From positions 1-64,000 of the forward strand of contig NZ_VCKY01000023.1 in NCBI RefSeq assembly GCF_005889735.1: 64,000 nt of DNA. The letters run 5' to 3'. The position numbers were made by a program, and so were the translations under genes. This DNA is from Nonomuraea turkmeniaca (GTDB lineage Bacteria; Actinomycetota; Actinomycetes; Streptosporangiales; Streptosporangiaceae). Of this stretch, positions 1 through 64,000 are shown in pieces (the first letter of the stretch is position 1; every line of letters starts with the position of its first letter). The notes beneath the pieces were generated by a model. That model did not search any database, was not told where the DNA came from, and saw nothing but the letters and a program-made list of their open reading frames with translations.

Positions 1-42
1 CCGCCAGCGTTCGTCCTGAGCCAGGATCAAACTCTCCAAACA
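1..42 (-). rRNA. rrs: 16S rRNA, 5' end only
   Basis: The reverse complement starts with the conserved 16S 5' region, including GAGTTTGATCCTGG and then CTCAGGACGAACGCTGG. By alignment to the E. coli numbering the mature 5' end should lie near base 42. The rest of the gene runs off the left edge, so an rRNA operon reads leftward from here. Confidence 0.97.
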
Positions 43-228
43 ATGAACATGTCCGGACAGATCTGTCCAAGCAAAACCGTCAAAAATGACGGGGTCATAC
101 ATGTGATGATGCACATGCACTGGCTTTTAACACACTGTTGAGTTCTCAAGAAACGGACGCTTATTCCGGCGTTTCGCTTCGGTCTTGCGTTATGTCTTAA
201 TCCTTACATCCGCCCGAATCCCTGTCAA
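43..228 (-). promoter_or_regulatory. rRNA operon leader and promoter
   Basis: Read leftward, a -35 TTGACA (223-228) is followed after 16-17 bases by TAAGGAT (200-206), a good actinobacterial rRNA promoter. The leader contains the segment TTGAGAACTCAACAGTGTG (131-149), which is typical upstream of actinobacterial 16S genes and resembles the boxA/antitermination region. It also has a 14-bp palindrome GGACAGATCTGTCC (55-68) and a CCGTCA/TGACGG hairpin (77-92), probably parts of the pre-rRNA processing stem. Promoter strength and the processing role are inferred. The rest of the gap, 229-490, holds only the divergent start region of the next gene; I see nothing else in it. Confidence 0.7.
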
Positions 229-490
229 ATTGACCGGACCCGCGAAATCTGCAGGAATTAAGCCGCGTCCCGTTTCCGGGACAACCCCTCAAACTTACCA
301 GCCCTTCAGAGTGGACGCGCACGTCCACCGGAGTGGAGGAGTCTTGGGGGTCGTCCCCGAAGTGAGGTCGGCGATCATGCCGCTCTCTCGGGACTGATGA
401 ACTGTATGTGCGCCTCCCGGAGCCGTCAAATCGGCGGTTCCGCCGTCCGCCTCCCGGGCATTCACAGTGGGTAATCGCAAGGGAGCGCAC

Positions 491-1525
491 GTGAACACTC
501 TGCCCAGGGCACTCATCCTCCTGGTGGGCATCGCCTGCGCGGTCGTCGCCCTGTTCGGTCTCCGGGAGGTCGCCTCGATCGCCGGCCCGGTCGTGCTGGC
601 CCTGGTGCTCGTCATCGCCGTCGCCCCGGTACGCGGCTGGCTCGCTGCCAAAGGGCTGCCCGTGTGGGTGCAGGTCGCGGTGCCGTTCCTCGTCGTCGTG
701 CTGGTGCTGCTCGGCATGGTGGGCATCCTGACCATCTCGGTCGCCCAGCTGACGTCGTTGCTGCCGGCGTACGCGAGCGAGTTCGAGCAGTTGCTCGCCG
801 ACGCGCAGCGGTGGGCCGCCACGTACGGCCTCGGCACCGACGTCTTCGACCGGGCGCTGGACGCGTTCGATCCGAACAGATTGTTCGAGCTGGCGCAGGG
901 CCTGCTGGGGAGTTTGATCGGCGTGCTCTCGGCGAGCTTTCTCGTCGTGGTGTTGTTGCTGGCGATGTGTCTGGACGCGCCGGTGACGGCCAGAATTCTC
1001 ACTGCCGGGGAAGGGCAAAGACTCCAATTGGTGACGGCGCTGAACACATTCGCCCACAAGACCCGGCGTTATCTCATCGTCTCCACAGTCTTCGGGCTCT
1101 TGAGCGCGATTCTCGACGTGCTCGCACTGTCGCTGCTCGACGTGCCGTTGCCGCTGCTGTGGGGGGTGCTCGCGCTCATCGCCAACTACATCCCTAACAT
1201 CGGGTTCGTCATCGCGTTGTTGCCGCCCACGATGCTCGCACTGCTGGACGGCGGCGTGCGGACCATGGTGCTCGTCGTGATCGCCTATATCGTCATCAAC
1301 GTCGTCACCCAATCGTTCATCCTCCCCAAATTCCTGGGGGACGCGGTCGGGCTGACGACGACGATGACGTTCCTCTCGTTGCTCGTGTGGACCTTCGTGC
1401 TGGGGCCGCTGGGCGCCATTCTCGCCATCCCGTTGAGCCTGCTCGCCCGGGCGTTGCTGATCGACAGCGACCCGAGCGCCACCTGGGCACAGGCGCTCGT
1501 GTCAGGCAGGCTTCCGAACAGGTGA
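491..1525 (+). CDS. AI-2E family transporter-like membrane protein
   Basis: The 344-residue product is a hydrophobic protein with an N-terminal pair of membrane segments, a soluble middle stretch, and a cluster of C-terminal membrane segments. The signature region ANYIPNIGF followed by hydrophobic helices matches the AI-2E/PerM permease family. Family members have been tied to autoinducer export, sodium/proton antiport or unknown transport, so the substrate is not predictable. I chose the GTG at 491 because AAGGGAG (479-485) sits five bases upstream; an earlier GTG at 467 lacks a ribosome site. The 3' end overlaps the convergent AraC-type gene by 24 bases. Confidence 0.85.
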   Translation: MNTLPRALILLVGIACAVVALFGLREVASIAGPVVLALVLVIAVAPVRGWLAAKGLPVWVQVAVPFLVVVLVLLGMVGILTISVAQLTSLLPAYASEFEQLLADAQRWAATYGLGTDVFDRALDAFDPNRLFELAQGLLGSLIGVLSASFLVVVLLLAMCLDAPVTARILTAGEGQRLQLVTALNTFAHKTRRYLIVSTVFGLLSAILDVLALSLLDVPLPLLWGVLALIANYIPNIGFVIALLPPTMLALLDGGVRTMVLVVIAYIVINVVTQSFILPKFLGDAVGLTTTMTFLSLLVWTFVLGPLGAILAIPLSLLARALLIDSDPSATWAQALVSGRLPNR

Positions 1526-2224
1526 GACCAGCCGGCCCATCGGCACCCCGCTCAGCCGCTTGACGTCGTGGGACAGGTGGGCCTGGTCGGTGTAGCCGGC
1601 TGTGACGGCGACCTCGGCCAGGGGCACGCCGGCGCGGGCGAGCCGCAGCGCGCGCTGGAAACGGACGATGCGCTGCAGGGTCTTGGGCGCGTAGCCGAAG
1701 GCGGCCACGGCACGGCGGTGCAGCTGGCGATCGCTGAAGCCGAGGTCCCAGGCCACTTCGGTCACGGTGCGCCCGGCCATGAGCGCCTTGGCGATCGCGG
1801 GGGCGGCGGGGTCGGCGGCGTCCGAGCGGGTCAGGCGCCGCGCGACGGCCGCGCGCATGGCCTCAAGCCGCCACTCGGGCCGCGGGGCGCAGGACTCGTC
1901 GATCGGCAGGCCGGGCAGGGCGGGCAGCGGGATCCGCTGGTCACGCAGCTCGTGGACCGGGACGCCGAAGACGTCGCCTACCGCGCCCGGCTTGAAGCGG
2001 ATGCCGGTGAAGGTGTCGCCTGCCGCCATGGGAGTGGGCATGGGGCCCGTGTCGGGCCCGGCCACGAACAGGCCCTCGGGGCCCCAGATGAGGTCGACAC
2101 AGGCGTCGGGCACCACCAGATGGGTGGTGCCCGTCTCGCTGACCTGGTGCCACACGCAGGCGACACGTCCGGCGAGGTCCGGGCCAGGCGGCCGTTCCTC
2201 GTACATGCCTCCAACGTACGACAC
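1502..2224 (-). CDS. AraC-family transcriptional regulator
   Basis: The product of 240 residues has an N-terminal ligand-type domain (about 1-120, similar to DUF6597, with DLIWGPEG and GIRFKPG) and a C-terminal double helix-turn-helix of the AraC family (about 140-230, with VAWDLGFSDRQLHRR and AGYTDQAHLSHD). It is expected to bind DNA as a transcription factor; its ligand and targets are unknown. The start is uncertain. GTG at 2224 has only a weak GGTGG upstream, while an ATG at 2206 has GGAGG but only one base of spacing. The gene converges with and overlaps the AI-2E gene. Confidence 0.85.
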   Translation of the reverse strand: MSYVGGMYEERPPGPDLAGRVACVWHQVSETGTTHLVVPDACVDLIWGPEGLFVAGPDTGPMPTPMAAGDTFTGIRFKPGAVGDVFGVPVHELRDQRIPLPALPGLPIDESCAPRPEWRLEAMRAAVARRLTRSDAADPAAPAIAKALMAGRTVTEVAWDLGFSDRQLHRRAVAAFGYAPKTLQRIVRFQRALRLARAGVPLAEVAVTAGYTDQAHLSHDVKRLSGVPMGRLVSPVRKPA

Positions 2225-2240
2225 ACCACCGACAGAACGG

Positions 2241-3095
2241 CTAGCCCGGCAGCCGCCCGTAGGCGCGCAGGGTCTTGAGCTGGTGGACGGTGAGGTAGCC
2301 GCTCCACTCGTGCTTCACCAGAGGCGTCCATATCGGAAAGTTCGGACTCCAGCCGCCGTCAGTGGACTGCGCGGCAACGAGCGCGTCGAGATGGGCGTCC
2401 AGGACGCCCTGCGTGAACAGCGGCAGCCGCAGCGGCTCGGGCGCGAAGTCCAGCGGGAAGTGCGCCTCCCCCGGCGTGTCGGGATCCAACGCGACCGTGG
2501 CCAGGATGGCCTCGCGCAGCCGGGCGAACTCGGCCTCCGCCCACTCCCGGTCCGGGACCAGGTTCAGGAAGGTCACGATGGCGCGGGCCTCGTACGGGCT
2601 GGTCTCCTGCACCGCGGCGATCCGCGACCAGCAGAAGCCGGTGGCCGTGGCCAGCCATGGATGCGAGATCGCGTGTTTGTGGAGGAGGCCGGCGAGTGAC
2701 GCCGTCGGGACGAGGTTGCCGGGCGGGTCGTCGTCCGTCTGCCACCAGGGCCCGCGCGGGTCGTCCCGGACGGAGGGCAACACGAAGGGCACCCCGCCGT
2801 CCCCCGTGGTGATGCCGGACAAGTAGTCGCAGGCGGCCAGGACCATGGGCGAGTCGAAGGCAGCCAGCTCGTCCAGGATCCAGAACGCGATCTCGACCGG
2901 CTCCGGCTGGCTGCCCGCGCCCCGCAGGTCGGGTTCGAGCGCGTGGCCGAAGCCGCCGTCGGTGTTCTGGTAGCAACGCAGCACGTCGAGCACCCGTTCG
3001 CGGGAGCCACCGCGGAACAGCGCCGCGAAGCGCAGCCGGTCGATCAGTCTGCCGTGCAGCTGGAGATACGTCTCTGCCCGGTCGAGCACGTCCAT
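2241..3095 (-). CDS. alpha/alpha-toroid (prenyltransferase/squalene-cyclase-like fold) protein of unknown function
   Basis: This 284-residue protein carries repeat motifs typical of terpenoid cyclase and prenyltransferase toroids: QNTDGGFGHAL near residue 45 and QSTDGGW near the C-terminus. There is no signal peptide. It lacks an obvious DxDD catalytic motif, so an active cyclase cannot be claimed. The ATG at 3095 is chosen because AAAGGAC lies eight bases upstream; the open frame extends further but without a better start. It ends 16 bases upstream of the AraC-type gene and is in the same direction, so the two may be co-transcribed. Confidence 0.7.
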   Translation of the reverse strand: MDVLDRAETYLQLHGRLIDRLRFAALFRGGSRERVLDVLRCYQNTDGGFGHALEPDLRGAGSQPEPVEIAFWILDELAAFDSPMVLAACDYLSGITTGDGGVPFVLPSVRDDPRGPWWQTDDDPPGNLVPTASLAGLLHKHAISHPWLATATGFCWSRIAAVQETSPYEARAIVTFLNLVPDREWAEAEFARLREAILATVALDPDTPGEAHFPLDFAPEPLRLPLFTQGVLDAHLDALVAAQSTDGGWSPNFPIWTPLVKHEWSGYLTVHQLKTLRAYGRLPG

Positions 3096-3243
3096 GGATG
3101 CAGTCCTTTCCCCAGAGTCCGTCCCCAAGAAGCTACTCACACCACCCCGCCGCTCTCTTGTAAGAATCGGACGCATGAAGGAGAGCGGCGATAGGACGTC
3201 GACGAGCGGTTCACCGGCGTGAGCGACGGACGGGGTCTACGAG

Positions 3244-3471
3244 GTGCGGGCCCGTCCGGAGGAGGAGCTGGAGGGCATCGACGTCATGCGGGCCGTGACC
3301 AGGCCGCTGTCCGAGGTGGCGGAGCCCTCCTTCCTGGTACGGCAGGCGGGAGGCGACGCCTACGACAGCGTGACCGGGGTGATGCCCGGCGACGGGAGGG
3401 TCAAGTCGCACGGGCATCCGATCAGGGTCGTCGTGGGCACAGAGCAGGTCACGGAGCAGGTCACGGGCTAG
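3244..3471 (+). CDS. small hypothetical ORF, possibly a gene remnant
   Basis: A 75-codon frame (start GTG 3244) with plausible composition (PEEELEGIDVMRAV, ending in a tandem EQVTEQVTG). The same frame is open upstream only to an in-frame TGA at 3220-3222; before that stop an ATG at 3175 opens 15 codons. No family is recognised. It lies in the 377-base gap between two leftward genes and could be a decayed fragment or non-coding. Confidence 0.25.
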   Translation: MRARPEEELEGIDVMRAVTRPLSEVAEPSFLVRQAGGDAYDSVTGVMPGDGRVKSHGHPIRVVVGTEQVTEQVTG

Positions 3472-3472
3472 G

Positions 3473-4669
3473 TCACGTCGTAGCCAGCGCCTCGGTCGGT
3501 GACATCCTGGCGGCGCGCACCGCCGGGTAGAAGCCGGCGATCCCACCGATGACCAGTGTGGCGAGCACGCCGCCGAGCATGGCCCAGACGGGCACGATCG
3601 CCGGCCAGCCTTGGAAGCTCGCGTACGCGGTGGTGACGCCGATGCCCAGCAGAACGCCGCCGAGGCCGCCGATGGCCGACAGCAGCAGCGACTCGGCCAG
3701 GAACTGGAGCCTGATCTGGCCCCTGGTCGCCCCCAGCGAGCGGCGCAGCCCGATCTCGGCGCGCCGCTCCAGCACAGAGATGACCATCGTGTTGGCCACC
3801 CCCACGCCGCCGACCAGCAGCGCGACGCCGCCGAGGCCGAGCAGGAGCGCGTTGAGCGTGGCGTCGGTGGCCTGCTTGGCGGCCAGGACGTCCGACGGCC
3901 GGGAGACGTCGACCTCGTTCGGCATCTCCGGGTTCGCGGTCGCGCCGAGCACGTCGCGGACCGCGACCACGTGCTCTTCCTGCACTCTGGCGTAGATCGT
4001 GGTCGCGTACCCGTCGAAGTCCAGCCGCTCCTCCGCGACCGGCCAGCCGACGAGAGCGGCCGTGTCCAGCTCGGGCGCCAGCGGAGCGGCGGCGAGCACG
4101 CCGACGACCGTGAACCACTGGCCGCCCAGCCAGACCCGCTGGTCGGGGCCCGCCTGGACGACGCCGAGCCGGTCGGCGGCCTTGGCGCCGAGCACGGTGG
4201 CCGGGTAGCGGTGGGTGGCCGCGTTCAGCCAGGAGCCGCTGACCACGGTGGCGCCCGTGTCCTGGAGCAGGTCGAGCCGGGCGGCGGTGACGGAGATGCT
4301 GCCGGTCTCGGCCGCGGGGACGTGGTCGTTGCGGTAGACCTTGGCGGGCGTCGTGCCGGTCGCGGTGACCGAGGTGACGGGGGCGATCTGCCCGATCATG
4401 CCCTCGGCCTCGGCGGGCAGGTGGCTCGCCTCGCCGAACAGGGTCTGTCCCGGCGACACGGTGAGCAGGTTCGTGCCGAGCGCTTCCAGCTGCCGGTTCA
4501 GGTCCTCCTGGCTGGAGGCGGAGATGCCGACGACGCCGAGCATGGCGGCGATGCCGATGGCGATGCCCAGCGCGGACAGGAACACCCGCAGCGGCCTGGC
4601 CCGCAGCCCGGCCCCGCCGACTCTGACCACGTCGCGCGACCGCATGCGGGGTGTCGTGAGGACCGTCAT
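3473..4669 (-). CDS. MacB-type ABC transporter permease (FtsX fold)
   Basis: The 398-residue protein has an N-terminal membrane helix (about 28-50), a large extracytoplasmic MacB-like periplasmic-core domain (about 50-270), and three C-terminal helices with the FtsX signature [19 protein letters not shown]. Such permeases pair with LolD/MacB ATPases and act mechanically on lipoproteins, peptides or antibiotics rather than forming a classical channel. The ATG at 4669 overlaps the ATPase stop as ATGA, so translation is coupled. It is the last gene of the leftward operon. The substrate is unknown. Confidence 0.9.
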
Positions 4670-5379
4670 GCCTGTGCCCCCTCGACAGGTCCCTTGCGCG
4701 CCTCCGGCACGACTCCCTTGCGCGCCTCCGGCACGACGCGACCGTCGAGCATCTCCACCTTCCGGGGCAGGGAGGCGGCGATGTCGCGGTCGTGGGTGAT
4801 GACGACCACCGTGGTGCCGGCCGCGTTCAGCTCGCGCAGCAGCTCCATCACCCCGGCCCCCGAGCGGGAGTCGAGGTTGCCGGTCGGCTCGTCGGCCAGC
4901 AGCAACTGCGGGTCGCCGACGACGGCGCGGGCGATGGCCACGCGCTGCCGTTCGCCGCCGGACAGCTCGTGCGGGCGATGGCCGAGCCGGTGCCCGAGCC
5001 CGACGCGTTCCAGCGCCTCGTACGCGCGCAGCCGCCGCTCGCGGAGCGCCGGGCCCGCGTACAGCAGGCCGTCGGCCACGTTGTCCAGAGCAGGCACCCC
5101 GGCGGCCAGGTGGAACTGCTGGAAGACGAAGCCGATGACGTTCGCGCGCAGGGCGGACAGCTGCTGGTCGGTGAGGGTGCTCACGTCGTGCCCGGCGATG
5201 CGGACGGTGCCGCCGGTCGGGCGGTCCAGGGTGCCGATCATGTTGAGCATGGTCGACTTGCCCGAGCCTGACGGTCCGACGATGCCGACCAGGTCGCCGT
5301 GCTCGATGTCCATCGAGACCTCGCGGAGCGCGGCGACGTCGCCGTACAGCTTGCTGACGCCGCGGAGTTCGACGATCAC
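4666..5379 (-). CDS. MacB/LolD-type ABC transporter ATPase
   Basis: A 237-residue ATP-binding subunit with Walker [10 protein letters not shown] (about 36-44), Q-loop, signature [15 protein letters not shown], and Walker [13 protein letters not shown], the last typical of the LolD/MacB group. It powers the downstream permease. GTG at 5379 overlaps the adaptor stop (GTGA), and its own stop overlaps the permease ATG. The C-terminus carries an eight-residue tandem duplication ([16 protein letters not shown]) produced by a 24-base repeat. Confidence 0.92.
4691..4738. repeat. 24-bp tandem direct repeat inside the ABC ATPase 3' end
   Basis: Two adjacent 24-base copies (4691-4714 and 4715-4738) differ only at the last base. 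They keep the reading frame and duplicate eight residues near the C-terminus of the ATPase, outside the catalytic core. Replication slippage is the simplest origin. Confidence 0.9.
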
Positions 5380-6470
5380 CTGGGCACCGCCACGGTCATG
5401 CCCTCGTCCACGCCGGTGACCTCGACCTTGCTGTCGGCGAACATGCCGGTCTCGACCGGGACGTAGCGGGTGGTGGAACCCTCCACGACCTGCACGCCGT
5501 AGCCGCCCTCGGCGAGCGCGACCAGCGCCCCGACGGGGACGGCCAGGACGCTCTCGCGCTGGCCCGACACGATCGTGACGTCCACGGGCGCGGCGTCGAA
5601 CGACTTCTTCAGCCCGCTCACCGACACCGTGACCTCGACCGTGGTGCTGGTGTCGGTGCCGGTGCCGGTCTCGGTGGCGACCTTGCCGACGCTCGCGACC
5701 TTGCCGTTCACGGTGCTGCCGTCGGGCAGCTCGACGGTGGCCTTCATACCCTTCTTGACCAGGTGCTCGTCGGCCACGTCGAGGTTGACGAGCACCTCGC
5801 GGGTGGTGCCGGTGGCGGTGAGCACGGGGCCGCTCGCGGCGCCGCCGAGCGCCTTCTTGAGCTCGGCGACGCGGAGGGGGCCGTCGGCCACGACCACGTC
5901 GCCGGGCTGGACCTTGCCGGTGACGTCGTGCCCGAGGTCCTCCTGCCAGTCCTCGACCGCCTCCCTGGTGGCCCAGGTGAACTCGTCGTCCACGTCGAAG
6001 CCCTCGTAGCCGAGCTTGTCGAGGTTACGTTCGAGCAGCTCGACGTCCCGGCCGCTGACGCCGTCCTCCAGGGTGCGGTAGAGGGGCATGGCGCCGTACA
6101 GGAGGGGGCGGCGGTCGGCGTCCACACTGTAGACGCCGCGTCCTCGGGTGACGGTGGAGCCCTCGCCGGGAAGCCAGGTGATCGTGCCCTGGGACTGGGC
6201 GGCGACGGTGACGGTGTCGCCGTACCCGAGGCTTCCGTCGACGGTCTTGGTCTCGGTGAGGGTCGTACGGGTCACCTTGGCGGTGGCGGGGGGCGTCCGG
6301 CCGGCGGCGGCCGTACCGGTGCCGTTGCCGCCGAAGCCCACGGCGGCGGCCGCGACGGCGGCGGCGAGCAACGCGGCACCGCCCGTCCATGCCAGGACCC
6401 GCACGGGGCTGCGCCGGACCGGGGGCAGGGCGCGGACCGCCCGCTCGCTCTTCTGCTCGGTCTGGGTCAC
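5376..6470 (-). CDS. HlyD/MacA-like efflux adaptor with peptidoglycan-binding domain
   Basis: The 364-residue protein has an N-terminal membrane anchor (about 25-45), a peptidoglycan_binding_1-like helical module (about 135-185, [15 protein letters not shown] followed by [10 protein letters not shown]), and a beta-barrel adaptor region with a C-terminal membrane-proximal domain ([12 protein letters not shown]). In Gram-positives such proteins couple MacB-type ABC pairs to the cell wall. GTG at 6470, with GGGAG upstream and a GTGA overlap with the preceding lipoprotein stop, is preferred over the long upstream extension. It is co-translated with the ATPase. Confidence 0.88.
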
Positions 6471-6991
6471 TTGGCCGCTCCCGGCTTGCGGAACTTGTCG
6501 CCGCACGCGTCGAGCGCCTTCCTGAACTGCGGGTCGTCGCGATTGAAGTTGCGGCCGGCTCCGCTGAGGGTGCCGTCGGGGTTGGGGTCGGGCATGTCGA
6601 CGCCGTTCTCGCGCATGCACTGGGCGAACTGCCGCAGCTGCTCGACCTCTTCGGGATTGAGCTCCCTGCGGTCCTTGAACGGCGCGAACGCGCGGCAGGC
6701 CTCGGCGGCCTCTCTGACCTTGTTCTTGTCGACGTTCTGGCCGATCGAGGTGAAGCCGCCGCCCCCGTCGGGGTCGGGGTCCTCCATGGGCACGCCGTGC
6801 TCGCGCATGCACTGGGCGAACTTCCTGCCCTGTTCCTGCGGGTCGGCCGTGGTGGTCGGGGTGGCGCTCGCGCTGGCCGAAGGCGGGGACGAGCCCCGGG
6901 TCACCGAGGCGACGCCCGCGCCGCTCTCCTGGCTGCCGCAGCCGGCCGACAGCGCGGCCAGCAGAGCCGTGGCGATGAATGTCCGTCTCAT
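6467..6991 (-). CDS. secreted lipoprotein with duplicated FAQCMRE repeat
   Basis: About 174 residues. The N-terminus has a basic stretch, a hydrophobic core and a lipobox ending LSAGC, so it should be a cell-surface lipoprotein. After a Ser/Thr/Pro-rich linker come two similar units: KFAQCMREHGVPMEDPDPDG and QFAQCMRENGVDMPDPNPDG, each followed by a conserved helix containing another Cys. The paired Cys residues may form disulfides and the Asp-rich loop may bind a cation; both are inference. ATG 6991 is preferred; a TTG at 7018 overlapping the kinase stop is possible. It lies between the sensor kinase and the export genes. Confidence 0.78.
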   Translation of the reverse strand: MRRTFIATALLAALSAGCGSQESGAGVASVTRGSSPPSASASATPTTTADPQEQGRKFAQCMREHGVPMEDPDPDGGGGFTSIGQNVDKNKVREAAEACRAFAPFKDRRELNPEEVEQLRQFAQCMRENGVDMPDPNPDGTLSGAGRNFNRDDPQFRKALDACGDKFRKPGAAK

Positions 6992-7014
6992 GCTCCGAAT
7001 GTGCCGAGCGTGCT

Positions 7015-8424
7015 TCAACGCCGGCTGGGAGCCGCCTCGGAGTCAGGTAGGAGCACGCGGAAGCACGCGCCTTTGCCCGGCGCGGTGTCCAGGTCGACGC
7101 GGCCGCCGTGCGCTCGGACGATGGCGGAGACGATGGCCAGGCCGAGCCCGGCGCCGCCGTCGGCCCTGGATCTGCCTTGGCCGACCCGGTAGAGGCGGTC
7201 GAACAGGCGCGGCACGTGCTCGGGCGGAATGCCGGGCCCGGTGTCGGTCACCTCCAGTACGGCCATCCCACCCGACCGGCCCACTTTCACCGTGATGTCG
7301 GCGTCGGGCGGCGTGTGGCACAGCGCGTTGCCGACCAGGTTGGCGGCGACCTGGCGCAGGCGCGCCTCGTCGCCCACGACCGAGACGGGTGCGAGCGGGC
7401 CATCGAGCCCGGCCAGTTTCACGTGCCGGTCGGGGACGCGGGCGCGGGCGTCCCTCATCGTGTCGACGGCCACCTGGAGCAGGTCGACCGAGGCGAGGTC
7501 GAGCGGGCGTTCCTCGTCGAGCTGGGCCAGCGTGAGCAGGTCGTTGACGAGCACGCCCATCCTGGCGGCCTCGTCCTCGATCCGGCGCATCGCCTCGTCG
7601 GCGTCGCCGCCGCCCCTTCGGTGCAGCTCGGCGAAGCCGCGCACGGAGGTGAGCGGAGTACGCAGCTCGTGGGAGGCGTCGGCGAGGAAACCCCGCATGC
7701 GGGCCTCGGAGTCGGTCCGGGCGGCGATCTCGGACTCCAGGCGGTCGAGCATGACGTTCATGGCGCCGGCCAGCCGGCCGGGCTCGGTGTGCGGGTCGTG
7801 GGCGTGGACGCGGCGGGAGAAGTCACCGCGGGCGATGTGCCCGGCGGTGGCCTCCATCCTGGTGAGGGGGCGCAGGCCGAGGCGTACCACGGCGTCGGCG
7901 GCCAGGCCCAGCAGGAGCAGCACCAGCCCGCTGACCGCGACGGCGATGGCGACGGCCGCGGTCTGCGTCTGCTCCAGCTCGGCCAGCGACTGGGCGAACA
8001 CCCAGACGGTGCCGTTGGGCAGCTCGGCGGCCCGGATCCGCCACGAGGCGCCCGAGGTGCCCGGCACGGTATAGGCGACGCCGGTTCTGACCTCTTCGAC
8101 AACGGGAGCGGGCTGGCCGGGTGCGGAGCTCTTGTACTGCAGCGCGCCTTCAGCGGTGAAGACCATGATCTGCTGGATGGTGGCGATCCGCTTGGCGAGC
8201 ACCTCGAAGACGTCGTCCACCGGGACCGGCCGCGCGGTGAGCGTCTGGACGCCCTTGGCGCTGGCGATTCTGGAGATCTGCGCCAGCTGCTGGTCGACCC
8301 GGCCCATCATGTTGTCGCGCAGCAGCAGGACGCCGACGACGTTGGAGAGCACCAGCGCGACCGCGGTGAGGCCGAGGATGGCCACGACCAGCCGGGCGCG
8401 CAAGGTCCAGGTCGCGGGCCTCAT
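7015..8424 (-). CDS. two-component sensor histidine kinase
   Basis: The 469-residue kinase has an N-terminal membrane helix (about 10-32), an extracytoplasmic sensor region, a second helix near 160-180, a HAMP linker, a HisKA box with phospho-acceptor DASHELRTPLTS, and a HATPase_c domain with NLVGNAL and GPGIP and GGAGLGLAI boxes. It should phosphorylate the OmpR-type regulator immediately upstream. ATG 8424 overlaps that gene's stop (ATGA). A longer in-frame extension to 8484 runs into the regulator and is rejected. Confidence 0.93.
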   Translation of the reverse strand: MRPATWTLRARLVVAILGLTAVALVLSNVVGVLLLRDNMMGRVDQQLAQISRIASAKGVQTLTARPVPVDDVFEVLAKRIATIQQIMVFTAEGALQYKSSAPGQPAPVVEEVRTGVAYTVPGTSGASWRIRAAELPNGTVWVFAQSLAELEQTQTAAVAIAVAVSGLVLLLLGLAADAVVRLGLRPLTRMEATAGHIARGDFSRRVHAHDPHTEPGRLAGAMNVMLDRLESEIAARTDSEARMRGFLADASHELRTPLTSVRGFAELHRRGGGDADEAMRRIEDEAARMGVLVNDLLTLAQLDEERPLDLASVDLLQVAVDTMRDARARVPDRHVKLAGLDGPLAPVSVVGDEARLRQVAANLVGNALCHTPPDADITVKVGRSGGMAVLEVTDTGPGIPPEHVPRLFDRLYRVGQGRSRADGGAGLGLAIVSAIVRAHGGRVDLDTAPGKGACFRVLLPDSEAAPSRR

Positions 8425-9098
8425 CGCGGCGTCCTCAGCGTGTAGCCGACCCCGCGCACGGTGTGGATGAGCTGCGGCTCCCACTTGTCGATCTTCTTGC
8501 GCAGGTAGTAGACGTACGACTCGACGATGCTGGAGTCGCCGTCGAAGTCGTAGCGCCAGACGCTGTCGAGGATCTGCGCCTTGCTCACCACCCGGCCCGC
8601 GTTGATCAGCAGGTATTCGAGCAGGTTGAACTCGGTGGGCGACAGCTCCACCGGCACCCCGGCCCGGCGTACCTCGTGGGCCTGTGGATGCAGCTCCAGG
8701 TCGGCGTAGCGCAGGACGTCGTCGCGGGGGACGGCGCGGCTGCGCCGCAGGATGGCGCGGATGCGGAGCACCACCTCTTCCAGGCTGAACGGCTTGGCCA
8801 CGTAGTCGTCGGCACCGAGCGTGAGCCCCTGCACGCGGTCCTCGACCTGGTCGCGGGCGGTCAGGAACAACACCGGGATGCGTTCGCCGAGCCGCCTGGC
8901 CACCTCGAATCCGTCGAAGTCGGCCAGCATCACGTCGAGCACCACGATGTCGGGCTTGAACTCCCTGGCGGCCGTCACCGCCTCCGCGCCCGTCTCCGCC
9001 GTCCTCACCTCGAACGAGACCAGTCGCAGTGTCTGTGAGAGCAGGGCGCGGATGTTGGGCTCGTCGTCCACGACGAGCACCCTGGCCGGTCGGTCCAT
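8421..9098 (-). CDS. OmpR-family response regulator
   Basis: A 225-residue regulator with a receiver domain (DDEPN acidic pocket, phospho-acceptor in VVLDVML, conserved Lys in YVAKPF) and a C-terminal winged helix (ELSPTEFNLLEYLL, YVYYLRKKID, RGVGYTLR). It probably controls its own operon, including the export genes downstream. No clear Shine-Dalgarno precedes ATG 9098. TAGACC lies seven bases upstream and could serve as a -10 for a leaderless transcript. It starts 53 bases after the VWA gene on the same strand. Confidence 0.93.
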   Translation of the reverse strand: MDRPARVLVVDDEPNIRALLSQTLRLVSFEVRTAETGAEAVTAAREFKPDIVVLDVMLADFDGFEVARRLGERIPVLFLTARDQVEDRVQGLTLGADDYVAKPFSLEEVVLRIRAILRRSRAVPRDDVLRYADLELHPQAHEVRRAGVPVELSPTEFNLLEYLLINAGRVVSKAQILDSVWRYDFDGDSSIVESYVYYLRKKIDKWEPQLIHTVRGVGYTLRTPR

Positions 9099-9151
9099 GG
9101 CTAAAGGTCTACCCGAGCCACCTCAATGCCGGCTCAAAGCCGAGCAGCGGC

Positions 9152-10927
9152 TCACTTCACGAAGAACACCGGGCCGCGCGGCCTGAACGGCAGGGGTGCG
9201 CCCTGCGGCACCAGGAACGCGTGCTCCCTGCGGATACGCAGCACGTCGCACGCACCGTCGGTGATCACCAGGATGGGCCCGTCCAGGGGGAAGTCGTCGG
9301 CCTGTTCGAGCAGCCTGACGCCCGGCTGGAGGACCGTGCCGCCGCGGCCGCGCACCCTGACCTTGCCCGCGATGTCCTCGACCGGCAGATAGCCGGCGTC
9401 GTAGGCGGCGGCGTCGCAGAAGACCACGCGGGCCCGGGGCACGTCACGGGCCGTGGCGTAGGAGGCGATCGCGCCGAGCGCCTTGCCGAGCAGCTTCACG
9501 TCCATGGATCCCGAGGTGTCCAGGACGACCCCGAACGTGGCCTTGCGCACGATCTCCTCAGGGCGCACCCAGCCAGGGCGCGGGATGCCGGGGCTCGACG
9601 CCTGCCGGCGCGATGCTCGGGCGTAGGAGCGGCGCTTCTCCCCGGGCTGGAAGTGCTCGTCGAACCAGCGGGCCAGCTGGGCGTCCCACGGCAGCGGCGG
9701 CTGGTCGAGCGCGCGGATCTCCTCTTCGAGCCCGGCGGGCAGCAGGCCGCGCCCGCTGCTCTGGTGGTAGGCCAGGCCGGTGCAGAGCGCGTTGCGGTAG
9801 TACTCGTCGAGGTCGACGTAGCCGCCGATGCGGCGGGGCGGGTGGTCGAGCACGTCGCCGAGCCCGCGCCCGCGCAGGGTGGCGAGCTTGCGGAGGCGGC
9901 GCAGATCGGTGGCGATGTGGTCATAGACGGCCTCCGCGGACATGCGGCTCAGCGACTGGTCGAACAGCAGCCCTTCCGGCATCTCCCCGACGCCCATCTC
10001 GACCAGCCAGCCGTTGATCACGTAGTCGCAGGCGACGTTCCACAGGTACGGGTCTCGCATGCCGCACCGCTCCCCATGGCGCAACGCGGCGTGCAGCATC
10101 TCGTGGGCCAGCACGAAACGCCATTCAAGCTCGGAGTGCTGGGCGAGCGGGTTGATGTAGATCTCCCCTGCCTGGGCGCTGACCGCGGCGATCGAGATGG
10201 ACCAGCCGCGGGCCAGCTCCGCGTCGGAGACGATCTTCATGCCCGCGGCCAGCGCGCCGAGCAGCGGGTACGACGACGTGAACCAGCGCAACGCCAGGTC
10301 CCACGGGCCCTTGACGTGCCCTTCGACGGGGGTGCGAGGCTCGCCGGCCTGGTCGAGCGCGGTCGTGGCGGCCTCGGCGACGCCGATCGCGAACGACCGC
10401 TGGAAGTCCATGTCCTCGGCCAGCTTCGCCGAGCCGACGCGGAAGTCGGGCTCCCCCAGCGGCTTGACCGGGGCCGGGACGCCGAGCCTGCGCCACTGCT
10501 CGGACAGCGTCACCTCGTCGTTCTCCGGCAGCTCGGCGGGGAGCGGCCAAGGACAGCGCCCGATCTTCAGCGTGCGCAGGAACCGCTCCACGGCCAGGCA
10601 GCAGGCGGCGTGATAGGCGGGATGCGGGCGGTCGCCGTCGACGTCCTTGGGCGCGCAGGTGCGCGGGTCGGCGTGGCCGAAGCCGAGGTGGAGCAGGAGG
10701 TGGGCGAAGACCCAGGTCCACTCCTCGGCCGGGGCGCGGCGCTTGGGGTGGAAGCGCACGTCGCCGTCCTCGGTGACGATCGCCCAGGTGTCGTTCGTCA
10801 GCTCGCCGTCGTCGGCCTCCTCCAGGTGGGGGTAGAAGACGCGGAACAGCGGCTGCTTCGTGGTGGCGTGCCAGCCCGTCATGAGCTCGGCCCGCCACGG
10901 GTCGACCTTGGGCTTGCCGCGGCTCAT
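9152..10927 (-). CDS. DUF2201-type protein: HExxH metallopeptidase-like domain plus VWA-like domain
   Basis: The 591-residue protein combines an N-terminal DUF2201_N putative metallopeptidase region, with HEMLHAALRH (a zinc-binding HExxH) near residue 270, and a C-terminal VWA-like region with the metal-ion-dependent adhesion motif DTSGSM near residue 470. There is no signal peptide. Proteins of this kind are usually encoded next to a MoxR ATPase, as here, and are thought to form a chaperone-like or maturation pair; the client is unknown. ATG 10927 overlaps the ATPase stop (ATGA), so the longer open frame to 11035 is rejected. Confidence 0.88.
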   Translation of the reverse strand: MSRGKPKVDPWRAELMTGWHATTKQPLFRVFYPHLEEADDGELTNDTWAIVTEDGDVRFHPKRRAPAEEWTWVFAHLLLHLGFGHADPRTCAPKDVDGDRPHPAYHAACCLAVERFLRTLKIGRCPWPLPAELPENDEVTLSEQWRRLGVPAPVKPLGEPDFRVGSAKLAEDMDFQRSFAIGVAEAATTALDQAGEPRTPVEGHVKGPWDLALRWFTSSYPLLGALAAGMKIVSDAELARGWSISIAAVSAQAGEIYINPLAQHSELEWRFVLAHEMLHAALRHGERCGMRDPYLWNVACDYVINGWLVEMGVGEMPEGLLFDQSLSRMSAEAVYDHIATDLRRLRKLATLRGRGLGDVLDHPPRRIGGYVDLDEYYRNALCTGLAYHQSSGRGLLPAGLEEEIRALDQPPLPWDAQLARWFDEHFQPGEKRRSYARASRRQASSPGIPRPGWVRPEEIVRKATFGVVLDTSGSMDVKLLGKALGAIASYATARDVPRARVVFCDAAAYDAGYLPVEDIAGKVRVRGRGGTVLQPGVRLLEQADDFPLDGPILVITDGACDVLRIRREHAFLVPQGAPLPFRPRGPVFFVK

Positions 10928-11985
10928 GACCGGGCCGCCATCAGCCGCGGCACGTCCCTGCCGACCTCCACCAGGAACCAGGTGGGCAGCGCGGGAGCGC
11001 CGTCGGCGTTGTTGGCGATGACGAGCTGGGCACACTCGAGGGAGATCTCGGCCAGCTCGACCAGCAGCGTCTTGGCACGGAAGCCGAGGTCGCGCCCTCG
11101 GGAGGAGGCTCCGCGCTTGTCCGCGGGCAGCTCCTTGATCAGACGTGCGCGGAACGCCTCGGCCAGGAAGTAGAGCAGGTCGCGCTCCTCGGGCGCGCGC
11201 GGCCAGGGCGCCTCGCCCTTCAGCACGGCCTCCAGGTCGTACGCGTGCCGCACGGTCTTCACGTACGCGCGGAAGGCCGAGGCATGGGTGGCGGTGAGCG
11301 TGCCGAACGCCAGCATGGCGATCGTCTCGTCGGGCACGTCGTCACCATAGGAGACAAGCACGTCGGAGAGCATGTGCCAGGCCCGGGGCGAGGAGAACGG
11401 CTCCTCGGTCTTGGGCGGCGGGATCCACAGGTGGTCGGGCCGCTGCACGAGGTAGTCGACGATCCACGGGTGGATGCCGTTGGCGGCCGCCCACTTCAGC
11501 CAGTCGTCGGCCGAGGCCCGCAGGTGGACGTGGACCAGCCGGTTGATCAACGCGGAGGCCATCGGGCGGGCGAGGGCGTTGTCGGTCGCGCGGTTGCCCG
11601 CGCCGATCACGACCGAGCCGGCGGGCAGCTCGTACGTGCCGATCCTGCGGTCGAGGATCAGCGAGTAGAACGCCTTCTGCACCTCCGGCGCCGAGGCGTT
11701 GAGCTCGTCGAGGAACAGGCAGTAGGGCTCCTCGCGGGCGATCGACTCGGGCGGCGCGAACCGGCTGCGCCCGTTGACCAGCTCGGGCACGCCGATCAGG
11801 TCTTCGGGAGCGAGCTGGGTGCCGAGCAGCGTCACGCACTCCAGGCCGAGAGAGCCGGCGAACTCGCGGACCAGTGAGCTCTTGCCGATGCCGGGCGCGC
11901 CCCACAGGAACACGGGCCGCACCACGGCGACGTGCAGCAGCAGCTCGGGGAGCTGCGCCGGAGTGACCGTGACCGTTGCCTGCAC
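10924..11985 (-). CDS. MoxR-family AAA+ ATPase
   Basis: A 353-residue AAA+ protein with Walker A GAPGIGKSS near residue 32, Walker B LFLDELN, and a sensor region GAGNRATDN. MoxR proteins work with VWA partners in remodelling or metal insertion, and the partner is the overlapping downstream gene. The start is GTG 11985. It is divergent from the erm leader: the start codons are 88 bases apart and share one control region. Confidence 0.9.
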   Translation of the reverse strand: MQATVTVTPAQLPELLLHVAVVRPVFLWGAPGIGKSSLVREFAGSLGLECVTLLGTQLAPEDLIGVPELVNGRSRFAPPESIAREEPYCLFLDELNASAPEVQKAFYSLILDRRIGTYELPAGSVVIGAGNRATDNALARPMASALINRLVHVHLRASADDWLKWAAANGIHPWIVDYLVQRPDHLWIPPPKTEEPFSSPRAWHMLSDVLVSYGDDVPDETIAMLAFGTLTATHASAFRAYVKTVRHAYDLEAVLKGEAPWPRAPEERDLLYFLAEAFRARLIKELPADKRGASSRGRDLGFRAKTLLVELAEISLECAQLVIANNADGAPALPTWFLVEVGRDVPRLMAARS

Positions 11986-12025
11986 GCTGTCCAGAGTGAC
12001 GAACCAGGCGCAGCTCGCGCATCAC

Positions 12026-12066
12026 ATTTAATTGCGTTGCCCGGGTGACGGGCCGCTCCCTACTGT
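12026..12066 (+). promoter_or_regulatory. WhiB7-like promoter for the erm leader
   Basis: An AT-rich octamer ATTTAATT (12026-12033) lies three bases before a -35-like TTGCCC (12037-12042); after 18 bases comes TACTGT (12061-12066), a fair -10. Promoters activated by WhiB7 in actinobacteria are known for an AT-rich element just upstream of the -35, and WhiB7 controls erm genes in mycobacteria. The predicted transcription start is at or next to the leader ATG at 12074, so the mRNA could be leaderless. The assignment is by pattern only. Confidence 0.55.
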
Positions 12067-12073
12067 GACGGGC

Positions 12074-12148
12074 ATGACATGCATGTTCGCCTGCCCGATG
12101 TTCATTCGCATCCGCCGGAGCTCGCGCGGCCGGGCTCTGGCCCGCTAG
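12074..12148 (+). CDS. 24-residue erm leader peptide
   Basis: A short ORF begins ATG ACA TGC and ends TAG, 90 bases before the erm start. It contains MFIRIRRSSRGR. Basic-X-basic motifs (R-I-R-R) are the known macrolide-dependent ribosome arrest type found in RLR-class erm leader peptides. It has no Shine-Dalgarno but sits at the predicted transcription start. Its end is itself a hairpin (CGGGC 12131-12135 with GCCCG 12140-12144). Function as an arrest peptide is inferred from motif and position. Confidence 0.65.
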   Translation: MTCMFACPMFIRIRRSSRGRALAR

Positions 12149-12231
12149 CGGACGCGATCATCTGAGGCTGCGCGTCCGCACGCGTGCCCAGGGCCCTTCG
12201 AGACCTGTCCATCTCGAGGACCCGAAAGGGC
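12149..12231 (+). promoter_or_regulatory. erm translational attenuator hairpins
   Basis: Directly after the leader stop, CGGACGCG (12149-12156) pairs perfectly with CGCGTCCG (12171-12178). A second structure pairs GCCCTT (12193-12198) with AAGGGC (12226-12231) and, inside it, CGAGA (12199-12203) with TCTCG (12212-12216). The AAGGG strand is the erm ribosome binding site, so it is sequestered in this fold. Ribosome stalling in the leader could shift the pairing and free it. No U-tract follows, so transcription termination is less likely. Confidence 0.6.
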
Positions 12232-12238
12232 GAGCGCT

Positions 12239-13063
12239 GTGGCGCAGAATTTCGCACACGGAAACTATTCACACACCCAGAAGAAGGCCAGGAACGGCGG
12301 TGGCGGTCGCACGCCCAAAGATCGGGCGCGGCGCACGCTCTCGCAGAATTTCCTGGTCGACAGCCATGCCGTCGAGCTGATGGTCAAGGCCGCCGCTCCC
12401 GACGGGCTCGTGCTGGAGCCCGGATCGGGGCAGGGGGTGCTCACCTTTGCGTTGGCCGAGGCCGGCGCGCGGGTCATCGGCTACGAGATCGATCCCCTGC
12501 TGGCCGGGAAGCTGGCCGCGCGGACACGTGACCACCCGGGGATCGACGTGGTCAGGGGCGACTTCACGACCGCGCGGGCGCCGCGCGAGCCGTTCGCGGT
12601 GGTCGGCAACATCCCGTACTCGGTCACGTCGAAGATCGTGGACTGGTGCCTGCGGGCGCCGGGCCTGACCTCGGCGACGATGCTCACTCAGCGGGAGTAC
12701 GCCCGCAAGCGCACCGGCGACTACGGCCGCTGGAGCCTGGTCACGGTGGAGTCGTGGCCGTGGTTCAGCTGGCGGCTCGGTGACACGATCGGCAGGGAGA
12801 GCTTCCGGCCCGTGCCGGCGGTCGACTCGGCGATCCTGCGCGTCCACCGGCGGCCCGCGCCGCTCGTCCATGGCCGCCGCTCCTACCAGGAGCTGGTCGA
12901 GCTGGGGTTCGGCGGCGTCGGTGGATCGGTGCGGGCGTCGTTGAAGACCCGCTACCCGGGGGTGGACGCCGCGTTGGAGGCCGCAGGGGTGGCCCGCGAC
13001 ACCGTCGTGGGCCATGTCCACCCCGACCAGTGGGTCACGTTGTGGCGGCGCCTATGCGGCTGA
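12239..13063 (+). CDS. erm: Erm 23S rRNA (adenine-N6)-methyltransferase
   Basis: The 274-residue product has the Erm/KsgA layout: a basic Gly-rich N-terminal tail, the SQNFL motif, the SAM-binding motif VLEPGSGQGVLT, acidic motif YEIDP, and the catalytic NIPYS motif. Erm enzymes methylate A2058 of 23S rRNA and give macrolide-lincosamide-streptogramin B resistance. N-terminal SQNFL and the short C-terminal domain favour Erm over the KsgA housekeeping enzyme. It starts with GTG 12239 after AAAGGG. Expression is probably drug-inducible through the leader. The 3' end overlaps the convergent glycosyltransferase gene by 12 bases. Confidence 0.92.
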   Translation: MAQNFAHGNYSHTQKKARNGGGGRTPKDRARRTLSQNFLVDSHAVELMVKAAAPDGLVLEPGSGQGVLTFALAEAGARVIGYEIDPLLAGKLAARTRDHPGIDVVRGDFTTARAPREPFAVVGNIPYSVTSKIVDWCLRAPGLTSATMLTQREYARKRTGDYGRWSLVTVESWPWFSWRLGDTIGRESFRPVPAVDSAILRVHRRPAPLVHGRRSYQELVELGFGGVGGSVRASLKTRYPGVDAALEAAGVARDTVVGHVHPDQWVTLWRRLCG

Positions 13064-14437
13064 GGTGACCCTGGTCCTCGCCTCCACGGCGGGGGCCGAG
13101 CCAGGGGCCGGTGCGTCGCGCCGGCCCCACGGCATGGCCAGCAACAGGATCGGCAGCAGCACGATCGACGCCCGCGACCAGTCCTGGTGCAGGTACCACC
13201 AGGGGTTGACGTCGAACTGGGTCATGTAGAGGTAGCCGTAGCCCGCCCAGAGCGAGACGCCGATGATGGCGGGCCAGGCGAACCTGGTGGGCCTGGCGAC
13301 CAGGAACGGCATGAACCAGAGCAGGTACTGCGCGCCCAGCCGGGGCGTCACCACCATGAAGATCAGCAGGATGGCGATCGTCATGTCGATCGGGTCGGCC
13401 CGCCGCCAGATCAGGATCGCCGCGATGACGCACACGTAGATGAGGTTCGTGCCGAAGGAGGCCAGCTCCGGGATCAGCGCCCAGTCGCCGCCGGTGAACC
13501 ACGGTGTCCAGCCCCATTCGCCGATGATCGGCCGGATGTCCTGGATGGTGTGGATGACCGCGGGGATCTGGTCCAGCGACGTGCCCGCGAAGATCGGCAG
13601 CGTGGCCAGGAAGAACAGCGGCAGCAGCCCGGTCATGAACAGGGCGGCCACCCGCGAGCGCAGGTTGGGCAGGAGCAGCAGCATGCCGGGGATCAGCCAG
13701 ATCGGCCAGCTCTTCGCGCACAGCGCCAGGCCCATGAGCAGCCCGGCCAGCGCGCCGCGCTTGAGGTGGGCCAGGTCGTCGGGGCCGGGCACGAGGGCGC
13801 GGTGCAACATGCCGCCGCGGCCGATCACGCGCGGGATCGAGGCCCGCACGCCGTACGCCCCCACACCGCGGCGCAGCTTGGCGATCACGTCGGTGGTCAT
13901 GCCGGGGCGCTCGGGCTCGCCGGGGCCGCGGGCGACGACGAACGCGGCCACGCCGAACACGAGCGCGACCGGCTCGACCTGGCCGTGGACGCAGGCGATG
14001 AGCAGGGCGAGCGGATTGAGCGCGTACTGCAGGGCCCGCAGCGAGGCCTTCGGGCCGCCGGCGAGCTTGGCCACCAGCGGGATGAGCGCGATGTCGGCGA
14101 CGACGGTGACCAGGCGTCCGGCGTACTCCCACGGGATGCCGAGCCACAGCAGGATGCCGTACACGTACGGGATGGTCGGCAGGAAGTGCCAGCCGCCCTC
14201 GCTGGCCAGGACCGGGTCCTCGCCCCGCAGCACGGCCTCGCCCGCGGGCTTGAAGCTCTCCATGAAGTCGACGGGCTGCCATGAATCGATCGCTGAGGTG
14301 TACATGATGAGCACCCGCACGACCACGCCGACGGCGATGGCGACGATGAGCGGGGGCCGCCAATCGCGCCATTGGGCGATGAGAGCGAGTAGGACACCGG
14401 CGACGAGGACTATCCCCGTGAGGACTGCGTAATCCAT
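13052..14437 (-). CDS. GT87-type polyprenyl-phosphate-mannose-dependent mannosyltransferase-like protein
   Basis: A 461-residue integral membrane protein with roughly ten predicted helices, large loops and a conserved polar face (SWQPVDFMESFKPAGEA, GQVEP, PRLGAQYLLWF). The layout matches the GT-C superfamily, DUF2029/GT87, whose members transfer mannose from a polyprenyl donor on the outer membrane face. The exact acceptor is unknown. ATG 14437 is chosen because the extension beyond it reads as non-coding. It is convergent with erm and divergent from the NarG-like gene. Confidence 0.75.
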   Translation of the reverse strand: MDYAVLTGIVLVAGVLLALIAQWRDWRPPLIVAIAVGVVVRVLIMYTSAIDSWQPVDFMESFKPAGEAVLRGEDPVLASEGGWHFLPTIPYVYGILLWLGIPWEYAGRLVTVVADIALIPLVAKLAGGPKASLRALQYALNPLALLIACVHGQVEPVALVFGVAAFVVARGPGEPERPGMTTDVIAKLRRGVGAYGVRASIPRVIGRGGMLHRALVPGPDDLAHLKRGALAGLLMGLALCAKSWPIWLIPGMLLLLPNLRSRVAALFMTGLLPLFFLATLPIFAGTSLDQIPAVIHTIQDIRPIIGEWGWTPWFTGGDWALIPELASFGTNLIYVCVIAAILIWRRADPIDMTIAILLIFMVVTPRLGAQYLLWFMPFLVARPTRFAWPAIIGVSLWAGYGYLYMTQFDVNPWWYLHQDWSRASIVLLPILLLAMPWGRRDAPAPGSAPAVEARTRVTSAA

Positions 14438-14554
14438 GGCGGCATCTAGCCTGCCGCATCCATCCGACTGCCGCCACCTGGGGTTCCGATTCTTATCCCC
14501 GACATGCCGACACGTATCGCGATACGGGCTCACGGTGTGTGTTCAACTTTTTGC

Positions 14555-16126
14555 ATGGGGGGATCGCAGGTCAACCAGGCAATGGTCAGGCTCTACTTCG
14601 AGGTGAGAGATGGGCTGCGCGACCCGGTCGCGGCCTGGGCGAAACTCACAGGGAACTCACAGCAATATGTCCGGGCCAGAGGTGAGCGGCGGGTGCCGCT
14701 GGACGACGGCACCGCGGCCGAGCTCGCGGCGGCCGCGATCGTGCACACGACCGCGCGGCACGGCGCTGATCGGGTGGCGGCTCTGGCCACCTCGCCGCTG
14801 GCGCGGCTCGTCGGCGGGCTCGGCGGCGCGGTGCTGACCGAGCATCCGTGCGCGCCCGAGCAGGTGCTGGGGCCGCGGTTCGCCGGTCCGCGGGCCGAGG
14901 ACTGGGCACGGGCGGCGTACGTGCTGCTCTGGGGGGAGAACAACCGGCTCGTCCGCACCGCCGACACACCCTGGGTGATCGCCGGGCGGTACAAGGGGCA
15001 GAAGGTGGTCGCGATCGGCACGCATCCGACACGGTTGTCGGACGAGACGCTGGTCGTGCGGCCGGGCACGGACGGGGCGCTGGCCATGGCCATGGGGCAC
15101 GTGCTGCTCAAGGAGTTCTTCGTGGACCGCACGCCGTTCGCCGGGCATGCCATGGAACGCACGGACCTGCCGTTCCTGGTGCGGCTGCAGCCGAGGCAGG
15201 ACGCGTACGTGCCGGGCGGGGTGCTCGGGCGGGTCTGCGACCGGCTCAGCGTGTACGGCGGCGAGGCCGTCGAGGTGCTGCTGCCGCGCTTCGACGACGG
15301 TCCTGGGGTGCTGCGGCGCGGCGTGCCGGTGCTGCGGGACGGCGACGACCTGGTGACGACCGTGTTCGATCTGCTGCTCGCCGTCTACGGGGTGGCGCGG
15401 CCCGGCCTGCCCGGCGAGTGGCCGGCCGGCTACGACGACCGCGTCGAGCCGTACACGCCGGCCTGGCAGGAGGCCTGCACCGGCGTGCCCGCGTCGCGGG
15501 CGTTGAAGATCGCGCGTGAGCTGGGTGTGACGGCGGAGAAGACCGGCGGGCGGTGCGTGATCGTGCCGGGCCGGCTGGAGACCCCGCACGCCGACACCGC
15601 CTACCGGGCGATGCTGGCGTTGCTGGTGCTCACCGGGTGCGGCAGCGGATGGGCGCAGGCGGGCGGTACGGGGATCCCGCTGGTGCCGTACCTGTGCCTG
15701 CACGCCTGCGGCGAGGACCGCTCGGACGTGGGCGCGCTCAGCTGGGCGCTGGCCGAGGGGCTGTTCGCGCACCGCACGTCGCGATCGGTGCTGCTGGAGG
15801 CGGTGCGCGACGGCTGGCCGATGGCGCCGCCGCCGCGCGTGCTCGCCCTGCCGCGGCCGATCTACCCGCTGCCGCCCGGCGTGGACCTGCTCATCGGGCC
15901 CGACGACCACTGCGACCTGTCGCCGCCGGACGCCGAGCTGGTGGCCGGCGCGGTGGCCAGGCTGGCCGGCCGCCAGGCTCCGGCCGCGCCGGACGGCGAC
16001 CAGGTGGACGGGCGGATGCGGCTGCTGGTGGACCACGCCTGGATGCACGAGTACGGCGAGGCCCTGCCGACGTACCGCCCGCCGGGCCTCGGCGTCCCGC
16101 TCAAGCCCACTCAGCTCGTCATATGA
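14555..16126 (+). CDS. shortened NarG-like molybdopterin oxidoreductase homologue, probably inactive
   Basis: About 523 residues with ordered blocks of respiratory nitrate reductase alpha subunit: a DPVAAWAKLTG opening, VLLWGENN then VIAGRYKGQKVVAI, GTDGALAMAMGHVLLKEFF, TDLPFLVRL, LVTTVFDL, YTPAWQEACTGVP, and near the end DHAWMHEYGEALPTYRPP. NarG is normally about 1,200 residues. The N-terminal [4Fe-4S] segment, the YDWYCDLPPASP region that supplies the Mo-ligand Asp, and large middle and C-terminal parts are missing; the equivalent spot reads GGAVLTEHPC. No narHJI genes are nearby. The start is uncertain: ATG 14504, 14555 and 14583 are all in frame without strong ribosome sites. It overlaps the convergent chitinase by eight bases. 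Confidence 0.75.
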   Translation: MGGSQVNQAMVRLYFEVRDGLRDPVAAWAKLTGNSQQYVRARGERRVPLDDGTAAELAAAAIVHTTARHGADRVAALATSPLARLVGGLGGAVLTEHPCAPEQVLGPRFAGPRAEDWARAAYVLLWGENNRLVRTADTPWVIAGRYKGQKVVAIGTHPTRLSDETLVVRPGTDGALAMAMGHVLLKEFFVDRTPFAGHAMERTDLPFLVRLQPRQDAYVPGGVLGRVCDRLSVYGGEAVEVLLPRFDDGPGVLRRGVPVLRDGDDLVTTVFDLLLAVYGVARPGLPGEWPAGYDDRVEPYTPAWQEACTGVPASRALKIARELGVTAEKTGGRCVIVPGRLETPHADTAYRAMLALLVLTGCGSGWAQAGGTGIPLVPYLCLHACGEDRSDVGALSWALAEGLFAHRTSRSVLLEAVRDGWPMAPPPRVLALPRPIYPLPPGVDLLIGPDDHCDLSPPDAELVAGAVARLAGRQAPAAPDGDQVDGRMRLLVDHAWMHEYGEALPTYRPPGLGVPLKPTQLVI

Positions 16127-17915
16127 GGGCGTTCAGATACGCACGATGGCTCCTGGAGAACTCGAACCCGTTGTACTTGTCCCAGTTGATCGACCAGGTC
16201 ATCAGCCCGCGCAGGTCGGGGTAGACGCCACGCGGCCGGTACGTGCCGCAGTTGCTCCCCTTGGCGAGGCAGTCGAACGCCTTCTGCACCTCGGGCACGC
16301 TGGTGAACCCGTTGCCCGCGTTGACGGAGGCCGGCAGCCCGATGGCCACCTGGTCCTGGCGCAGCGGCGGGAACACGTTGCCCGCGTTGCCCGCGATCGG
16401 GAAGCCGGCGAGCAGCATGTCCGTCATGGCGACGTGGAAGTCGTGTCCTCCCATGAAGTGATATTGGTTGTCGAGCCCCATGATCGCGCCGGAGTTGTAG
16501 TCCTGCACGTGGAGCAGGGTCAGATCGTTGCGCATGGCGTGGATGACCGGCAGGTACGACGCGCTCCTGCTGTCGGCCGTGCCGTTCGGCCCGGGGCCGT
16601 AGAACTGGTAGCCGAGTTGGACGAAGAACGTCTCCGGCGCCATGGTGAGCACGAATCTCGACCCGTAGCGGCTCTTGAGGGTCTTCAGCGCCGAGATCAG
16701 GTTGACGATGACCGGAGTGGTCGGGCTCGCCAGGTTCGTGTCCCCGGGGTTCAGGTAGAGCGAGTGGCCCTCGAAGTCGATGTCGAGGCCGTCGAGGCCG
16801 TACCTGTCGATGATCGCGGCGACCGACGCGACGAACGTGTCGCGTGCGGCCGCGGTCGTGAGCTGGACCTGGCCGTTCTGCCCGCCGATCGAGATCAGCA
16901 CCTTCTTGCCCTGCGCCTGTTTGGCCCTGATGGCGGCGATGAAGTCCGCCTCGGGCTCGACGTTCGGGCACTCGGCGGCCGGGCACTGGCGGAAGCGGAT
17001 GTCGCCCGAGGTGACGGAGGTCGGCTCACCGAAGGCGAGGTTGATGACGTCCCACTCGTTCGGCACCTCACTCATCCGGATATATCCGGATCCGTTGGCG
17101 AACGACGCGTGCAGATAACCGACCAGCACGCGCTTCGGCAGCCCGCCGCCGTTCCCGCCGCCACTGGTCGTGGTGCCGCTCGCCTCGGGGCCGTAGGCGG
17201 AGCAGTTGCCGGCGGCATCGCAGGCGCGAACCTTGAAGCGGTACGTGGTGGACGCGGCGAGCCCGGCCGCCTGGTGGCTCGTCCCGGTGACGGGGACAGG
17301 GGGGCCGCCGTCGCGCGAGACCTCGTACCGGGCGACGCCGACGTTGTCCGTCGCGGCCGACCAGCTCACGGAGAGCGACGACGGCGTGGCCCCGCCGACC
17401 GCCAGGTTGCCGGGGACGGCCGGCGCCTGGGTGTCCGGCGTGCCGCCAGGGCCGTCGAGCACCACGTCGTCGGCCAGGTAGGCGCCCTGGCCGTACCAGC
17501 CGTTGAGGTAGATCGTCACGGAGGTGGCGGAGCCGGTGGTGAAGGAGGTGTTCAGCCGGCTCCAGGCCGCGCCCGGCGCGCTCCACGTGCTGGCGTCGAT
17601 GCCCGAGCCGGTGGCGCCGAGGAAGACGTAGGCGCCCTGGACCCAGGCCGAGAGCTGGTAGGCGGTGTTCGGCTGAACGGTGACGTTCTGCTGGCAACGG
17701 GCGTGGTCACTGCCCGCCGGGGTGGCACGCAGCGCTCTCGTGCCGCCGTGCACGGGCGACGTCACGGCCTGCGCGCCGGAGGAAGCTGAGCAGGTCCAGC
17801 CGGTCAGGCCGGACTCGAAGCCCGGATTTGTCAGGATATTGGCCGCGTAGGCCGGGGGCGCGTGGAGGGCGGTGAAGACCAGGACCAGCGCGGCCGCCGC
17901 TGCTCGGAGTTTCAT
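16119..17915 (-). CDS. secreted GH18 chitinase with CBM and FnIII domains
   Basis: The 598-residue protein has a signal peptide (cleavage about AYA-AN, residue 24), a beta-sandwich carbohydrate-binding module of the CBM4/9 type (about 25-155, NILTNPGFESG), one fibronectin III domain (about 165-250), a Gly-rich linker, and a GH18 catalytic domain with the motif DGLDIDFE in which the last Glu is the acid/base. It should hydrolyse chitin outside the cell. ATG 17915 has GAGGAG eight bases upstream. It is third in a leftward run of three chitinases, after a strong intergenic hairpin. Confidence 0.93.
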   Translation of the reverse strand: MKLRAAAAALVLVFTALHAPPAYAANILTNPGFESGLTGWTCSASSGAQAVTSPVHGGTRALRATPAGSDHARCQQNVTVQPNTAYQLSAWVQGAYVFLGATGSGIDASTWSAPGAAWSRLNTSFTTGSATSVTIYLNGWYGQGAYLADDVVLDGPGGTPDTQAPAVPGNLAVGGATPSSLSVSWSAATDNVGVARYEVSRDGGPPVPVTGTSHQAAGLAASTTYRFKVRACDAAGNCSAYGPEASGTTTSGGGNGGGLPKRVLVGYLHASFANGSGYIRMSEVPNEWDVINLAFGEPTSVTSGDIRFRQCPAAECPNVEPEADFIAAIRAKQAQGKKVLISIGGQNGQVQLTTAAARDTFVASVAAIIDRYGLDGLDIDFEGHSLYLNPGDTNLASPTTPVIVNLISALKTLKSRYGSRFVLTMAPETFFVQLGYQFYGPGPNGTADSRSASYLPVIHAMRNDLTLLHVQDYNSGAIMGLDNQYHFMGGHDFHVAMTDMLLAGFPIAGNAGNVFPPLRQDQVAIGLPASVNAGNGFTSVPEVQKAFDCLAKGSNCGTYRPRGVYPDLRGLMTWSINWDKYNGFEFSRSHRAYLNALI

Positions 17916-17933
17916 CGGGCGAGCTCCTCACAA

Positions 17934-17960
17934 GGCCCGCCCCCGGGACGGGGGCGGGCC
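17934..17960 (-). terminator. strong intergenic hairpin between two chitinase genes
   Basis: GGCCCGCCCCC (17934-17944) and GGGGGCGGGCC (17950-17960) form an 11-bp perfect stem with a 5-base loop, just downstream of the middle chitinase stop and just upstream of the next chitinase ribosome site. It lacks a U-tract, as is usual in actinobacteria. It could be a terminator, or an mRNA-stabilising element that lets the two genes be expressed at different levels. Confidence 0.7.
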
Positions 17961-17970
17961 GGGTCGTGGC

Positions 17971-19653
17971 TCAGAAGCCGGCGGTGATCCTGGTGAACTC
18001 CCAGTCGGCCTGGGCGATGCCGCTGCAGTTCGACACCACGCCGCCGCCCGGGCAGGGACGGTCGCGGTTGACCGACCAGTACGCGAACCTGGTCAGCCCC
18101 CTGGCCTTGGCCCAGTCACGGATCTGCGTCCATGTGGCCGGAGTGGTGAGCTCCTGCTGGTCGGACAGGCCGTTCATGCCGGAGATGCCCATCCGCGCGT
18201 ACGCCTGCGCGTCGGTCCAGCCGAACGCGCTCTTCAGCGCGTTCTTCAGCCCTTCTGAGGCGTTGACCGTGTCCTGGTAGATGTTGGCGCTGCCGAAGTC
18301 GAACGGCATGATCGTGTAGTTGTCGATCGGCACGCCCAGCGCCTTGGACTGGTTGATCAGCCGGATGCCGTGGGAGTTCGGGCCGGTCCTGGTGGTGCCG
18401 AAGGTGACGACGACCTTGACGTTCGGGTTGTTCTGCTTGACGATCTTGAGGCCGTTCAGGATGCGGTCCTGGACGGTGTAGTTCTCGAACTCGTCGGTGT
18501 TCTCGATGTCGAAGTCCACGACGGCGGGGCCGACGGCGTTGATGACCTGCTGCACCGCGTTCGCGAACGCCTGCGGTGTGGAGCAGTTGGGCCCGAGCTT
18601 GTTGCCGGACCAGCCGCCGAAGGAGATCTGGACGTTGCCGCCCTTGGACTTGATCGTGTTGATCGCCTGCTGGTCGGCGCCGCCGGTCAGCGGCCTGTTG
18701 CCGTCCCAGGCCGGGGTGCAGCCGCCGCTGGACAGGATGAACGCCATCGTGAACGACCTGACGCCGGTCGCGTCCATCACGGTGCCTGGGTTGGGCGGGT
18801 TGCCCCAGCCCATGTAGAGGTAGGGGGCGCCGGCCATCTTGGTCGGGTTGCTGCAGCCGGACGTGGTGGCGGTGGCGTCGCGGCCGGCCGACTCCCCTGC
18901 CGAGTTGTACGCCCGCACGGTGTAGGTGTGCGTCGTGCACGCGCCGAGGCCGGAGAGCGTCGCGCTGGTGCCGGTGACCTGGGCCCGCTGGGTGGAGCCC
19001 TCGTACACGCGGTAGCCGGTCACCGTGCCCGAGGAGGCGCCCCAGCTCAGCGAGATGCTGGAGCTGGTGACGGACGTGGTGATCGTGCCCGGCTGGCCGG
19101 GCGCGCCGGTGCCGCCCGACGTGGTGGCCGTGACGGAGTTGCTGACGCCGGACAGGTTCCCGGCGGCGTCGCGGGCCCGGACCGTGTAGGTGTAGCTGGT
19201 GTTGGCCGCCCGGCCCGTGTCCGTGTAGGTCGTGCCGGTCACGGTCGTGACGAGCGTGCCGCCGCGGTAGACGTTGTAGCCGGTGACGCCCACGTTGTCG
19301 GTGGAGGCGTTCCAGGCCAGCGAGACGCTGCTGGAGGTGACGCCGGTCGAGCGGAGGTTGCCGGGCACCGACGGCGCGGTGGTGTCGCCGCCGCCCCCGG
19401 TGCCCGGCTTCCAGAGCGCGGGCACGTTCGGCGGCTCCCAGCCGGGCTGGGAGGTGTGGGCCTGGAGGCAGACGTAGTCGACGCCGTTGTAGGTGACGAC
19501 CGCGCCCACGGCGTACGCGGTCCACGGGGCCCAGGCGGCGGCCATCTGCTGCACCGCGCCGTGGGCCGCGGGCGCTGCGGTGACGAGCCCGGCGCCGGTC
19601 AGGGCCAGGGCCGTCCCGGCCAGTAACGCGGTCAGCTTTCTGCGAAATCTCAT
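17971..19653 (-). CDS. secreted GH18 chitinase with CBM5/12 and two FnIII domains
   Basis: A 560-residue enzyme: signal peptide (about 1-33), CBM5/12 chitin-binding module (WAPWTAYAVGAVVTY to QPGWEPPNVPALW, about 40-83), two fibronectin III domains (about 92-175 and 182-265), and a GH18 domain of the chitinase-D type with VDFDIEN carrying the catalytic Glu. The hydrophobic YLYMGWGNPPNP start of the catalytic domain is typical of that group. ATG 19653 overlaps the stop of the preceding chitinase (ATGA). The same frame is open far upstream, but that part is antisense to a real gene. Confidence 0.93.
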   Translation of the reverse strand: MRFRRKLTALLAGTALALTGAGLVTAAPAAHGAVQQMAAAWAPWTAYAVGAVVTYNGVDYVCLQAHTSQPGWEPPNVPALWKPGTGGGGDTTAPSVPGNLRSTGVTSSSVSLAWNASTDNVGVTGYNVYRGGTLVTTVTGTTYTDTGRAANTSYTYTVRARDAAGNLSGVSNSVTATTSGGTGAPGQPGTITTSVTSSSISLSWGASSGTVTGYRVYEGSTQRAQVTGTSATLSGLGACTTHTYTVRAYNSAGESAGRDATATTSGCSNPTKMAGAPYLYMGWGNPPNPGTVMDATGVRSFTMAFILSSGGCTPAWDGNRPLTGGADQQAINTIKSKGGNVQISFGGWSGNKLGPNCSTPQAFANAVQQVINAVGPAVVDFDIENTDEFENYTVQDRILNGLKIVKQNNPNVKVVVTFGTTRTGPNSHGIRLINQSKALGVPIDNYTIMPFDFGSANIYQDTVNASEGLKNALKSAFGWTDAQAYARMGISGMNGLSDQQELTTPATWTQIRDWAKARGLTRFAYWSVNRDRPCPGGGVVSNCSGIAQADWEFTRITAGF

Positions 19654-21215
19654 GGCATCCCCTGGAGGTGCGGCTTGACGGTCTTGGAGAACGACCAGTT
19701 GTTGCTGGCGTCCCAGTTGATGGACCAGGTCATCGCGCCCCTGATGTCCGGGTAGGCGCGCGGTGGCACGAAGGTCCCGCAGCTGGTCCGCTTGGCCAGG
19801 CAGTCGAGTGCCTGGTTGACGAGGGAGGGCGACACGACGCCACCGCCCGCGGCGCCCGGCCCGGCCGGCAGGCCCAGCGCCACCTGGTCGGGGCGCAGGC
19901 CGTTCTCGAGCTGGATGCAGGCCAGCGCGGTCATGAAGTTCACGGTCCCCTGCGCGTACGCGAAGGACTGGTCGCAGCCGAGCATGGAGCCGGAGTTGTA
20001 GAACTGCGTGTGGACGACGGTGAGGATGTCCTTGATCGACAGGGCGAGCTTGAAGTACTCCATCCCGGTCGACTGCATGTCGATGGTCTGCGGGGCCATC
20101 GTGATGATCAGGTCGGAGCCCGCCTTCGCGCGCAGCGCCCTGAGCGCCTGGGCCATGTAGGTGGCGTTGAGGCCGTTCTCCAGGTCGATGTCCACGCCGT
20201 CGAAGCCGTAGCTCTGCATGAGCGCGTACACCGAGTCGGCGAATCTGGTCGCCGCCGCGGCGCTCGCGACCTGCACCCGCCCGGCCTCGCCGCCGACGGA
20301 CAGGATGACCTTCTTGCCCCGCTGGTGCAGGGTCTGCACGTCGGCCTTGAACTGGGCGTCCGTGTAGCCGCCCACCGCCGTGGCCAGGCCTGGGTCGACC
20401 GCGAAGACGACCTCGCCGGCGGTGGCCGTGGCCTCGCCGAACGCGATCGCGACCAGGTCGTACTCGTTGGGCACGGCCGAGAGCTTGAGCTCGGTCGCGG
20501 CGTTGACGAAATTGTGCCAGTAGCCGGTGAGGAAGTGCTTGGGCAGCGTCCCCCCGCCGCCCGTGCAGCCAGTCGTGGTGGCGGTGGCATCCCGCCCGGG
20601 CGACTCGCCTTGGGCGTTGTACGCCTTGACCGTGTAGGTGTGGGTCTCGCAGGCGCCGAGGCCGGAGAGGGTCGCCGTGGTGCCGCTGACAGTGGCCTTG
20701 ACGGCGGCGCCCTCGTAGACGCGGTAGCCGGTCACCGTGCCCGAGGACGCGCCCCAGGTCAGCGTGATGGCACTGGCGGTCGCGGTGGCGCTCGCCGCCC
20801 CAGGCGTGCCAGGGACGCCCGGCGTGGTGGTGCCGCCGCAGGAGCCGCCGTTCAGCGTGCAGCCGGTGATGCCGGGGAAGTTGCCCGGGCTGCCGTTGAA
20901 GCCGAAGCTCACGCCGGCGCCGGCGGCCAGCGTCGGCGCCCAGCTCGGATTGGTGAACGTGTAGTGCTGGCCGTTGCGGGTCATGACCGCGTCCCACGCG
21001 GACGGGATCGAGTAGCCGGCCGGGACGTCGAACTGCACGTTCCAGCCGTTCATGGCGGTAGTGGTGCCGTTGGTGACGGTGACCTTGCCCTCGAAGCCGG
21101 AGCCCCAGTCGGAGACCTTGACGAAGGTCGCGGTGGCTGTGGCCGCCTGGGCGGGCGGCGCGAGCAGGCTCAGGGCGAAGGTCGCGAACGCCACGAGGAT
21201 CGCGCGGTGTTTCAC
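19650..21215 (-). CDS. secreted GH18 chitinase with CBM2 and FnIII domains
   Basis: A 521-residue enzyme with a signal peptide (about 1-24, ending AQA), a CBM2-type module (about 25-130, WGSGFEGKVTVTN and NGWNVQFDV), one fibronectin III domain, and a GH18 catalytic domain with DGVDIDLEN. GTG 21215 is preceded by AAAGGAAG. It is the first of the three tandem chitinase genes and is translationally coupled to the next. A palindromic operator lies about 170 bases upstream, shared with the divergent helical-repeat gene. Confidence 0.93.
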   Translation of the reverse strand: MKHRAILVAFATFALSLLAPPAQAATATATFVKVSDWGSGFEGKVTVTNGTTTAMNGWNVQFDVPAGYSIPSAWDAVMTRNGQHYTFTNPSWAPTLAAGAGVSFGFNGSPGNFPGITGCTLNGGSCGGTTTPGVPGTPGAASATATASAITLTWGASSGTVTGYRVYEGAAVKATVSGTTATLSGLGACETHTYTVKAYNAQGESPGRDATATTTGCTGGGGTLPKHFLTGYWHNFVNAATELKLSAVPNEYDLVAIAFGEATATAGEVVFAVDPGLATAVGGYTDAQFKADVQTLHQRGKKVILSVGGEAGRVQVASAAAATRFADSVYALMQSYGFDGVDIDLENGLNATYMAQALRALRAKAGSDLIITMAPQTIDMQSTGMEYFKLALSIKDILTVVHTQFYNSGSMLGCDQSFAYAQGTVNFMTALACIQLENGLRPDQVALGLPAGPGAAGGGVVSPSLVNQALDCLAKRTSCGTFVPPRAYPDIRGAMTWSINWDASNNWSFSKTVKPHLQGMP

Positions 21216-21383
21216 GGGGTTCTTCCTTTGGGGGTGTGGCGTGCCGCACGGCTCGCGCCGGGGGGTGAGAGCGCGAGCCGTACGGCACGGGCTCGTGGAG
21301 GTGAGCACAAGCCCTTGGGGGGTTGCGCGCGGCTGGGTGTCCTTGCGGGGGCAGTACGTTTTTGTCCGATCGAAGATTACTTA

Positions 21384-21398
21384 TAGGAAAGTTTCCTA
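21384..21398. promoter_or_regulatory. palindromic operator upstream of chitinase cluster
   Basis: TAGGAAAGTTTCCTA is a perfect 15-base palindrome around a central G, in the 298-base region between the chitinase start and the divergent repeat-protein gene. A near-identical site lies upstream of the cellulase gene at 26007-26023. A shared repressor of polysaccharide-degradation genes is inferred. Nothing else clear was seen in this intergenic region. Confidence 0.65.
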
Positions 21399-21513
21399 AG
21401 AGTTGTCGCGATCGTAGCTTTGACAACCCGTCCTTACAAGACCCAATCCCATGGCTTCGAAAGCGAGGAAAATTCCCATTCGGGTTGAGGGCTGACCGAA
21501 ATCGGTTGTTTGA

Positions 21514-22547
21514 GTGAGCTCTGTGGCTGTTGATGTAGAGCAGGACGGGCGACTGCAGGAGGCGTACACCCTGTGGCGAACCGCCATGGAACACGGTGAC
21601 ACGTCCGCCATCCAGGAGACCGCGCGACTGCTCCTGCTGCTCGGCCAGGTGGACGAGGCGTGCGAGCTGCTGCACGGGCTCGCGAGCACGGGCAACCGCA
21701 TCGCCATGTGCCAGCGCAGCCTGCTCCTTTTGCAGTCCGAGCGCGTTGCGGACGCTTGCGAGATCTGGCGTCCGAGCGCCGCTGCGGGGGACGTCGCCTC
21801 CATGCGTGAGCTGGCCCGCCTGCTGGAGCAGGCCGGAGCCGTGGAGGAGGCCGAGACCTGGCTGCGCCGTGCTGCCATGACCGATGACCCGGAGAGCATT
21901 CGATCCCTCGCGGGCCTCCAGGAGCGTCTCGGCGCGCGGCACAAGGCCAAGCTGTGGCTGCGCCAGCTGACGGACCGGGGGACCTGCGTGCTCTTGCGAG
22001 CCTGTCCGACCTGTACGAACGCGAAGGCAACCTGGAGGCGGCAGGCAAGATCTGGTTGCCGTTGGCCGAGACCGGGAACCGCTACGCCATGTGGCGGCTG
22101 ACCGGCGTGCTCGAACGCGCGGGCCGACACGAAGAAGCCGGACGATGGAAGGCACGCGCGACGTCGAACCGCTCGCCGGGCGCGGACGGGACTGGCGAGA
22201 GCCTCAGGCAGAAGGACGAGGCGTGGCTGCGCAGAATGATGGCGGCCGGTGACCCAGTGGCCCCTCTGGCGCTGGCCGAGCTCCAGACCGAGGCGGGCAG
22301 GGACGACGAGGCCGGCCTGACACTGCGGGAGGCGACGCGGGACGGGAACGAGTTCGCCGCGGCGGCCTTGGCCGAACTCCTGCGCCCTGAGCAGGATGTG
22401 CGCCTGGACGTGGACGCCGTCGTCTCCGCCTCGCGAGCCCTGGATGCCGCGCTCACCGCCGGGCGCACGGTCGAAGACGACTGGCGCTCCGCCGTCCGGG
22501 ACGAGAATCCCGGACGGTGGAGCGAGTGGGTTACTGCTGCTGAGTGA
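21514..22547 (+). pseudogene. helical-repeat (TPR/Sel1-like) protein gene with a frameshift
   Basis: Two overlapping frames make one protein of about 344 residues. The first (from GTG 21514) has TPR-like helix pairs, including GQVDEACELLHGLASTGN and AVEEAETWLRRAAMTDD, and turns to nonsense after QLTDRG. The second frame carries on with DLRALASLSDLYEREGNLEA and ends at 22547. The junction is a run of five G (21977-21981); six G would restore the frame. This is either a real inactivating deletion or a sequencing error in a homopolymer. Such proteins are scaffolds; no partner is known. Its 3' end overlaps the convergent carboxypeptidase by 17 bases. Confidence 0.75.
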
Positions 22548-24357
22548 TCAGGACATTGTCGACGCCGGCCTCGACGAGGGAGGCGCCCGAGGCGTCGGCG
22601 GCGTCGATGAGGATGCGGACCGTCTGGCCGGCGAAGGCGTTCAGGTTCGCGGTGGACGTGGCCCATGAGCCGTTGCGGTTCGACGCCGCACCGGCCTGGT
22701 TGAGCACCGTGGTCGTGGTGTTGCCGACGACACGCACCCTGACGTAGTCGGCGCTGGAGGAGTTCGAGCCGTGCGCCAGGTACCACGACAGGGACAAGTT
22801 CAGGCTCCCTGTCGAAGGCAGCGTGATCGGCGGTGACTGGATCGACGTGACACCGCCGTCGATGTCGAAGGCGCCCGCCGACGTGCCGGCCAGCCGGCCG
22901 GTCACCAGGTCGTTCGAGCCGCTGACCGTCGTGCCCAGCTGCTTGGCGCCCGAGGAGGTGGTGGCCTCGGGGTCTCCGCGCTCCCACTGGCCGAGGGTCG
23001 CGGTGTCGGTGCCGTTCGGGTTGGCGGTCCAGCCCGTGGCCGTCTCGAACGTGTCGGAGTAGACGGTCACCGGCGGGTTGCCGGTGCCGCAGTACTGGGC
23101 CTCCTTGCCGATGATCCGGTAGACGCAGTCCGAGTATTCGAGGAAGCGCAGCACGGCCTCCCTGTTGCGGGTGGTCTGGGGGACGATCTGCTCGTCAGGT
23201 GGGTAGAAGCCGGGGCTGGAGCCGGTCGGATACATCTCGAACGTGAAGCTGAAGATCTTGTAGACGCCCCACATCCAGTCGTCGATGGTGCCGTCGGTGA
23301 TGTAGAGGTCGCTGGCCTGCTCGGGCGTGTATCCATTGGTGGCGGCCATGTTCTGGCCGAGCGTGGCATGCGCGTCCCGGTCGTCCTGGGTCAGGCCCGG
23401 CGCGGTGTCGTTGAAGGTGTAGCCGTAGGGCCACAGGATGAGCTCGCTGTAGGTGTGCCAGTCGATGTGCGACTTGATCTGCTGGGTGCCGCCGACGACG
23501 CGGCTGCGTACCCAGTTGGCCGCCGCCCTGACCTCGGGCGCCGACTCCGCGCTCGCGCCGCGGTAGGTCTCGCTGGATGTCGAGCCCGAGGAGCCGCCGC
23601 AGCAGCCCCAGTTGTAGGCCCAGTTGCGGTTCATGTCGGTGCCGACGGCCGACGAACCGGAATTGGGCTGGCGGTTCTTGCGCCAGGAGCGGTAGGAGCC
23701 GGTGGCGATGTCGTACTCGCCGCCGTCCGGGTTCATGTCGGGCATGATCCAGATTTCTCTGGTGTTGACCAGGTTCGTGATCCTGGAGTCGCTGCCGTAG
23801 TTGTCGGCGAGCAGGTGCATGATGTACAGCGCCATCTCGACCGTCAGGTGCTCGCGGGCATGCTGGTGGGCGGTGAAGAGCACCTCGGGCTCGGCCTCGT
23901 CGGTGCCCACGTTGTCGCTGATCTTGATGAGGCGCAACGCCCTGCCCTCGTACGAGGTGCCGTACGTCGTCTGGCTGACGATGTTCGGGTGGGCAGCGAC
24001 CAGGGCGTTGATGTTCGCGGTCATTTCCGCGTAGTTGTGGTAGGCGGAGTCCGCCGGCGGGAAGTCAAACGCGTCGACGGACGGGGGTGTCGGGCGCGGG
24101 ACCTCCGCAACCCGGTAGCCGAGCCGCTTGATGGCGGCGACCTCGGCTTCCGTGGCCGTGACCAGGACCGAGTCCGCGGCCACCTCCTCGATGGCCGCGC
24201 CGGTGGCGGCGACCGCGCTGCGTTGCTGCGCGCTGGCCGGGCCCTGTACGCGGTACTGCTTGTTCGGTGGCGGCTCGGCGGAGGCGCCCACTCCTGTCAT
24301 CCCGGTGAGGGTGATCAGGCTGAGGGCGGCCAGCAGGATGACTAATCGGCGTTTCAC
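22531..24357 (-). CDS. secreted zinc carboxypeptidase, M14 family
   Basis: The 608-residue protein has a signal peptide (about 1-28), a propeptide-like segment, an M14 catalytic domain with zinc ligands in HQHAREH and HIDWH, substrate-binding [10 protein letters not shown], and the catalytic Glu in FTFEMYP. The C-terminal 150 or so residues form a beta-sandwich like those on secreted peptidases (FETATGWT onward). It should trim C-terminal residues from extracellular peptides. GTG 24357 follows GAGGAGG with five bases of spacing. A longer frame upstream has no ribosome site. Confidence 0.92.
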
Positions 24358-24553
24358 CACGTCCTCCTCAGACGCTCGGGATCGGGTATTGACCGGCGCC
24401 TGAACTGAGAGTGAAGACGCGAGGATCCCCGCGAAAGACCCAAATTTCCGGATATGCCACGAACATGCCAGGACGCTGCCCGCGCGCCCGCGCACCGTGA
24501 ACGGCATGACCTACACGATCGAAGCCGTGTCCTTGCCGGGGCAGGGCAGTGCA

Positions 24554-24580
24554 CCGGCCAGGCGGTGAGACCCTGGCCGG
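24554..24580 (-). terminator. hairpin terminator after the cellulase gene
   Basis: CCGGCCAGG (24554-24562) pairs with CCTGGCCGG (24572-24580) over nine bases with a nine-base loop. It begins 13 bases after the cellulase stop on the leftward strand, consistent with an actinobacterial terminator lacking a U-tract. Confidence 0.65.
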
Positions 24581-24592
24581 CGCACTGGGGCA

Positions 24593-25984
24593 TCAGAAGT
24601 CGTCTGGGGTGCGGATGCGATCGCGGATCCAGACACCGGCCGGCTTGAGGCGTGAGGTGCCGGCGAAGGGGCCGCTCGGGCAGGTGCCCTGGGTGAAGAC
24701 CGCGCCGGAGCGCATGTCGTCCGAGAAGTTCCAGTTCACCCAGCTGATCTTCTTCTGTGCCATCAGATCCAGGTACTGCTGCGCCCGGGTGAAGTTGTTC
24801 GACCCGTCGCCGGAGGCCGTCTGGGTGCCGAATTCGGTGACGAACATCGGGATCCGGTCAGCGGCCCGGGACAGCGCGTTGAGGTAATCGGTGCCGTGGG
24901 AGGCGGCGTAGAAGTGGAAGGTGTACATGATGTTGGTGGCGTTGACCGGGTTGTTGATCACCTCGGTCTCGGTGGCGCCGTCGGAGACGCCCAGGGACGA
25001 CCAGGCGCGGGTGCCGACGAGGATGGGGGTGTCGGCGTCGTACTGCCGGATCACGGGGATGATCTGGTGCGCGTAGTTTCTGATGGTGGACCAGGAGACG
25101 CCGTTGGGCTCGTTGGCGATCTCGTAGAGGAGGTTGTTCTTGCCGTTGTGCCGCTGGGCGATCTCGGTGAAGAACGTCCTGGCCCTCGAAAGGTTGTAGG
25201 TGGGATCGCCGGGAGTGAGCATGTGCCAGTCGACGATGGCGTACATGCCGCGCGCCGTGGCCTGCTCGATCAGGTTGTGCACCCGGTCGGTGAACAGCCG
25301 CGGGTTGGTCTCGTAGCCGTCCTCCTGGATGTACATGGAGATCCGCAGGACGTCGGCGTTCCAGTCGCCGGCCAGGGCGTCCAGGGAGGCGGTGTTGAGG
25401 CACTGGTAGTACCACTGCAGGCCGTGCGAGCTCATGCCGCGGAGCTGGATCTCCTTGCCGTTCTGGTTGCACAGCTTGACCCCGCACACCCGCAACTGCC
25501 CGTTGGCCTGCACGGGCGTGCCACCGCTCGACGGGGTGCCGAGGACCAGGCGGTCGAGGTTCGGGCCGCCGTTGGCGGTGGTGGCGGTGGCGCGGACGGT
25601 GTTGGCGCCGGCGTTCAGCGTCGTGGTGAGCGTGGTGTCCTGCCAGGTGCTCCAGGCGCCGGTGCCCGGGAAGTCCCGGTTGGTCGTGGTGCCGTTCACG
25701 GCGATGGCCATCGGGCGGTTCGTCGTGGTGCCGTTGGCGTACCTGAAGGTGAGGGTGGCCTGGCCGGCGGTGACGGCGGTGACGGTGAACTCGACGTACG
25801 AGCCGGTCACGTTGTCGTAGTTGACGAACCCGGTGCCGCTGTAGCCGGTGTGGTTCGACTCGGCCGCACCTTGGGAGATCGTGGCGTTCTCGGCCTCGTA
25901 CGTGGTGGCGGCCTCGGCGGGGACCACCTGTAAGAAGGCGAGGACGAGCGCGGCCAGCGTGGCGAGCCGCAGGGATCGAAGCAT
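24593..25984 (-). CDS. secreted GH5 cellulase with N-terminal CBM
   Basis: The 463-residue protein has a signal peptide (about 1-25, ending AEA), a CBM35/CBM6-like module (about 28-150, YEAENATISQG), a short linker, and a GH5 catalytic domain with the acid/base Glu in YEIANEPNG and the nucleophile Glu in FVTEFGTQ. Endo-beta-1,4-glucanase is the likely activity; a beta-mannanase cannot be excluded. ATG 25984 follows GGGAG. Its promoter has a palindromic operator just downstream of the predicted transcription start. Confidence 0.92.
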   Translation of the reverse strand: MLRSLRLATLAALVLAFLQVVPAEAATTYEAENATISQGAAESNHTGYSGTGFVNYDNVTGSYVEFTVTAVTAGQATLTFRYANGTTTNRPMAIAVNGTTTNRDFPGTGAWSTWQDTTLTTTLNAGANTVRATATTANGGPNLDRLVLGTPSSGGTPVQANGQLRVCGVKLCNQNGKEIQLRGMSSHGLQWYYQCLNTASLDALAGDWNADVLRISMYIQEDGYETNPRLFTDRVHNLIEQATARGMYAIVDWHMLTPGDPTYNLSRARTFFTEIAQRHNGKNNLLYEIANEPNGVSWSTIRNYAHQIIPVIRQYDADTPILVGTRAWSSLGVSDGATETEVINNPVNATNIMYTFHFYAASHGTDYLNALSRAADRIPMFVTEFGTQTASGDGSNNFTRAQQYLDLMAQKKISWVNWNFSDDMRSGAVFTQGTCPSGPFAGTSRLKPAGVWIRDRIRTPDDF

Positions 25985-26006
25985 GGGCGTGCGCTCCCGT
26001 TGATGA

Positions 26007-26023
26007 TTAGGAAACTTTACTAA
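26007..26023. promoter_or_regulatory. palindromic operator upstream of cellulase
   Basis: TTAGGAAACTTTACTAA is a 17-base palindrome with one mismatched pair around a central C. It matches the chitinase-cluster site at 21384-21398 (common core AGGAAA-x-TTT). It spans about +5 to +21 of the predicted cellulase transcript, a classic repressor position. Confidence 0.65.
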
Positions 26024-26034
26024 CGAGCAAAGGG

Positions 26035-26064
26035 AGCGTAGATCGGCACACTGTCAATGGACAA
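26035..26064 (-). promoter_or_regulatory. predicted cellulase promoter
   Basis: On the leftward strand TTGTCC (26059-26064) is followed after 18 bases by TACGCT (26035-26040), a TAnnnT -10. The predicted transcription start is near 26028, immediately upstream of the operator at 26007-26023. Confidence 0.45.
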
Positions 26065-26086
26065 GACCCAAATCTGACCGGCCCCG

Positions 26087-26689
26087 TCAAGCCTGCAGCA
26101 GGGTGATGATCCCGGCGGCCACGAGTGCGACCGCCCACATGCGGTCCACGTTGAACCAGGCGCGCCGGAGCACGCTGAGCCCCGCGATCTCGTAGACGAT
26201 CAGCGCGACCGCTCCGGCGACCAGGAACATGGCGAGGGTGTGCAGGGCCGCCACCCCCAGTCCCCCCGACATGGCGTGGCCGGCGTGGCCGCCCTCCACG
26301 TGCAGCCCGGTGAGTACGGGCAGCAGCATGAGCCCGGCCCCGTGCGCCGACGACATCAGGAAAGACCACCCCGCCAGCTGCCACAACGACAACCGCATGC
26401 CCACCCACCGGAAGTGCCTGGTGGACAACAACCGCCACAGGCCGAAGGCCACCAGCGCCACCCCGCCGCCGATCGACAGGACGGCGCCGGTGACCAGCGA
26501 GCCGGTGACCGCGACCACGAGCGCCACCAGGGCCACCGAGCCCAGATGCCCCAGCGCGATCGCCGGGATCGACTGCAGGAGCCGGTCCCTGCTGCGCTCC
26601 TGCAGGCCGCGGGCCACGGCGAAGAGCCAGCCCATGGCCGGGTTCAGGCCGTGGAAGGCCCCGAGCAGCACCACCGCCGTGACGGTCAC
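26087..26689 (-). CDS. multi-pass membrane protein linked to SBP56
   Basis: A 200-residue protein with about six hydrophobic segments and polar motifs FHGLNPAMGWLFAV near the N-terminus and SSAHGAGLML in the middle. Conserved His-Gly pairs in membrane segments recall metal or small-molecule transport families, but I do not recognise a named one. GTG 26689 overlaps the SBP56 stop (GTGA), so the two proteins are made together. The same frame stays open upstream antisense-like within SBP56 and is rejected there. Confidence 0.7.
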   Translation of the reverse strand: MTVTAVVLLGAFHGLNPAMGWLFAVARGLQERSRDRLLQSIPAIALGHLGSVALVALVVAVTGSLVTGAVLSIGGGVALVAFGLWRLLSTRHFRWVGMRLSLWQLAGWSFLMSSAHGAGLMLLPVLTGLHVEGGHAGHAMSGGLGVAALHTLAMFLVAGAVALIVYEIAGLSVLRRAWFNVDRMWAVALVAAGIITLLQA

Positions 26690-28077
26690 GGGAAGCAGTA
26701 CGAGTCGGAGGAGGCGTCCCCGCCCTGCAAGCGCACCTGGTGCGGGCGCAGGCCGCGGAAGTCCTCGCCGTGCGGGAAGAAGCGCGTGTCGAAGGCGAAC
26801 GCGTCGGCGTCGATCTTGGCCATCCAGGCGCCCACGCCGTCCGGGTAGAACTGGTCGTCCCAGGCGCCGTACAGGGAGTTGGTGAGGTACACGCGGCGGC
26901 CGTCGCGGCTCACCTCGACCATCTGCGGGCCGCCGCGCAGCGGCAGCACGGGCTCGGCCGGGTGCGGGATTTCCCCGACGATGCCGCCGATCCGCAGCGA
27001 GCCCAGCTCCACCGGCCGGTACGGATCCGACACGTCGTACTGCTTGATCTCGCCGGTGCCCCAGCACGAGACGTACAGCCGCTGGTCGTCCACCGACAAC
27101 GCGATGTCGGTCACCAGCGGAGGCACCGCGCCGAACGGCTGCAGCAGCGGCGGCAGGCCGGCGGCGTCGGCCGGCTCCGCCGGGATGGAGATCACCTTGC
27201 GGACCTGCCAGCCGCCGTCCTCGTGGAACCAGAGCCACACGGACGCCGACAGGTCCTCGACGCTGACGGCCACGCCGACGAAGCCGTACAGGCGGGTGGG
27301 GTCGTGGGCGGGCCGCAGCTCCAGCGGCATCTGGTGCTGGTCGCCGAGGTCCACCTCCTGGACGTGGGTCCGCTTGCGGAGGTCCCAGAAGTGCAGCTTA
27401 TGGCCGTATTTCCGGCCGAGCAGCAGCTCCCCCACGATCCCGTCCTCGATCATGGACGGCGTACCCCACTCCGAGGACACCAGCACGTCGTGGTTGATGT
27501 GCCACCAGAAGTCGTAGGCCAGGTACTGCGGCCCCCGGTCCAGCTCCCACTGTCCGGTCACCTCGAAGGTGTTGTGGTCCAGCACCGCGATGCCGCCCGG
27601 CCCGTCGTGGCCGTTCGCGCCGCCGAGCGCCGACACGTACAGGCCCTCGGGGCCGCAGTGCACGGTGTGCGGGCGCGAGTAGCCGGCGCGATGGGCCAGG
27701 GTCTCCGGTTCGACGACCTTGACGAGCTCCGGGCTGACCCGGTCCTTGGTGTCGTAGATGTGGATGCGCGAGGACCGCAGGCCGGGGACGACCAGGTAGC
27801 GGCGTTCGACGTGCGGGTGCGGCGCGTTGGGGCACAGGGCGCTGCTGCACGCGTTCCAGCCGAAGTGGTGCAGCTCGTCGCCGGTGTTGGGCAGGTCCGT
27901 CCAGCCGGCGACCGTGCCGTAGCCGGGCGAGTCCGGATCGGTGTCGATGACGGCCAGCGCGTCGGGGCGCTGAGCGGCGCGGTCGAAGGCGGCGACGTAC
28001 GCGAGTTTCTCTGGCGGCGCTTGGGCCGCATCCCTCGGTGACGGGTAGAACGTGGGGTCGGGGGTCCAGAGTGTCAT
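26686..28077 (-). CDS. SBP56-family protein (selenium-binding protein / methanethiol oxidase-like)
   Basis: A 463-residue cytoplasmic protein spanning the whole SBP56 family length, with FGWNACSSALC near residue 80, RPHTVHCGPEG, HINHDVLVSSEWGTP, and a beta-propeller composition. Bacterial and human members are copper-dependent methanethiol oxidases that release hydrogen sulfide, hydrogen peroxide and formaldehyde; the paired Cys and His residues seen here fit metal or thiol chemistry. ATG 28077 is preferred over an upstream 28104. It is the first gene of a two-gene unit with the membrane protein. Confidence 0.9.
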   Translation of the reverse strand: MTLWTPDPTFYPSPRDAAQAPPEKLAYVAAFDRAAQRPDALAVIDTDPDSPGYGTVAGWTDLPNTGDELHHFGWNACSSALCPNAPHPHVERRYLVVPGLRSSRIHIYDTKDRVSPELVKVVEPETLAHRAGYSRPHTVHCGPEGLYVSALGGANGHDGPGGIAVLDHNTFEVTGQWELDRGPQYLAYDFWWHINHDVLVSSEWGTPSMIEDGIVGELLLGRKYGHKLHFWDLRKRTHVQEVDLGDQHQMPLELRPAHDPTRLYGFVGVAVSVEDLSASVWLWFHEDGGWQVRKVISIPAEPADAAGLPPLLQPFGAVPPLVTDIALSVDDQRLYVSCWGTGEIKQYDVSDPYRPVELGSLRIGGIVGEIPHPAEPVLPLRGGPQMVEVSRDGRRVYLTNSLYGAWDDQFYPDGVGAWMAKIDADAFAFDTRFFPHGEDFRGLRPHQVRLQGGDASSDSYCFP

Positions 28078-28084
28078 CTCTCCA

Positions 28085-28112
28085 CGTATAGACCGATTTC
28101 CCACCCGGTCAA
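28085..28112 (-). promoter_or_regulatory. promoter of SBP56 gene, possibly leaderless
   Basis: On the leftward strand TTGACC (28107-28112) is followed after 16 bases by TATACG (28085-28090). The predicted transcription start falls at or within a base or two of the ATG at 28077, so the mRNA may lack a 5' untranslated region, although GGAGAG immediately precedes the ATG. Confidence 0.5.
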
Positions 28113-28177
28113 TAGGTATTGAGCTCCCTCACACAAACGCTGTTTACAGGCCACCCCTTTCGTGATGCATTCGGGAA

Positions 28178-29380
28178 ATGACCCTGCAAGGCACCTGTGA
28201 TCCAAGGTTCGCCCAGGTCGCGGAGGAGTTCGAGGCCAACCTCGCCACCCGCGGCGAAGTGGGCGCCTCGGTGTGCGTGATCGTCGGCGGCGAGGTCGTC
28301 GTCGACCTGTGGGGCGGCCAGGCCGCGCCCGGAGTCCCCTGGCAGCGCGACACCATCGGGCACGTCTGGTCGTGCACCAAGGGCGCCACCGCGTTGTGCG
28401 CCCACATCCTGGCCGGGCGCGGCGAGCTCGACCTGGACGCGCCGGTGGTGCGTTACTGGCCGGAGTACGGCGCCAAGGGCAAGGAGCCGACGCTCGTCCG
28501 GCACCTGCTCGCCCACCGGGCGGGGCTGCCGGCCTTCCACGAGCCGCTGCCGCCGGGCGCGTTCTACGACTGGAAGCTGATGGCCGACCGGCTCGCGGAC
28601 GAGGATCCGTTCTGGGCGCCGGGGGCTGTGCACGGGTATCACGCGCTGACGTTCGGCTACCTCGTCGGCGAGGTCGTGCGGCGGGTGAGCGGGCGCTCGC
28701 TCGGCACGTTCTTCCGTGAGGAGGTGGCCGAGCCGCTCGGGCTGGAGTTCTGGCTCGGGCTGCCCGAGGAGCACGAAGGCAGGGTCGCGCCGACGATCCC
28801 CGCCGACCCTCCGGAGGTCCCGCCCACGTTCTCCATCAGGGCGTTCACCGATCCCACCTCGATCCCGGCGCTGCTGCTGGCCAACGAGGGCGGCTACATG
28901 GCGCTCGGGGAGTCGGACAGCCGGGCGGCGCACGCGGCCGAGTACGGGGCGATCGGCGGGATCACGAACGCCCGCAGCCTGGCGGGCCTGTACCGGCCGC
29001 TGTCGCTCGGCGGGGGCGAGCTCGTCAGCCGCGAGCAGTTGCAGATCATGGCGCTGACCGAGTCGGCGGGCACGGACACGGTGCTGGCCGTGCCGACGCG
29101 CTTCTCGCTGGGGTTCATGAAGGCCGCGGACAACCGCTATCTGCCGGGTCTCGACGGCGAAGGCGCGTTGTTGTCGGCGACCGCGTTCGGGCACGCGGGG
29201 ATGGGCGGCTCCGTCGGGTTCTGCGATCCGCCGGCCGGGCTGGCCTTCGGCTACACCATGAACAAGCAGGGCGCCGGGCTGGGGATCAACCCGCGCGGTC
29301 AGGCCCTGGTGGACGCGACGTACCGGGCGCTCGGCCACCGGCAGGCAGGGGGAGGCATCTGGTACCTATCTGCCGATTAA
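28178..29380 (+). CDS. serine hydrolase, class C beta-lactamase/esterase EstB family
   Basis: The 400-residue protein carries the SxxK nucleophile motif SCTK (near residue 68), a Tyr-containing second motif in YHALTFGYLVGEV, and a GHAGMGG-type third motif near the C-terminus. There is no signal peptide, which favours an intracellular esterase (EstB/LovD-like) over a secreted beta-lactamase or D-alanyl-peptidase. ATG 28178 has no strong ribosome site. It is divergent from SBP56 and 22 bases upstream of the exporter gene. Confidence 0.88.
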   Translation: MTLQGTCDPRFAQVAEEFEANLATRGEVGASVCVIVGGEVVVDLWGGQAAPGVPWQRDTIGHVWSCTKGATALCAHILAGRGELDLDAPVVRYWPEYGAKGKEPTLVRHLLAHRAGLPAFHEPLPPGAFYDWKLMADRLADEDPFWAPGAVHGYHALTFGYLVGEVVRRVSGRSLGTFFREEVAEPLGLEFWLGLPEEHEGRVAPTIPADPPEVPPTFSIRAFTDPTSIPALLLANEGGYMALGESDSRAAHAAEYGAIGGITNARSLAGLYRPLSLGGGELVSREQLQIMALTESAGTDTVLAVPTRFSLGFMKAADNRYLPGLDGEGALLSATAFGHAGMGGSVGFCDPPAGLAFGYTMNKQGAGLGINPRGQALVDATYRALGHRQAGGGIWYLSAD

Positions 29381-29402
29381 TCACCAGATAGGCTCCTCTG
29401 TC

Positions 29403-30053
29403 ATGTTCTTCGGCATCACCGACATCTGGGCCTATGTGATCGGCGCCTTCTTGATCGTGCTCCTGCCCGGCCCGAACTCCCTTTACGTTCTCAGCTTCGC
29501 CGCCCAGCATGGCGTGCGCCAGGGGTACCGGGCCGCGGCAGGCGTCTTCGTCGGCGACACGGCGCTGATGGTCCTGTCCGCCGCCGGCGCCGCGTCCCTG
29601 CTGCGCTCGAACCCGGCGCTGTTCACGATCGTCAAGTACGCGGGCGCCGGCTACCTGGCCTGGATCGGCTTCCAGATGATCAGAGGCGTCTGGAGATCGC
29701 GCCGTACCGGGGTGGCGGCCGAGGAGGCGCCGGCGGCGGTGGTGCACCAGCCGCGCCCGTTCCGCAAGGCCCTCATGATCAGCCTGCTGAACCCGAAGGC
29801 GATCCTGTTCTTCGTCTCGTTCTTCGTCCAGTTCGTGGACCCGGCTTACGCGACGCCGGCGCTGTCGTTCCTCATCCTCGGCACGGTGGTCCAGATCTTC
29901 AGTTTTCTCTACCTGACGTCGCTGATCTTCGGCGGAACGTTCCTGGCGGGCCAGTTCCGCCGGCGCCGACGGCTCAGCGCGGGGCTGACCTCGTGCGTTG
30001 GCGCCGTTTTCGTGGGGTTCGGCGCGAAATTGGCCACCGCGTCACTCGGCTGA
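29403..30053 (+). CDS. leuE: LysE/RhtB-family amino-acid exporter, LeuE-like
   Basis: A 216-residue membrane protein with about six helices, the family start LIVLLPGPNSLYVLS, and SLLNPKAILFFVSFFVQFVDP. This pattern is closest to LeuE, a leucine efflux protein; the substrate is inferred from similarity only. It directly follows the serine hydrolase gene and may share its transcript. Confidence 0.85.
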   Translation: MFFGITDIWAYVIGAFLIVLLPGPNSLYVLSFAAQHGVRQGYRAAAGVFVGDTALMVLSAAGAASLLRSNPALFTIVKYAGAGYLAWIGFQMIRGVWRSRRTGVAAEEAPAAVVHQPRPFRKALMISLLNPKAILFFVSFFVQFVDPAYATPALSFLILGTVVQIFSFLYLTSLIFGGTFLAGQFRRRRRLSAGLTSCVGAVFVGFGAKLATASLG

Positions 30054-30266
30054 AAGCGTGGTTCAAGGCTCTGCTGGTTTCGTATGGAACAGATGGAACG
30101 TGTACGAAGAGGCGGTCACACCTCTGCGGCTCGGGTACGGTAGGCCACCGGCGTGCTTCCCGGGACGCGGGGTCGTCGCAACGGTTAGTGCGAGCGGTCC
30201 ATCTGGATAGCCTGGTCCCTCGAAGCCCGGGTAGTCGCTGATCGTCGGCCTATCTTCGGAGCAGCC
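30054..30266. other. 213-bp intergenic region with small inverted repeats
   Basis: This gap between the exporter and the next membrane gene contains AGAGG (30108-30112) paired with CCTCT (30121-30125) across an eight-base loop, and TTCGTA/TACGAA arms flanking about 18 bases near 30079-30108. A possible promoter TTAGTG-17-TAGCCT lies near 30185-30213. None is strong; no gene or RNA family was recognised. Confidence 0.35.
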
Positions 30267-30908
30267 TTGAACCATCCCCCCGTCACCCTTCCACGCCTCA
30301 CCGCGCTCGCCCGGCAGGCGGCCCCCAAGTTGCTCGAGGCCGTCGTGGCGCCACTGGCGGTCTTCTACTTGGTCTTGGTCGTCCTCGGACCCAAATGGGC
30401 GATCGTCGCGACCGTCGCCTGGGTCTATCTCGGCGTGGCGTGGCGGCTGGTCAGACGGGTCAAGGTGCCCGCGACGATGTGGCTGGCCTCGCTCGCGATC
30501 ACGATCCGCGCCCTGGTGTCGTTCTGGACGGGGTCGTGGCTGTGGTTCTTCATCCAGCCGGAGATGGGCACGATCTGCCTCAGCATGGTCTTCCTCGCCT
30601 CCGTGCGGCTGAACAAGCCGCTCGTGCAGAAGCTCACGCTCGACTACATCCACCTGCCGTCGGCGGTGCTCAAGCATGAGCGGATCCGCAGGTTCTTCGC
30701 CAGGATCACACTGCTGTGGGCGTTCGTGCTGCTGACGAACTCGACGGTGAGTATCGCCCTGGCGATCTACGAGTGGCTGGCCGGGTCGCTGGGCGCGTAC
30801 ATGGTGCTGCGGACCTCAGCGGTGGCCGTGATCAGCGGTCTGGCGATCACCTTCTCGATCTTCGCCTTCAAGCGGGTGCTGCACCGGCTGCACGTGGCCC
30901 ACGCCTGA
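30267..30908 (+). CDS. VC0807-like integral membrane protein
   Basis: A 213-residue protein with about six predicted helices (LAVFYLVLVVLG, IVATVAWVYLGVAWRLV and others). The pattern resembles the VC0807 family of unknown function. The initial MNHPPVTLPRLTALAR segment is cytoplasmic and basic. The last 93 bases overlap the end of the convergent frameshifted membrane gene. No role can be given. Confidence 0.65.
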   Translation: MNHPPVTLPRLTALARQAAPKLLEAVVAPLAVFYLVLVVLGPKWAIVATVAWVYLGVAWRLVRRVKVPATMWLASLAITIRALVSFWTGSWLWFFIQPEMGTICLSMVFLASVRLNKPLVQKLTLDYIHLPSAVLKHERIRRFFARITLLWAFVLLTNSTVSIALAIYEWLAGSLGAYMVLRTSAVAVISGLAITFSIFAFKRVLHRLHVAHA

Positions 30909-31768
30909 CCGCTCGGCCAGCAGGAACGCGCCGCACATCCCCATCACGAGGCCGGTCAGCAGGTCGAACAGCTCCACCAGGTCCGCCGCTCCCGCGCCGG
31001 ACCCGCCGCTGAGCGGCCCGCCCACCGATCTGACGATCATGGCGTAGAGCCCCCACCCGAACAGGGAGCCGGAGCCGAGCCAGGCCACCACCAGCGGGCC
31101 GGGGCTGTGCCGCCTGACGAGCACCACGAGCGCGGCGGCCCCGGCGATCGCGAGCAGACCCTTGAAGCCGTTCTGCAGAGCCGGCGCGGGCTCCGCGCCG
31201 AACGTCCAGACCAGCCGGGTGCCGCCGATCACCGTGGCCACCAGCAGCGATCCCCAGGCCACGACCTCCTGGAACGGTCGGGTCGGGCCTGCCGAGACGG
31301 AGCGCGTGGACACCATCGCCCGCCAGCGCTCGCGTACAGGGCGAAGGCCGTCATGAGCCCCACCCCCTGACCCATGAACCCGCCGTAGACCATCAGGTAG
31401 ACCCACGCCTGGATCGGTCCGCCGCTGAACACCTCCAGGCCGGACGCCACCACGGCCAGTGGCGCCGTGGCGACCACCACCGACAGCAGGCCTGTGCCGA
31501 CCCACAGCGGCAGCAGCACGAGCCAGGCAGGCAGCCGCATCCCCCACCGCATGGTGAACGCCAGCGCCAGCACGAGCCCCACGGCGTCCATGCCGAACGT
31601 CATCGCGTTGAGCCCGACCATGGCCGGATCGCTCATCAGCGACGGATCGGCGACCCCGACGGAGCTGCCGGTCAGCCAGAGGACCTTCAACGTCAGGTAC
31701 GGCACCATGGCGGCGATCGCGATGATCGCGGCCGTGATGCGTCCTATTCCCGCTCTCCGTTCATTCAT
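30816..31768 (-). pseudogene. membrane protein gene with a frameshift
   Basis: The first frame starts ATG 31768 (MNERRAGIGRI) and encodes four to five membrane helices up to TAFALYA, then reads as nonsense. The second frame resumes with RERWRAMVSTRS and continues through further helices (FQEVVAWGSLLVATVIGG, FLLAE) to a stop at 30816. The junction is near 31331-31336; restoring one base gives a single protein of roughly 315 residues. Family unknown. The start overlaps the histidine-kinase stop (ATGAATGA), so both are one transcript. Real decay or a sequencing error cannot be told apart here. Confidence 0.7.
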
Positions 31769-32996
31769 GACCCGAGCGTCGCGCGCCGGGCGCCCGGTCC
31801 CCTCCCGAGCGGCGGGGATCCTCCTCCCCTGTACGGGGGAGCTCGACGGCCAGCTCGAAGCCGCCCTCGGCCGGCCCGGCGGTGAGCGTGCCGCCCACCA
31901 GGCGTACGCGCTCCCGCAACCCCGCCAGCCCCAGGCCGCCGGATCGGACGCTGGGACGGGAGCGCGGCGGTCCGTTGCGCACGGTCACGCGGTGCGGCGT
32001 GATCGTGACCCGCACGGTGGCCCCGGGAGCGTGCTTGGCGGCGTTGGTGAGCCCTTCCTGCACCACGGCGTGCGCCAGGCCCGGCACCGATCCCCCGGCC
32101 AGGTCGAGGGTGATCGCCATGCCCGAGTCCCTGGCCCTCCGCACCAGCTCGGCCACGTCCTCGTCCACGGGCGACAGCGGCGGCGCGTCGGAGTCCTCCC
32201 GCAGGAGCCCGATGATCTGCCGTAACCGGTCCGTGGCGTCCGCCGCCGCCACCCGCACCTCCCCCGCCGCCTTGGCCTGCGCGGCATCGAGGCCGGGAGC
32301 CAGCTCCAGCCCGGCGGCCCGCACCGCGATCAGGGCCAGGTCGTGGCCCAGCGAATCGTGCATGTCCCTGGCGATCCTGGCCCGCTCCCGCAACCGCGCC
32401 TGCGCCTCGGCGGACAGCCTGGCCTGCAGCCGCTGCTGCAACAGCCCCCGCCGCAGCAGACCCAGCGAGTACGGCACCAGGTAAGTGCCGATCAGCCCGG
32501 TGACCATGGACACCCACAGGGCCAGATCCCCGTCCATCGCCAGCACCACGCCCACACCGACCGCCGCGATCAGCCCGAACGCCGCGAGCGCCGGCCAGGC
32601 CCTGAGCAGGCGCCGGCCCGTGAGGTAGGCGTACCACATGATGAACGGCGAGGTGGACAGGAGCGGGAGGATCTTCACGCCGCGCCTTGGCACCAGCCAG
32701 CTCAGGTCCACGGTGGCGAACCCCTCGGTGAACCGCCAGGGCCCGAGCGGCAGCAACAGCACCAGCGCGGCCAGCGGCCACCGCCGCCCGACCAGCACCG
32801 CCACCCCGGCGAGCGCCATCCGGGGCACGGTCACCATGCTGAACGCGGCCGGATCCTTGACGGGGTCGGGCCCCACGGCGGCGATGAAGACGCCGAAGAA
32901 GACCCAGAGCAGCAGGTCATAGACCACCTGGCGGCGGCTCCCCCTGCGTAGCTGACGCATCACGGCTCCGACGTTATCCGCCGCCGGTCGGTGCAT
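31761..32996 (-). CDS. NarL-type sensor histidine kinase (HisKA_3), no adjacent regulator
   Basis: A 411-residue kinase with about five N-terminal membrane helices, a dimerisation/phospho-acceptor box RIARDMHDSLGHDLALIA, and a HATPase_c domain (VVQEGLTNAAKHAPGA, GGLGLAGLRERV). Such kinases normally pair with LuxR/NarL-type response regulators, but none is encoded next to it. ATG 32996 is chosen because GGAGGAGG precedes it; ATG 32960 is an alternative. The downstream frameshifted membrane gene overlaps its stop. Confidence 0.9.
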   Translation of the reverse strand: MHRPAADNVGAVMRQLRRGSRRQVVYDLLLWVFFGVFIAAVGPDPVKDPAAFSMVTVPRMALAGVAVLVGRRWPLAALVLLLPLGPWRFTEGFATVDLSWLVPRRGVKILPLLSTSPFIMWYAYLTGRRLLRAWPALAAFGLIAAVGVGVVLAMDGDLALWVSMVTGLIGTYLVPYSLGLLRRGLLQQRLQARLSAEAQARLRERARIARDMHDSLGHDLALIAVRAAGLELAPGLDAAQAKAAGEVRVAAADATDRLRQIIGLLREDSDAPPLSPVDEDVAELVRRARDSGMAITLDLAGGSVPGLAHAVVQEGLTNAAKHAPGATVRVTITPHRVTVRNGPPRSRPSVRSGGLGLAGLRERVRLVGGTLTAGPAEGGFELAVELPRTGEEDPRRSGGDRAPGARRSGHE

Positions 32997-33432
32997 GCCC
33001 TCCTCCAAAGGCAGGGGACGACCCTGACGAAAGACAGGGGAGGAAGTGCCCTCACCCGGCGAGGGAGTGCCGCATCTGGCGACCGAGCCCGCCGAACGGA
33101 GTGAGGCCATGAACAGGTGGGGGCGAGGACACTGCTGGGGTAGAGCTAGCCCCACCCCGAAAGCGCCTACCTCCACTCCTGTGTCCCGCTGCCCGAACGG
33201 GTTGGATCGATGGTGTCACCCGGAGGTCGCGTCCCCCACCCCGACCAAAGTCGGGGGTGGTGCCTGCCGATCGTCCGATGTGCCATGACCTGCGGAGTTT
33301 CTACCTTCAAGGGGTAGCGGCCCTGACCCGCATAAGGGATGGGTCCGCGTTCGACCCGGGGCATCCCCGATGTCCCGGGACCGCTCATACCGAGACGCTG
33401 TGTGAGTGCCCTAAAGATCGGAGTACACGCTC
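32997..33432. other. 436-bp divergent intergenic region with a terminator-like hairpin
   Basis: This region between the kinase and DedA genes has no credible ORF. A strong hairpin pairs CCACCCCGAC (33236-33245) with GTCGGGGGTGG (33250-33260), ten pairs with one bulged G and a four-base loop. A smaller CTACC/GGTAG hairpin lies near 33301-33318. No RNA family was recognised. A long 5' leader for dedA or an unannotated small RNA ending in the hairpin are both possible. Confidence 0.45.
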
Positions 33433-34050
33433 ATGTCGCATGCCATCCTCGACCTGGTCCAGCAGGCCATGTCGTCACCCTGGTTATACGTGGCGCTGTT
33501 CGCCCTGGCCCTGCTCGACGGGTTCTTCCCGATCGTGCCGGCCGAGACGTCGGTGATCACGGCGGCGGTCTTCGCCGCGTCCGGGGAGACGAACCTGGCC
33601 CTGGTGATCGTGGTCGCGGCACTCGGCGCGTTCGCGGGTGACCACATCTCCTATCTGATCGGCAACAAGTCCGGCGGCCGGCTGCGGAACAAGAAGGCGT
33701 TCGTCTGGGCACGCGACGCCCTGGCGGAGCGGGGTGGGCTCGTCCTGGTCGTGGCCAGGTACATCCCGGGAGGGCGGACCGCGACCACGCTGACCATGGG
33801 CGCGGTGCGTTACCCGCTGCGCTCGTTCACGTTCTTCGACACGCTCGCGGCGAGCTCGTGGGCCGTGTACTCCGGCCTGATCGGTTTCTTCGGCGGGATG
33901 GCGTTCGAGAACGACCCGATCAAGGGTCTGCTGCTGGGCCTGGGCATCGCGGTGTCCATCACGGGAGTGGTGGAGCTCGTGAGATGGCTCAGGAAACGAC
34001 GCGCCATCCAAGCTTCTCCGGAACGTCTTCCAGCGGACACGTCCGTTTGA
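33433..34050 (+). CDS. DedA-family membrane protein
   Basis: A 205-residue membrane protein with the DedA/SNARE-associated domain: an N-terminal amphipathic region, FPIVPAETSVITAA, GAFAGDHISYLIG, and the conserved RYIPGGRTATTLTMGA with essential Arg/Gly pattern. DedA proteins are thought to translocate phospholipid or undecaprenyl-phosphate carriers and to maintain membrane potential. CGGAG lies about ten bases before ATG 33433. A 36-base gap separates it from the DMT transporter gene, which probably shares its transcript. Confidence 0.9.
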   Translation: MSHAILDLVQQAMSSPWLYVALFALALLDGFFPIVPAETSVITAAVFAASGETNLALVIVVAALGAFAGDHISYLIGNKSGGRLRNKKAFVWARDALAERGGLVLVVARYIPGGRTATTLTMGAVRYPLRSFTFFDTLAASSWAVYSGLIGFFGGMAFENDPIKGLLLGLGIAVSITGVVELVRWLRKRRAIQASPERLPADTSV

Positions 34051-34086
34051 CACAACCTGGCAACCATCCGTCTGAAAGGAGTGCTG

Positions 34087-34899
34087 ATGACTGTGCTGGC
34101 CGCGGCGATCGCCCTGGTCGGTTCGCTGTTCTTCGCGCTCGGAGCCGCCCTGCAGCAGTTCGAGGCCGTGGGCTCGACCAAGCCGGGGCTGCTCGCCCTG
34201 CTGCGGAAGCCGCGCTGGCTGCTCGGCGGCGTGTCCATCCTGGCGGGTGGCGGCCTGCACATCGTCGCACTTGGACTCGGCCCGCTGACCATCGTCCAGC
34301 CGATGGGCGTGGCCAGCCTGCTCTTCGCCCTCCCGCTCGCCGCCACCCTGCACGGGCGCAAGCCCTCCCGGCAGGAGCTGGGCGCGGCGGCGGTGGTGGC
34401 GGCCGGGCTGATCCTCCTGGTGCTGATGGTCCCCGAGTCGGAGGGGCCCACGCGCCTCGACCCGAACGGCGTGCTCACGCTGCTGGGGGTGTCCGGCGTC
34501 GCTGCGGTGCTGCTGTGGGCCGGCTCCCGGGCGGTCTCGCCAGCGGGCCGGGCGGCCCTGCTGGCGACCAGCTCAGGCGTGCTGTACGGCGCCACCGCCA
34601 CGCTCATGCGGGTCCTCGTGGACGGCACGTGGAACTGGTGGTATCTGCTGGCGCTGCCGGTGCCCGCCCTGCTGGCGCTGGTGATGTTGCAGCGGGCCTA
34701 CGCCGTGGGCCACTTCGGCGTCTCCTTCGCCTCGCTGCAGATCGCCGACCCGCTGACCGCGGTGGCGTTCGGCGCGCTGCTGCTCGGCGAACCGCTGCCG
34801 ACCGGGATCGCACCGATCGCGGCGGCCGCGCTCACTGCCGCGGGCACCGTCGCCCTGGCTCGCACCAGCCCCTTGGAGGCCCGCAACGAGCTCGCCTGA
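34087..34899 (+). CDS. DMT-superfamily transporter
   Basis: A 270-residue membrane protein with about nine to ten helices. The N-terminal half has GAALQQFEAV and ALGLGPLTIVQPMGV, the C-terminal half QIADPLTAVAFGALLLGE, matching EamA/NIPA-like DMT transporters. The substrate is unknown; NIPA relatives move magnesium. ATG 34087 has AAAGGAG five bases upstream; the in-frame GTG at 34081 overlaps that site and is rejected. Confidence 0.82.
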   Translation: MTVLAAAIALVGSLFFALGAALQQFEAVGSTKPGLLALLRKPRWLLGGVSILAGGGLHIVALGLGPLTIVQPMGVASLLFALPLAATLHGRKPSRQELGAAAVVAAGLILLVLMVPESEGPTRLDPNGVLTLLGVSGVAAVLLWAGSRAVSPAGRAALLATSSGVLYGATATLMRVLVDGTWNWWYLLALPVPALLALVMLQRAYAVGHFGVSFASLQIADPLTAVAFGALLLGEPLPTGIAPIAAAALTAAGTVALARTSPLEARNELA

Positions 34900-34980
34900 T
34901 CTCCTACCACGCTCGTCGTCCCCCGTTCTTCTTCCGGTCCTCCCCCAGCCGGGTTCCCGTGTGAATTTGGAGTCAACGTC

Positions 34981-36192
34981 ATGGCCATGCCCCTGCACAG
35001 CGTCACCGACCGTGCCGACCTCGCCGCCGCGCCCGTGCGCCAGCGCCGCGTGCTGATCTCGACCGATACCTATCCCCCCGACGTGAACGGCGCCGCGTAC
35101 TTCACTCACCGCCTGGCCACGGGCCTGGCCGCGCGCGGCAACGAAGTGCACGTGGTCTGCCAGTCCGACCTCGGCCCGGCCAGCGCCGACGTGGTGGACG
35201 GCGTGATCGTGCACCGGCTGCGCTCAGCCCCGATCCCGGTCCACCCCGCCATGCGGTTCACCGTGCCGACCCGGCTCGACCGGCTGGTCGCCGACATCCA
35301 GCCCGACGTGCTGCACACCCAGGGCCACTTCGTGGTCGGCCGGGCCGCGATCGCCGCCGCCCGCCGCGCCGGCGTGCCCGTCGTGGCCACCAACCACTTC
35401 ATGCCCGACAACCTCTTCCAGTTCGTTCGCATCCCGGACCGGCTGCGGGCCAAGGCGGGCCGGCTCGCCTGGCGAGACTTCAACCGGATCTTCAACCGGG
35501 CCGACCACGTCACCACGCCCACCCCGCTGGCCGCCAAGCTCCTGGCCGACCAGGGGTTCGCGCATGACGTCGAGCCGGTGTCCTGCGGGATCGACCTGGG
35601 CAGGTTCCACCCGCACGCCGAGCCCAAGGCGTGGGCGCGCAAGTTGTTCGCCCTGCCCGACCGGCAGACGATCCTGTTCGTCGGCCGCCTGGACGAGGAG
35701 AAGCGCCTCGACGAGGTGATCCGCGCGCTGCCCCTCGTGCTCAATGAGGCCGACGCCCAGGTGGCGCTCGTCGGCAAGGGCAACCAGCGGGGCGAGCTGG
35801 AGAAGCTGGCCAAGCGCATCGGGGTGGCCGAGCGGGTGTTCTTCCTCGGCTTCGTGCCCGACGAGAGCATGCCGCAGGCGTACGCCGCCGCCGACGTGTT
35901 CGCCATGCCGGGCATCGCGGAGCTGCAGAGCATCGCGACGCTGGAGGCCATGGCCACGGGCCTGCCCGTGGTGGCCGCGGATGCGATGGCGCTGCCGCAC
36001 CTGGTGGACGGCAACGGCTACCTGTTCCAGCCGGGCGACGTGGTCGCGCTGGCCCGGCACCTGTCCGGCATCCTGACCGACGACGATCTGCGGGCCAGGC
36101 TCGGCAAGGCCAGCAGGGAGCTGGCGCTCACCCACGACGACCAGTCGTCGCTGGCTCGGTTCGAGAAGATCTACGACGAGGTGGCGCGATGA
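34981..36192 (+). CDS. GT4-family glycosyltransferase
   Basis: A 403-residue GT-B enzyme with an N-terminal acceptor domain (STDTYPPDVNGAAYFTHRLA) and a C-terminal nucleotide-sugar domain with LFVGRLDEEKRLDEVI and the E(x7)E pair in PGIAELQSIATLEAMATGLP. It resembles 1,2-diacylglycerol glucosyltransferases and phosphatidylinositol mannosyltransferases, so a membrane glycolipid is a likely product, though unproven. GGAG lies eight bases before ATG 34981. The DUF998 gene overlaps its stop. Confidence 0.88.
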   Translation: MAMPLHSVTDRADLAAAPVRQRRVLISTDTYPPDVNGAAYFTHRLATGLAARGNEVHVVCQSDLGPASADVVDGVIVHRLRSAPIPVHPAMRFTVPTRLDRLVADIQPDVLHTQGHFVVGRAAIAAARRAGVPVVATNHFMPDNLFQFVRIPDRLRAKAGRLAWRDFNRIFNRADHVTTPTPLAAKLLADQGFAHDVEPVSCGIDLGRFHPHAEPKAWARKLFALPDRQTILFVGRLDEEKRLDEVIRALPLVLNEADAQVALVGKGNQRGELEKLAKRIGVAERVFFLGFVPDESMPQAYAAADVFAMPGIAELQSIATLEAMATGLPVVAADAMALPHLVDGNGYLFQPGDVVALARHLSGILTDDDLRARLGKASRELALTHDDQSSLARFEKIYDEVAR

Positions 36193-36872
36193 CCCCACGG
36201 CAGAGCTTCTGGGGCACCTTAGTCGGCACGGTGGTGTCGGTGTGCGCGCTGGCGTACGCACAGGTCGCCCTGCCCGCTCAGCCACTGCTCAGCGACTACG
36301 CGCTCGTCTCCGGCGGACTCGTGCCGGTGCTGATCGGGATGCTGGCGCTGGCGGGGGCGTGCCTGTGTCTCGCGTACGGGCTGGCGGCGGTCGAGCCGTC
36401 GCGTACGGCGGCCACCCGGGTGCTGCTGCTGGCGGGGGCCGCCGGGCTGATGATGAGCGCGATCTTCCCCACGGATCCGGGCACGTCGCAGGTCGGCTCG
36501 CTCTCCGGCGAGATCCACCGCTGGTCGGCTGCGGTGGTGTTCACGTCGCTGCCGGTCGCCGGCTGGACCCTGGCGAGAGGCCGGGCCGCGGCGCCCCGCT
36601 GGAACGCGGTGCGCGCCATGAGCATGACCGCGGCGGTGACGCTGGGGGTGTACCTGGCGGCGCATCCCGCGTCCATCACCTCGCCGCTGATCAACGGCGT
36701 CGCCTACTACGGGGCGCTCGAGCGTGCCGTGGTGCTGGCCGAGATGGTGCTCGTCACGGTGATGGCACTGGCGTTCGCCACCGGACGACGCTCCGCGATG
36801 GCCACAGGGGCCGCGCCGGCGAAGCCCGCCGCCGAGAGCGCCGGGCCCGAGCAGGAGCGGCTCGCCGCCTGA
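36189..36872 (+). CDS. DUF998 membrane protein
   Basis: A 227-residue membrane protein of about six helices with the DUF998 motif AIFPTDPG followed by a His-containing helix (GEIHRWSAAVVF). Its function is unknown. Its ATG overlaps the glycosyltransferase stop (ATGA), so it may help that enzyme act at the membrane; this is inference. The C-terminal tail is charged and Ala-rich. Confidence 0.85.
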   Translation: MTPRQSFWGTLVGTVVSVCALAYAQVALPAQPLLSDYALVSGGLVPVLIGMLALAGACLCLAYGLAAVEPSRTAATRVLLLAGAAGLMMSAIFPTDPGTSQVGSLSGEIHRWSAAVVFTSLPVAGWTLARGRAAAPRWNAVRAMSMTAAVTLGVYLAAHPASITSPLINGVAYYGALERAVVLAEMVLVTVMALAFATGRRSAMATGAAPAKPAAESAGPEQERLAA

Positions 36873-36914
36873 CCCGGCACACTTCGACCGCCGTCGAAAG
36901 GACTGCCTTCTACC

Positions 36915-38465
36915 GTGGGTTCCATGCTCGTCACACGCCATGCCGAAGCCCGGTCGGTCCTCGATGACACCCGATACGTGCCGCCTCCCGTGCCTCAGGA
37001 CGGGCGGGAGGGGACGCTCGCCTGGCTGCGGGCGCACGTGTCGCGCTTCAGCAGCGGCGACACCCACGCCGGGCGCCGCCACGCCGTCGTCGAGCGGCTG
37101 GCCGCACTGGACCCCGCCGAGCTCCGGTCCGCGGCCAGGGCCATGACCCTGGAGCGGGGCGGCGAGTGGCGGGGTGTGCCGACGGAGGTGCTCGGGGCCG
37201 CCCTCGGCGTCAAGGACACTGCCGCCGTCCCCGCCGCCGCGAGCGGCTACCTGTCGGGCGAGGGCGGCCCGGAGGCCGACGCCGCCGTCGCCGAACTGCT
37301 CGGCCAGGCCGACCTCCCGGCCGTCACGCTGCTGCTACAGGCCTACGCCGCCACCGAGGGCCTCATCGAGAACGCACTGCGGCACGCCACCGCCGGCGTC
37401 GACGTCGAGGCGCTGCTGCACGAGACGCTCAGGCATGACCCGCCCCTCAAGGCCACCCGCCGGCTGGACACCCGCACCGGCGCCGAGGTGACGATCGACC
37501 TGGCGGCCGCCAACCGGGATCCCGCCGTGTTCGCCGAGCCCGACCGGTTCGACCCGTCGCGCGACCGGACCCCGCACCTGACCTTCGGCCACGGTGTCCG
37601 CCCCTGCCCCGCGCCCGACCATGCGATCGCCCTGGCCGCCGGCGTGCTGGAGGCCGTGCACATGGCCTCGCTCTGTTCGACGGCTCGGTCGCCGGGCGAC
37701 GGCACTTCCTCGCGGGCTGTGGACTTTCGCGACCTGCACCGTCCCGGTGACCCGTTGCTCCTGCCCAACGCGTGGGACTACGGCTCGGCCGCCGTCCTCG
37801 CCGCGCAGGGGTTCCCGGCGATCGGCACGACCAGCCTCGGCGTGGCCGCCGTGTACGGCAAGCCGGACGCGGCCGGCGCCACCAGGGCCGAGACGATCGA
37901 GCTGGCGGAGTCGCTCAAGGATCTCGGCATCCTGGTCACCGTGGACATCGAGGGCGGCTTCAGCGATGACCCGGACGAGGTGTCCGACCTGGTGGCGAGC
38001 CTGGCCGCACTCGGCGTGGCCGGCGTCAACCTGGAGGACGGCCGCCCCGACGGCACGCTGCGCCCGATCGAGTCGCACCAGCGCATCATCGAGGCGGCCA
38101 AGGGTCACGGCGTGTTCGTCAACGCCCGCACCGACACGTGCTGGCTGCGGACCGGTGACACCCGCGAGCGGGTCCGGGCGTACGGCCACGCCGACGGGAT
38201 CTTCGTACCCGGACTGAGCGACCTCGGCGAGATCGCGGAGGTGGCAGCGAGCACGCCGTTGCCGCTCAACGTGCTGTACCAGCCGGGCGGCCCCACGATG
38301 GCCCAGTTCGCCGCGGCCGGTGTGGCCAGGGTGAGCACCGGCTCGCTGCTGTACCGGGCGGCGATCCAGGGTGCGCTGACGGCGGTGCTCGGCATCCGCG
38401 GCGAGCCCGCACCCAGGATGCCCACCTACGCGGAAACCGCCGCGTTCTTGCCGCAGCCGCGATAA
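36915..38465 (+). CDS. fusion of a short cytochrome P450-like domain and a PEP mutase/isocitrate lyase-type domain
   Basis: The 516-residue frame has two parts. Residues 1-245 look like a shortened P450: a C-helix remnant DTHAGRRHAVVERL, an I-helix-like AYAATE, the K-helix ExxR in HETLRHDPP, and the heme-loop FGHGVRPCP with the Cys ligand. Usual P450s have about 400 residues. Residues 255-516 are a PEP mutase/ICL-superfamily TIM barrel with LLLPNAWDYGSA, TVDIEGGFSDDP, GVNLEDG and VNARTD. GGAGG (37649-37653) lies eight bases before an in-frame ATG at 37662, so the second domain may also be made alone. GTG 36915 is the likely first start. Seven bases separate it from the SARP gene. Confidence 0.78.
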   Translation: MGSMLVTRHAEARSVLDDTRYVPPPVPQDGREGTLAWLRAHVSRFSSGDTHAGRRHAVVERLAALDPAELRSAARAMTLERGGEWRGVPTEVLGAALGVKDTAAVPAAASGYLSGEGGPEADAAVAELLGQADLPAVTLLLQAYAATEGLIENALRHATAGVDVEALLHETLRHDPPLKATRRLDTRTGAEVTIDLAAANRDPAVFAEPDRFDPSRDRTPHLTFGHGVRPCPAPDHAIALAAGVLEAVHMASLCSTARSPGDGTSSRAVDFRDLHRPGDPLLLPNAWDYGSAAVLAAQGFPAIGTTSLGVAAVYGKPDAAGATRAETIELAESLKDLGILVTVDIEGGFSDDPDEVSDLVASLAALGVAGVNLEDGRPDGTLRPIESHQRIIEAAKGHGVFVNARTDTCWLRTGDTRERVRAYGHADGIFVPGLSDLGEIAEVAASTPLPLNVLYQPGGPTMAQFAAAGVARVSTGSLLYRAAIQGALTAVLGIRGEPAPRMPTYAETAAFLPQPR

Positions 38466-38472
38466 TCGACGC

Positions 38473-41295
38473 ATGCGCTTCCAGATCCTCGGACCCACCG
38501 CCGCGCTGGGCGAGGACGGCCGACCCGTCGCGCTCGGCGGGCCCCGGGTGCGTGCCCTGCTCACGCTGCTCGCCCTGCACGCCGGGCGCATCGTGGGCGC
38601 GGAGCAGCTCGTGGACGGCATGTACGGCGCTTATCCCCCCGAGGGCGTGGCCAACGCGCTGCAGTCGCAGGTGTCCAGGCTCCGCCGGGTGCTGGGCAAG
38701 GACCTGGTGGAGTTCCACCCGGCCGGATACCGGCTGGTGGCCGACCCGCAGGACGTGGACGCGCGCCGGTTCGAGCAGCTCGCCCAGGCGGGCAGGCAGG
38801 CGCTGCAGGGCGGCGACCCCGAGCGGGCGGCCGCGTTGCTGGGTGAGGCGCTGGAGTTGTGGCGGGGAGCGCCGCTGACGGACGCCCCGTACGCCGAGGC
38901 CGCCGCGACCGCGCTGGAGGAGCTGCGGCTGGCCGCCACGGAGGACCGCGTGCAGGCCGACCTGGACCTGGGCAGGCACCGGGAGCTGGTCGCCGAGCTG
39001 AGCCAGCTCATCGCCGCCCACCCGCTGCGCGAGCGGCTGCGGGCCCAGCTCATGCGTGCCCTGTACGGCAGTGGCCGCCAGGCCGAAGCGCTGACCGTCT
39101 ACGACGAGACCAGGAAGATCCTGGACGAGGAGCTGGGCGTCGATCCGGGGGCGGAGCTGGCCGCCGCGCACCTTGCCGTGCTCCGGGCCGATCCGGCGCT
39201 CGGCGCCCCCGCGGCCAGGACGGCAAGCCAGCAGCGGCAGGGGCTGCGGGCCCAGCTCACCAGCTTCGTCGGCCGCGCCGAGGAGCTGGCGCACGTGGGC
39301 GAGAGGTTACAGGCCGGCCGGCTCGTCATGTTGATCGGCCCGGGTGGCGCCGGCAAGACCAGGCTCGCCATCGAGGCAGCCCAGCACGAGCCGGGCGACG
39401 TCTGCTTCGTGCCGCTCGCACCAGTCTCCGACGACGCGGACGTGCCCAGGGCCGTGCTGGCGGCGCTCGACATCCGCGACCCCTTGCTGCACACGGCCGA
39501 CCGGCCGGCCGTGGACCCGGTCACGCGGCTGGTCACCGCGCTCGCCGACCGCAAGCTGCTGCTCGTGCTGGACAACTGCGAGCACCTCATCGCGGCCACC
39601 GCCGAGCTGACCGACCTGCTGCTCGCCTCCTGCCCCGGGCTGCGGGTGCTGGCGACCGGACGGGAGGCGCTCGGCATCACCGGCGAGTCGATCCTGACCG
39701 TGGCGCCGCTGCGGCTGCCGCCGCCCGAGGCGGACGACCCACTGGACTACCCGGCCGTCCGGCTGTTCGCCGACCGGGCCGCCGCGGTCCAGCCGGGTTT
39801 CGCCCTGCACGGGGAGAACGCCGCGCAGGTGGTGGGCATCTGCCGGGCGCTCGACGGGCTGCCGCTGGCCATCGAGCTGGCCGCGGCGCGGCTGCGTACG
39901 CTGTCGGTGTCCGACGTGGCGGCGCGGCTGGACGACCGGTTCAGGTTGCTGACGCGCGGCAGCCGTACGGCGCTGCCGCGCCACCAGACGTTGCGCGCGG
40001 TCGTGGCGTGGAGCTGGGACCTGCTGGACGAGAGCGAGCAGCGGCTGGCCAGGCGGCTGAGCGTGTTCGCGGGCGGCGCGCGGCCCGAGGCCGCGGAGCG
40101 GGTGTGCGGGCTGCCGGAGGACGTGCTGTTCTCGCTGGCGGAGAAGTCGCTGGTGGAGGTGGTGGGCGGGCGTTACCGCATGCTGGAGACGATCAAGGCG
40201 TACTGCGCCGAGCGGCTGGCCGAGTCCGGCGAGGTGGACACGGTGCGGGACGCGCACGCCGCGTACTACCTGGACCTGGTTCTGGCCGCCGACGCGCGGC
40301 TGCGGACCCGCGAGCAGATGGAGTGGCTGGCCAGGCTGGACGAGGAGAGCGACGACGTCAACGCGGCCCTGCGCTGGGCCACCGAATCGGGACGGGTGGG
40401 GACGGCGCTGCGGCTGCTGGCGTACACCGCCTGCTACTGGTACATGCGCGGCAACCGTGTGACCAGCGCCAATCTGGCCGCCGCCCTGCTCGCCAGACTC
40501 GGCTCCGGCCCTCCCGAGGGCCTGGAGGAGGAGTACGTCATGTGCGTGCTCGTCACCGGCTGGCAGGGCGAGGCCGACGATGAGTTACGCGACCTGATGG
40601 CGGCGGCCAGGGGGCTGCTGGCGTGGAACCACCTGCCGATGCGGGTGGAGTTCCTGATGATGCTGCTGTCGATGTACTCAGGGCCGCCCGACGACTTCAG
40701 CGAGGCCTACGAGGTGATCCTCCACTCCCTGCCGGCGCTGCCACCCTGGCAGGCGGCGCTGTCCTACGCGGGCGCGGCGTTCGTGCTCCAATCGCTCGGC
40801 CGGGAGGAGGAGGCCGTGGACCACTTCGGGCGCAGCCTGGCCGCGTTCAAGGCCATCGGCGAACGCTGGGGGATCGTGCTGGTGTTGTCCGGGCTCGGCG
40901 CCCTTCACCAGGAGCGGCGCGACTACCCGACGGCGTACGCGCTGGCCGACGAGGCGTTGGCGATCGCCCGCGAGCTGGGCGCCAAGACCGAGATCGCCGA
41001 GGCCCTGTGCCGGCGCGGGGACGCCCTGCAGTGCCTGGGCGATCCGGCCGGAGCTCGGGCGGACTACACGATCGCGGTCGATCTGTCACGCAGGAACGGG
41101 TCCATGGAAACCGCCGCGTGGGCGCAGCTCGGCCTGGGCGAGGTGGCGCTGGCCGGCGGGGATCTGGAGGAGGCGCGTGCCGTGCTGATCCAGGCCCGCG
41201 ACGAATGCCCGGAGGACTGGTACAGCGCCGCGGACACCCGCACCCGCATCGACGCGGCGCTGACCGAGGTCAGCAGGGCGGTCAGCGAACGGTAG
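38473..41295 (+). CDS. AfsR/SARP-family transcriptional regulator
   Basis: The 940-residue protein has an N-terminal OmpR-like winged helix (about 1-75), a BTAD all-helical domain (about 80-235), an NB-ARC ATPase with P-loop GPGGAGKT (near residue 290) and LVLDNCEHL, and C-terminal TPR-like repeats (about 700-920). Regulators of this size activate transcription in response to nucleotide and phosphorylation and often control secondary metabolism. The nearest possible targets are the MFS exporter downstream and the fusion gene upstream. No biosynthetic core genes are seen. Confidence 0.93.
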   Translation: MRFQILGPTAALGEDGRPVALGGPRVRALLTLLALHAGRIVGAEQLVDGMYGAYPPEGVANALQSQVSRLRRVLGKDLVEFHPAGYRLVADPQDVDARRFEQLAQAGRQALQGGDPERAAALLGEALELWRGAPLTDAPYAEAAATALEELRLAATEDRVQADLDLGRHRELVAELSQLIAAHPLRERLRAQLMRALYGSGRQAEALTVYDETRKILDEELGVDPGAELAAAHLAVLRADPALGAPAARTASQQRQGLRAQLTSFVGRAEELAHVGERLQAGRLVMLIGPGGAGKTRLAIEAAQHEPGDVCFVPLAPVSDDADVPRAVLAALDIRDPLLHTADRPAVDPVTRLVTALADRKLLLVLDNCEHLIAATAELTDLLLASCPGLRVLATGREALGITGESILTVAPLRLPPPEADDPLDYPAVRLFADRAAAVQPGFALHGENAAQVVGICRALDGLPLAIELAAARLRTLSVSDVAARLDDRFRLLTRGSRTALPRHQTLRAVVAWSWDLLDESEQRLARRLSVFAGGARPEAAERVCGLPEDVLFSLAEKSLVEVVGGRYRMLETIKAYCAERLAESGEVDTVRDAHAAYYLDLVLAADARLRTREQMEWLARLDEESDDVNAALRWATESGRVGTALRLLAYTACYWYMRGNRVTSANLAAALLARLGSGPPEGLEEEYVMCVLVTGWQGEADDELRDLMAAARGLLAWNHLPMRVEFLMMLLSMYSGPPDDFSEAYEVILHSLPALPPWQAALSYAGAAFVLQSLGREEEAVDHFGRSLAAFKAIGERWGIVLVLSGLGALHQERRDYPTAYALADEALAIARELGAKTEIAEALCRRGDALQCLGDPAGARADYTIAVDLSRRNGSMETAAWAQLGLGEVALAGGDLEEARAVLIQARDECPEDWYSAADTRTRIDAALTEVSRAVSER

Positions 41296-41329
41296 GCCCG
41301 CGGTCAGGGGTCCGCTGGACGGTGGGACC

Positions 41330-42850
41330 ATGATCAACGCTCGCGCAAAGAACAAATGGTCCTGCCTGGCGATCGCGTGCTTGGCCACCCTGCTGCTCTC
41401 GCTCGACCTCACCGTCCTGCATCTCGCCCTGCCGAGACTGGTGAGCGACCTCGGCGCGACCTCCACGCAGCTGCTCTGGATCGGCGACATCTACGGCTTC
41501 GCGCTCGCCGGCCTGCTCATCACCATGGGCAACCTCGGCGATCGCATCGGCCGCAAGCGCCTGCTGCTGATCGGCGCGGTGGCGTTCGGCGCGGCCTCGG
41601 CCGTGACGGCGTACGCGCCCAACGCCGAGCTGCTGATCGTGGCAAGGGCACTGCTCGGCGTGGCCGGCGCCACGATCATGCCGTCGACCCTGTCGATCAT
41701 CAGGAACGTGTTCACCGAGCCCGGCGAACGCACCGCGGCCGTCGGGATCTGGAGCGGGATGAGCGCCGCGGGCTTCGCCGTGGGCCCGGTGGTCGGCGGG
41801 CTGCTGCTCGACCACTACTGGTGGGGCTCGGTGTTCCTGATCAACGTGCCGATCATGCTGCTGGTGCTCGTCGGCGGCGTCATGGTGCTGCCGGAGTCTC
41901 GCAACCCGGACGCGGGCCGGCTGGACCTGGTCAGCGTCGTCCTGTCGTTCGCCGGCGTGGTGGCGGTCGTCTACGCGATCAAGGAGGCCGCGCACAGGGG
42001 CATCGAGCACACCGACGTACTGGTGGCCGGTGTGGGCGGGGTGGCGCTGCTGGCGTTGTTCGCGTGGCGGCAGACCAGGCTGGCCGAGCCGCTGATCGAC
42101 GTGCGGCTCTTCGCCCGCAGGGCGTTCACCGCGTCCATCGTCACGAACCTGCTGGCGATCTTCGCGATGTCGGCCATGATGTTGATGTTCGCCTGGTACC
42201 TGCAGCTCGTGCTCGGCTGGTCGCCGCTCCAGGCGGGGCTGGCCCAGCTGCCCGGCGGCCTGAGCGGCGCGGTCGGCGGGGTGCTGGCCGCCAAGCTGAT
42301 CCCCCGCATCGGCAGGAACGGCGTGGTCGCGCTCGGCCTGGCCATGAACGCCGGCTCGTTCCTCTACTACAGCACGCTCGGCCTCGAACTGAACTACCTG
42401 ACGCTGCTGCCCGTCATGGTGATCGGCGGCGTCGGCATCGGGTTCGCCTTCACGGTCAACAACGACAACGTGCTGGCCACCGCGCCCAGGGATCGCGCGG
42501 GGGCGGCGGCCGCGGTGTCGGAGACGGCGTTCGAGCTGGGCGGGGCGCTCGGCATCGCGATCCTGGGCACCGTGCTGACCAGCGCTTACCGTGCCAACCT
42601 GGAGCTGCCGGCCGGGGTTCCCGGCGAGGGCGCCAGGGAGTCGATCGCCGGGGCGGTGCGTACCGCTGCGGAGCTGCCTTCCGAGCAGGCCGGGCCGCTC
42701 ATGCGGGCCGCGCAGACGGCGTTCATCGAGGGGCTGCACGTCACCGCGCTGGTCACGGGGGCGCTGCTGGCCCTGGTCGCGGTGCTGGCGCTGGTGGGGC
42801 TGCGCGGCGTGCCGAAGGAGATCCCCGAAGAGGTCCTGGCACGAGCGTGA
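41330..42850 (+). CDS. MFS multidrug exporter, DHA2 (14-helix) family
   Basis: A 506-residue transporter with 14 predicted helices and DHA2/SmvA-QacA motifs: motif D1 LLLSLDLTVLHLALP, motif A GNLGDRIGRKR, and motif C GFAVGPVVGGLLL. It exports cationic or hydrophobic compounds by proton antiport in this family. It starts 34 bases after the SARP regulator, which may regulate it. It converges with the beta-lactamase-like gene, leaving nine bases between stops. Confidence 0.92.
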   Translation: MINARAKNKWSCLAIACLATLLLSLDLTVLHLALPRLVSDLGATSTQLLWIGDIYGFALAGLLITMGNLGDRIGRKRLLLIGAVAFGAASAVTAYAPNAELLIVARALLGVAGATIMPSTLSIIRNVFTEPGERTAAVGIWSGMSAAGFAVGPVVGGLLLDHYWWGSVFLINVPIMLLVLVGGVMVLPESRNPDAGRLDLVSVVLSFAGVVAVVYAIKEAAHRGIEHTDVLVAGVGGVALLALFAWRQTRLAEPLIDVRLFARRAFTASIVTNLLAIFAMSAMMLMFAWYLQLVLGWSPLQAGLAQLPGGLSGAVGGVLAAKLIPRIGRNGVVALGLAMNAGSFLYYSTLGLELNYLTLLPVMVIGGVGIGFAFTVNNDNVLATAPRDRAGAAAAVSETAFELGGALGIAILGTVLTSAYRANLELPAGVPGEGARESIAGAVRTAAELPSEQAGPLMRAAQTAFIEGLHVTALVTGALLALVAVLALVGLRGVPKEIPEEVLARA

Positions 42851-42859
42851 CCGGCAGCC

Positions 42860-43768
42860 TCAGGCGACGGGATTGGTCGGGCAGGGACGGGTGATGGTCG
42901 GGGCGAGGGCGTCGAGGCGGGCGCCGATCATCCTGGCCACCCCCTCGATCGTCTCGATGCCCGTCCCCTCCCCCGGCTGCTGATCCGTCTGCACGGAGAG
43001 CAGCAGATCCCGCCCTGGGCCCACCACGCGGCCGTAGCTGGTGACGGCCCACGTGTTGTGGATGAACGGCCGCGGTGTCCACCCGTTCTTCAGTGCCACC
43101 CGGTCCCCCGGCCGGGCGGCGGCGCTGACGCCCCAGGCCTGATCCTTCTGCACCCGTCCCATCAGCCCGAGCACCAGCCGCCGATCCGCGGCGCTCAGCC
43201 CCTTGCCGCCCTGAACCAGCACCTTCAGCAGGCGGATGCGGTCGGCGGGGCTGGTGTTGGTGCCGCCCCAGAACCGGCTCGGCCCCGGCGTGGTCTCCCG
43301 CAGCCCGGCCCGGTCGTAGAAGGCGCTCATGGCGCCGCCCCCGCCGACCCGGGACCACATCGTGTCCGCGGCCCTGTTGTCGCTCTCCCTGATCATGCGG
43401 TCGGCCAGGTCCCGCTCGCCCTCGTCCAGCCCGCCGGAACGGCGTGCCAGCAACGCCGCCAGGATGTCCACTTTGGCGCCGCTCGCGGTGATCATGTCGT
43501 GCTCGTGCGCTCCCTGCCCCAGCGTGACACCCGTGACGAGGTCGTGGGCCGCGTAGACCACCCGTCCCGGGCGCCCGCGCACGTACCGGGAAAGATCGCG
43601 GAGGAGCCGGGCGCGGGCGGCGGTGCCCGCCCGCGCGTCCGGAAATTTCAGGACACACCGTGCCACCTTGACCGGAGCCCTCGCCGCGGCGGGCACGATC
43701 GGCGCCCGCTCGGTCCCGCATCCCGCCACCAGCGTCAGCCCGGCCCAGGCCACCCATATCGCACGCAT
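42860..43768 (-). CDS. class A beta-lactamase-like lipoprotein
   Basis: The 302-residue protein has a lipoprotein signal (LVAGC) and the penicillin-recognising fold motifs: SGAK (nucleophile Ser plus Lys), SDN in MIRESDNRAAD, and KNG in place of the usual KTG near the C-terminus. The omega-loop ExxLN deacylation motif of true class A beta-lactamases is not clearly present. Beta-lactam hydrolysis is therefore uncertain; a peptidoglycan-related serine hydrolase is equally likely. ATG 43768 is preferred over 43807 by signal-peptide shape. Confidence 0.8.
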   Translation of the reverse strand: MRAIWVAWAGLTLVAGCGTERAPIVPAAARAPVKVARCVLKFPDARAGTAARARLLRDLSRYVRGRPGRVVYAAHDLVTGVTLGQGAHEHDMITASGAKVDILAALLARRSGGLDEGERDLADRMIRESDNRAADTMWSRVGGGGAMSAFYDRAGLRETTPGPSRFWGGTNTSPADRIRLLKVLVQGGKGLSAADRRLVLGLMGRVQKDQAWGVSAAARPGDRVALKNGWTPRPFIHNTWAVTSYGRVVGPGRDLLLSVQTDQQPGEGTGIETIEGVARMIGARLDALAPTITRPCPTNPVA

Positions 43769-43819
43769 CCGCAAACCCCCCGCGATCTCATCGGGGGTCG
43801 GCAGCATCCTGCCCTCAGG

Positions 43820-45214
43820 TCACGAGTCGAATCCCAGCCCCATCCGGTCGAGCGCGCGCAGCCACAGGTTGCGCTTGCCCTGATGCTGGTCGGCCTGGGC
43901 GATCGACCAGCGGGTGACCTGGATCACCCCGGACCGCACGGGCTCGGGCGGGAACGGGATCGGCTTCTCCTGGACCATCCGCAGCTCGGTCCGCTCGGTA
44001 CGCTCGCCCGACAGCAGGTCGAGCATGACGTTCGCGCCGAACCGGGTGGCCCCGACTCCCATGCCGGTGTAGCCGGTGGCATAGACCAGCCGCCCGCCGT
44101 GCGCCTGGCCGTAGAAGGCGCTGAACCGGCTGCAGGTGTCGATCACACCGCCCCACCGGTGCGTGAAGCGCACCTCGGCGAGCTGCGGGAACGTGTCGTA
44201 GAAGTGCCCCGCGAGCTTGACGAACGTCTCGTCGCGCTGGTCGTACTCCGGCTTGACCAGGCCGCCGTTGTAGTAGACGGCGTCGTAGCCGCCCCACAGG
44301 ATGCGGTTGTCGTCGGTGAGCCGGTAGTAGTGGAACCGGTTGGCCGAGTCGCCGACGCCCTGCCGGTTACGCCAGCCCACCTGGGCGAGCTGCGCGTCCG
44401 TCAGCGGCTCGGTCATGAGCGCGTAGTCGTACACGGGGACCACGAAGTGCTTGAGCCGCCGCAGCAGGGGCGGGAACACGCCGGTGCCCAGCGCGACCTT
44501 CGGGGCGGTGACCGAGCCGTACGGGGTGTGCAGCGTGATCATCGTGCCGTCGTCGCGCAGCGAGCGGACCGGGCTGCGCTCGTGCACGCGGACGCCGAGC
44601 CGCAGGCACGCCTCCCGCAGCCCCCACGCCAGTCGCGCCGGATCGAGCATGGCGCAGCCGCTGCGCTCCCAGAGCCCGCCCAGGTAGGTCGGCGAGTCGA
44701 TCTCGCCTCGCACCTGCTCCTGGTCGAGCGGCACGTAGTCGAGCCCGAGCTCGGAGATCAGGTCCAGGTGCTCGTTGAGCCCGTCGAGCTGCCACGGCTC
44801 GGTGGCCACGTGCAGCTCGCCGGTGCGCTCGAAGGAGCAGTCGATGTCGTGGCGCTCCAGCGTGCGCTCGATCTCGTCGAGGTTCTCCACCCCCATACGT
44901 TCGAGCCGGTCGATCTCGTCCGGCCACCGCTCCAGCCCGTTGGCCAGGCCGTGGGTGAGCGTCGCCATGCAGAACCCGCCGTTGCGGCCGGTGGCCGCCC
45001 AGCCGATCCTGCGCCCTTCGAGCAGGACGACGTCCAGCGAGGGGTCGCGTTCCTTGGCCATCAGGGCGGTCCAGAGCCCTGAGAAACCGCCGCCGACCAC
45101 GACGAGGTCGGCGCTGGTGTGCTGGTCGAGCCGCGGCTGCGGCTCGGGTCTGGCCGGGTTGTCCAGCCAGTACGGCTTGCGCTCCGCATCAGCAAGCGCC
45201 TTCAGCGGATCCAC
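43820..45214 (-). CDS. FAD-dependent amine oxidoreductase (PuuB/DAO family)
   Basis: A 464-residue flavoprotein with a Rossmann FAD motif VVVGGGFSGLWTAL near residue 35, ATGRNGGFC, GCAMLDPARLAWGLREA, and a C-terminal FAD contact GYTGMGVGATR. It belongs to the DadA/glycine oxidase group that includes gamma-glutamylputrescine oxidoreductase. Position downstream of PotABCD and an aminobutyraldehyde dehydrogenase suggests putrescine or a derivative as substrate. GTG 45214 has AGGGA ten bases upstream; a GTG at 45223 is too close to that site. Confidence 0.85.
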   Translation of the reverse strand: MDPLKALADAERKPYWLDNPARPEPQPRLDQHTSADLVVVGGGFSGLWTALMAKERDPSLDVVLLEGRRIGWAATGRNGGFCMATLTHGLANGLERWPDEIDRLERMGVENLDEIERTLERHDIDCSFERTGELHVATEPWQLDGLNEHLDLISELGLDYVPLDQEQVRGEIDSPTYLGGLWERSGCAMLDPARLAWGLREACLRLGVRVHERSPVRSLRDDGTMITLHTPYGSVTAPKVALGTGVFPPLLRRLKHFVVPVYDYALMTEPLTDAQLAQVGWRNRQGVGDSANRFHYYRLTDDNRILWGGYDAVYYNGGLVKPEYDQRDETFVKLAGHFYDTFPQLAEVRFTHRWGGVIDTCSRFSAFYGQAHGGRLVYATGYTGMGVGATRFGANVMLDLLSGERTERTELRMVQEKPIPFPPEPVRSGVIQVTRWSIAQADQHQGKRNLWLRALDRMGLGFDS

Positions 45215-45237
45215 AAATCCCACATCCCTACAGAAGG

Positions 45238-46026
45238 TCAGGTACGGCGCCTTGCCGCGACCGCGTTGCCGATCGCGATCAGCACCCCGATGCCGAAGAT
45301 CAGCGTACCCATGACGTTGACCTGCGGCGGGATTCCCGTCTTCACGGCGCCGACGATCCACAGCGGGAACGTGACCGTCGAGCCGTTGACGAAGCTGGTG
45401 ACCACGTAGTCGTCGATGGACAGCGCGAACGACAACATGGCTCCGGCCAGCACGCCCGGCATGATCGACGGCAACGTCACCTGCCGGAACGTCCCCCACG
45501 CCGTGGCCCCGAGGTCCCTGGCGGCCTCCTCCAGCGACGGGTCGAGCGTGACGACCCGCGCCCGCACGGTCACCACCACGAACGACAGCGAGAACAGCAC
45601 GTGCGAGATGATGATCGTGTTGGCGTCGCGCGGCACGTTCCCCGAGACGAAGAGCGACAGCAGCGACGCCCCCATGACCAGCTCGGGCGTGGAAATCGCG
45701 GCGAAGACCAGGAAGTTCGTGACCCCCTTGCCGCGGAAGCGGTGCCGGCCGAGCGCCAGCCCGAGCATGGTCCCGATCACCACCGTGATGATCGTGCTGA
45801 CGGCCGCGATGACCAGCGAGTTGCGCAGCGCCACCGTCAGGTCGGAGATGTCGAAGAGCTCGGTGTACCAGCGCAGCGTGAAGCCCTGCCACGTGGTGTT
45901 GGACTTGCTCTTCTTGTCGTTGAACCCGAACAGGATCATCACGGCGATCGGCGACGACAGCCAGACGATGACCAGCCACGTGTACGCGTGGAGCAGCTTG
46001 TCCCCGAGCCTCGTCCTCGCGCTCAT
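45238..46026 (-). CDS. potC: spermidine/putrescine ABC permease PotC
   Basis: A 262-residue inner-membrane permease with six predicted helices and the cytoplasmic EAA loop (EEAARDLGATAWGTFRQVTLP). It forms the transmembrane channel with PotB. ATG 46026 overlaps the PotB stop (ATGA). The long in-frame extension upstream lies inside PotB and is rejected. Polyamine specificity is inferred from the neighbouring catabolic genes. Confidence 0.88.
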   Translation of the reverse strand: MSARTRLGDKLLHAYTWLVIVWLSSPIAVMILFGFNDKKSKSNTTWQGFTLRWYTELFDISDLTVALRNSLVIAAVSTIITVVIGTMLGLALGRHRFRGKGVTNFLVFAAISTPELVMGASLLSLFVSGNVPRDANTIIISHVLFSLSFVVVTVRARVVTLDPSLEEAARDLGATAWGTFRQVTLPSIMPGVLAGAMLSFALSIDDYVVTSFVNGSTVTFPLWIVGAVKTGIPPQVNVMGTLIFGIGVLIAIGNAVAARRRT

Positions 46027-46874
46027 CGGGCCGCCGCCTCGAGGACGTTCTCGGTGCCGAGCGCCCTGGCGTAGATGAAGATGCCCACGAGCAGCACCGC
46101 CATGAGCGTGAACGACAGCGCCGAGGCGGTCGGGTAGTTGAGGTTGGTCAGGTATTCGGTCTGGATGATGTTGCCGATCATCGTGTTCGCGGTGCCGCCG
46201 AGGATGGCCGCGTTGATCGGGTCGGCCGTGGCCGGCACGAACGTCATCAGCACTCCGGCGAACACGCCCGGCAGCGACAGCGGCAGGACCACCCGCCGGA
46301 ACGCCCCCACGCGGGTGGCGTACAGGTCCTGCGCCGCCTCCACCACCCTCGGGTCCACGCGTTCGAGCGACACGTAGATCGGCAGGATCATGAACGGCAG
46401 GAAGTTGTACGTCAGCCCGCCCACCACGGCGACCGTCGTGGCCAGCACGTGGAAGTCGTCGGGCAGCAACCCCCACCCCTTCAGCGTGCCGAACAGGATG
46501 CCGTTGTCGGCCAGCAGGAAGTTCCACGAGATCGTCCGCAGCACGAACGACACGAAGAACGGCAGCAGGATCAGGAACAGGTACATGGACTTGCGCCGGC
46601 CGCCCTTGAACGCGATCCAGTACGCCACCGGGTACCCGATCACCAGCATGGCGACGGTCGCCATTCCGCCGTAGAACAGCGAGCGGACCAACTGGGTGCT
46701 GTACCTGCCGAGCGCGTCACTGTAGTTGGAGAAGCTGAACGTCATGGCGAAGCCGTCGATGGCGTTGCCCGTCTGCAACGACACCGACGCCATCGCCACC
46801 ATGGGCACGACCAGGAAGATCGCCAGCCACATCCAACTCGGCAGCGCCAGCAGGTAGGGAGTCAGCCGCCGCAT
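46023..46874 (-). CDS. potB: spermidine/putrescine ABC permease PotB
   Basis: A 283-residue permease with six predicted helices and the EAA motif VEAAQDLYATRVGAFRRVVLP. It pairs with PotC. ATG 46874 is four bases after the stop of the PotD-like gene. Conserved sites for substrate choice are not visible from sequence; the gene order D-B-C downstream of A is typical of Pot operons. Confidence 0.88.
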   Translation of the reverse strand: MRRLTPYLLALPSWMWLAIFLVVPMVAMASVSLQTGNAIDGFAMTFSFSNYSDALGRYSTQLVRSLFYGGMATVAMLVIGYPVAYWIAFKGGRRKSMYLFLILLPFFVSFVLRTISWNFLLADNGILFGTLKGWGLLPDDFHVLATTVAVVGGLTYNFLPFMILPIYVSLERVDPRVVEAAQDLYATRVGAFRRVVLPLSLPGVFAGVLMTFVPATADPINAAILGGTANTMIGNIIQTEYLTNLNYPTASALSFTLMAVLLVGIFIYARALGTENVLEAAAR

Positions 46875-46878
46875 CGGG

Positions 46879-48075
46879 CTACGCCTGCGTGATGGACTGG
46901 AAGATCGGGTTGAAGACCTGCTGCGTCTGGTTGGTCAGCGGCGTGTAACCGCGGAGCTTGGCGTAGTCGGCCTCGGTCGGGAACATGGGCGGGCTGTTGA
47001 CCATGTCCTCCAGCGCCTTCTTGTCCTCGCCCTTGGCCGTCGCGGCCTTCTCCCTGAGCAGGTCCTGCACGGCCGGGACCGGGGTGACGTACTGGATGAA
47101 CTCGTCCAGCTCGGCGGCCACGGCCGGCTGGTAGAGGTAGTCCATGAGCATGAGCGCGTCCACCGGGTTGGCGGCGCCCTTCGGGATGAGCATGTTGTCG
47201 GTCCAGATCGTGCCGCCCTCGTCGGGCACCACGAACTTGACGGGCTCGCCGGCGAGCTGGCGCTGGAAGACGTCGCCCGACCAGGCCATGGTCAGCCAGA
47301 CGTCGCCCTTGGACACGGCATCGATGTAGCTCTGGTCATAATATTTCCGGACAATTCCGGCGTCGCGCTGCTCCTTGAGCTTGTCCCCGGCCTTGCGCCA
47401 GTCCGCCTCGGTCGACTTCTCCGGGTCGATGCCCAGGGCGAACATCCCGAAGTTCCCGATCTCCTGGGCGTCGGCCATCATGCCGACCCGCCCCTTGTAC
47501 TTGGGATCGAACAACGCCTGGATGCTGGTGATGTCTTCCTTGACGTACTTGGTGTTGTACGCGATGCCGGTCACGCCGGACGTGTACGGGATCGTGTACT
47601 TGTTGCCCGGGTCGTAGGACCGTTCCTTGTACTTCTGCCCGGCGTTGGCCGCGAAGTTCGGCAGTTTGGAGTGGTCGAGCGGCACGCAGTAGCCCAGCTC
47701 GATCATGTGCTGGAGCTGGATGCCGTTCGTCATGACCACGATGTCGTAGCCCAGCGACTGCCCGGCGCGCAGCACGGGGTCGGCCTTGCCGAAGAACTCG
47801 GCGTTCTCCTGGATGACCTCTTTGTACTCGTACGAGATGCCGGTGGCCTGCTGGAACGCCTTCAGCGGCGCCTGATCCTCGGGCATGTACTCGGGCCAGT
47901 TGGCGAAGACGACCTTGCCGTGCTTGGTCTGCTTGGACCAGAAGTCCTGCACGGCGTCGGCCTTGGGCGGTGCGGCCTTCTGACCCTGCACGCCGCAGGC
48001 GGCGAGGGCGAGTCCGGCGGCGGAGAAGCCGGCGATCCTGAAGGCGTCACGACGGGTGTGGAGACGGGGGTTCAT
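46879..48075 (-). CDS. potD: polyamine-binding lipoprotein PotD-like
   Basis: A 398-residue extracellular solute-binding protein with a twin-arginine-like RRDAF start, a lipobox ending LALAAC, and PotD-type blocks FANWPEYMPED, YDIVVMTNGIQLQHMI, YTSGVTGIAYN, and WSGDVFQ. It captures polyamines and delivers them to PotBC. It lies nine bases downstream of PotA and four before PotB. Binding-pocket Asp and aromatic residues (WSGD, IWTD) fit a cationic amine ligand, which is inference. Confidence 0.88.
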   Translation of the reverse strand: MNPRLHTRRDAFRIAGFSAAGLALAACGVQGQKAAPPKADAVQDFWSKQTKHGKVVFANWPEYMPEDQAPLKAFQQATGISYEYKEVIQENAEFFGKADPVLRAGQSLGYDIVVMTNGIQLQHMIELGYCVPLDHSKLPNFAANAGQKYKERSYDPGNKYTIPYTSGVTGIAYNTKYVKEDITSIQALFDPKYKGRVGMMADAQEIGNFGMFALGIDPEKSTEADWRKAGDKLKEQRDAGIVRKYYDQSYIDAVSKGDVWLTMAWSGDVFQRQLAGEPVKFVVPDEGGTIWTDNMLIPKGAANPVDALMLMDYLYQPAVAAELDEFIQYVTPVPAVQDLLREKAATAKGEDKKALEDMVNSPPMFPTEADYAKLRGYTPLTNQTQQVFNPIFQSITQA

Positions 48076-48084
48076 GAGGTGCTG

Positions 48085-49230
48085 TCAACTTCCAATCACG
48101 TACGAGTGCTGCGCCTGCCAGGACAGCCACACGGAGTCGCCCCGCTCCGCCGTGGCCATGGCATCAAGCGCGTTCTGCTGGAAAACCGTGATGATCGTGC
48201 CGCCGCGAGCGGCGGCACGATCATCACGGTTGCCGTGCTGTGTTTGATTTGCGCCCTCGCTACGCTCGGTCGCGTCGGCCCCGTCAGCGAGGCTCACGGC
48301 GTAACTGTTGTAGGTCCCCAGGTAGACCACCTCGGCCACCGTGCCGCGGACGGCGCTCAGACCGTTCGACGGCTCCTCCGTGCCGATGGTGATCTTCTCG
48401 GGGCGCACGGTCACCCGCACGTCACCCTCGTGGCCGGGCACCAGCACCCGGCCTCCGCCGATCTTCAGCTCCCCGCCCGTGGCCGATCCCGCCAGCAGGT
48501 TGGAGGTGCCGATGAAGCCGGCCACGAACGCGGTCGCCGGCCGCTCGTAAATCTCGCGCGGCCCCGCGAGCTGCTCGACCAGGCCGTCGTTCATGACCGC
48601 GATGCGGTCGCTCATGGTGAGCGCCTCGTTCTGGTCGTGCGTGACGTACACGAACGTGATGCCGACCTCGCGCTGAATGCGCTTGAGCTCGATCTGCATG
48701 GCCTGGCGCAGCTTGAGGTCGAGCGCGCCGAGCGGCTCGTCGAGCAGCAGCGCCCGCGGCCGGTTGACCAGGGCCCTGGCCAGTGCCACCCGCTGCTGCT
48801 GGCCGCCGGACATCTCGCGCGGCCGGCGTTTCTCCCTGCCGGTCAGGTCGACGATCTCCAGCATCTCGCCGACCCGACGCTTGATCTCATCCTGCGGCGT
48901 CTTACGCTGCTTGAGCCCGAACGCCACGTTGTCCCAGACGCTCATGTGCGGGAAGAGCGCGTAGGACTGGAAGACCATGTTGACGTCGCGCTTGTTCGGC
49001 GGGACGTTCGTGACGTCCTGGCCGTGCAGCTTCACCAGGCCCTTCGACGGAGCTTCGAAGCCGGCGATCATCCGCATGGTCGTGGTCTTGCCGCAACCGG
49101 ACGGGCCGAGGAGGGAGAAGAACTCCCCCTCGGCGATGTCCAGCGAGACACCCTTGACCGCCTGGACCACCTCGCCGTGCGAGAGGTATTCCTTGACGAC
49201 GTTCTCTAGCTCGATGGCACTGGTGGTCAT
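48085..49230 (-). CDS. potA: polyamine ABC transporter ATPase PotA with an internal TOBE-domain insertion
   Basis: A 381-residue ATPase with Walker [17 protein letters not shown]-type signature [15 protein letters not shown], Walker [12 protein letters not shown], and a C-terminal TOBE domain. Between SLADG and [10 protein letters not shown] the frame contains about 26 extra residues ([18 protein letters not shown]...), encoded by a translated repeat ending in a perfect 23-bp palindrome. It keeps the frame. The insertion sits in a regulatory domain, so the ATPase core looks intact; effect on function is unknown. It starts six bases after the dehydrogenase stop. Confidence 0.9.
48184..48231. 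repeat. 23-bp perfect inverted repeat inside potA
   Basis: Left arm 48184-48206 and right arm 48209-48231 are exact reverse complements separated by two bases. One arm encodes the expected GTIITV of the TOBE domain; the other is an inverted copy of it within the extra sequence. It can form a very stable hairpin in DNA or mRNA. Confidence 0.95.
48238..48270 (-). repeat. repeat copy A, translated within potA
   Basis: A 33-base segment beginning CTGTGTTTGAT and ending CGCTCGGT on the + strand. It resembles the segment at 57330-57361 at about three quarters of positions, including matching ends. In the potA frame it encodes [12 protein letters not shown]. It may be a short dispersed repeat that can sit inside genes. 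Confidence 0.55.
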
Positions 49231-49236
49231 CGTGGG

Positions 49237-50670
49237 CTATTCACCGATGTAGTGCATGACGTGCTTGACCCTCGTGTAGTCGTGCAGGCCGAAGACCGAC
49301 AGGTCCTTGCCGTAGCCCGAGTGCTTGAAGCCGCCGTGCGGCATCTCCGACACGAACGGGATGTGGGTGTTGACCCAGACCACGCCGAAGTCGAGCCGGT
49401 TGGACATGCGCATCGCGCGGCCGTGGTCGGAGGTCCAGACCGAACTGCTCAGGCCGTACCTGACGTCGTTGGCCTTGGCGAGGGCGTCGGCCTCGTCGCT
49501 GAACGTCTGCACGGTGATCACGGGCCCGAAGACCTCGTTCTGCACCATCTCGTCGTCCTGCTTGAGCCCGTCCACGATCGTCGGGGCGAAGAAGTAGCCC
49601 TTGTCGCCGACCCGCTGCCCGCCGGTGAGAACCTTGGCGTGGGCGGGGACCCGCTCGATGAAGCCCTGGACCTTGGCCAGCTGGTTCTCGTTGTTGAGCG
49701 GCCCGTACAGCGCGTCCTCGTTGTCGAGGTCGCCGGTCACGGTGCCGGCCGCGGCCTCGGTCAGCGCGGCCACGAACTCGTCGTGCACGCTCTCCTGCAC
49801 CAGCACCCGGCAGGCGGCGGTGCAGTCCTGGCCGGCGTTGTAGAGGCCGGCGGTCGCGATGTCGGCGGCGGCCTTGCGCAGGTCCTTGACGTCCTCGAAG
49901 ACCACGACCGGCGCCTTGCCGCCGAGCTCCAGGTGCACCCGCTTGAGGTCGTCGGCGGCGGTCTTGGCCACGGACATGCCGGCGCCGACCGAGCCGGTGA
50001 TCGCGACCATGGCCGCCGTCAGGTGGCTCACCACGAGCGAGCCGGTCTCGCGGTCGCCCGTGACGACGTTGAAGACGCCCGCGGGCAGCACCTCGCCGAT
50101 GATCTCGGCCAGCTTGAGCGTGGAGACCGGGGTGGTGTCGGACGGCTTGAGCACCACCGTGTTACCGGCCGCGAGCGCCGGGGCGATCTTCCAGACTGCC
50201 ATCATCATCGGGTAGTTCCACGGCGTGACCTGGCCGACCACGCCGATCGGCTCGTGCCTGATGACGCTGGTGTGATCGGCGAGGAACTCACCGGCCGTGG
50301 GGCCCTCGAGCGTGCGGGCCGCGCCCGCGAAGAAGCGGAAGTGGTCGCCGGCGATCGGCGTCTCGTCCTCGGCCATGCGGGCGCGCGGCTTGCCGGTGTT
50401 GCGGCACTCGGCCTCGTTGATCTCGTCGGCCCGCGCGTCGATCGCATCAGCGACCTTCAGCAGCAGGTTGGCCCGCTCGCCCGGAGTGGTCCTGCCCCAC
50501 GAGTCGAACGCGGCGGCCGCGGCGGCAAAAGCGGCGTCGACGTCATCCTGGCCGGAGACCGGGGCCTGAACGTAGGCCTCGCCCGTGCACGGATCGATGA
50601 TGTCGGAGAATCGGCCGCTCTTGGCGTCCACGAACTCACCGTTGATGTAGTTCTGCAGACGGGTGGTCAA
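49237..50670 (-). CDS. aminobutyraldehyde/gamma-glutamyl-aminobutyraldehyde dehydrogenase
   Basis: A 477-residue NAD-dependent aldehyde dehydrogenase with the catalytic Glu in LELGGKAP and catalytic Cys in AGQDCTAACR, matching the GABALDH/PuuC subgroup. It should oxidise 4-aminobutanal to GABA after the amine oxidase step. I chose TTG 50670 because AGGAGG lies seven bases upstream; extension to 50727 has no such site. It is the first gene of the leftward Pot operon and divergent from the Lrp regulator. Confidence 0.92.
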   Translation of the reverse strand: MTTRLQNYINGEFVDAKSGRFSDIIDPCTGEAYVQAPVSGQDDVDAAFAAAAAAFDSWGRTTPGERANLLLKVADAIDARADEINEAECRNTGKPRARMAEDETPIAGDHFRFFAGAARTLEGPTAGEFLADHTSVIRHEPIGVVGQVTPWNYPMMMAVWKIAPALAAGNTVVLKPSDTTPVSTLKLAEIIGEVLPAGVFNVVTGDRETGSLVVSHLTAAMVAITGSVGAGMSVAKTAADDLKRVHLELGGKAPVVVFEDVKDLRKAAADIATAGLYNAGQDCTAACRVLVQESVHDEFVAALTEAAAGTVTGDLDNEDALYGPLNNENQLAKVQGFIERVPAHAKVLTGGQRVGDKGYFFAPTIVDGLKQDDEMVQNEVFGPVITVQTFSDEADALAKANDVRYGLSSSVWTSDHGRAMRMSNRLDFGVVWVNTHIPFVSEMPHGGFKHSGYGKDLSVFGLHDYTRVKHVMHYIGE

Positions 50671-50707
50671 CGTCTGACCTCCTCGTGAGTGAGCTGAGAT
50701 GCCGCGA

Positions 50708-50735
50708 CTCTTACAGAGTGGAAGCATCCGGACAA
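50708..50735 (-). promoter_or_regulatory. predicted promoter of the polyamine operon
   Basis: On the leftward strand TTGTCC (50730-50735) and TAAGAG (50708-50713) are spaced by 16 bases. The site lies 38 bases upstream of the dehydrogenase TTG, in the region shared with the Lrp gene. A TTGACA at 50776-50781 could serve the Lrp gene, but its -10 is weak. Confidence 0.4.
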
Positions 50736-50871
50736 GGGATTTCGTGGTGAAGATATCAAATTGCTACGAATTCGCTTGACAGACTGCCGAGAACTGACAA
50801 CATGTCGCACCAGGACGGCAATCCAGCGGGAACGCCCCCGTAACGCCGGACCGCTAGGAGGATTCCTCTCG

Positions 50872-51363
50872 ATGACGACGCCGCCCCGCGTACGCCGCAA
50901 CAACTCGAGCGCTGGTCCCGTCGTGCTCGACGATCTGTCCAAACAGATCATCGAGCAACTCCAGCACGACGGGCGCATGCCGTACGCGGCGATCGGCAAG
51001 GCGGTCGGCCTGTCCGAGGCCGCGGTACGCCAGCGCGTGCAGCGGCTCCAGGACGCCGGCGTCATGCAGATCGTCGCGGTCACCGACCCGCTCACGCTGG
51101 GCTTCCCCCGGCAGGCGATGATCGGGGTCAACTGCGAGGGCGACCTGGAGTCGGTGGCGGACGAGCTGGCGGCCATCGAGGAGATCGACTACGTGGTCCT
51201 CACGGCGGGCTCGTTCGACGTCATCGTCGAGGTGGTGTGCGAGGGCGACGGGCACCTGCTGGAGATCCTCAGCAAGATCCGCGCCATCCCCGCCGTACGG
51301 GCCACGGAGTCGTTCGTGTACTTGAAGCTGCGTAAGCAGACGTACTCCTGGGGCACCCGCTAA
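50872..51363 (+). CDS. Lrp/AsnC-family regulator
   Basis: A 163-residue regulator with an N-terminal helix-turn-helix (IEQLQHDGRMPYAAIGKAV, EAAVRQRVQRL) and a C-terminal RAM ligand domain (VLTAGSFDVIVEVVC). It is encoded divergently from the polyamine operon and probably controls it in response to an amine or amino acid. ATG 50872 has AGGAGGA upstream; the longer frame from 50761 lacks a site. It shares its last four bases with the convergent cyclase gene. Confidence 0.92.
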   Translation: MTTPPRVRRNNSSAGPVVLDDLSKQIIEQLQHDGRMPYAAIGKAVGLSEAAVRQRVQRLQDAGVMQIVAVTDPLTLGFPRQAMIGVNCEGDLESVADELAAIEEIDYVVLTAGSFDVIVEVVCEGDGHLLEILSKIRAIPAVRATESFVYLKLRKQTYSWGTR

Positions 51364-51992
51364 CCGATCCTCGCGACCGCGCGGACGGGCGCCCCGTCGG
51401 CTCCCGCGAGCCGGATCGGGAACATCGAGACCTCGATCCGCCTGCCCCGCGCGTCCAGGAGCCGGTCGAGCCCGGTCAGATTCTCAGCGATGACGGCATG
51501 TGCACCGCACAACACCCGATGCGCCGGGAAGTCCTCGGCGGGCGTGGGGTCCACGCTCAGCGCGTCGATCCCGACGGTCCTGACCCCGCGCTCGACGAGC
51601 AGCGCCGCAACCTCCTGGGTGAGGAATGGGTGCGCCTGGTAGGCGTCCGTCCCCCAGTGGACCGACCACCCGGTGGCGACGAGCACGATCGGAGTGGTGA
51701 CGTCCTGGAAGGCCGCCGCCGGGATCGGCGAGCGCGGTGCCAGCCCTCGGACGTCCACCACGTCGGCGGGCCCGTGGAAACGGGACAGCGGCAGCTCGTC
51801 CAGCGTGGGCAGCGAGTCGTCGATGTGGAACGGCGCGTCCACGTGTGTGCCCGACTGCGAACCCAGGTGCAGCCCCAGCACGTTGACGCCGTCCTGGGCC
51901 ACGGTGAGCGCCGGGCCGACCGAGACCTCCGGATCGCCCGGATAGACTGGCATCCCGGTCTCGATCGGCACCGACAGGTCGACGAGCTCCAT
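51360..51992 (-). CDS. cyclase-family (kynurenine formamidase-like) metal-dependent hydrolase
   Basis: A 210-residue protein with the family motif SGTHVDAPFH (metal-binding HxGTHxDxPxH type) and MFPIRLAGADGAPVRA near the C-terminus. Members hydrolyse N-formylkynurenine, isatin or other amides. Linkage to agmatinase and an NCS1 permease suggests a nitrogen compound, not yet identifiable. It overlaps the permease stop by one base (TGATG), so the three leftward genes are one unit. Confidence 0.88.
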   Translation of the reverse strand: MELVDLSVPIETGMPVYPGDPEVSVGPALTVAQDGVNVLGLHLGSQSGTHVDAPFHIDDSLPTLDELPLSRFHGPADVVDVRGLAPRSPIPAAAFQDVTTPIVLVATGWSVHWGTDAYQAHPFLTQEVAALLVERGVRTVGIDALSVDPTPAEDFPAHRVLCGAHAVIAENLTGLDRLLDARGRRIEVSMFPIRLAGADGAPVRAVARIG

Positions 51993-53506
51993 CAGGTGAC
52001 CGGCTCGGCCGCTGTGGCGTCGACGATCGGCAACACCGGCGTGTCGGCGGACCGGACCAGCCGCGGCCCCTCGGGCCCGTAGACCTCCCGCGGCTCGGGG
52101 GATACGGCCAGCAGCGCCAGGTAGAGCAGCCCGGCCGCGGCCAGGCCGAGCGGCAGGGAGATGTCGATGCCGCCGGCCAGGTCACCGAGCGGCCCGACGA
52201 ACTGCCCCGGCAGATTGACGAACATCAGCGCCAGCCCCGCCGACACCAGCCAGGCGCCCACCCCACGCCAGTTCCAGCCGTGCGTGAACCAGTAACGGCC
52301 GCCGCGCTGGCGCCGGTTGAAGACCTGGAGCGCCTCCGGGTCGTACCAGCCGCGCCGGGTCACATAACCCAACATCATGATCACCATCCAGGGCGCCGTG
52401 CACGTGATGATCAGTGTCGCGAACGTCGAGATGCTCTGGGTGAGATTCGCGGCGAACCGGCCGATGAAGATGAAGACGATCGACAGCGTGCCGATGAACA
52501 CGGTCGCCTGCACACGCGAGAACCGGGTGAAGACGCTGGAGAAGTCGAGCCCGGTGCCGTAGAGCGAGGTCGTGCCCGTGGACATGCCGCCGATGAGCGC
52601 GATCAGGCAGACGGGCACGAAGTACCAGCCCGGTGAGACGGCCAGCAGGCCGCCGACGTAGTTGGGCGCGGCCGGGTCCACGTATTCGGCGGCCTTCGTC
52701 GCGATGATCGACGCCGTCGCCAGGCCGAAGAAGAACGGCAGGATGGTGGCGATCTGCGACAGGAACGCGGCGGCCATCACGCGGGAGCGCGGCGTGTTCG
52801 ACGGGATGTAACGGGACCAGTCACCGAGAAACGCGCCGAACGACACCGGATTCGACAACACGATCAGCGCGGCGCCGATGAACGACGGCCAGAACAGCGG
52901 GTCACCGACCGGCAGCGTGCCCGGATAGGACGGGTCGAAGTCGCCCGCGAAGGCGAACACCCCCAGCACGAACAGCAGCGACGCCGCCGCCACCGCGATC
53001 TTGTTGACGAAGAGCATGAACCTGAACCCGTACACGCAGACGACGAGCACGAGCACCGCGAAGATCCCGTACGCGACGCCGTAGGACAGGTCACTGTCCG
53101 GCAGCCCGACCAGCCGGTGCGCGCCACCCACCAACGCGTCGCCCGACGACCACACCGAGATCGAGAAGAACGCGATCGCGGTCAGCAGCGACAGGAAGGA
53201 GCCGACGATCCGCCCGTGCACGCCGAGGTGGGCCGACGACGACACGGCGTTGTTGGTCCCGTTGAGCGGCCCGAACAACGACAGCGGCGCCAGAATGAGG
53301 GCCCCCACCACCAGCCCGAGCACGGTGGCCGCCAGCCCCTGCCAGAACGACAGACCGAACAGGATGGGGAAGGCCCCGAGCACGCAGGTGGCGAAGGTGT
53401 TGGCGCCGCCGAACGCCACCCTGAACAGGTCGACCGGCCGCGCGGTGCGGTCGGCGTCGGGAATGCGCTCGACCCCGTAAGTCTCGATTTCGGTGATGCC
53501 GCTCAT
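51992..53506 (-). CDS. NCS1-family nucleobase/hydantoin-type permease
   Basis: A 504-residue transporter with about 12 helices and NCS1 signatures: [14 protein letters not shown] and [20 protein letters not shown]. Relatives carry cytosine, allantoin, hydantoin or thiamine precursors. Placement between agmatinase and the cyclase suggests import of a nitrogen-rich compound that the pair degrades. ATG 53506 overlaps the agmatinase stop (ATGA). Confidence 0.9.
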
Positions 53507-54438
53507 GTCCGCTTCTCCTGCATCGCTAGCAAGCTGACGAGGTCGTACGCCACGTGGGAGGCGGCGATCGAGGTGATCTCCGCGTGGTCGTAGGCCGGCG
53601 CCACCTCGACCACGTCGGCCCCGACCAGATTGCATCCGGCCAGGCCACGCAGGATCTCCAGCAGTTCCCGGCTGGTGAGCCCGCCCGCCTCGGGAGTCCC
53701 CGTACCGGGGGCGTGCGCGGGATCGAGCACGTCGATGTCGACGGAGACGTACAGCGGCCGGTCGCCGACCCGCTGCCGCAACACGTCGATCACCTCGTCC
53801 AGCCCGCGCCGCAGCACGTCGGCCGCGGTCAGGATGCCGAACCCGAGCCGCCGGTCGTCCTCCAGATCCTTCTTGCCGTACAACGGCCCCCGGATCCCGA
53901 CATGGCTGACGCCCTCGGTGTCCAGCAGCCCTTCCTCCACGGCCCGCCGGAACGGCGTCCCGTGCGTGTACTCGGCCCCGAAGTAGGTGTCCCACGTGTC
54001 GAGGTGCGCGTCGAAGTGCAACAACGCGACCGGCCCGTGCTTCCTGGCGGCCGCCCGCAACAGCGGCAGCGCGATCGTATGATCGCCCCCGATGGTGACG
54101 AGCTTCGCGTCGATCCCCTCCGCGGCTCCCTCGATCGCCTCAATGGCCGCACCGACATCGAAGGGATTGGCCGCGATGTCCCCAGCATCGGCCACCTGCG
54201 CCTGCTCGAACGGCGAGACGTCCAGCGCCGGGTGGTAGGGCCGCAGCAGCCGCGACGCTTCCCTGACAGCGGCCGGCCCGAACCTGGCGCCGGGCCGGTA
54301 CGAGACGCCGGCGTCGAAGGGCACTCCCACGACGGCGACGTCGGCCTGCTCCACCTGATCGAGGCGCGGCAGGCGGGCGAAGGTGGCGGGCCCCGCGAAA
54401 CGCGGGACCTTGGAGGAGTCGACGGGGCCGATAGTCAT
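53503..54438 (-). CDS. speB: agmatinase-family ureohydrolase
   Basis: A 311-residue ureohydrolase with all manganese-binding blocks: [17 protein letters not shown], and [19 protein letters not shown]. It releases urea from a guanidino substrate. Agmatine to putrescine is the usual call, but guanidinobutyrate is a real alternative in actinobacteria. It is the first gene of a three-gene unit with the NCS1 permease and cyclase. A palindrome lies about 70 bases upstream. Confidence 0.9.
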
Positions 54439-54506
54439 GTCGGCCAGTGTTCGTCATGCTTCTGACCTGGGGCAATTGGAGGTCACATGAAGTATGACGG
54501 TGTGTG

Positions 54507-54522
54507 TTGTGGATGACCACAA
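54507..54522. promoter_or_regulatory. palindromic site upstream of the agmatinase gene
   Basis: TTGTGGATGACCACAA has perfect six-base arms around ATGA. It lies 69-84 bases before the agmatinase ATG and 56-71 bases beyond the mannosidase stop, within the 139-base gap. A regulator operator is the natural reading; no family is assigned. Confidence 0.45.
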
Positions 54523-54577
54523 GCCTTCTGCATGACGAGGCCTTCCGGGGCTCGATGGGGTGCAGAGCCTGAAACAG

Positions 54578-57364
54578 TTACCAGAGTTGACGGATCTGGA
54601 TGGTCGCAATTTCCCAGGCCTTCAAGGGAAGTCGCATCTCACCGCCATCGACCTGCACTGGCTCGCCCGGACGCCCCCGAAGATCGGCATGCCGGGCTTG
54701 CAGGAGGTTGCCGGAAATCACGGCTTCCGTGTCGTTCGGGGTCAAGGCGACCACGCGGACTTCCCGCCAGTCGTCACGCATCCTGAGCGAGGTCATCACC
54801 ACGCCGTCCCCCGTAACCGACAGCCCAGCCACAGGTGCGGGCAGCGGAAGGGCACGATCGCCGACGCCCGGCACCACCAGCAGGTCGTGACGGAAGGTTT
54901 CCGCGTGCGGCACCACCTCACCCCACGACTCCTGGTACGGCATCAGTGCCAGGCTCACGGACCGTACCCCCCGCGACTGCGCGGCCGGAGTGGGCAGCTG
55001 GGGCCCGGCCGGTTCGGGGCGGAGGGCGTTGCGGTTGCGGGACAGGTAGCCGGCCGAGCGCAGCAGGGTCAGCGCCAGCTCCCCGTCCACCAGCTCGTAC
55101 TCCGTCACATGCTCCAGCAGCGCCGCCACCCCGCCGGCCGCCACCCACGACGAGGCGGGGAAGGTGGGCAGGGGCGTCTCGCCGCAGCCGCCCTCGGACG
55201 TCAGGCCGCGGGTGACGACGGCGAACTGGCCCTCGGCGTACGACTCCGTGGCCGCGGCGGGCAGCGGGACGTGCAGGCGGACCCGATGGTCGTCGCAGCG
55301 GTTGTCGAAGGTGACGTGCAGGCGGACGAACGGCTCGCCGGCACGCAGCTCGACCCGGGTCGTGACGAGGATGTCCTCGGTACGGGACGTCCGCGAGCCG
55401 GCCGGGGCCTCGGGGGCGCCGTCCACCGCGTCACCGGCGGCGGGCCACGCGTACGTGCGCCGCACGTCCACCGCCGCCACCAGCGGCCCCGACCACACCA
55501 GCTCGGCCGAGACCGATGCCGGCTCGGACACGATGAGGTCGGCCAGGGGCGGCGCGTAGTTGTAGGTGTCGCCGACGTCGCCGCCGTCCACGATGCGGCC
55601 CGCCCCTGTCACGGTGGTGCCGTCCTGACCGACCAGCGTCAGCGTGCCGTCGCGGTTGATCGTGACCCGCAGCAGCCCGTTGTCCAGCACCTCCTCGTCC
55701 CCGCGCACCGGCAGGGTCGCGGAGTCGGAGCCCATCCAGCACGACGCGTGGTGCTGGACGTTGGGCAGGCCGCCCGACGGCACCGGCGGGTTGAACACCT
55801 GATCGTGCGGCGCGGTCCGGAGGCTGGTGTGGCCCAGCGGCGGCGCCTCCACCATGGCCGCGACCGTACGCCGGGGCTCGGCGAGGATGCGGACGCGGGT
55901 CACGCCGTCGAGCGCGTCACGCAGGTCGGCCACGTCGAAGACGACCGAGGTCTCACGCGCCACCGTGAACGTCAGCGTGCCGCCCTCGACCGACCAGCCG
56001 GTGATGTGCTGCCCGTACAGCTCGGTCCCGTGGATGAACGTGAGCGCCGTGGCGGGGTCCATCTCCGCGTCGAGCAGCAGCGTGGGCGCGTACTCGAGCG
56101 GCTGCGCCGGCACCGGGGCGCCCGACGGGTCCACCAGCGGGTCGGTCCCGGCCACGTCCACGATCACGATGCCGCTGCGTACGTCGGGCGTGGGGTTGAC
56201 GACGAGCACCCCGTCCGACGGCACGGCGGCCGCCAGCCGGGCCGTGACCATGTCGCGGACGGCCTGTCCGAGGTGCTCGGCCTCGGCGATGCGGGCGGCC
56301 ACTTGCTGGGCGGTCTCGTCCACACCGCAACCGGTCACCGAGTCGTGCCCGCTGGCGTCCACCAGCCGCCACCACGCCATGTCGAGGAACCGCCCGGGCC
56401 ACTCATCGCCCCAGAGCGCGGCCAGCGGCTCGGCGTACCGCTCGACCATGCGCTCGGCTCGGCCCATGGCCTGCTTGAGGTGGGGGCGGATGGAGATGAC
56501 GCCGGGGAGGATGTTGGCGCGGGCGTGGGAGCGCAACTCCCCGTGGATGCGCGGGAGCCCGTCGAGCGCTGCCACCTCGCCCGAATAGCTCCCGATATAG
56601 CCGGACAAGGTGTCCATGCGGGCGTCGATCGCCGCCACCATGTCCGGCAGTCCGCGCACGGGCGCGGAGTGGTCGGTGCCGTACATGGCCAGCAGCGACC
56701 CGTCGGGGCCGTGCCACTCACGCATCGTCTTGACGAACTCGGCCGCCCGCCCGGCCAGGCCCACCGCGTCGTGGAAGAGGTGCGCGCCGTTGCCGTACCC
56801 GCCCGCCGGCAGGTATTGGGTCCGCAGCGCCGTCCCGTCCGGCGCGACCCAGGCGAAGGCGTCCGTGGTGACGGAGGACGGCACGCCGCGATACACGCAG
56901 GCGTGCAGGAGCCCGGCCTTCCGGAGGATCTGCGGCATCTGCGCCGTGTGCCCGAACATGTCCGGCAGGTACCCGACCGGCATCGCCCCGCCGAGCTTGC
57001 CTGCTCGGTCCATGCCGAGCTCGAGGTTGCGGACGATGTTCTCGCCCGAGCACAGGAACTCGTCCAGCAGGATCTGCCACGGCCCGATCGCCAGCCGCCC
57101 CGACTGGACCAGCGCGGCGATGCGGTCGCGGTTCTCCGGCCGCACCTCCAGGTAGTCGTCCACGCAGGCCAGCTGCCCGTCGAGGGTGAAGTGGTAGCGA
57201 GGCTCGCGCTCCATCGTGTCGAGCACCTCGTCCAGCAGCGACACCAGGCGCAGCCGGAACCGCTGGAACGGCTCGTACCACTCCCGGTCCCAGTGCGTGT
57301 GCGGCACGACGACGATCTCCGCGACGCGACTGTGTTCGATGGGTCGCTCGCTCCGCTCGCTCAT
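54578..57364 (-). CDS. cytoplasmic GH38 alpha-mannosidase
   Basis: A 928-residue glycosidase with GH38 blocks: zinc-binding PHTHWDREWY near residue 20, the nucleophile region LPDMFGHTAQMPQI, and a zinc His in DASGHDSVTG. It lacks a signal peptide, so it hydrolyses alpha-mannosides after import. The first residues MSERSERPIEHS come from a repeat-like segment. ATG 57364 overlaps the oxidoreductase stop (ATGA). It is the last gene of the sugar operon. Confidence 0.93.
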   Translation of the reverse strand: MSERSERPIEHSRVAEIVVVPHTHWDREWYEPFQRFRLRLVSLLDEVLDTMEREPRYHFTLDGQLACVDDYLEVRPENRDRIAALVQSGRLAIGPWQILLDEFLCSGENIVRNLELGMDRAGKLGGAMPVGYLPDMFGHTAQMPQILRKAGLLHACVYRGVPSSVTTDAFAWVAPDGTALRTQYLPAGGYGNGAHLFHDAVGLAGRAAEFVKTMREWHGPDGSLLAMYGTDHSAPVRGLPDMVAAIDARMDTLSGYIGSYSGEVAALDGLPRIHGELRSHARANILPGVISIRPHLKQAMGRAERMVERYAEPLAALWGDEWPGRFLDMAWWRLVDASGHDSVTGCGVDETAQQVAARIAEAEHLGQAVRDMVTARLAAAVPSDGVLVVNPTPDVRSGIVIVDVAGTDPLVDPSGAPVPAQPLEYAPTLLLDAEMDPATALTFIHGTELYGQHITGWSVEGGTLTFTVARETSVVFDVADLRDALDGVTRVRILAEPRRTVAAMVEAPPLGHTSLRTAPHDQVFNPPVPSGGLPNVQHHASCWMGSDSATLPVRGDEEVLDNGLLRVTINRDGTLTLVGQDGTTVTGAGRIVDGGDVGDTYNYAPPLADLIVSEPASVSAELVWSGPLVAAVDVRRTYAWPAAGDAVDGAPEAPAGSRTSRTEDILVTTRVELRAGEPFVRLHVTFDNRCDDHRVRLHVPLPAAATESYAEGQFAVVTRGLTSEGGCGETPLPTFPASSWVAAGGVAALLEHVTEYELVDGELALTLLRSAGYLSRNRNALRPEPAGPQLPTPAAQSRGVRSVSLALMPYQESWGEVVPHAETFRHDLLVVPGVGDRALPLPAPVAGLSVTGDGVVMTSLRMRDDWREVRVVALTPNDTEAVISGNLLQARHADLRGRPGEPVQVDGGEMRLPLKAWEIATIQIRQLW
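57330..57361 (-). repeat. repeat copy B at the start of the alpha-mannosidase gene
   Basis: A 32-base segment with ends CTGTGTTCGAT and CGCTCGCT resembles the segment within potA at 48238-48270. Here it encodes residues of MSERSERPIEHS. Part of it (TCGCTCGCTCCGCTCGCT) is an imperfect GAGCG-type repeat common near actinobacterial starts, so coincidence is possible. Confidence 0.5.
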
Positions 57365-58434
57365 GCGGCCTCCCCTCCCACGGGCAGATCATGGTGTACG
57401 GCGTAACGGGCGGCGATCCGCTGGGCCGTGACGATGTCCTCCAAGGCGCCGCCCACGTCGGTGAGCGGGGGCTTGCCATCGTTCACGAAAGCATGGAAGG
57501 CGGCCAGTTGCACTTCGAACGCCTCGGTCACGTCACGCCATTCGGTCCGGCTCTCGCCGCCGGACACCACCGTGAGCGTCGTCGGCGCGTTCATCAGGTA
57601 GGGCGAGGGGAAGACCAGCTCCAGCGTGCCCTTGTCGTGGTGGATGGCCACGGTCTCGCGGTAGGCCGGATAGTCCTCCAGGTAGTGCCAGCGGATGGAG
57701 AACCTGCCCTGGGCGGGCAGCGCCCCGGAGATCTCGATGGAGCCGGGCCCGGGACCCCAGGTCTCCACGTACGAAATTTCGGCAGGCGCTCCGGTAAAGC
57801 GCCGCAAGAGCGACAAGTCGTGACATATCGAGCCGAGTGCCACCCCGTACAGACGCTGCACCGCCGCCGAGTCCCCCACCGCCCGCGACACGAGCGCGCT
57901 CTCGGCGGCCCGCAGCGACGTCAGCAACCCGGCGTCCACGTCACGAGCCTGGGCCAGGTTGGCGAAAGCGAGCTGCGACTCCCCGCTCGGATGCAGCACC
58001 GTCACCTCGACCGACCTGATCACACCGGGCCCGCCCAGCTCGGCCAGCAGTTCCTCGGCCCGGCGCACCGCGGGGTCGTACTGCTTCATGTAGCCGACCA
58101 TCAACCGCCCTTCGGGCAGCGCCGCCACCTCGGCCCTGGTCAGCGCGAGCGGCTTCTCGCAGAACACGGCGTGGCCGGCGGCGAGCGCCAGGCGCACGGC
58201 CTCGCCGTGGGAGCCCGAGGCCAGCACGAGCACGGCGTCGAAGCCGCCCGCGGCGAGCAGGTCCTCCAGCGCCGTGTACCGCCGGGCGGCGCCGAGCCGG
58301 TCCCCGACGGCGTCGGCGAGCGTACGCGACAGATCGCACACGGCCGTCACCTCGAACAGGTCGCGGCGCCTGGACAGCAGCGGCACGTACACCGCCTGCG
58401 TCACCGCGCCGCACCCGAGCAGAGCGATCTTCAC
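57361..58434 (-). CDS. Gfo/Idh/MocA-family oxidoreductase
   Basis: A 357-residue dehydrogenase with a Rossmann NAD(P) motif LLGCGAVTQAVYVP at the start, the EKP signature VFCEKPLA, and a C-terminal sugar-binding domain (HYLEDYPAYRET). It oxidises or epimerises a sugar derivative. GTG 58434 overlaps the isomerase stop (GTGA). The catalytic HxxxH-like region is present as SICHDLSLLRRF. It is co-translated with the mannosidase gene. Confidence 0.88.
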   Translation of the reverse strand: MKIALLGCGAVTQAVYVPLLSRRRDLFEVTAVCDLSRTLADAVGDRLGAARRYTALEDLLAAGGFDAVLVLASGSHGEAVRLALAAGHAVFCEKPLALTRAEVAALPEGRLMVGYMKQYDPAVRRAEELLAELGGPGVIRSVEVTVLHPSGESQLAFANLAQARDVDAGLLTSLRAAESALVSRAVGDSAAVQRLYGVALGSICHDLSLLRRFTGAPAEISYVETWGPGPGSIEISGALPAQGRFSIRWHYLEDYPAYRETVAIHHDKGTLELVFPSPYLMNAPTTLTVVSGGESRTEWRDVTEAFEVQLAAFHAFVNDGKPPLTDVGGALEDIVTAQRIAARYAVHHDLPVGGEAA

Positions 58435-59339
58435 AGTCCCAGTTCCTCCAGCTTGCGGCGGTTGGCGGCCTGGTCGGCGATGTTCTGGGCGACGGTGCGG
58501 CGGCCGGGCAGCGTGTCCTGCTCGATGACGATCCACCCCGCGTAGCCGATCTCGTCCAGCACGCGCACCACGGCGGGCAGGTCCAGCTCGCCCTCGCCGA
58601 GCGGGGCGAACCCGCCCCGTCCCATGAGCTCGCGCAGGTCCACCCCGTCGGCCAGGGCCTGGGCGAGGATCTTGGTGTCGCCGTCCTTGATGTGCACGTG
58701 CCCGACCCGGTCGGCCCACGCGCGCAGCGCCGCCACCGGGTCTCCCCCGGCCAGCAGCAGGTGCCCGGTGTCGAGGCAGAGCGGTACGTCGGTCAGCTCC
58801 AAGAGCCGCTCGACGTCCTCGGGAGTCTCCACGTACGTGCCCAGGTGGTGATGGAAGGCGGGCTCGAGGCCGCGGTCGCGGCAGCGGTTCACGGCCTCCT
58901 GCACGCGGGCCGCGTAGGCGGGCCACTCGGACGCCGGCAACCCTGGAACGCTCCCGCCGGGGCGGGCGAACCGCTCCGGCGTGCCCGAGCAGGCCAGCGT
59001 GGGCCGCGGTCCCAGCCCTTGTGGCGCCGGCGGCGCGGCGGCGAAGACGTCCAGTGCGGCCTCCAGCGCAGGCAGTCCCCGCGCGTACGCCGCGGCGTCG
59101 CCGTACCGCAGGTCCACCCAGCCGCCCGCGAGCAACAACCCGTTTCCGGCCAGCCGATCGGCCAGCTCGGAGCCCGTGCCCAGGTAACCGATCGGCCCGG
59201 AGTCGATGCCTTCGTACCCGGCCTCCGACAACGCGCGCACCATCTCGTCGGCGCTGAGCGGCGGCGGCGCGTCGGACAGCTCGAACACGCCGAAGCTCAC
59301 GGGAGCATTGGCGACTTTCACTCTCGAGTTCACTCGCAT
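58431..59339 (-). CDS. TIM-barrel sugar isomerase/epimerase
   Basis: A 302-residue AP-endonuclease-2-like barrel with NAPVSFGVFELSD, AFHHHLGTYVETPEDV, CLDTGHLLLAGG, and VHIKDGD, matching the sugar-phosphate isomerase/IolE-like family with a divalent metal held by Glu, Asp, His residues. With the MocA-type enzyme it may form a keto-sugar conversion pair. ATG 59339 overlaps the preceding gene by ten bases; GTG 59333 with a GTGA overlap is an alternative. Confidence 0.87.
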   Translation of the reverse strand: MRVNSRVKVANAPVSFGVFELSDAPPPLSADEMVRALSEAGYEGIDSGPIGYLGTGSELADRLAGNGLLLAGGWVDLRYGDAAAYARGLPALEAALDVFAAAPPAPQGLGPRPTLACSGTPERFARPGGSVPGLPASEWPAYAARVQEAVNRCRDRGLEPAFHHHLGTYVETPEDVERLLELTDVPLCLDTGHLLLAGGDPVAALRAWADRVGHVHIKDGDTKILAQALADGVDLRELMGRGGFAPLGEGELDLPAVVRVLDEIGYAGWIVIEQDTLPGRRTVAQNIADQAANRRKLEELGL

Positions 59340-60508
59340 AGCGCCATCACCTCGTTCTCGTGGGTTTCCAGCCGGTGCGGCCCTTCGCCTGCCGGGATCA
59401 ATGCCCGATCGTCGCGGATCAGCTGCCTGGCGCCGTCCGGGCGCACCAGGACCAGACCGCCCGCGTCCAGCGCCAGCAGCTCGTCGCCCAGCCTGAGCAG
59501 CAGCGGCGCGTCGGGACCCGCCGAGACGGCGGTGCGACCGGCACGGACGCCGTCCAGCACCGTGCTCGTGTCCTCGGCCAGGACCCACGTCGTGGGCGCG
59601 CCCGGCAGTCCGTCGGAGCCGTGGTTGTGGAAGTCGCTGCCGCCGATCGCGATCACGTCGTCGCGCCAGGCGTCCGCCCAGGCCAGCGGGGCGCCCCAGC
59701 GCCGGTCCCACCAGCCGGAGCTCCACACCTCGGCGACCCGCGGCCGGCGGTTGATCGGCAGCAACCAGGCGCAGTCACCGCCGAGCGGATGGTTGACGGA
59801 GATCAGCCCGCCCGCCTCCTCGGCGTGCTCGACCCAGGAGTCGGCGGGGCGCCGGAAGTCCACCCAGCCGACGTCGCCGAAGACGTTCGCGTGGCCCCGG
59901 TCGGTGGTGACCTCCTGGCCGGGGATGAGCGTGATCTCACGGTCGATCTTGGCCAGCCAGGGGTGGTGGCTGACGGTGTTGTGGTCGGTGACGGCCAGGA
60001 AGTCCAGCCCGCGCCCGTGAGCCAGCTCGGCCAGCTCGGCGATGGTCAGGCTGCCGTCGCTGTGCAGGGTGTGGGCGTGGAAGTCCCCGGCGAACCACCG
60101 CATGCCGTCGATATCCGGAATGTCCCGACGAGCACGCCGCTCCCCGTGCGGCGGCTCCTCGGCCGCCGGCTCGGGCGGCGCCACGGTCTCAGTGGAGATC
60201 TCCAGCGTGTAGTCGAGGCCGTGGAGCGGGATACGGTGCAACCGCAGCCACACGTGCCAGGTCCCGCACTCCGGAGCACCGGGCAGATAGCCAGGCGTCG
60301 CCCAGTCCTCGGTGATCGTGTATTCGTCACGCGCACCGCCCGACCAGCCGCGGAACCCGCTCGGCGACCCGCACCCGAGATCCAGCACCCCCTGCGACCG
60401 GTCGTAGGACAGCCGCACCGTCACGGCCGCGGCCCCGGCGGGCACCTCGAACGGCACCTCGCGCAGCATGAGCTCCAGCCGATCGTCCAGACTCCAGTGG
60501 CCTCTCAA
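59330..60508 (-). CDS. CehA/McbA-family PHP-type metallohydrolase
   Basis: A 392-residue protein with a beta-rich N-terminal domain (about 1-140) and a PHP catalytic domain: GDFHAHTLHSDG, VTDHNTVSHH, and GSDFHNHG. Relatives hydrolyse phosphoesters or carbamates; the substrate here is unknown and may be a modified sugar. TTG 60508 overlaps the ATPase stop (TTGA) and has GGAGAG upstream; the longer frame to 60802 is antisense-like and rejected. Confidence 0.85.
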   Translation of the reverse strand: MRGHWSLDDRLELMLREVPFEVPAGAAAVTVRLSYDRSQGVLDLGCGSPSGFRGWSGGARDEYTITEDWATPGYLPGAPECGTWHVWLRLHRIPLHGLDYTLEISTETVAPPEPAAEEPPHGERRARRDIPDIDGMRWFAGDFHAHTLHSDGSLTIAELAELAHGRGLDFLAVTDHNTVSHHPWLAKIDREITLIPGQEVTTDRGHANVFGDVGWVDFRRPADSWVEHAEEAGGLISVNHPLGGDCAWLLPINRRPRVAEVWSSGWWDRRWGAPLAWADAWRDDVIAIGGSDFHNHGSDGLPGAPTTWVLAEDTSTVLDGVRAGRTAVSAGPDAPLLLRLGDELLALDAGGLVLVRPDGARQLIRDDRALIPAGEGPHRLETHENEVMALCE

Positions 60509-61569
60509 ACGAGCTCTCCGTCCCGGTAGACGAGGGCCCGGTCGCGCCGGGGCACCGCGTAACCGTCGTCGCCGAGTGACGGCTCGCTGCCCTCCGGCAC
60601 GACGGCCTGCACGATCACGTCGTTGACGTCGAGGGTCACCAGGTGGGAGGCGCCGAGGTTCTCCACGATGGCCACCTTCCCCCCGAGCGCGCCCTCCGCC
60701 GGTTCGGCCGAGTAGGACATGTACTCGGGTCGCACGCCGTACACGATCTTCTCCCCGTCGCTCAGCCGTCCTTCGGCCGAGGACGGGACGCCCACCTTGC
60801 ACCCTGCCACGTCCAGCGTGTCACCTCGTACGGCGCCGTCCAGGAGGTTCATGGGCGTGGAGCCGATGAATCCGGCCACAAAAGTGTTGGCGGGCCGCTG
60901 GAACACCTCGGCCGGCGTGCCGATCTGCCGGATGTGCCCCGACTCCATCACCGCCATCCGATCGGCCATGGCCAGCGCCTCGGCCTGGTCGTGGGTGACG
61001 AAGACGGTGGTGACGCCGAGCTCCCGCTGGAGCTTCTTGAGGAACGTCCGCGCCTCCAGCCGCAGCCGGGCGTCCAGGTTGGACAGCGGCTCGTCGAACA
61101 GGAAGGCCTGCGCCTGCGTGGCCATCACCCGCGCCAGCGCGACCCGCTGCTGCTGCCCGCCGGACAGCTGACCCGGCCGGCGGTCCATGAGGTGTTCGAG
61201 CCCGAGCCGCGTCCCCACCTCGACCGCCTTGGCGCGACGCGCCGACTTCGCGACCTTCTTGATGCGCAGCGGGTAGGCGATGTTCTCCGTGACGTCCATG
61301 TGCGGGAACAACGCGTAGTCCTGGAAGACCATCGCGACGTCCCGGCCGCCCGGCTGCACCCCGGTCACGTCGCGGTCGCCGATGACCACCGCGCCTCCGG
61401 TGGCGATCTCCAGCCCGGCGATCGTCCGCAGCAGCGTGGTCTTGCCGCAACCGGAGGGGCCCAGCAGGGCGAAGAACTCGCCGTCCGGGATGTCCAGGTC
61501 GAGCGCGTCGAGGGCTTTCACGCCGCCGGGATAGACCTTGGTCAGCCCGCGTAGTTCGATGGCGGCCAT
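60505..61569 (-). CDS. sugar ABC transporter ATPase (MsmK/UgpC type)
   Basis: A 354-residue ATPase with Walker [10 protein letters not shown], signature [15 protein letters not shown], Walker B LFDEPLSNLD, and a C-terminal TOBE/regulatory part. It energises the two sugar permeases. The start abuts the MalG-type stop with no gap. It is closer to the MsmK/MalK group than to the PotA ATPase elsewhere in the window. Confidence 0.92.
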   Translation of the reverse strand: MAAIELRGLTKVYPGGVKALDALDLDIPDGEFFALLGPSGCGKTTLLRTIAGLEIATGGAVVIGDRDVTGVQPGGRDVAMVFQDYALFPHMDVTENIAYPLRIKKVAKSARRAKAVEVGTRLGLEHLMDRRPGQLSGGQQQRVALARVMATQAQAFLFDEPLSNLDARLRLEARTFLKKLQRELGVTTVFVTHDQAEALAMADRMAVMESGHIRQIGTPAEVFQRPANTFVAGFIGSTPMNLLDGAVRGDTLDVAGCKVGVPSSAEGRLSDGEKIVYGVRPEYMSYSAEPAEGALGGKVAIVENLGASHLVTLDVNDVIVQAVVPEGSEPSLGDDGYAVPRRDRALVYRDGELV

Positions 61570-62391
61570 TTAACGCTTGATCCCTCCGTGGAAGCGGAAG
61601 CCGTATTTCTTGCTGACGAACAGGTACATGAGCACCACGGGGACCGAGTACAGCAGCCCGAACGTGGACAACATCCGTAGGTTGGCCTGGCCGCCCTCGG
61701 TGTACAGCGTGTACGTGATCACGGCCGCCGGCTGCTTCTCGACGTCGCTCAGCAGCAGGTACGGCATCAGGAAATTTCCCCACACGTTGGCCACGGCCCA
61801 GACCCCGATGGTCGCCAGCCCCGGCCGTACCAGGGGCACCACCACGTGCCGAACGATCTGCAGCGGCGACGCCCCGAACACCCGCGCCGACTCCTCATAG
61901 GACTTCGGCGTCGAGTCCATGAAGTCCTTCATCATGAAGATCGCCGCCGGCAGCAGCCCGCCCGTCAGGATGAGGATCAGCCCGAGGTGCGAGTCGATGA
62001 GGTTGAGCTCCACCGCCAGCTGGAACAGCGGCACCATGGCCGCCGTGCCCGTGATGATCGACGACAGCAGCAGCAACGCGTACAACAGCGCGTCCCGCCC
62101 CGGCAGCCGCACCCGGCTCAGCGCGTACGCCGCCAGCGCCGCCATCGCGACCACCAGCAGAGCCGTGCCGACTGACAACACCAGGGAGTTGTAGAGCGAC
62201 GGCAGCGCGTACGGATGCTCCGCGACCGCCTGGAAGTTCTCCCAGGTGAAGTCGGGCACTCCCACCTCGTACGTCGGGTCGGAGGTGAACGGCGCGGTCG
62301 CCAGCCACAACAACGGAATCGTGAAGAACGCCAGCAGCACCGCGATCAGCGTGTAGAACCCGATCCGGCCCGCGACGAACCGCGCCGTCAT
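61570..62391 (-). CDS. carbohydrate ABC permease, MalG-like
   Basis: A 273-residue permease with six helices and the EAA loop YEESARVFGASPLQIVRHVVVP. It forms a pair with the MalF-like permease. ATG 62391 overlaps the upstream stop (ATGA). Confidence 0.9.
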   Translation of the reverse strand: MTARFVAGRIGFYTLIAVLLAFFTIPLLWLATAPFTSDPTYEVGVPDFTWENFQAVAEHPYALPSLYNSLVLSVGTALLVVAMAALAAYALSRVRLPGRDALLYALLLLSSIITGTAAMVPLFQLAVELNLIDSHLGLILILTGGLLPAAIFMMKDFMDSTPKSYEESARVFGASPLQIVRHVVVPLVRPGLATIGVWAVANVWGNFLMPYLLLSDVEKQPAAVITYTLYTEGGQANLRMLSTFGLLYSVPVVLMYLFVSKKYGFRFHGGIKR

Positions 62392-63323
62392 TTCTTGCTC
62401 CGTAGCAACCGCAGGTAGAACACCGCCACCACCAGGTTGATCAGCAGGATGACCGTGGACACCGCGGCCCCGTAGCCCAGCTCGCCGCTCTGCAGCGCGA
62501 CCTTGTACACGTGCACGGCCAGGATCTCCGACTTCCCGTCCGGCCCACCCGCCGTGATCATGAACGGGGTGAAGTCGTTGAACGTCCACAGGCTGATCAG
62601 CAGCAGGTTCGTCAGGATGTGGCCCCTGATGTGCGGGAACACCACGTCCCTGAGCTGCTGCCAGCCGGACGCCCCGGCCAGGCGGGCGCTCTCCAGGTGT
62701 GAGGGCGGCACGTTGCCGAGCGCGGCGCCGTACAACATCATCGAGAACGCGGTGCCGCGCCACGTGTTGAAGATGATGATCGACAACATCGGGTGGTCGA
62801 GCAGCCAGGCGAAGCCGGGCAGGCCCAGCAGCGCGTTGAGCGTGCCGCCGTCGCGGTCGAGCAGCGCCACCCACAGGAACGACACCACCGCGCTGGGCAG
62901 GATCCAGGCCAGGATGACCAGCCCCTCGACCAGCCGCTTGAGCGGACCGCGCCGGTCGCGCAGCAACCAGGCGATGGTGAAGCCGAGCCCGACCTGCCCG
63001 ATCACGGCCGAGCCCAGGACGAACTGCACGGTCAGCCACGTGGAGTTCCAGAACACCGGATTGGAGACCGCGTCGATGAAGTTGTCCAGCCCCACGAACT
63101 GGGGCTCGGCCGCGGCGATCCCGGTCAGCCGGTAATTGGTCAGCCCCAGGTAGAGCACCCAGAGCGCGGGGAACACGAGGAAGGCCGCGATGAGCAGCAG
63201 CGCGGGGGCCACGAACACCCCGGCCCTCAGCCGCCCCAGACCCGCCGCGTCCGAGCTGTAGGAGCGGCGGGCGGGGGCGTCCTCGTCAAGGGTTTCAGGG
63301 GGCGATGATGTTGCCTGCGCCAC
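62388..63323 (-). CDS. carbohydrate ABC permease, MalF-like
   Basis: A 311-residue permease with a hydrophilic start, six helices and an EAA-type loop SARLAGASGWQQLRDVVFP. GTG 63323 has GAAGGAA six bases upstream and overlaps the solute-binding gene by 29 bases. With the MalG-like protein it should import an oligosaccharide. Confidence 0.9.
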   Translation of the reverse strand: MAQATSSPPETLDEDAPARRSYSSDAAGLGRLRAGVFVAPALLLIAAFLVFPALWVLYLGLTNYRLTGIAAAEPQFVGLDNFIDAVSNPVFWNSTWLTVQFVLGSAVIGQVGLGFTIAWLLRDRRGPLKRLVEGLVILAWILPSAVVSFLWVALLDRDGGTLNALLGLPGFAWLLDHPMLSIIIFNTWRGTAFSMMLYGAALGNVPPSHLESARLAGASGWQQLRDVVFPHIRGHILTNLLLISLWTFNDFTPFMITAGGPDGKSEILAVHVYKVALQSGELGYGAAVSTVILLINLVVAVFYLRLLRSKK

Positions 63324-64000
63324 CGACGATTCCTTCGAGCTTCTTCTGGTACGCGGCCGCCGCCTGGTCGGGCGCGGTGCCGCCGGCCACCGCGGCGGTG
63401 GCCTCCTGCAGCGCCACCGACACCTGCGGGTAGACCGCGACCGGCGGCCGGAAGGCCGTCAGCGGCAGCACCTTGTCCGAGATGAAGGTCAGCAGCGGCT
63501 CACCGGCGAGGATCTCCTTGTTGACGTCCGTACGCGGCGTGATGCGTACGTTGCCGCCCTTGGTCTCCTCCTTCAGCGCCTCCGGCGAGAGCGTGAAGGT
63601 CAGCAACTCGAAGGCCTCCTTCGGATGCTTGCTGTTGGGGTTGATCGTGCGCAGCGCGCCGCCGGACATGCTGACGAAGTCCTGGCCGCGGATGCCCTTG
63701 CCGGGCTCCATCGCGGGGATCAGCGCGTAGCCGACGGTCTGGTCGCGGTCGGCCATCGGGGCCACGCCGTCCTTGGGGTTGATGACGCCCCGCCAGAAGT
63801 AGTCGCCCTCCATCAGGATGCCGATCTTGCCCTCGGCGAACTGCTGGAACGACTTGTCGCGGCCCTTGGCCTCCTGCTGCAGCTGGGGATCGCCCAGGCC
63901 GCCGCCGTAGATCTTCTGGTAAAGACCGAGCGCGTCCTTGAGCGGCTGGGACGCGCCGGTCCACTTGCCGTCCTTCTGCACCTCGCCGCCCGCGCCCGCG
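63295..64000 (-). CDS. sugar ABC transporter solute-binding protein (3' part)
   Basis: The C-terminal 234 or so residues of a family 1 extracellular sugar-binding protein (KSFQQFAEGKIGILMEGDYFW, SKHPKEAFELLTF, and IRGQDFVSMSGGALRT). The 5' end lies beyond the window edge, so signal peptide and start are not seen. It is the first visible gene of the leftward mannoside operon. Confidence 0.9.
   Translation of the reverse strand, partial: AGAGGEVQKDGKWTGASQPLKDALGLYQKIYGGGLGDPQLQQEAKGRDKSFQQFAEGKIGILMEGDYFWRGVINPKDGVAPMADRDQTVGYALIPAMEPGKGIRGQDFVSMSGGALRTINPNSKHPKEAFELLTFTLSPEALKEETKGGNVRITPRTDVNKEILAGEPLLTFISDKVLPLTAFRPPVAVYPQVSVALQEATAAVAGGTAPDQAAAAYQKKLEGIVGGAGNIIAP

Follow-up and report, generated by a model that had tools for sequence, protein, structure and literature searches.

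Evidence for a WhiB7/WblC-type promoter, a predicted leaderless R-x-R leader and competing RNA helices upstream of an erm gene of Nonomuraea turkmeniaca

Introduction

What decides whether the erm gene of Nonomuraea turkmeniaca described here is expressed, and which of the elements crowded upstream of it take part? Macrolide resistance in the clinic is considered to have a reservoir in the erm genes of soil actinomycetes. It is in Firmicutes that control by leader peptides is most familiar; among actinomycetes, the erm genes ermSF (tlrA) and ermSV of Streptomyces are inducible and have leader peptides too.

The gene lies in the window, i.e., the whole 64,000-nucleotide stretch of DNA that was analyzed. 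An earlier note, made from the sequence alone, had read its upstream region as three layers of inducible control (a WhiB7-like promoter, a leaderless arrest peptide and hairpins that hide the ribosome site). All three layers were kept upon comparison with other genomes, but the third, antisequester helix, formed with strand 2 (Table 1), had been overlooked. The reading that we favor, at a probability of about 0.73, is that of a doubly gated inducible erm gene, in which a WhiB7-type promoter is combined with a leaderless R-x-R leader and with competing sequester and antisequester helices acting by translational attenuation. Papers are cited below by PMC number, for the excerpts available of each.

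Materials and Methods

Loci (L numbers) were found by a protein-only Erm search (48 loci) and with an RNA covariance model, R1, from whose matches 63 places were fetched. The alignment of 99 rows omits L059, L084, L090, L091, L094 and L097, judged to be duplicates, as well as L056–L058, L069–L070 and L122 (a weak match; the frame read there did not resemble Erm). L046, L048, L050, L051, L053 and L055, which lack a leader, are absent from alignments A1 and A3. Counts over 96 rows are the 99 minus L120, L121 and L123, which have no recognizable leader, and the folding of 95 core sequences, with ribosome footprints masked, also leaves out L118. The sets used for Shine–Dalgarno pairing and for the cost of opening the erm start comprise 92 loci, namely 43 plus 49 of the 63 fetched; the 14 omitted from the 63 were 13 chosen by name and L068, which has no leader call. 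The promoter geometry was scanned in the 99 loci with the RNA match as anchor and without regard to reading frame. In the duplex permutation test, the stability of the real strand partners was compared with that of partners re-dealt 5000 times.

Results

The erm gene and the elements upstream of it

The erm product scores 324.9 bits against NF000337 (ErmE/ErmH/ErmO/ErmR methyltransferases), above the curated cut-off of 320; a Pfam search finds in it a PF00398 domain, and 6nvm is its top solved chain. The genome measures 11.35 Mb, and Nonomuraea supplies the nearest Erm relatives within the named collection. The opposite-strand neighbor upstream of erm encodes an AAA ATPase domain (Pfam), and the ORF downstream of erm gave no Pfam match. 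When the sequence was re-read, every element that the earlier note had listed was found in its place (Table 1).

Table 1. Features of the erm locus in window coordinates
Feature	Position	Strand	Remarks
AT-rich WhiB7/WblC-type element, TTAATT	12028..12033	+	3 bp 5' of the -35; within octamer ATTTAATT, 12026-12033
-35 hexamer, TTGCCC	12037..12042	+	GCG between AT-rich element and -35
-10 hexamer, TACTGT (TAnnnT)	12061..12066	+	18-bp spacer; 7 bp 5' of leader ATG at 12074
Leader ORF, predicted leaderless, MTCMFACPMFIRIRRSSRGRALAR, 24 codons + TAG	12074..12148	+	stop 12146-12148; ATG in frame in 90/90 loci
R-I-R, predicted Arg-X-Arg arrest motif	12107..12115	+	both Arg kept in 96/96 rows
Strand 1, 5' arm of predicted 11-bp hairpin with 12131-12141	12114..12124	+	overlaps window-specific 9-nt insertion; predicted folds
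Strand 2, last leader codons GGGCUCUGG-CCCGC / GGGCTCTGG-CCCGC, 5' strand of the antisequester	12132..12145	+	compensatory changes with strand 3
Spacer hairpin, 9 bp, arms GCGGACGCG (12148-12156) and CGCGTCCGC (12171-12179)	12148..12179	+	one base shared with leader stop
Strand 3, GCCCAGGGCCCTTCGAGA, pairing with strand 2 (via 12188-12196) or strand 4	12186..12203	+	compensatory changes
Strand 4, TCTCGAGGACCCGAAAGGGC, holding the erm ribosome-binding site	12212..12231	+	compensatory changes with strand 3
Likely Shine–Dalgarno of erm, AAAGGG	12225..12230	+	assigned by position
erm, 274-aa 23S rRNA (adenine-2058) methyltransferase, GTG start	12239..13063	+	NF000337, PF00398, 6nvm

A promoter of the WhiB7/WblC type

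The full geometry (AT-rich element, -35, TAnnnT and an ATG 6–8 nt further on) was present in 90 of the 99 aligned loci, that of the window included, and all 90 carry A/T at positions -8 to -5 from the -35. A looser promoter pattern had no match in mononucleotide shuffles of the same sources, while the strict promoter-plus-ATG pattern hits two sites in the 11.35 Mb genome, one of them the erm locus, and none when read backwards. Taken together, these counts argue that the arrangement is not due to chance. At the second strict site (L134:1500-1804, on contig C133), an ORF of five codons, MRLYQ, precedes a small basic one (46 aa counted from its ATG) that gave no Pfam match; a narrow exact pattern did not find the MRLYQ site again in 99 other genomes of the family.

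The consensus given for WblC of S. coelicolor consists of GAAAWY, 3 bp, TKGMNN, 16–19 bp and TANNNT, with the transcription start 7–8 bp downstream (PMC7157823); the 90 erm promoters agree with it in their GAAAWY-like AT-rich element, spacer length and TANNNT, as the earlier note's assignment to WhiB7 would lead one to expect. Mycobacterial WhiB7, too, is associated with an AT-rich motif just 5' of the -35 (PMC3905903). The N. turkmeniaca genome encodes a WhiB protein with the C-terminal AT-hook RPRGRPRKH (L132), which we name WhiB7 from this hook, and upstream of its gene stands GAAAAT-GTG-TTGCCC-18-TAGGGT, resembling the erm promoter. The erm promoter would hence be WhiB7-dependent, as judged from sequence. 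In L132 (960-1467), some 470 nt separate the promoter of the whiB7-like gene from its start, and a possible Shine–Dalgarno-led uORF was recognized there by eye.

One could suppose that the promoter alone matters, the leader and the hairpins being by-products, as the excerpts of two papers describe WhiB7/WblC control of erm(37) and SCO6089 without mentioning a leader (PMC4128351, PMC7157823). We consider this improbable in the extreme, given the in-frame conservation of the leader ATG, the invariance of R-x-R and the compensatory changes in the RNA, all detailed below.

A conserved leader with an R-x-R motif

The leader ATG was in frame with the R-x-R codons in all 90 full-promoter loci, over 10 different ATG-to-RxR lengths, against a chance expectation of one third. 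This conservation, on which the earlier note had staked its 24-codon ORF, shows that the leader is coding.

In the same 90 loci the ATG follows the -10 by 6–8 nt (7 nt in 80 of them), compared with the published start at 7–8 bp. With the ATG about 7 nt after the -10, where the WblC literature places the start, there would be no room for a Shine–Dalgarno sequence; the transcript would thus begin at the leader ATG, i.e., it would be leaderless, as this geometry, already pointed out in the earlier note, implies.

Counting the R-x-R as codons 1–3, codons 1 and 3 encode Arg in 96/96 rows, by four and three different Arg codons respectively, in a set gathered with a model (R1) that contains the RxR codons and is biased toward finding them. 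The middle residue is I, P, L, M, V or F in 95 rows and T in L054. Past the motif, Arg codon 6 is CGG in 79/79 cases and Leu codon 8 is CUG in 81/81; in 12 rows codon 6 encodes Pro instead (e.g., P-A-P-G-R), and the hairpin arms are swapped. Mixed Arg codons on one side and fixed CGG and CUG on the other point to a peptide constraint on R-x-R and an RNA constraint beyond it. The motif proposed at first was RIRR, but its fourth R is not conserved, and RIRR was dropped as the arrest motif in favor of R-x-R.

R-x-R is a published macrolide arrest motif, and a +X+ stall geometry has been described (PMC8298421); ribosomes would accordingly be expected to stall here in a drug-dependent manner. The two invariant Arg codons might also suit a leader that senses a shortage of arginine or of charged Arg-tRNA rather than macrolides, and WblC is said to respond to amino-acid starvation as well (PMC12421871). 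However, the regulated gene is a macrolide-resistance methyltransferase, the R-x-R pair alone is invariant (codons 4–6 can be other residues) and the motif is that of published macrolide arrest, so that we regard arginine sensing as highly improbable.

Some leaders (L011, L013, L015–L018, L024, L030 and L105) have no stop just past the switch codons and run on. These loci offer a natural test of the role of a terminating ribosome.

Two alternative helices

GCCCAGGGCCC, the strand that hides the erm ribosome site, can alternatively pair with the last leader codons (strand 2, codons 6–10 in the above numbering). The antisequester (2:3) and sequester (3:4) helices have bases in common and are mutually exclusive.

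Folding of the window locus alone, a check that the earlier note had called for, gave a z of -1.14, with 23/200 shuffles as good; being only slightly better than shuffles, it leaves the evidence for structure to be comparative, and it was upon comparison that the fold found support. An Rfam search gave no match up to E 1. In the first alignment, covariation by a pair counter was modest (15/500 shuffles reach it), the register slid by 2 outscored the true one (0.061 vs 0.047), and the resting structure had no better a number of pair types than shuffles (470/500). Because these sequences were too similar and covariation was weak, divergent loci were collected and the duplex permutation test was used.

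For the antisequester, re-dealt partners were as stable as the real ones in 0/5000 deals (62 unique pairs), 0/5000 (25 distinct leader cores) and 7/5000 (10 pairs that differ in both arms); reversal of strand 3 abolished the advantage (4996, 4728 and 2313 of 5000). For the inner stem of the sequester, drawn from all 99 rows, the corresponding figures were 0/5000 (23 pairs) and 4/5000 (8 pairs distinct in both arms), with 2447 and 4263 of 5000 in the reversed controls; the sequences in all these tests are related rather than independent, and kinship inflates such tests. In double-mutant cycles among the 10 both-arm-distinct 2:3 pairs, 35 of 45 were below -1 kcal/mol and 4 of 45 above +1.

Individual exchanges can be followed as well. 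In L034 and L035, leader CTG becomes CGG together with a downstream A to C change, a U-A for G-C exchange that alters the leader residue; L116 sets GAUCC against GGAUC, and L101-type loci have A-U for G-C. The antisequester of L105 is a 20-bp complement, and one or two mismatches occur in some rows (e.g., L104, L109, L111). The compensatory changes detected by the permutation tests show both alternative helices to be real, among them the fold over the erm ribosome site that had been noticed from the outset.

The hairpin right after the leader stop, described at first as an 8-bp one, is indeed present; it has one base pair more, overlaps the stop by one base and is paired in 93.8% of cells in alignment A2. 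It is missing in Acrocarpospora/Microtetraspora-type loci, and in loci without it (L040–L042, L044, L089 and others) the antisequester is lengthened by CUCGC:GCGAG. Since it is absent in several loci, it looks accessory.

In many relatives, the four bases before the ribosome-site GGG (window 12224-12227) are GAAA, GGAA or GAGA (GNRA). By eye, they may perhaps belong to a conserved mini-hairpin of the on state.

Ribosome position and the state of the switch

Across the 95 folded loci, sequester pairing averaged 0.76 when the mask stood for a ribosome on the leader stop and 0.22 when it stood for one stalled at R-x-R, and mean antisequester pairing was 0 at the stop (a zero that follows from the mask) and 0.53 when stalled. 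The sequester at the stop exceeded that in the stalled state by more than 0.2 in 80 of the 95, and was lower in one. Two other measures were less favorable to such switching. To open the erm start required less energy in the stalled state than at the stop, by more than 1 kcal/mol, in 58/92 loci, and more in 12/92. The mean unpaired fraction of the Shine–Dalgarno hardly changed (0.44 free, 0.42 stalled, 0.42 at the stop); this measure was uninformative, in our view because the GGG pairs in every state, including in a CCC-loop-GGG mini-hairpin.

In ribosome-free core RNA the antisequester was favored on average (0.72). This preference suggests that the off state would be set by leader translation or by folding during transcription.

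For the window locus, antisequester pairing rose from 0.32 in free RNA to 0.80 when stalled, and opening its erm start cost about as much stalled as at the stop (17.2 and 17.5). Its sequester pairing was 0.66 free and 0.06 stalled, but only 0.32 with the ribosome at the stop, so that in these models its off state is not clearly tied to a terminating ribosome. Such numbers lean toward the logic of ErmC, in which the leader's own 1:2 hairpin would keep erm off and a stalled ribosome would break it, and they slightly lower our confidence in the main mechanism.

The window locus is peculiar in a 9-nt in-frame insertion (SSR) after RIR, seen in 1/99 aligned rows, which moves RIR 3 codons further from strand 2 and gives rise to the predicted 11-bp 1:2 hairpin; the new 5' arm would be covered by a ribosome stalled at RIR. 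In relatives, the strand-1 helix is instead CGGGC:GCCCG or the exchanged GCCCG:CGGGC, an arm exchange that is in keeping with ErmC logic, as is the RxR-to-S1 spacing, constant across all aligned rows except the window locus. The S1 arms also compensate somewhat, with 1/5000 (21 unique pairs) and 21/5000 (8 both-arm-distinct pairs), although the reversed S1 control partly beats chance too (141/5000). Against a 1:2 resting state, mean S1 pairing was only 0.14 in ribosome-free core RNA. On balance, ErmC logic appears to us a possible explanation that falls some way short of an even chance.

The switch could also operate during transcription. Ribosome-mediated transcription attenuation occurs in tlrA. 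It has been reported for ABC-F genes as well as wblC (PMC12421871, PMC7157823), and some loci (L040 and similar) have UUUU after the hairpin, as if 3:4 were a terminator that polymerase passes when the leader ribosome stalls. But the U-run is absent in the window locus and many relatives, and the ribosome site itself lies within strand 4, which makes a terminator unlikely. We thus keep to translational attenuation by exchange of 2:3 and 3:4 in what follows.

Distribution of the arrangement

Of the 48 loci from the protein-only search, 42, in addition to the window, have an R-x-R leader whose ATG follows a TAnnnT by 6–8 nt, so that the arrangement sought upstream of erm in relatives recurs there, as it does in the aligned loci. 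The six exceptions are L046, L048, L050 and L051 (with differing upstream DNA), L055 from Actinomadura and L053, where the contig is cut. L046, L048, L050 and L051 come from Nonomuraea genomes, and neither a promoter nor a leader of this type stands upstream of these erm copies.

Model R1 has matches in 13/394 genomes of the class, in 15/401 of the family of G361 (taken for Streptomycetaceae) and in 87/297 of the window's own family, where the weakest matches may include false ones, such as L122. In the N. turkmeniaca genome the next matches have E values of only 3.9 and 5.9. An Erm-like frame follows 61 of the 63 fetched places.

A class-wide sample gave 40/384 genomes with Erm at E up to 1e-40, for a total of 41 genes. 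A WhiB7-type promoter with a leaderless start was found within 800 nt upstream of 28 of the 41, each time with an R-x-R in the leader; 90,200 background bases scanned likewise gave no matches. Seventeen of the 28 leaders are outside R1 matches (e.g., ...ARLRSVALDR, ...VRPRSASLDR and ...VRMRRGPGALTGPG), and upon shuffling of their residues the mean probability of an R-x-R was 0.43, with a product of 2e-7 for leaders that are related among themselves. The promoter–leader pattern picked out none of the other 13 genes, of which L144 and L145 carry the RNA element. With 28 of 41 erm genes, 17 of them beyond the R1 model, the combination of a WhiB7-type promoter and a leaderless RxR leader is probably widespread.

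Distant erm loci with other leaderless R-x-R leaders, again downstream of a WhiB7-type promoter, and with different RNA are L150, L151, L153, L154, L156, L158, L160, L162–L169, L171 and L176, and some leaders of this set begin 300–540 nt before the match. The Streptomyces leaders of ermSF/tlrA, ermSV and lrm may overlap with these distant families.

Discussion

The favored mechanism would proceed through three layers. In the first, which we read from the promoter sequence, inhibition of the ribosome would lead WhiB7/WblC, together with the main sigma factor, to switch the promoter on. In the second, the geometry of the start implies an mRNA whose 5' end is the leader AUG, at which ribosomes would initiate without a Shine–Dalgarno; a macrolide-bound ribosome would then halt on the R-x-R motif when its P site holds x and its A site the second R. 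In the third, strands 2 and 4 would compete for strand 3, the helices being indicated by compensatory changes and the switching by folding. Without drug, a ribosome reaching the leader stop would mask strand 2, so that 3:4 would form and keep erm off. When drug is present, a ribosome stalled just 5' of the switch would mask strand 1 and leave most of strand 2 free for 2:3, whose formation would release strand 4, save for a possible 3-bp mini-hairpin, and permit the translation of erm.

More tentatively, at odds just below even, the same plan could extend to ErmE/O-type genes across the class: a WhiB7 promoter, a leaderless R-x-R leader and switches specific to each lineage. Expression would then obey an AND logic, as erm would need ribosomes that are under general stress and that also carry the right drug; translation of the leader would start by 70S leaderless initiation and, for the present family, a ribosome terminating normally on the last codons would itself be the off signal.

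If true, the pairing of a WhiB7 promoter with a leaderless arrest leader would unite two inducible systems that are usually treated apart, and leaderless initiation would serve drug sensing. Many natural compensatory variants are available for testing the switch.

Titles and excerpts from a collection of open-licence papers, outside of which much of the older erm work lies, gave no account of erm genes with a leaderless arrest leader. Nor did that material, including excerpts of PMC4974804, PMC8269224 and PMC10201436, yield a combination of a WhiB7 promoter with leader-peptide control of erm; the excerpts of a multi-omics paper on Planobispora rosea hold nothing on erm. The ingredients are known separately, and what appears to be new is their combination, a variant on erm translational attenuation.

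Attenuation of the ErmC/ErmD type shares with this locus a short leader ORF, a drug-dependent arrest site (predicted in our case) and alternative helices over the ribosome site of the methyltransferase, and the ErmDL-type motif is R-x-R, as in the leader described here (PMC8298421, PMC10219788). Our locus differs from that type in its predicted leaderless start, its WhiB7-type promoter, the use of the last leader codons as a switch strand and the lack of an Rfam match.

The WhiB7/WblC regulon of mycobacteria and S. coelicolor, with erm(37) and SCO6089/lrm, has the same promoter layout (PMC3905903, PMC7157823). The excerpts of PMC4128351 single out erm(37) as exceptional with respect to uORF control, whereas the erm gene considered here has a leader. 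The uORF attenuators of whiB7/wblC also place ribosome-mediated control under this type of promoter; the mycobacterial whiB7 uORF, however, carries a Shine–Dalgarno motif and has a terminator after it (PMC4128351), unlike the erm leader.

Finally, the leaderless mRNA of ermE from Saccharopolyspora erythraea, known to us from a title cited in PMC9031893, also unites leaderless translation with an actinomycete erm. In ermE it is the methylase itself that lacks a conventional ribosome site; here it would be the leader ORF, while erm has a site of its own.
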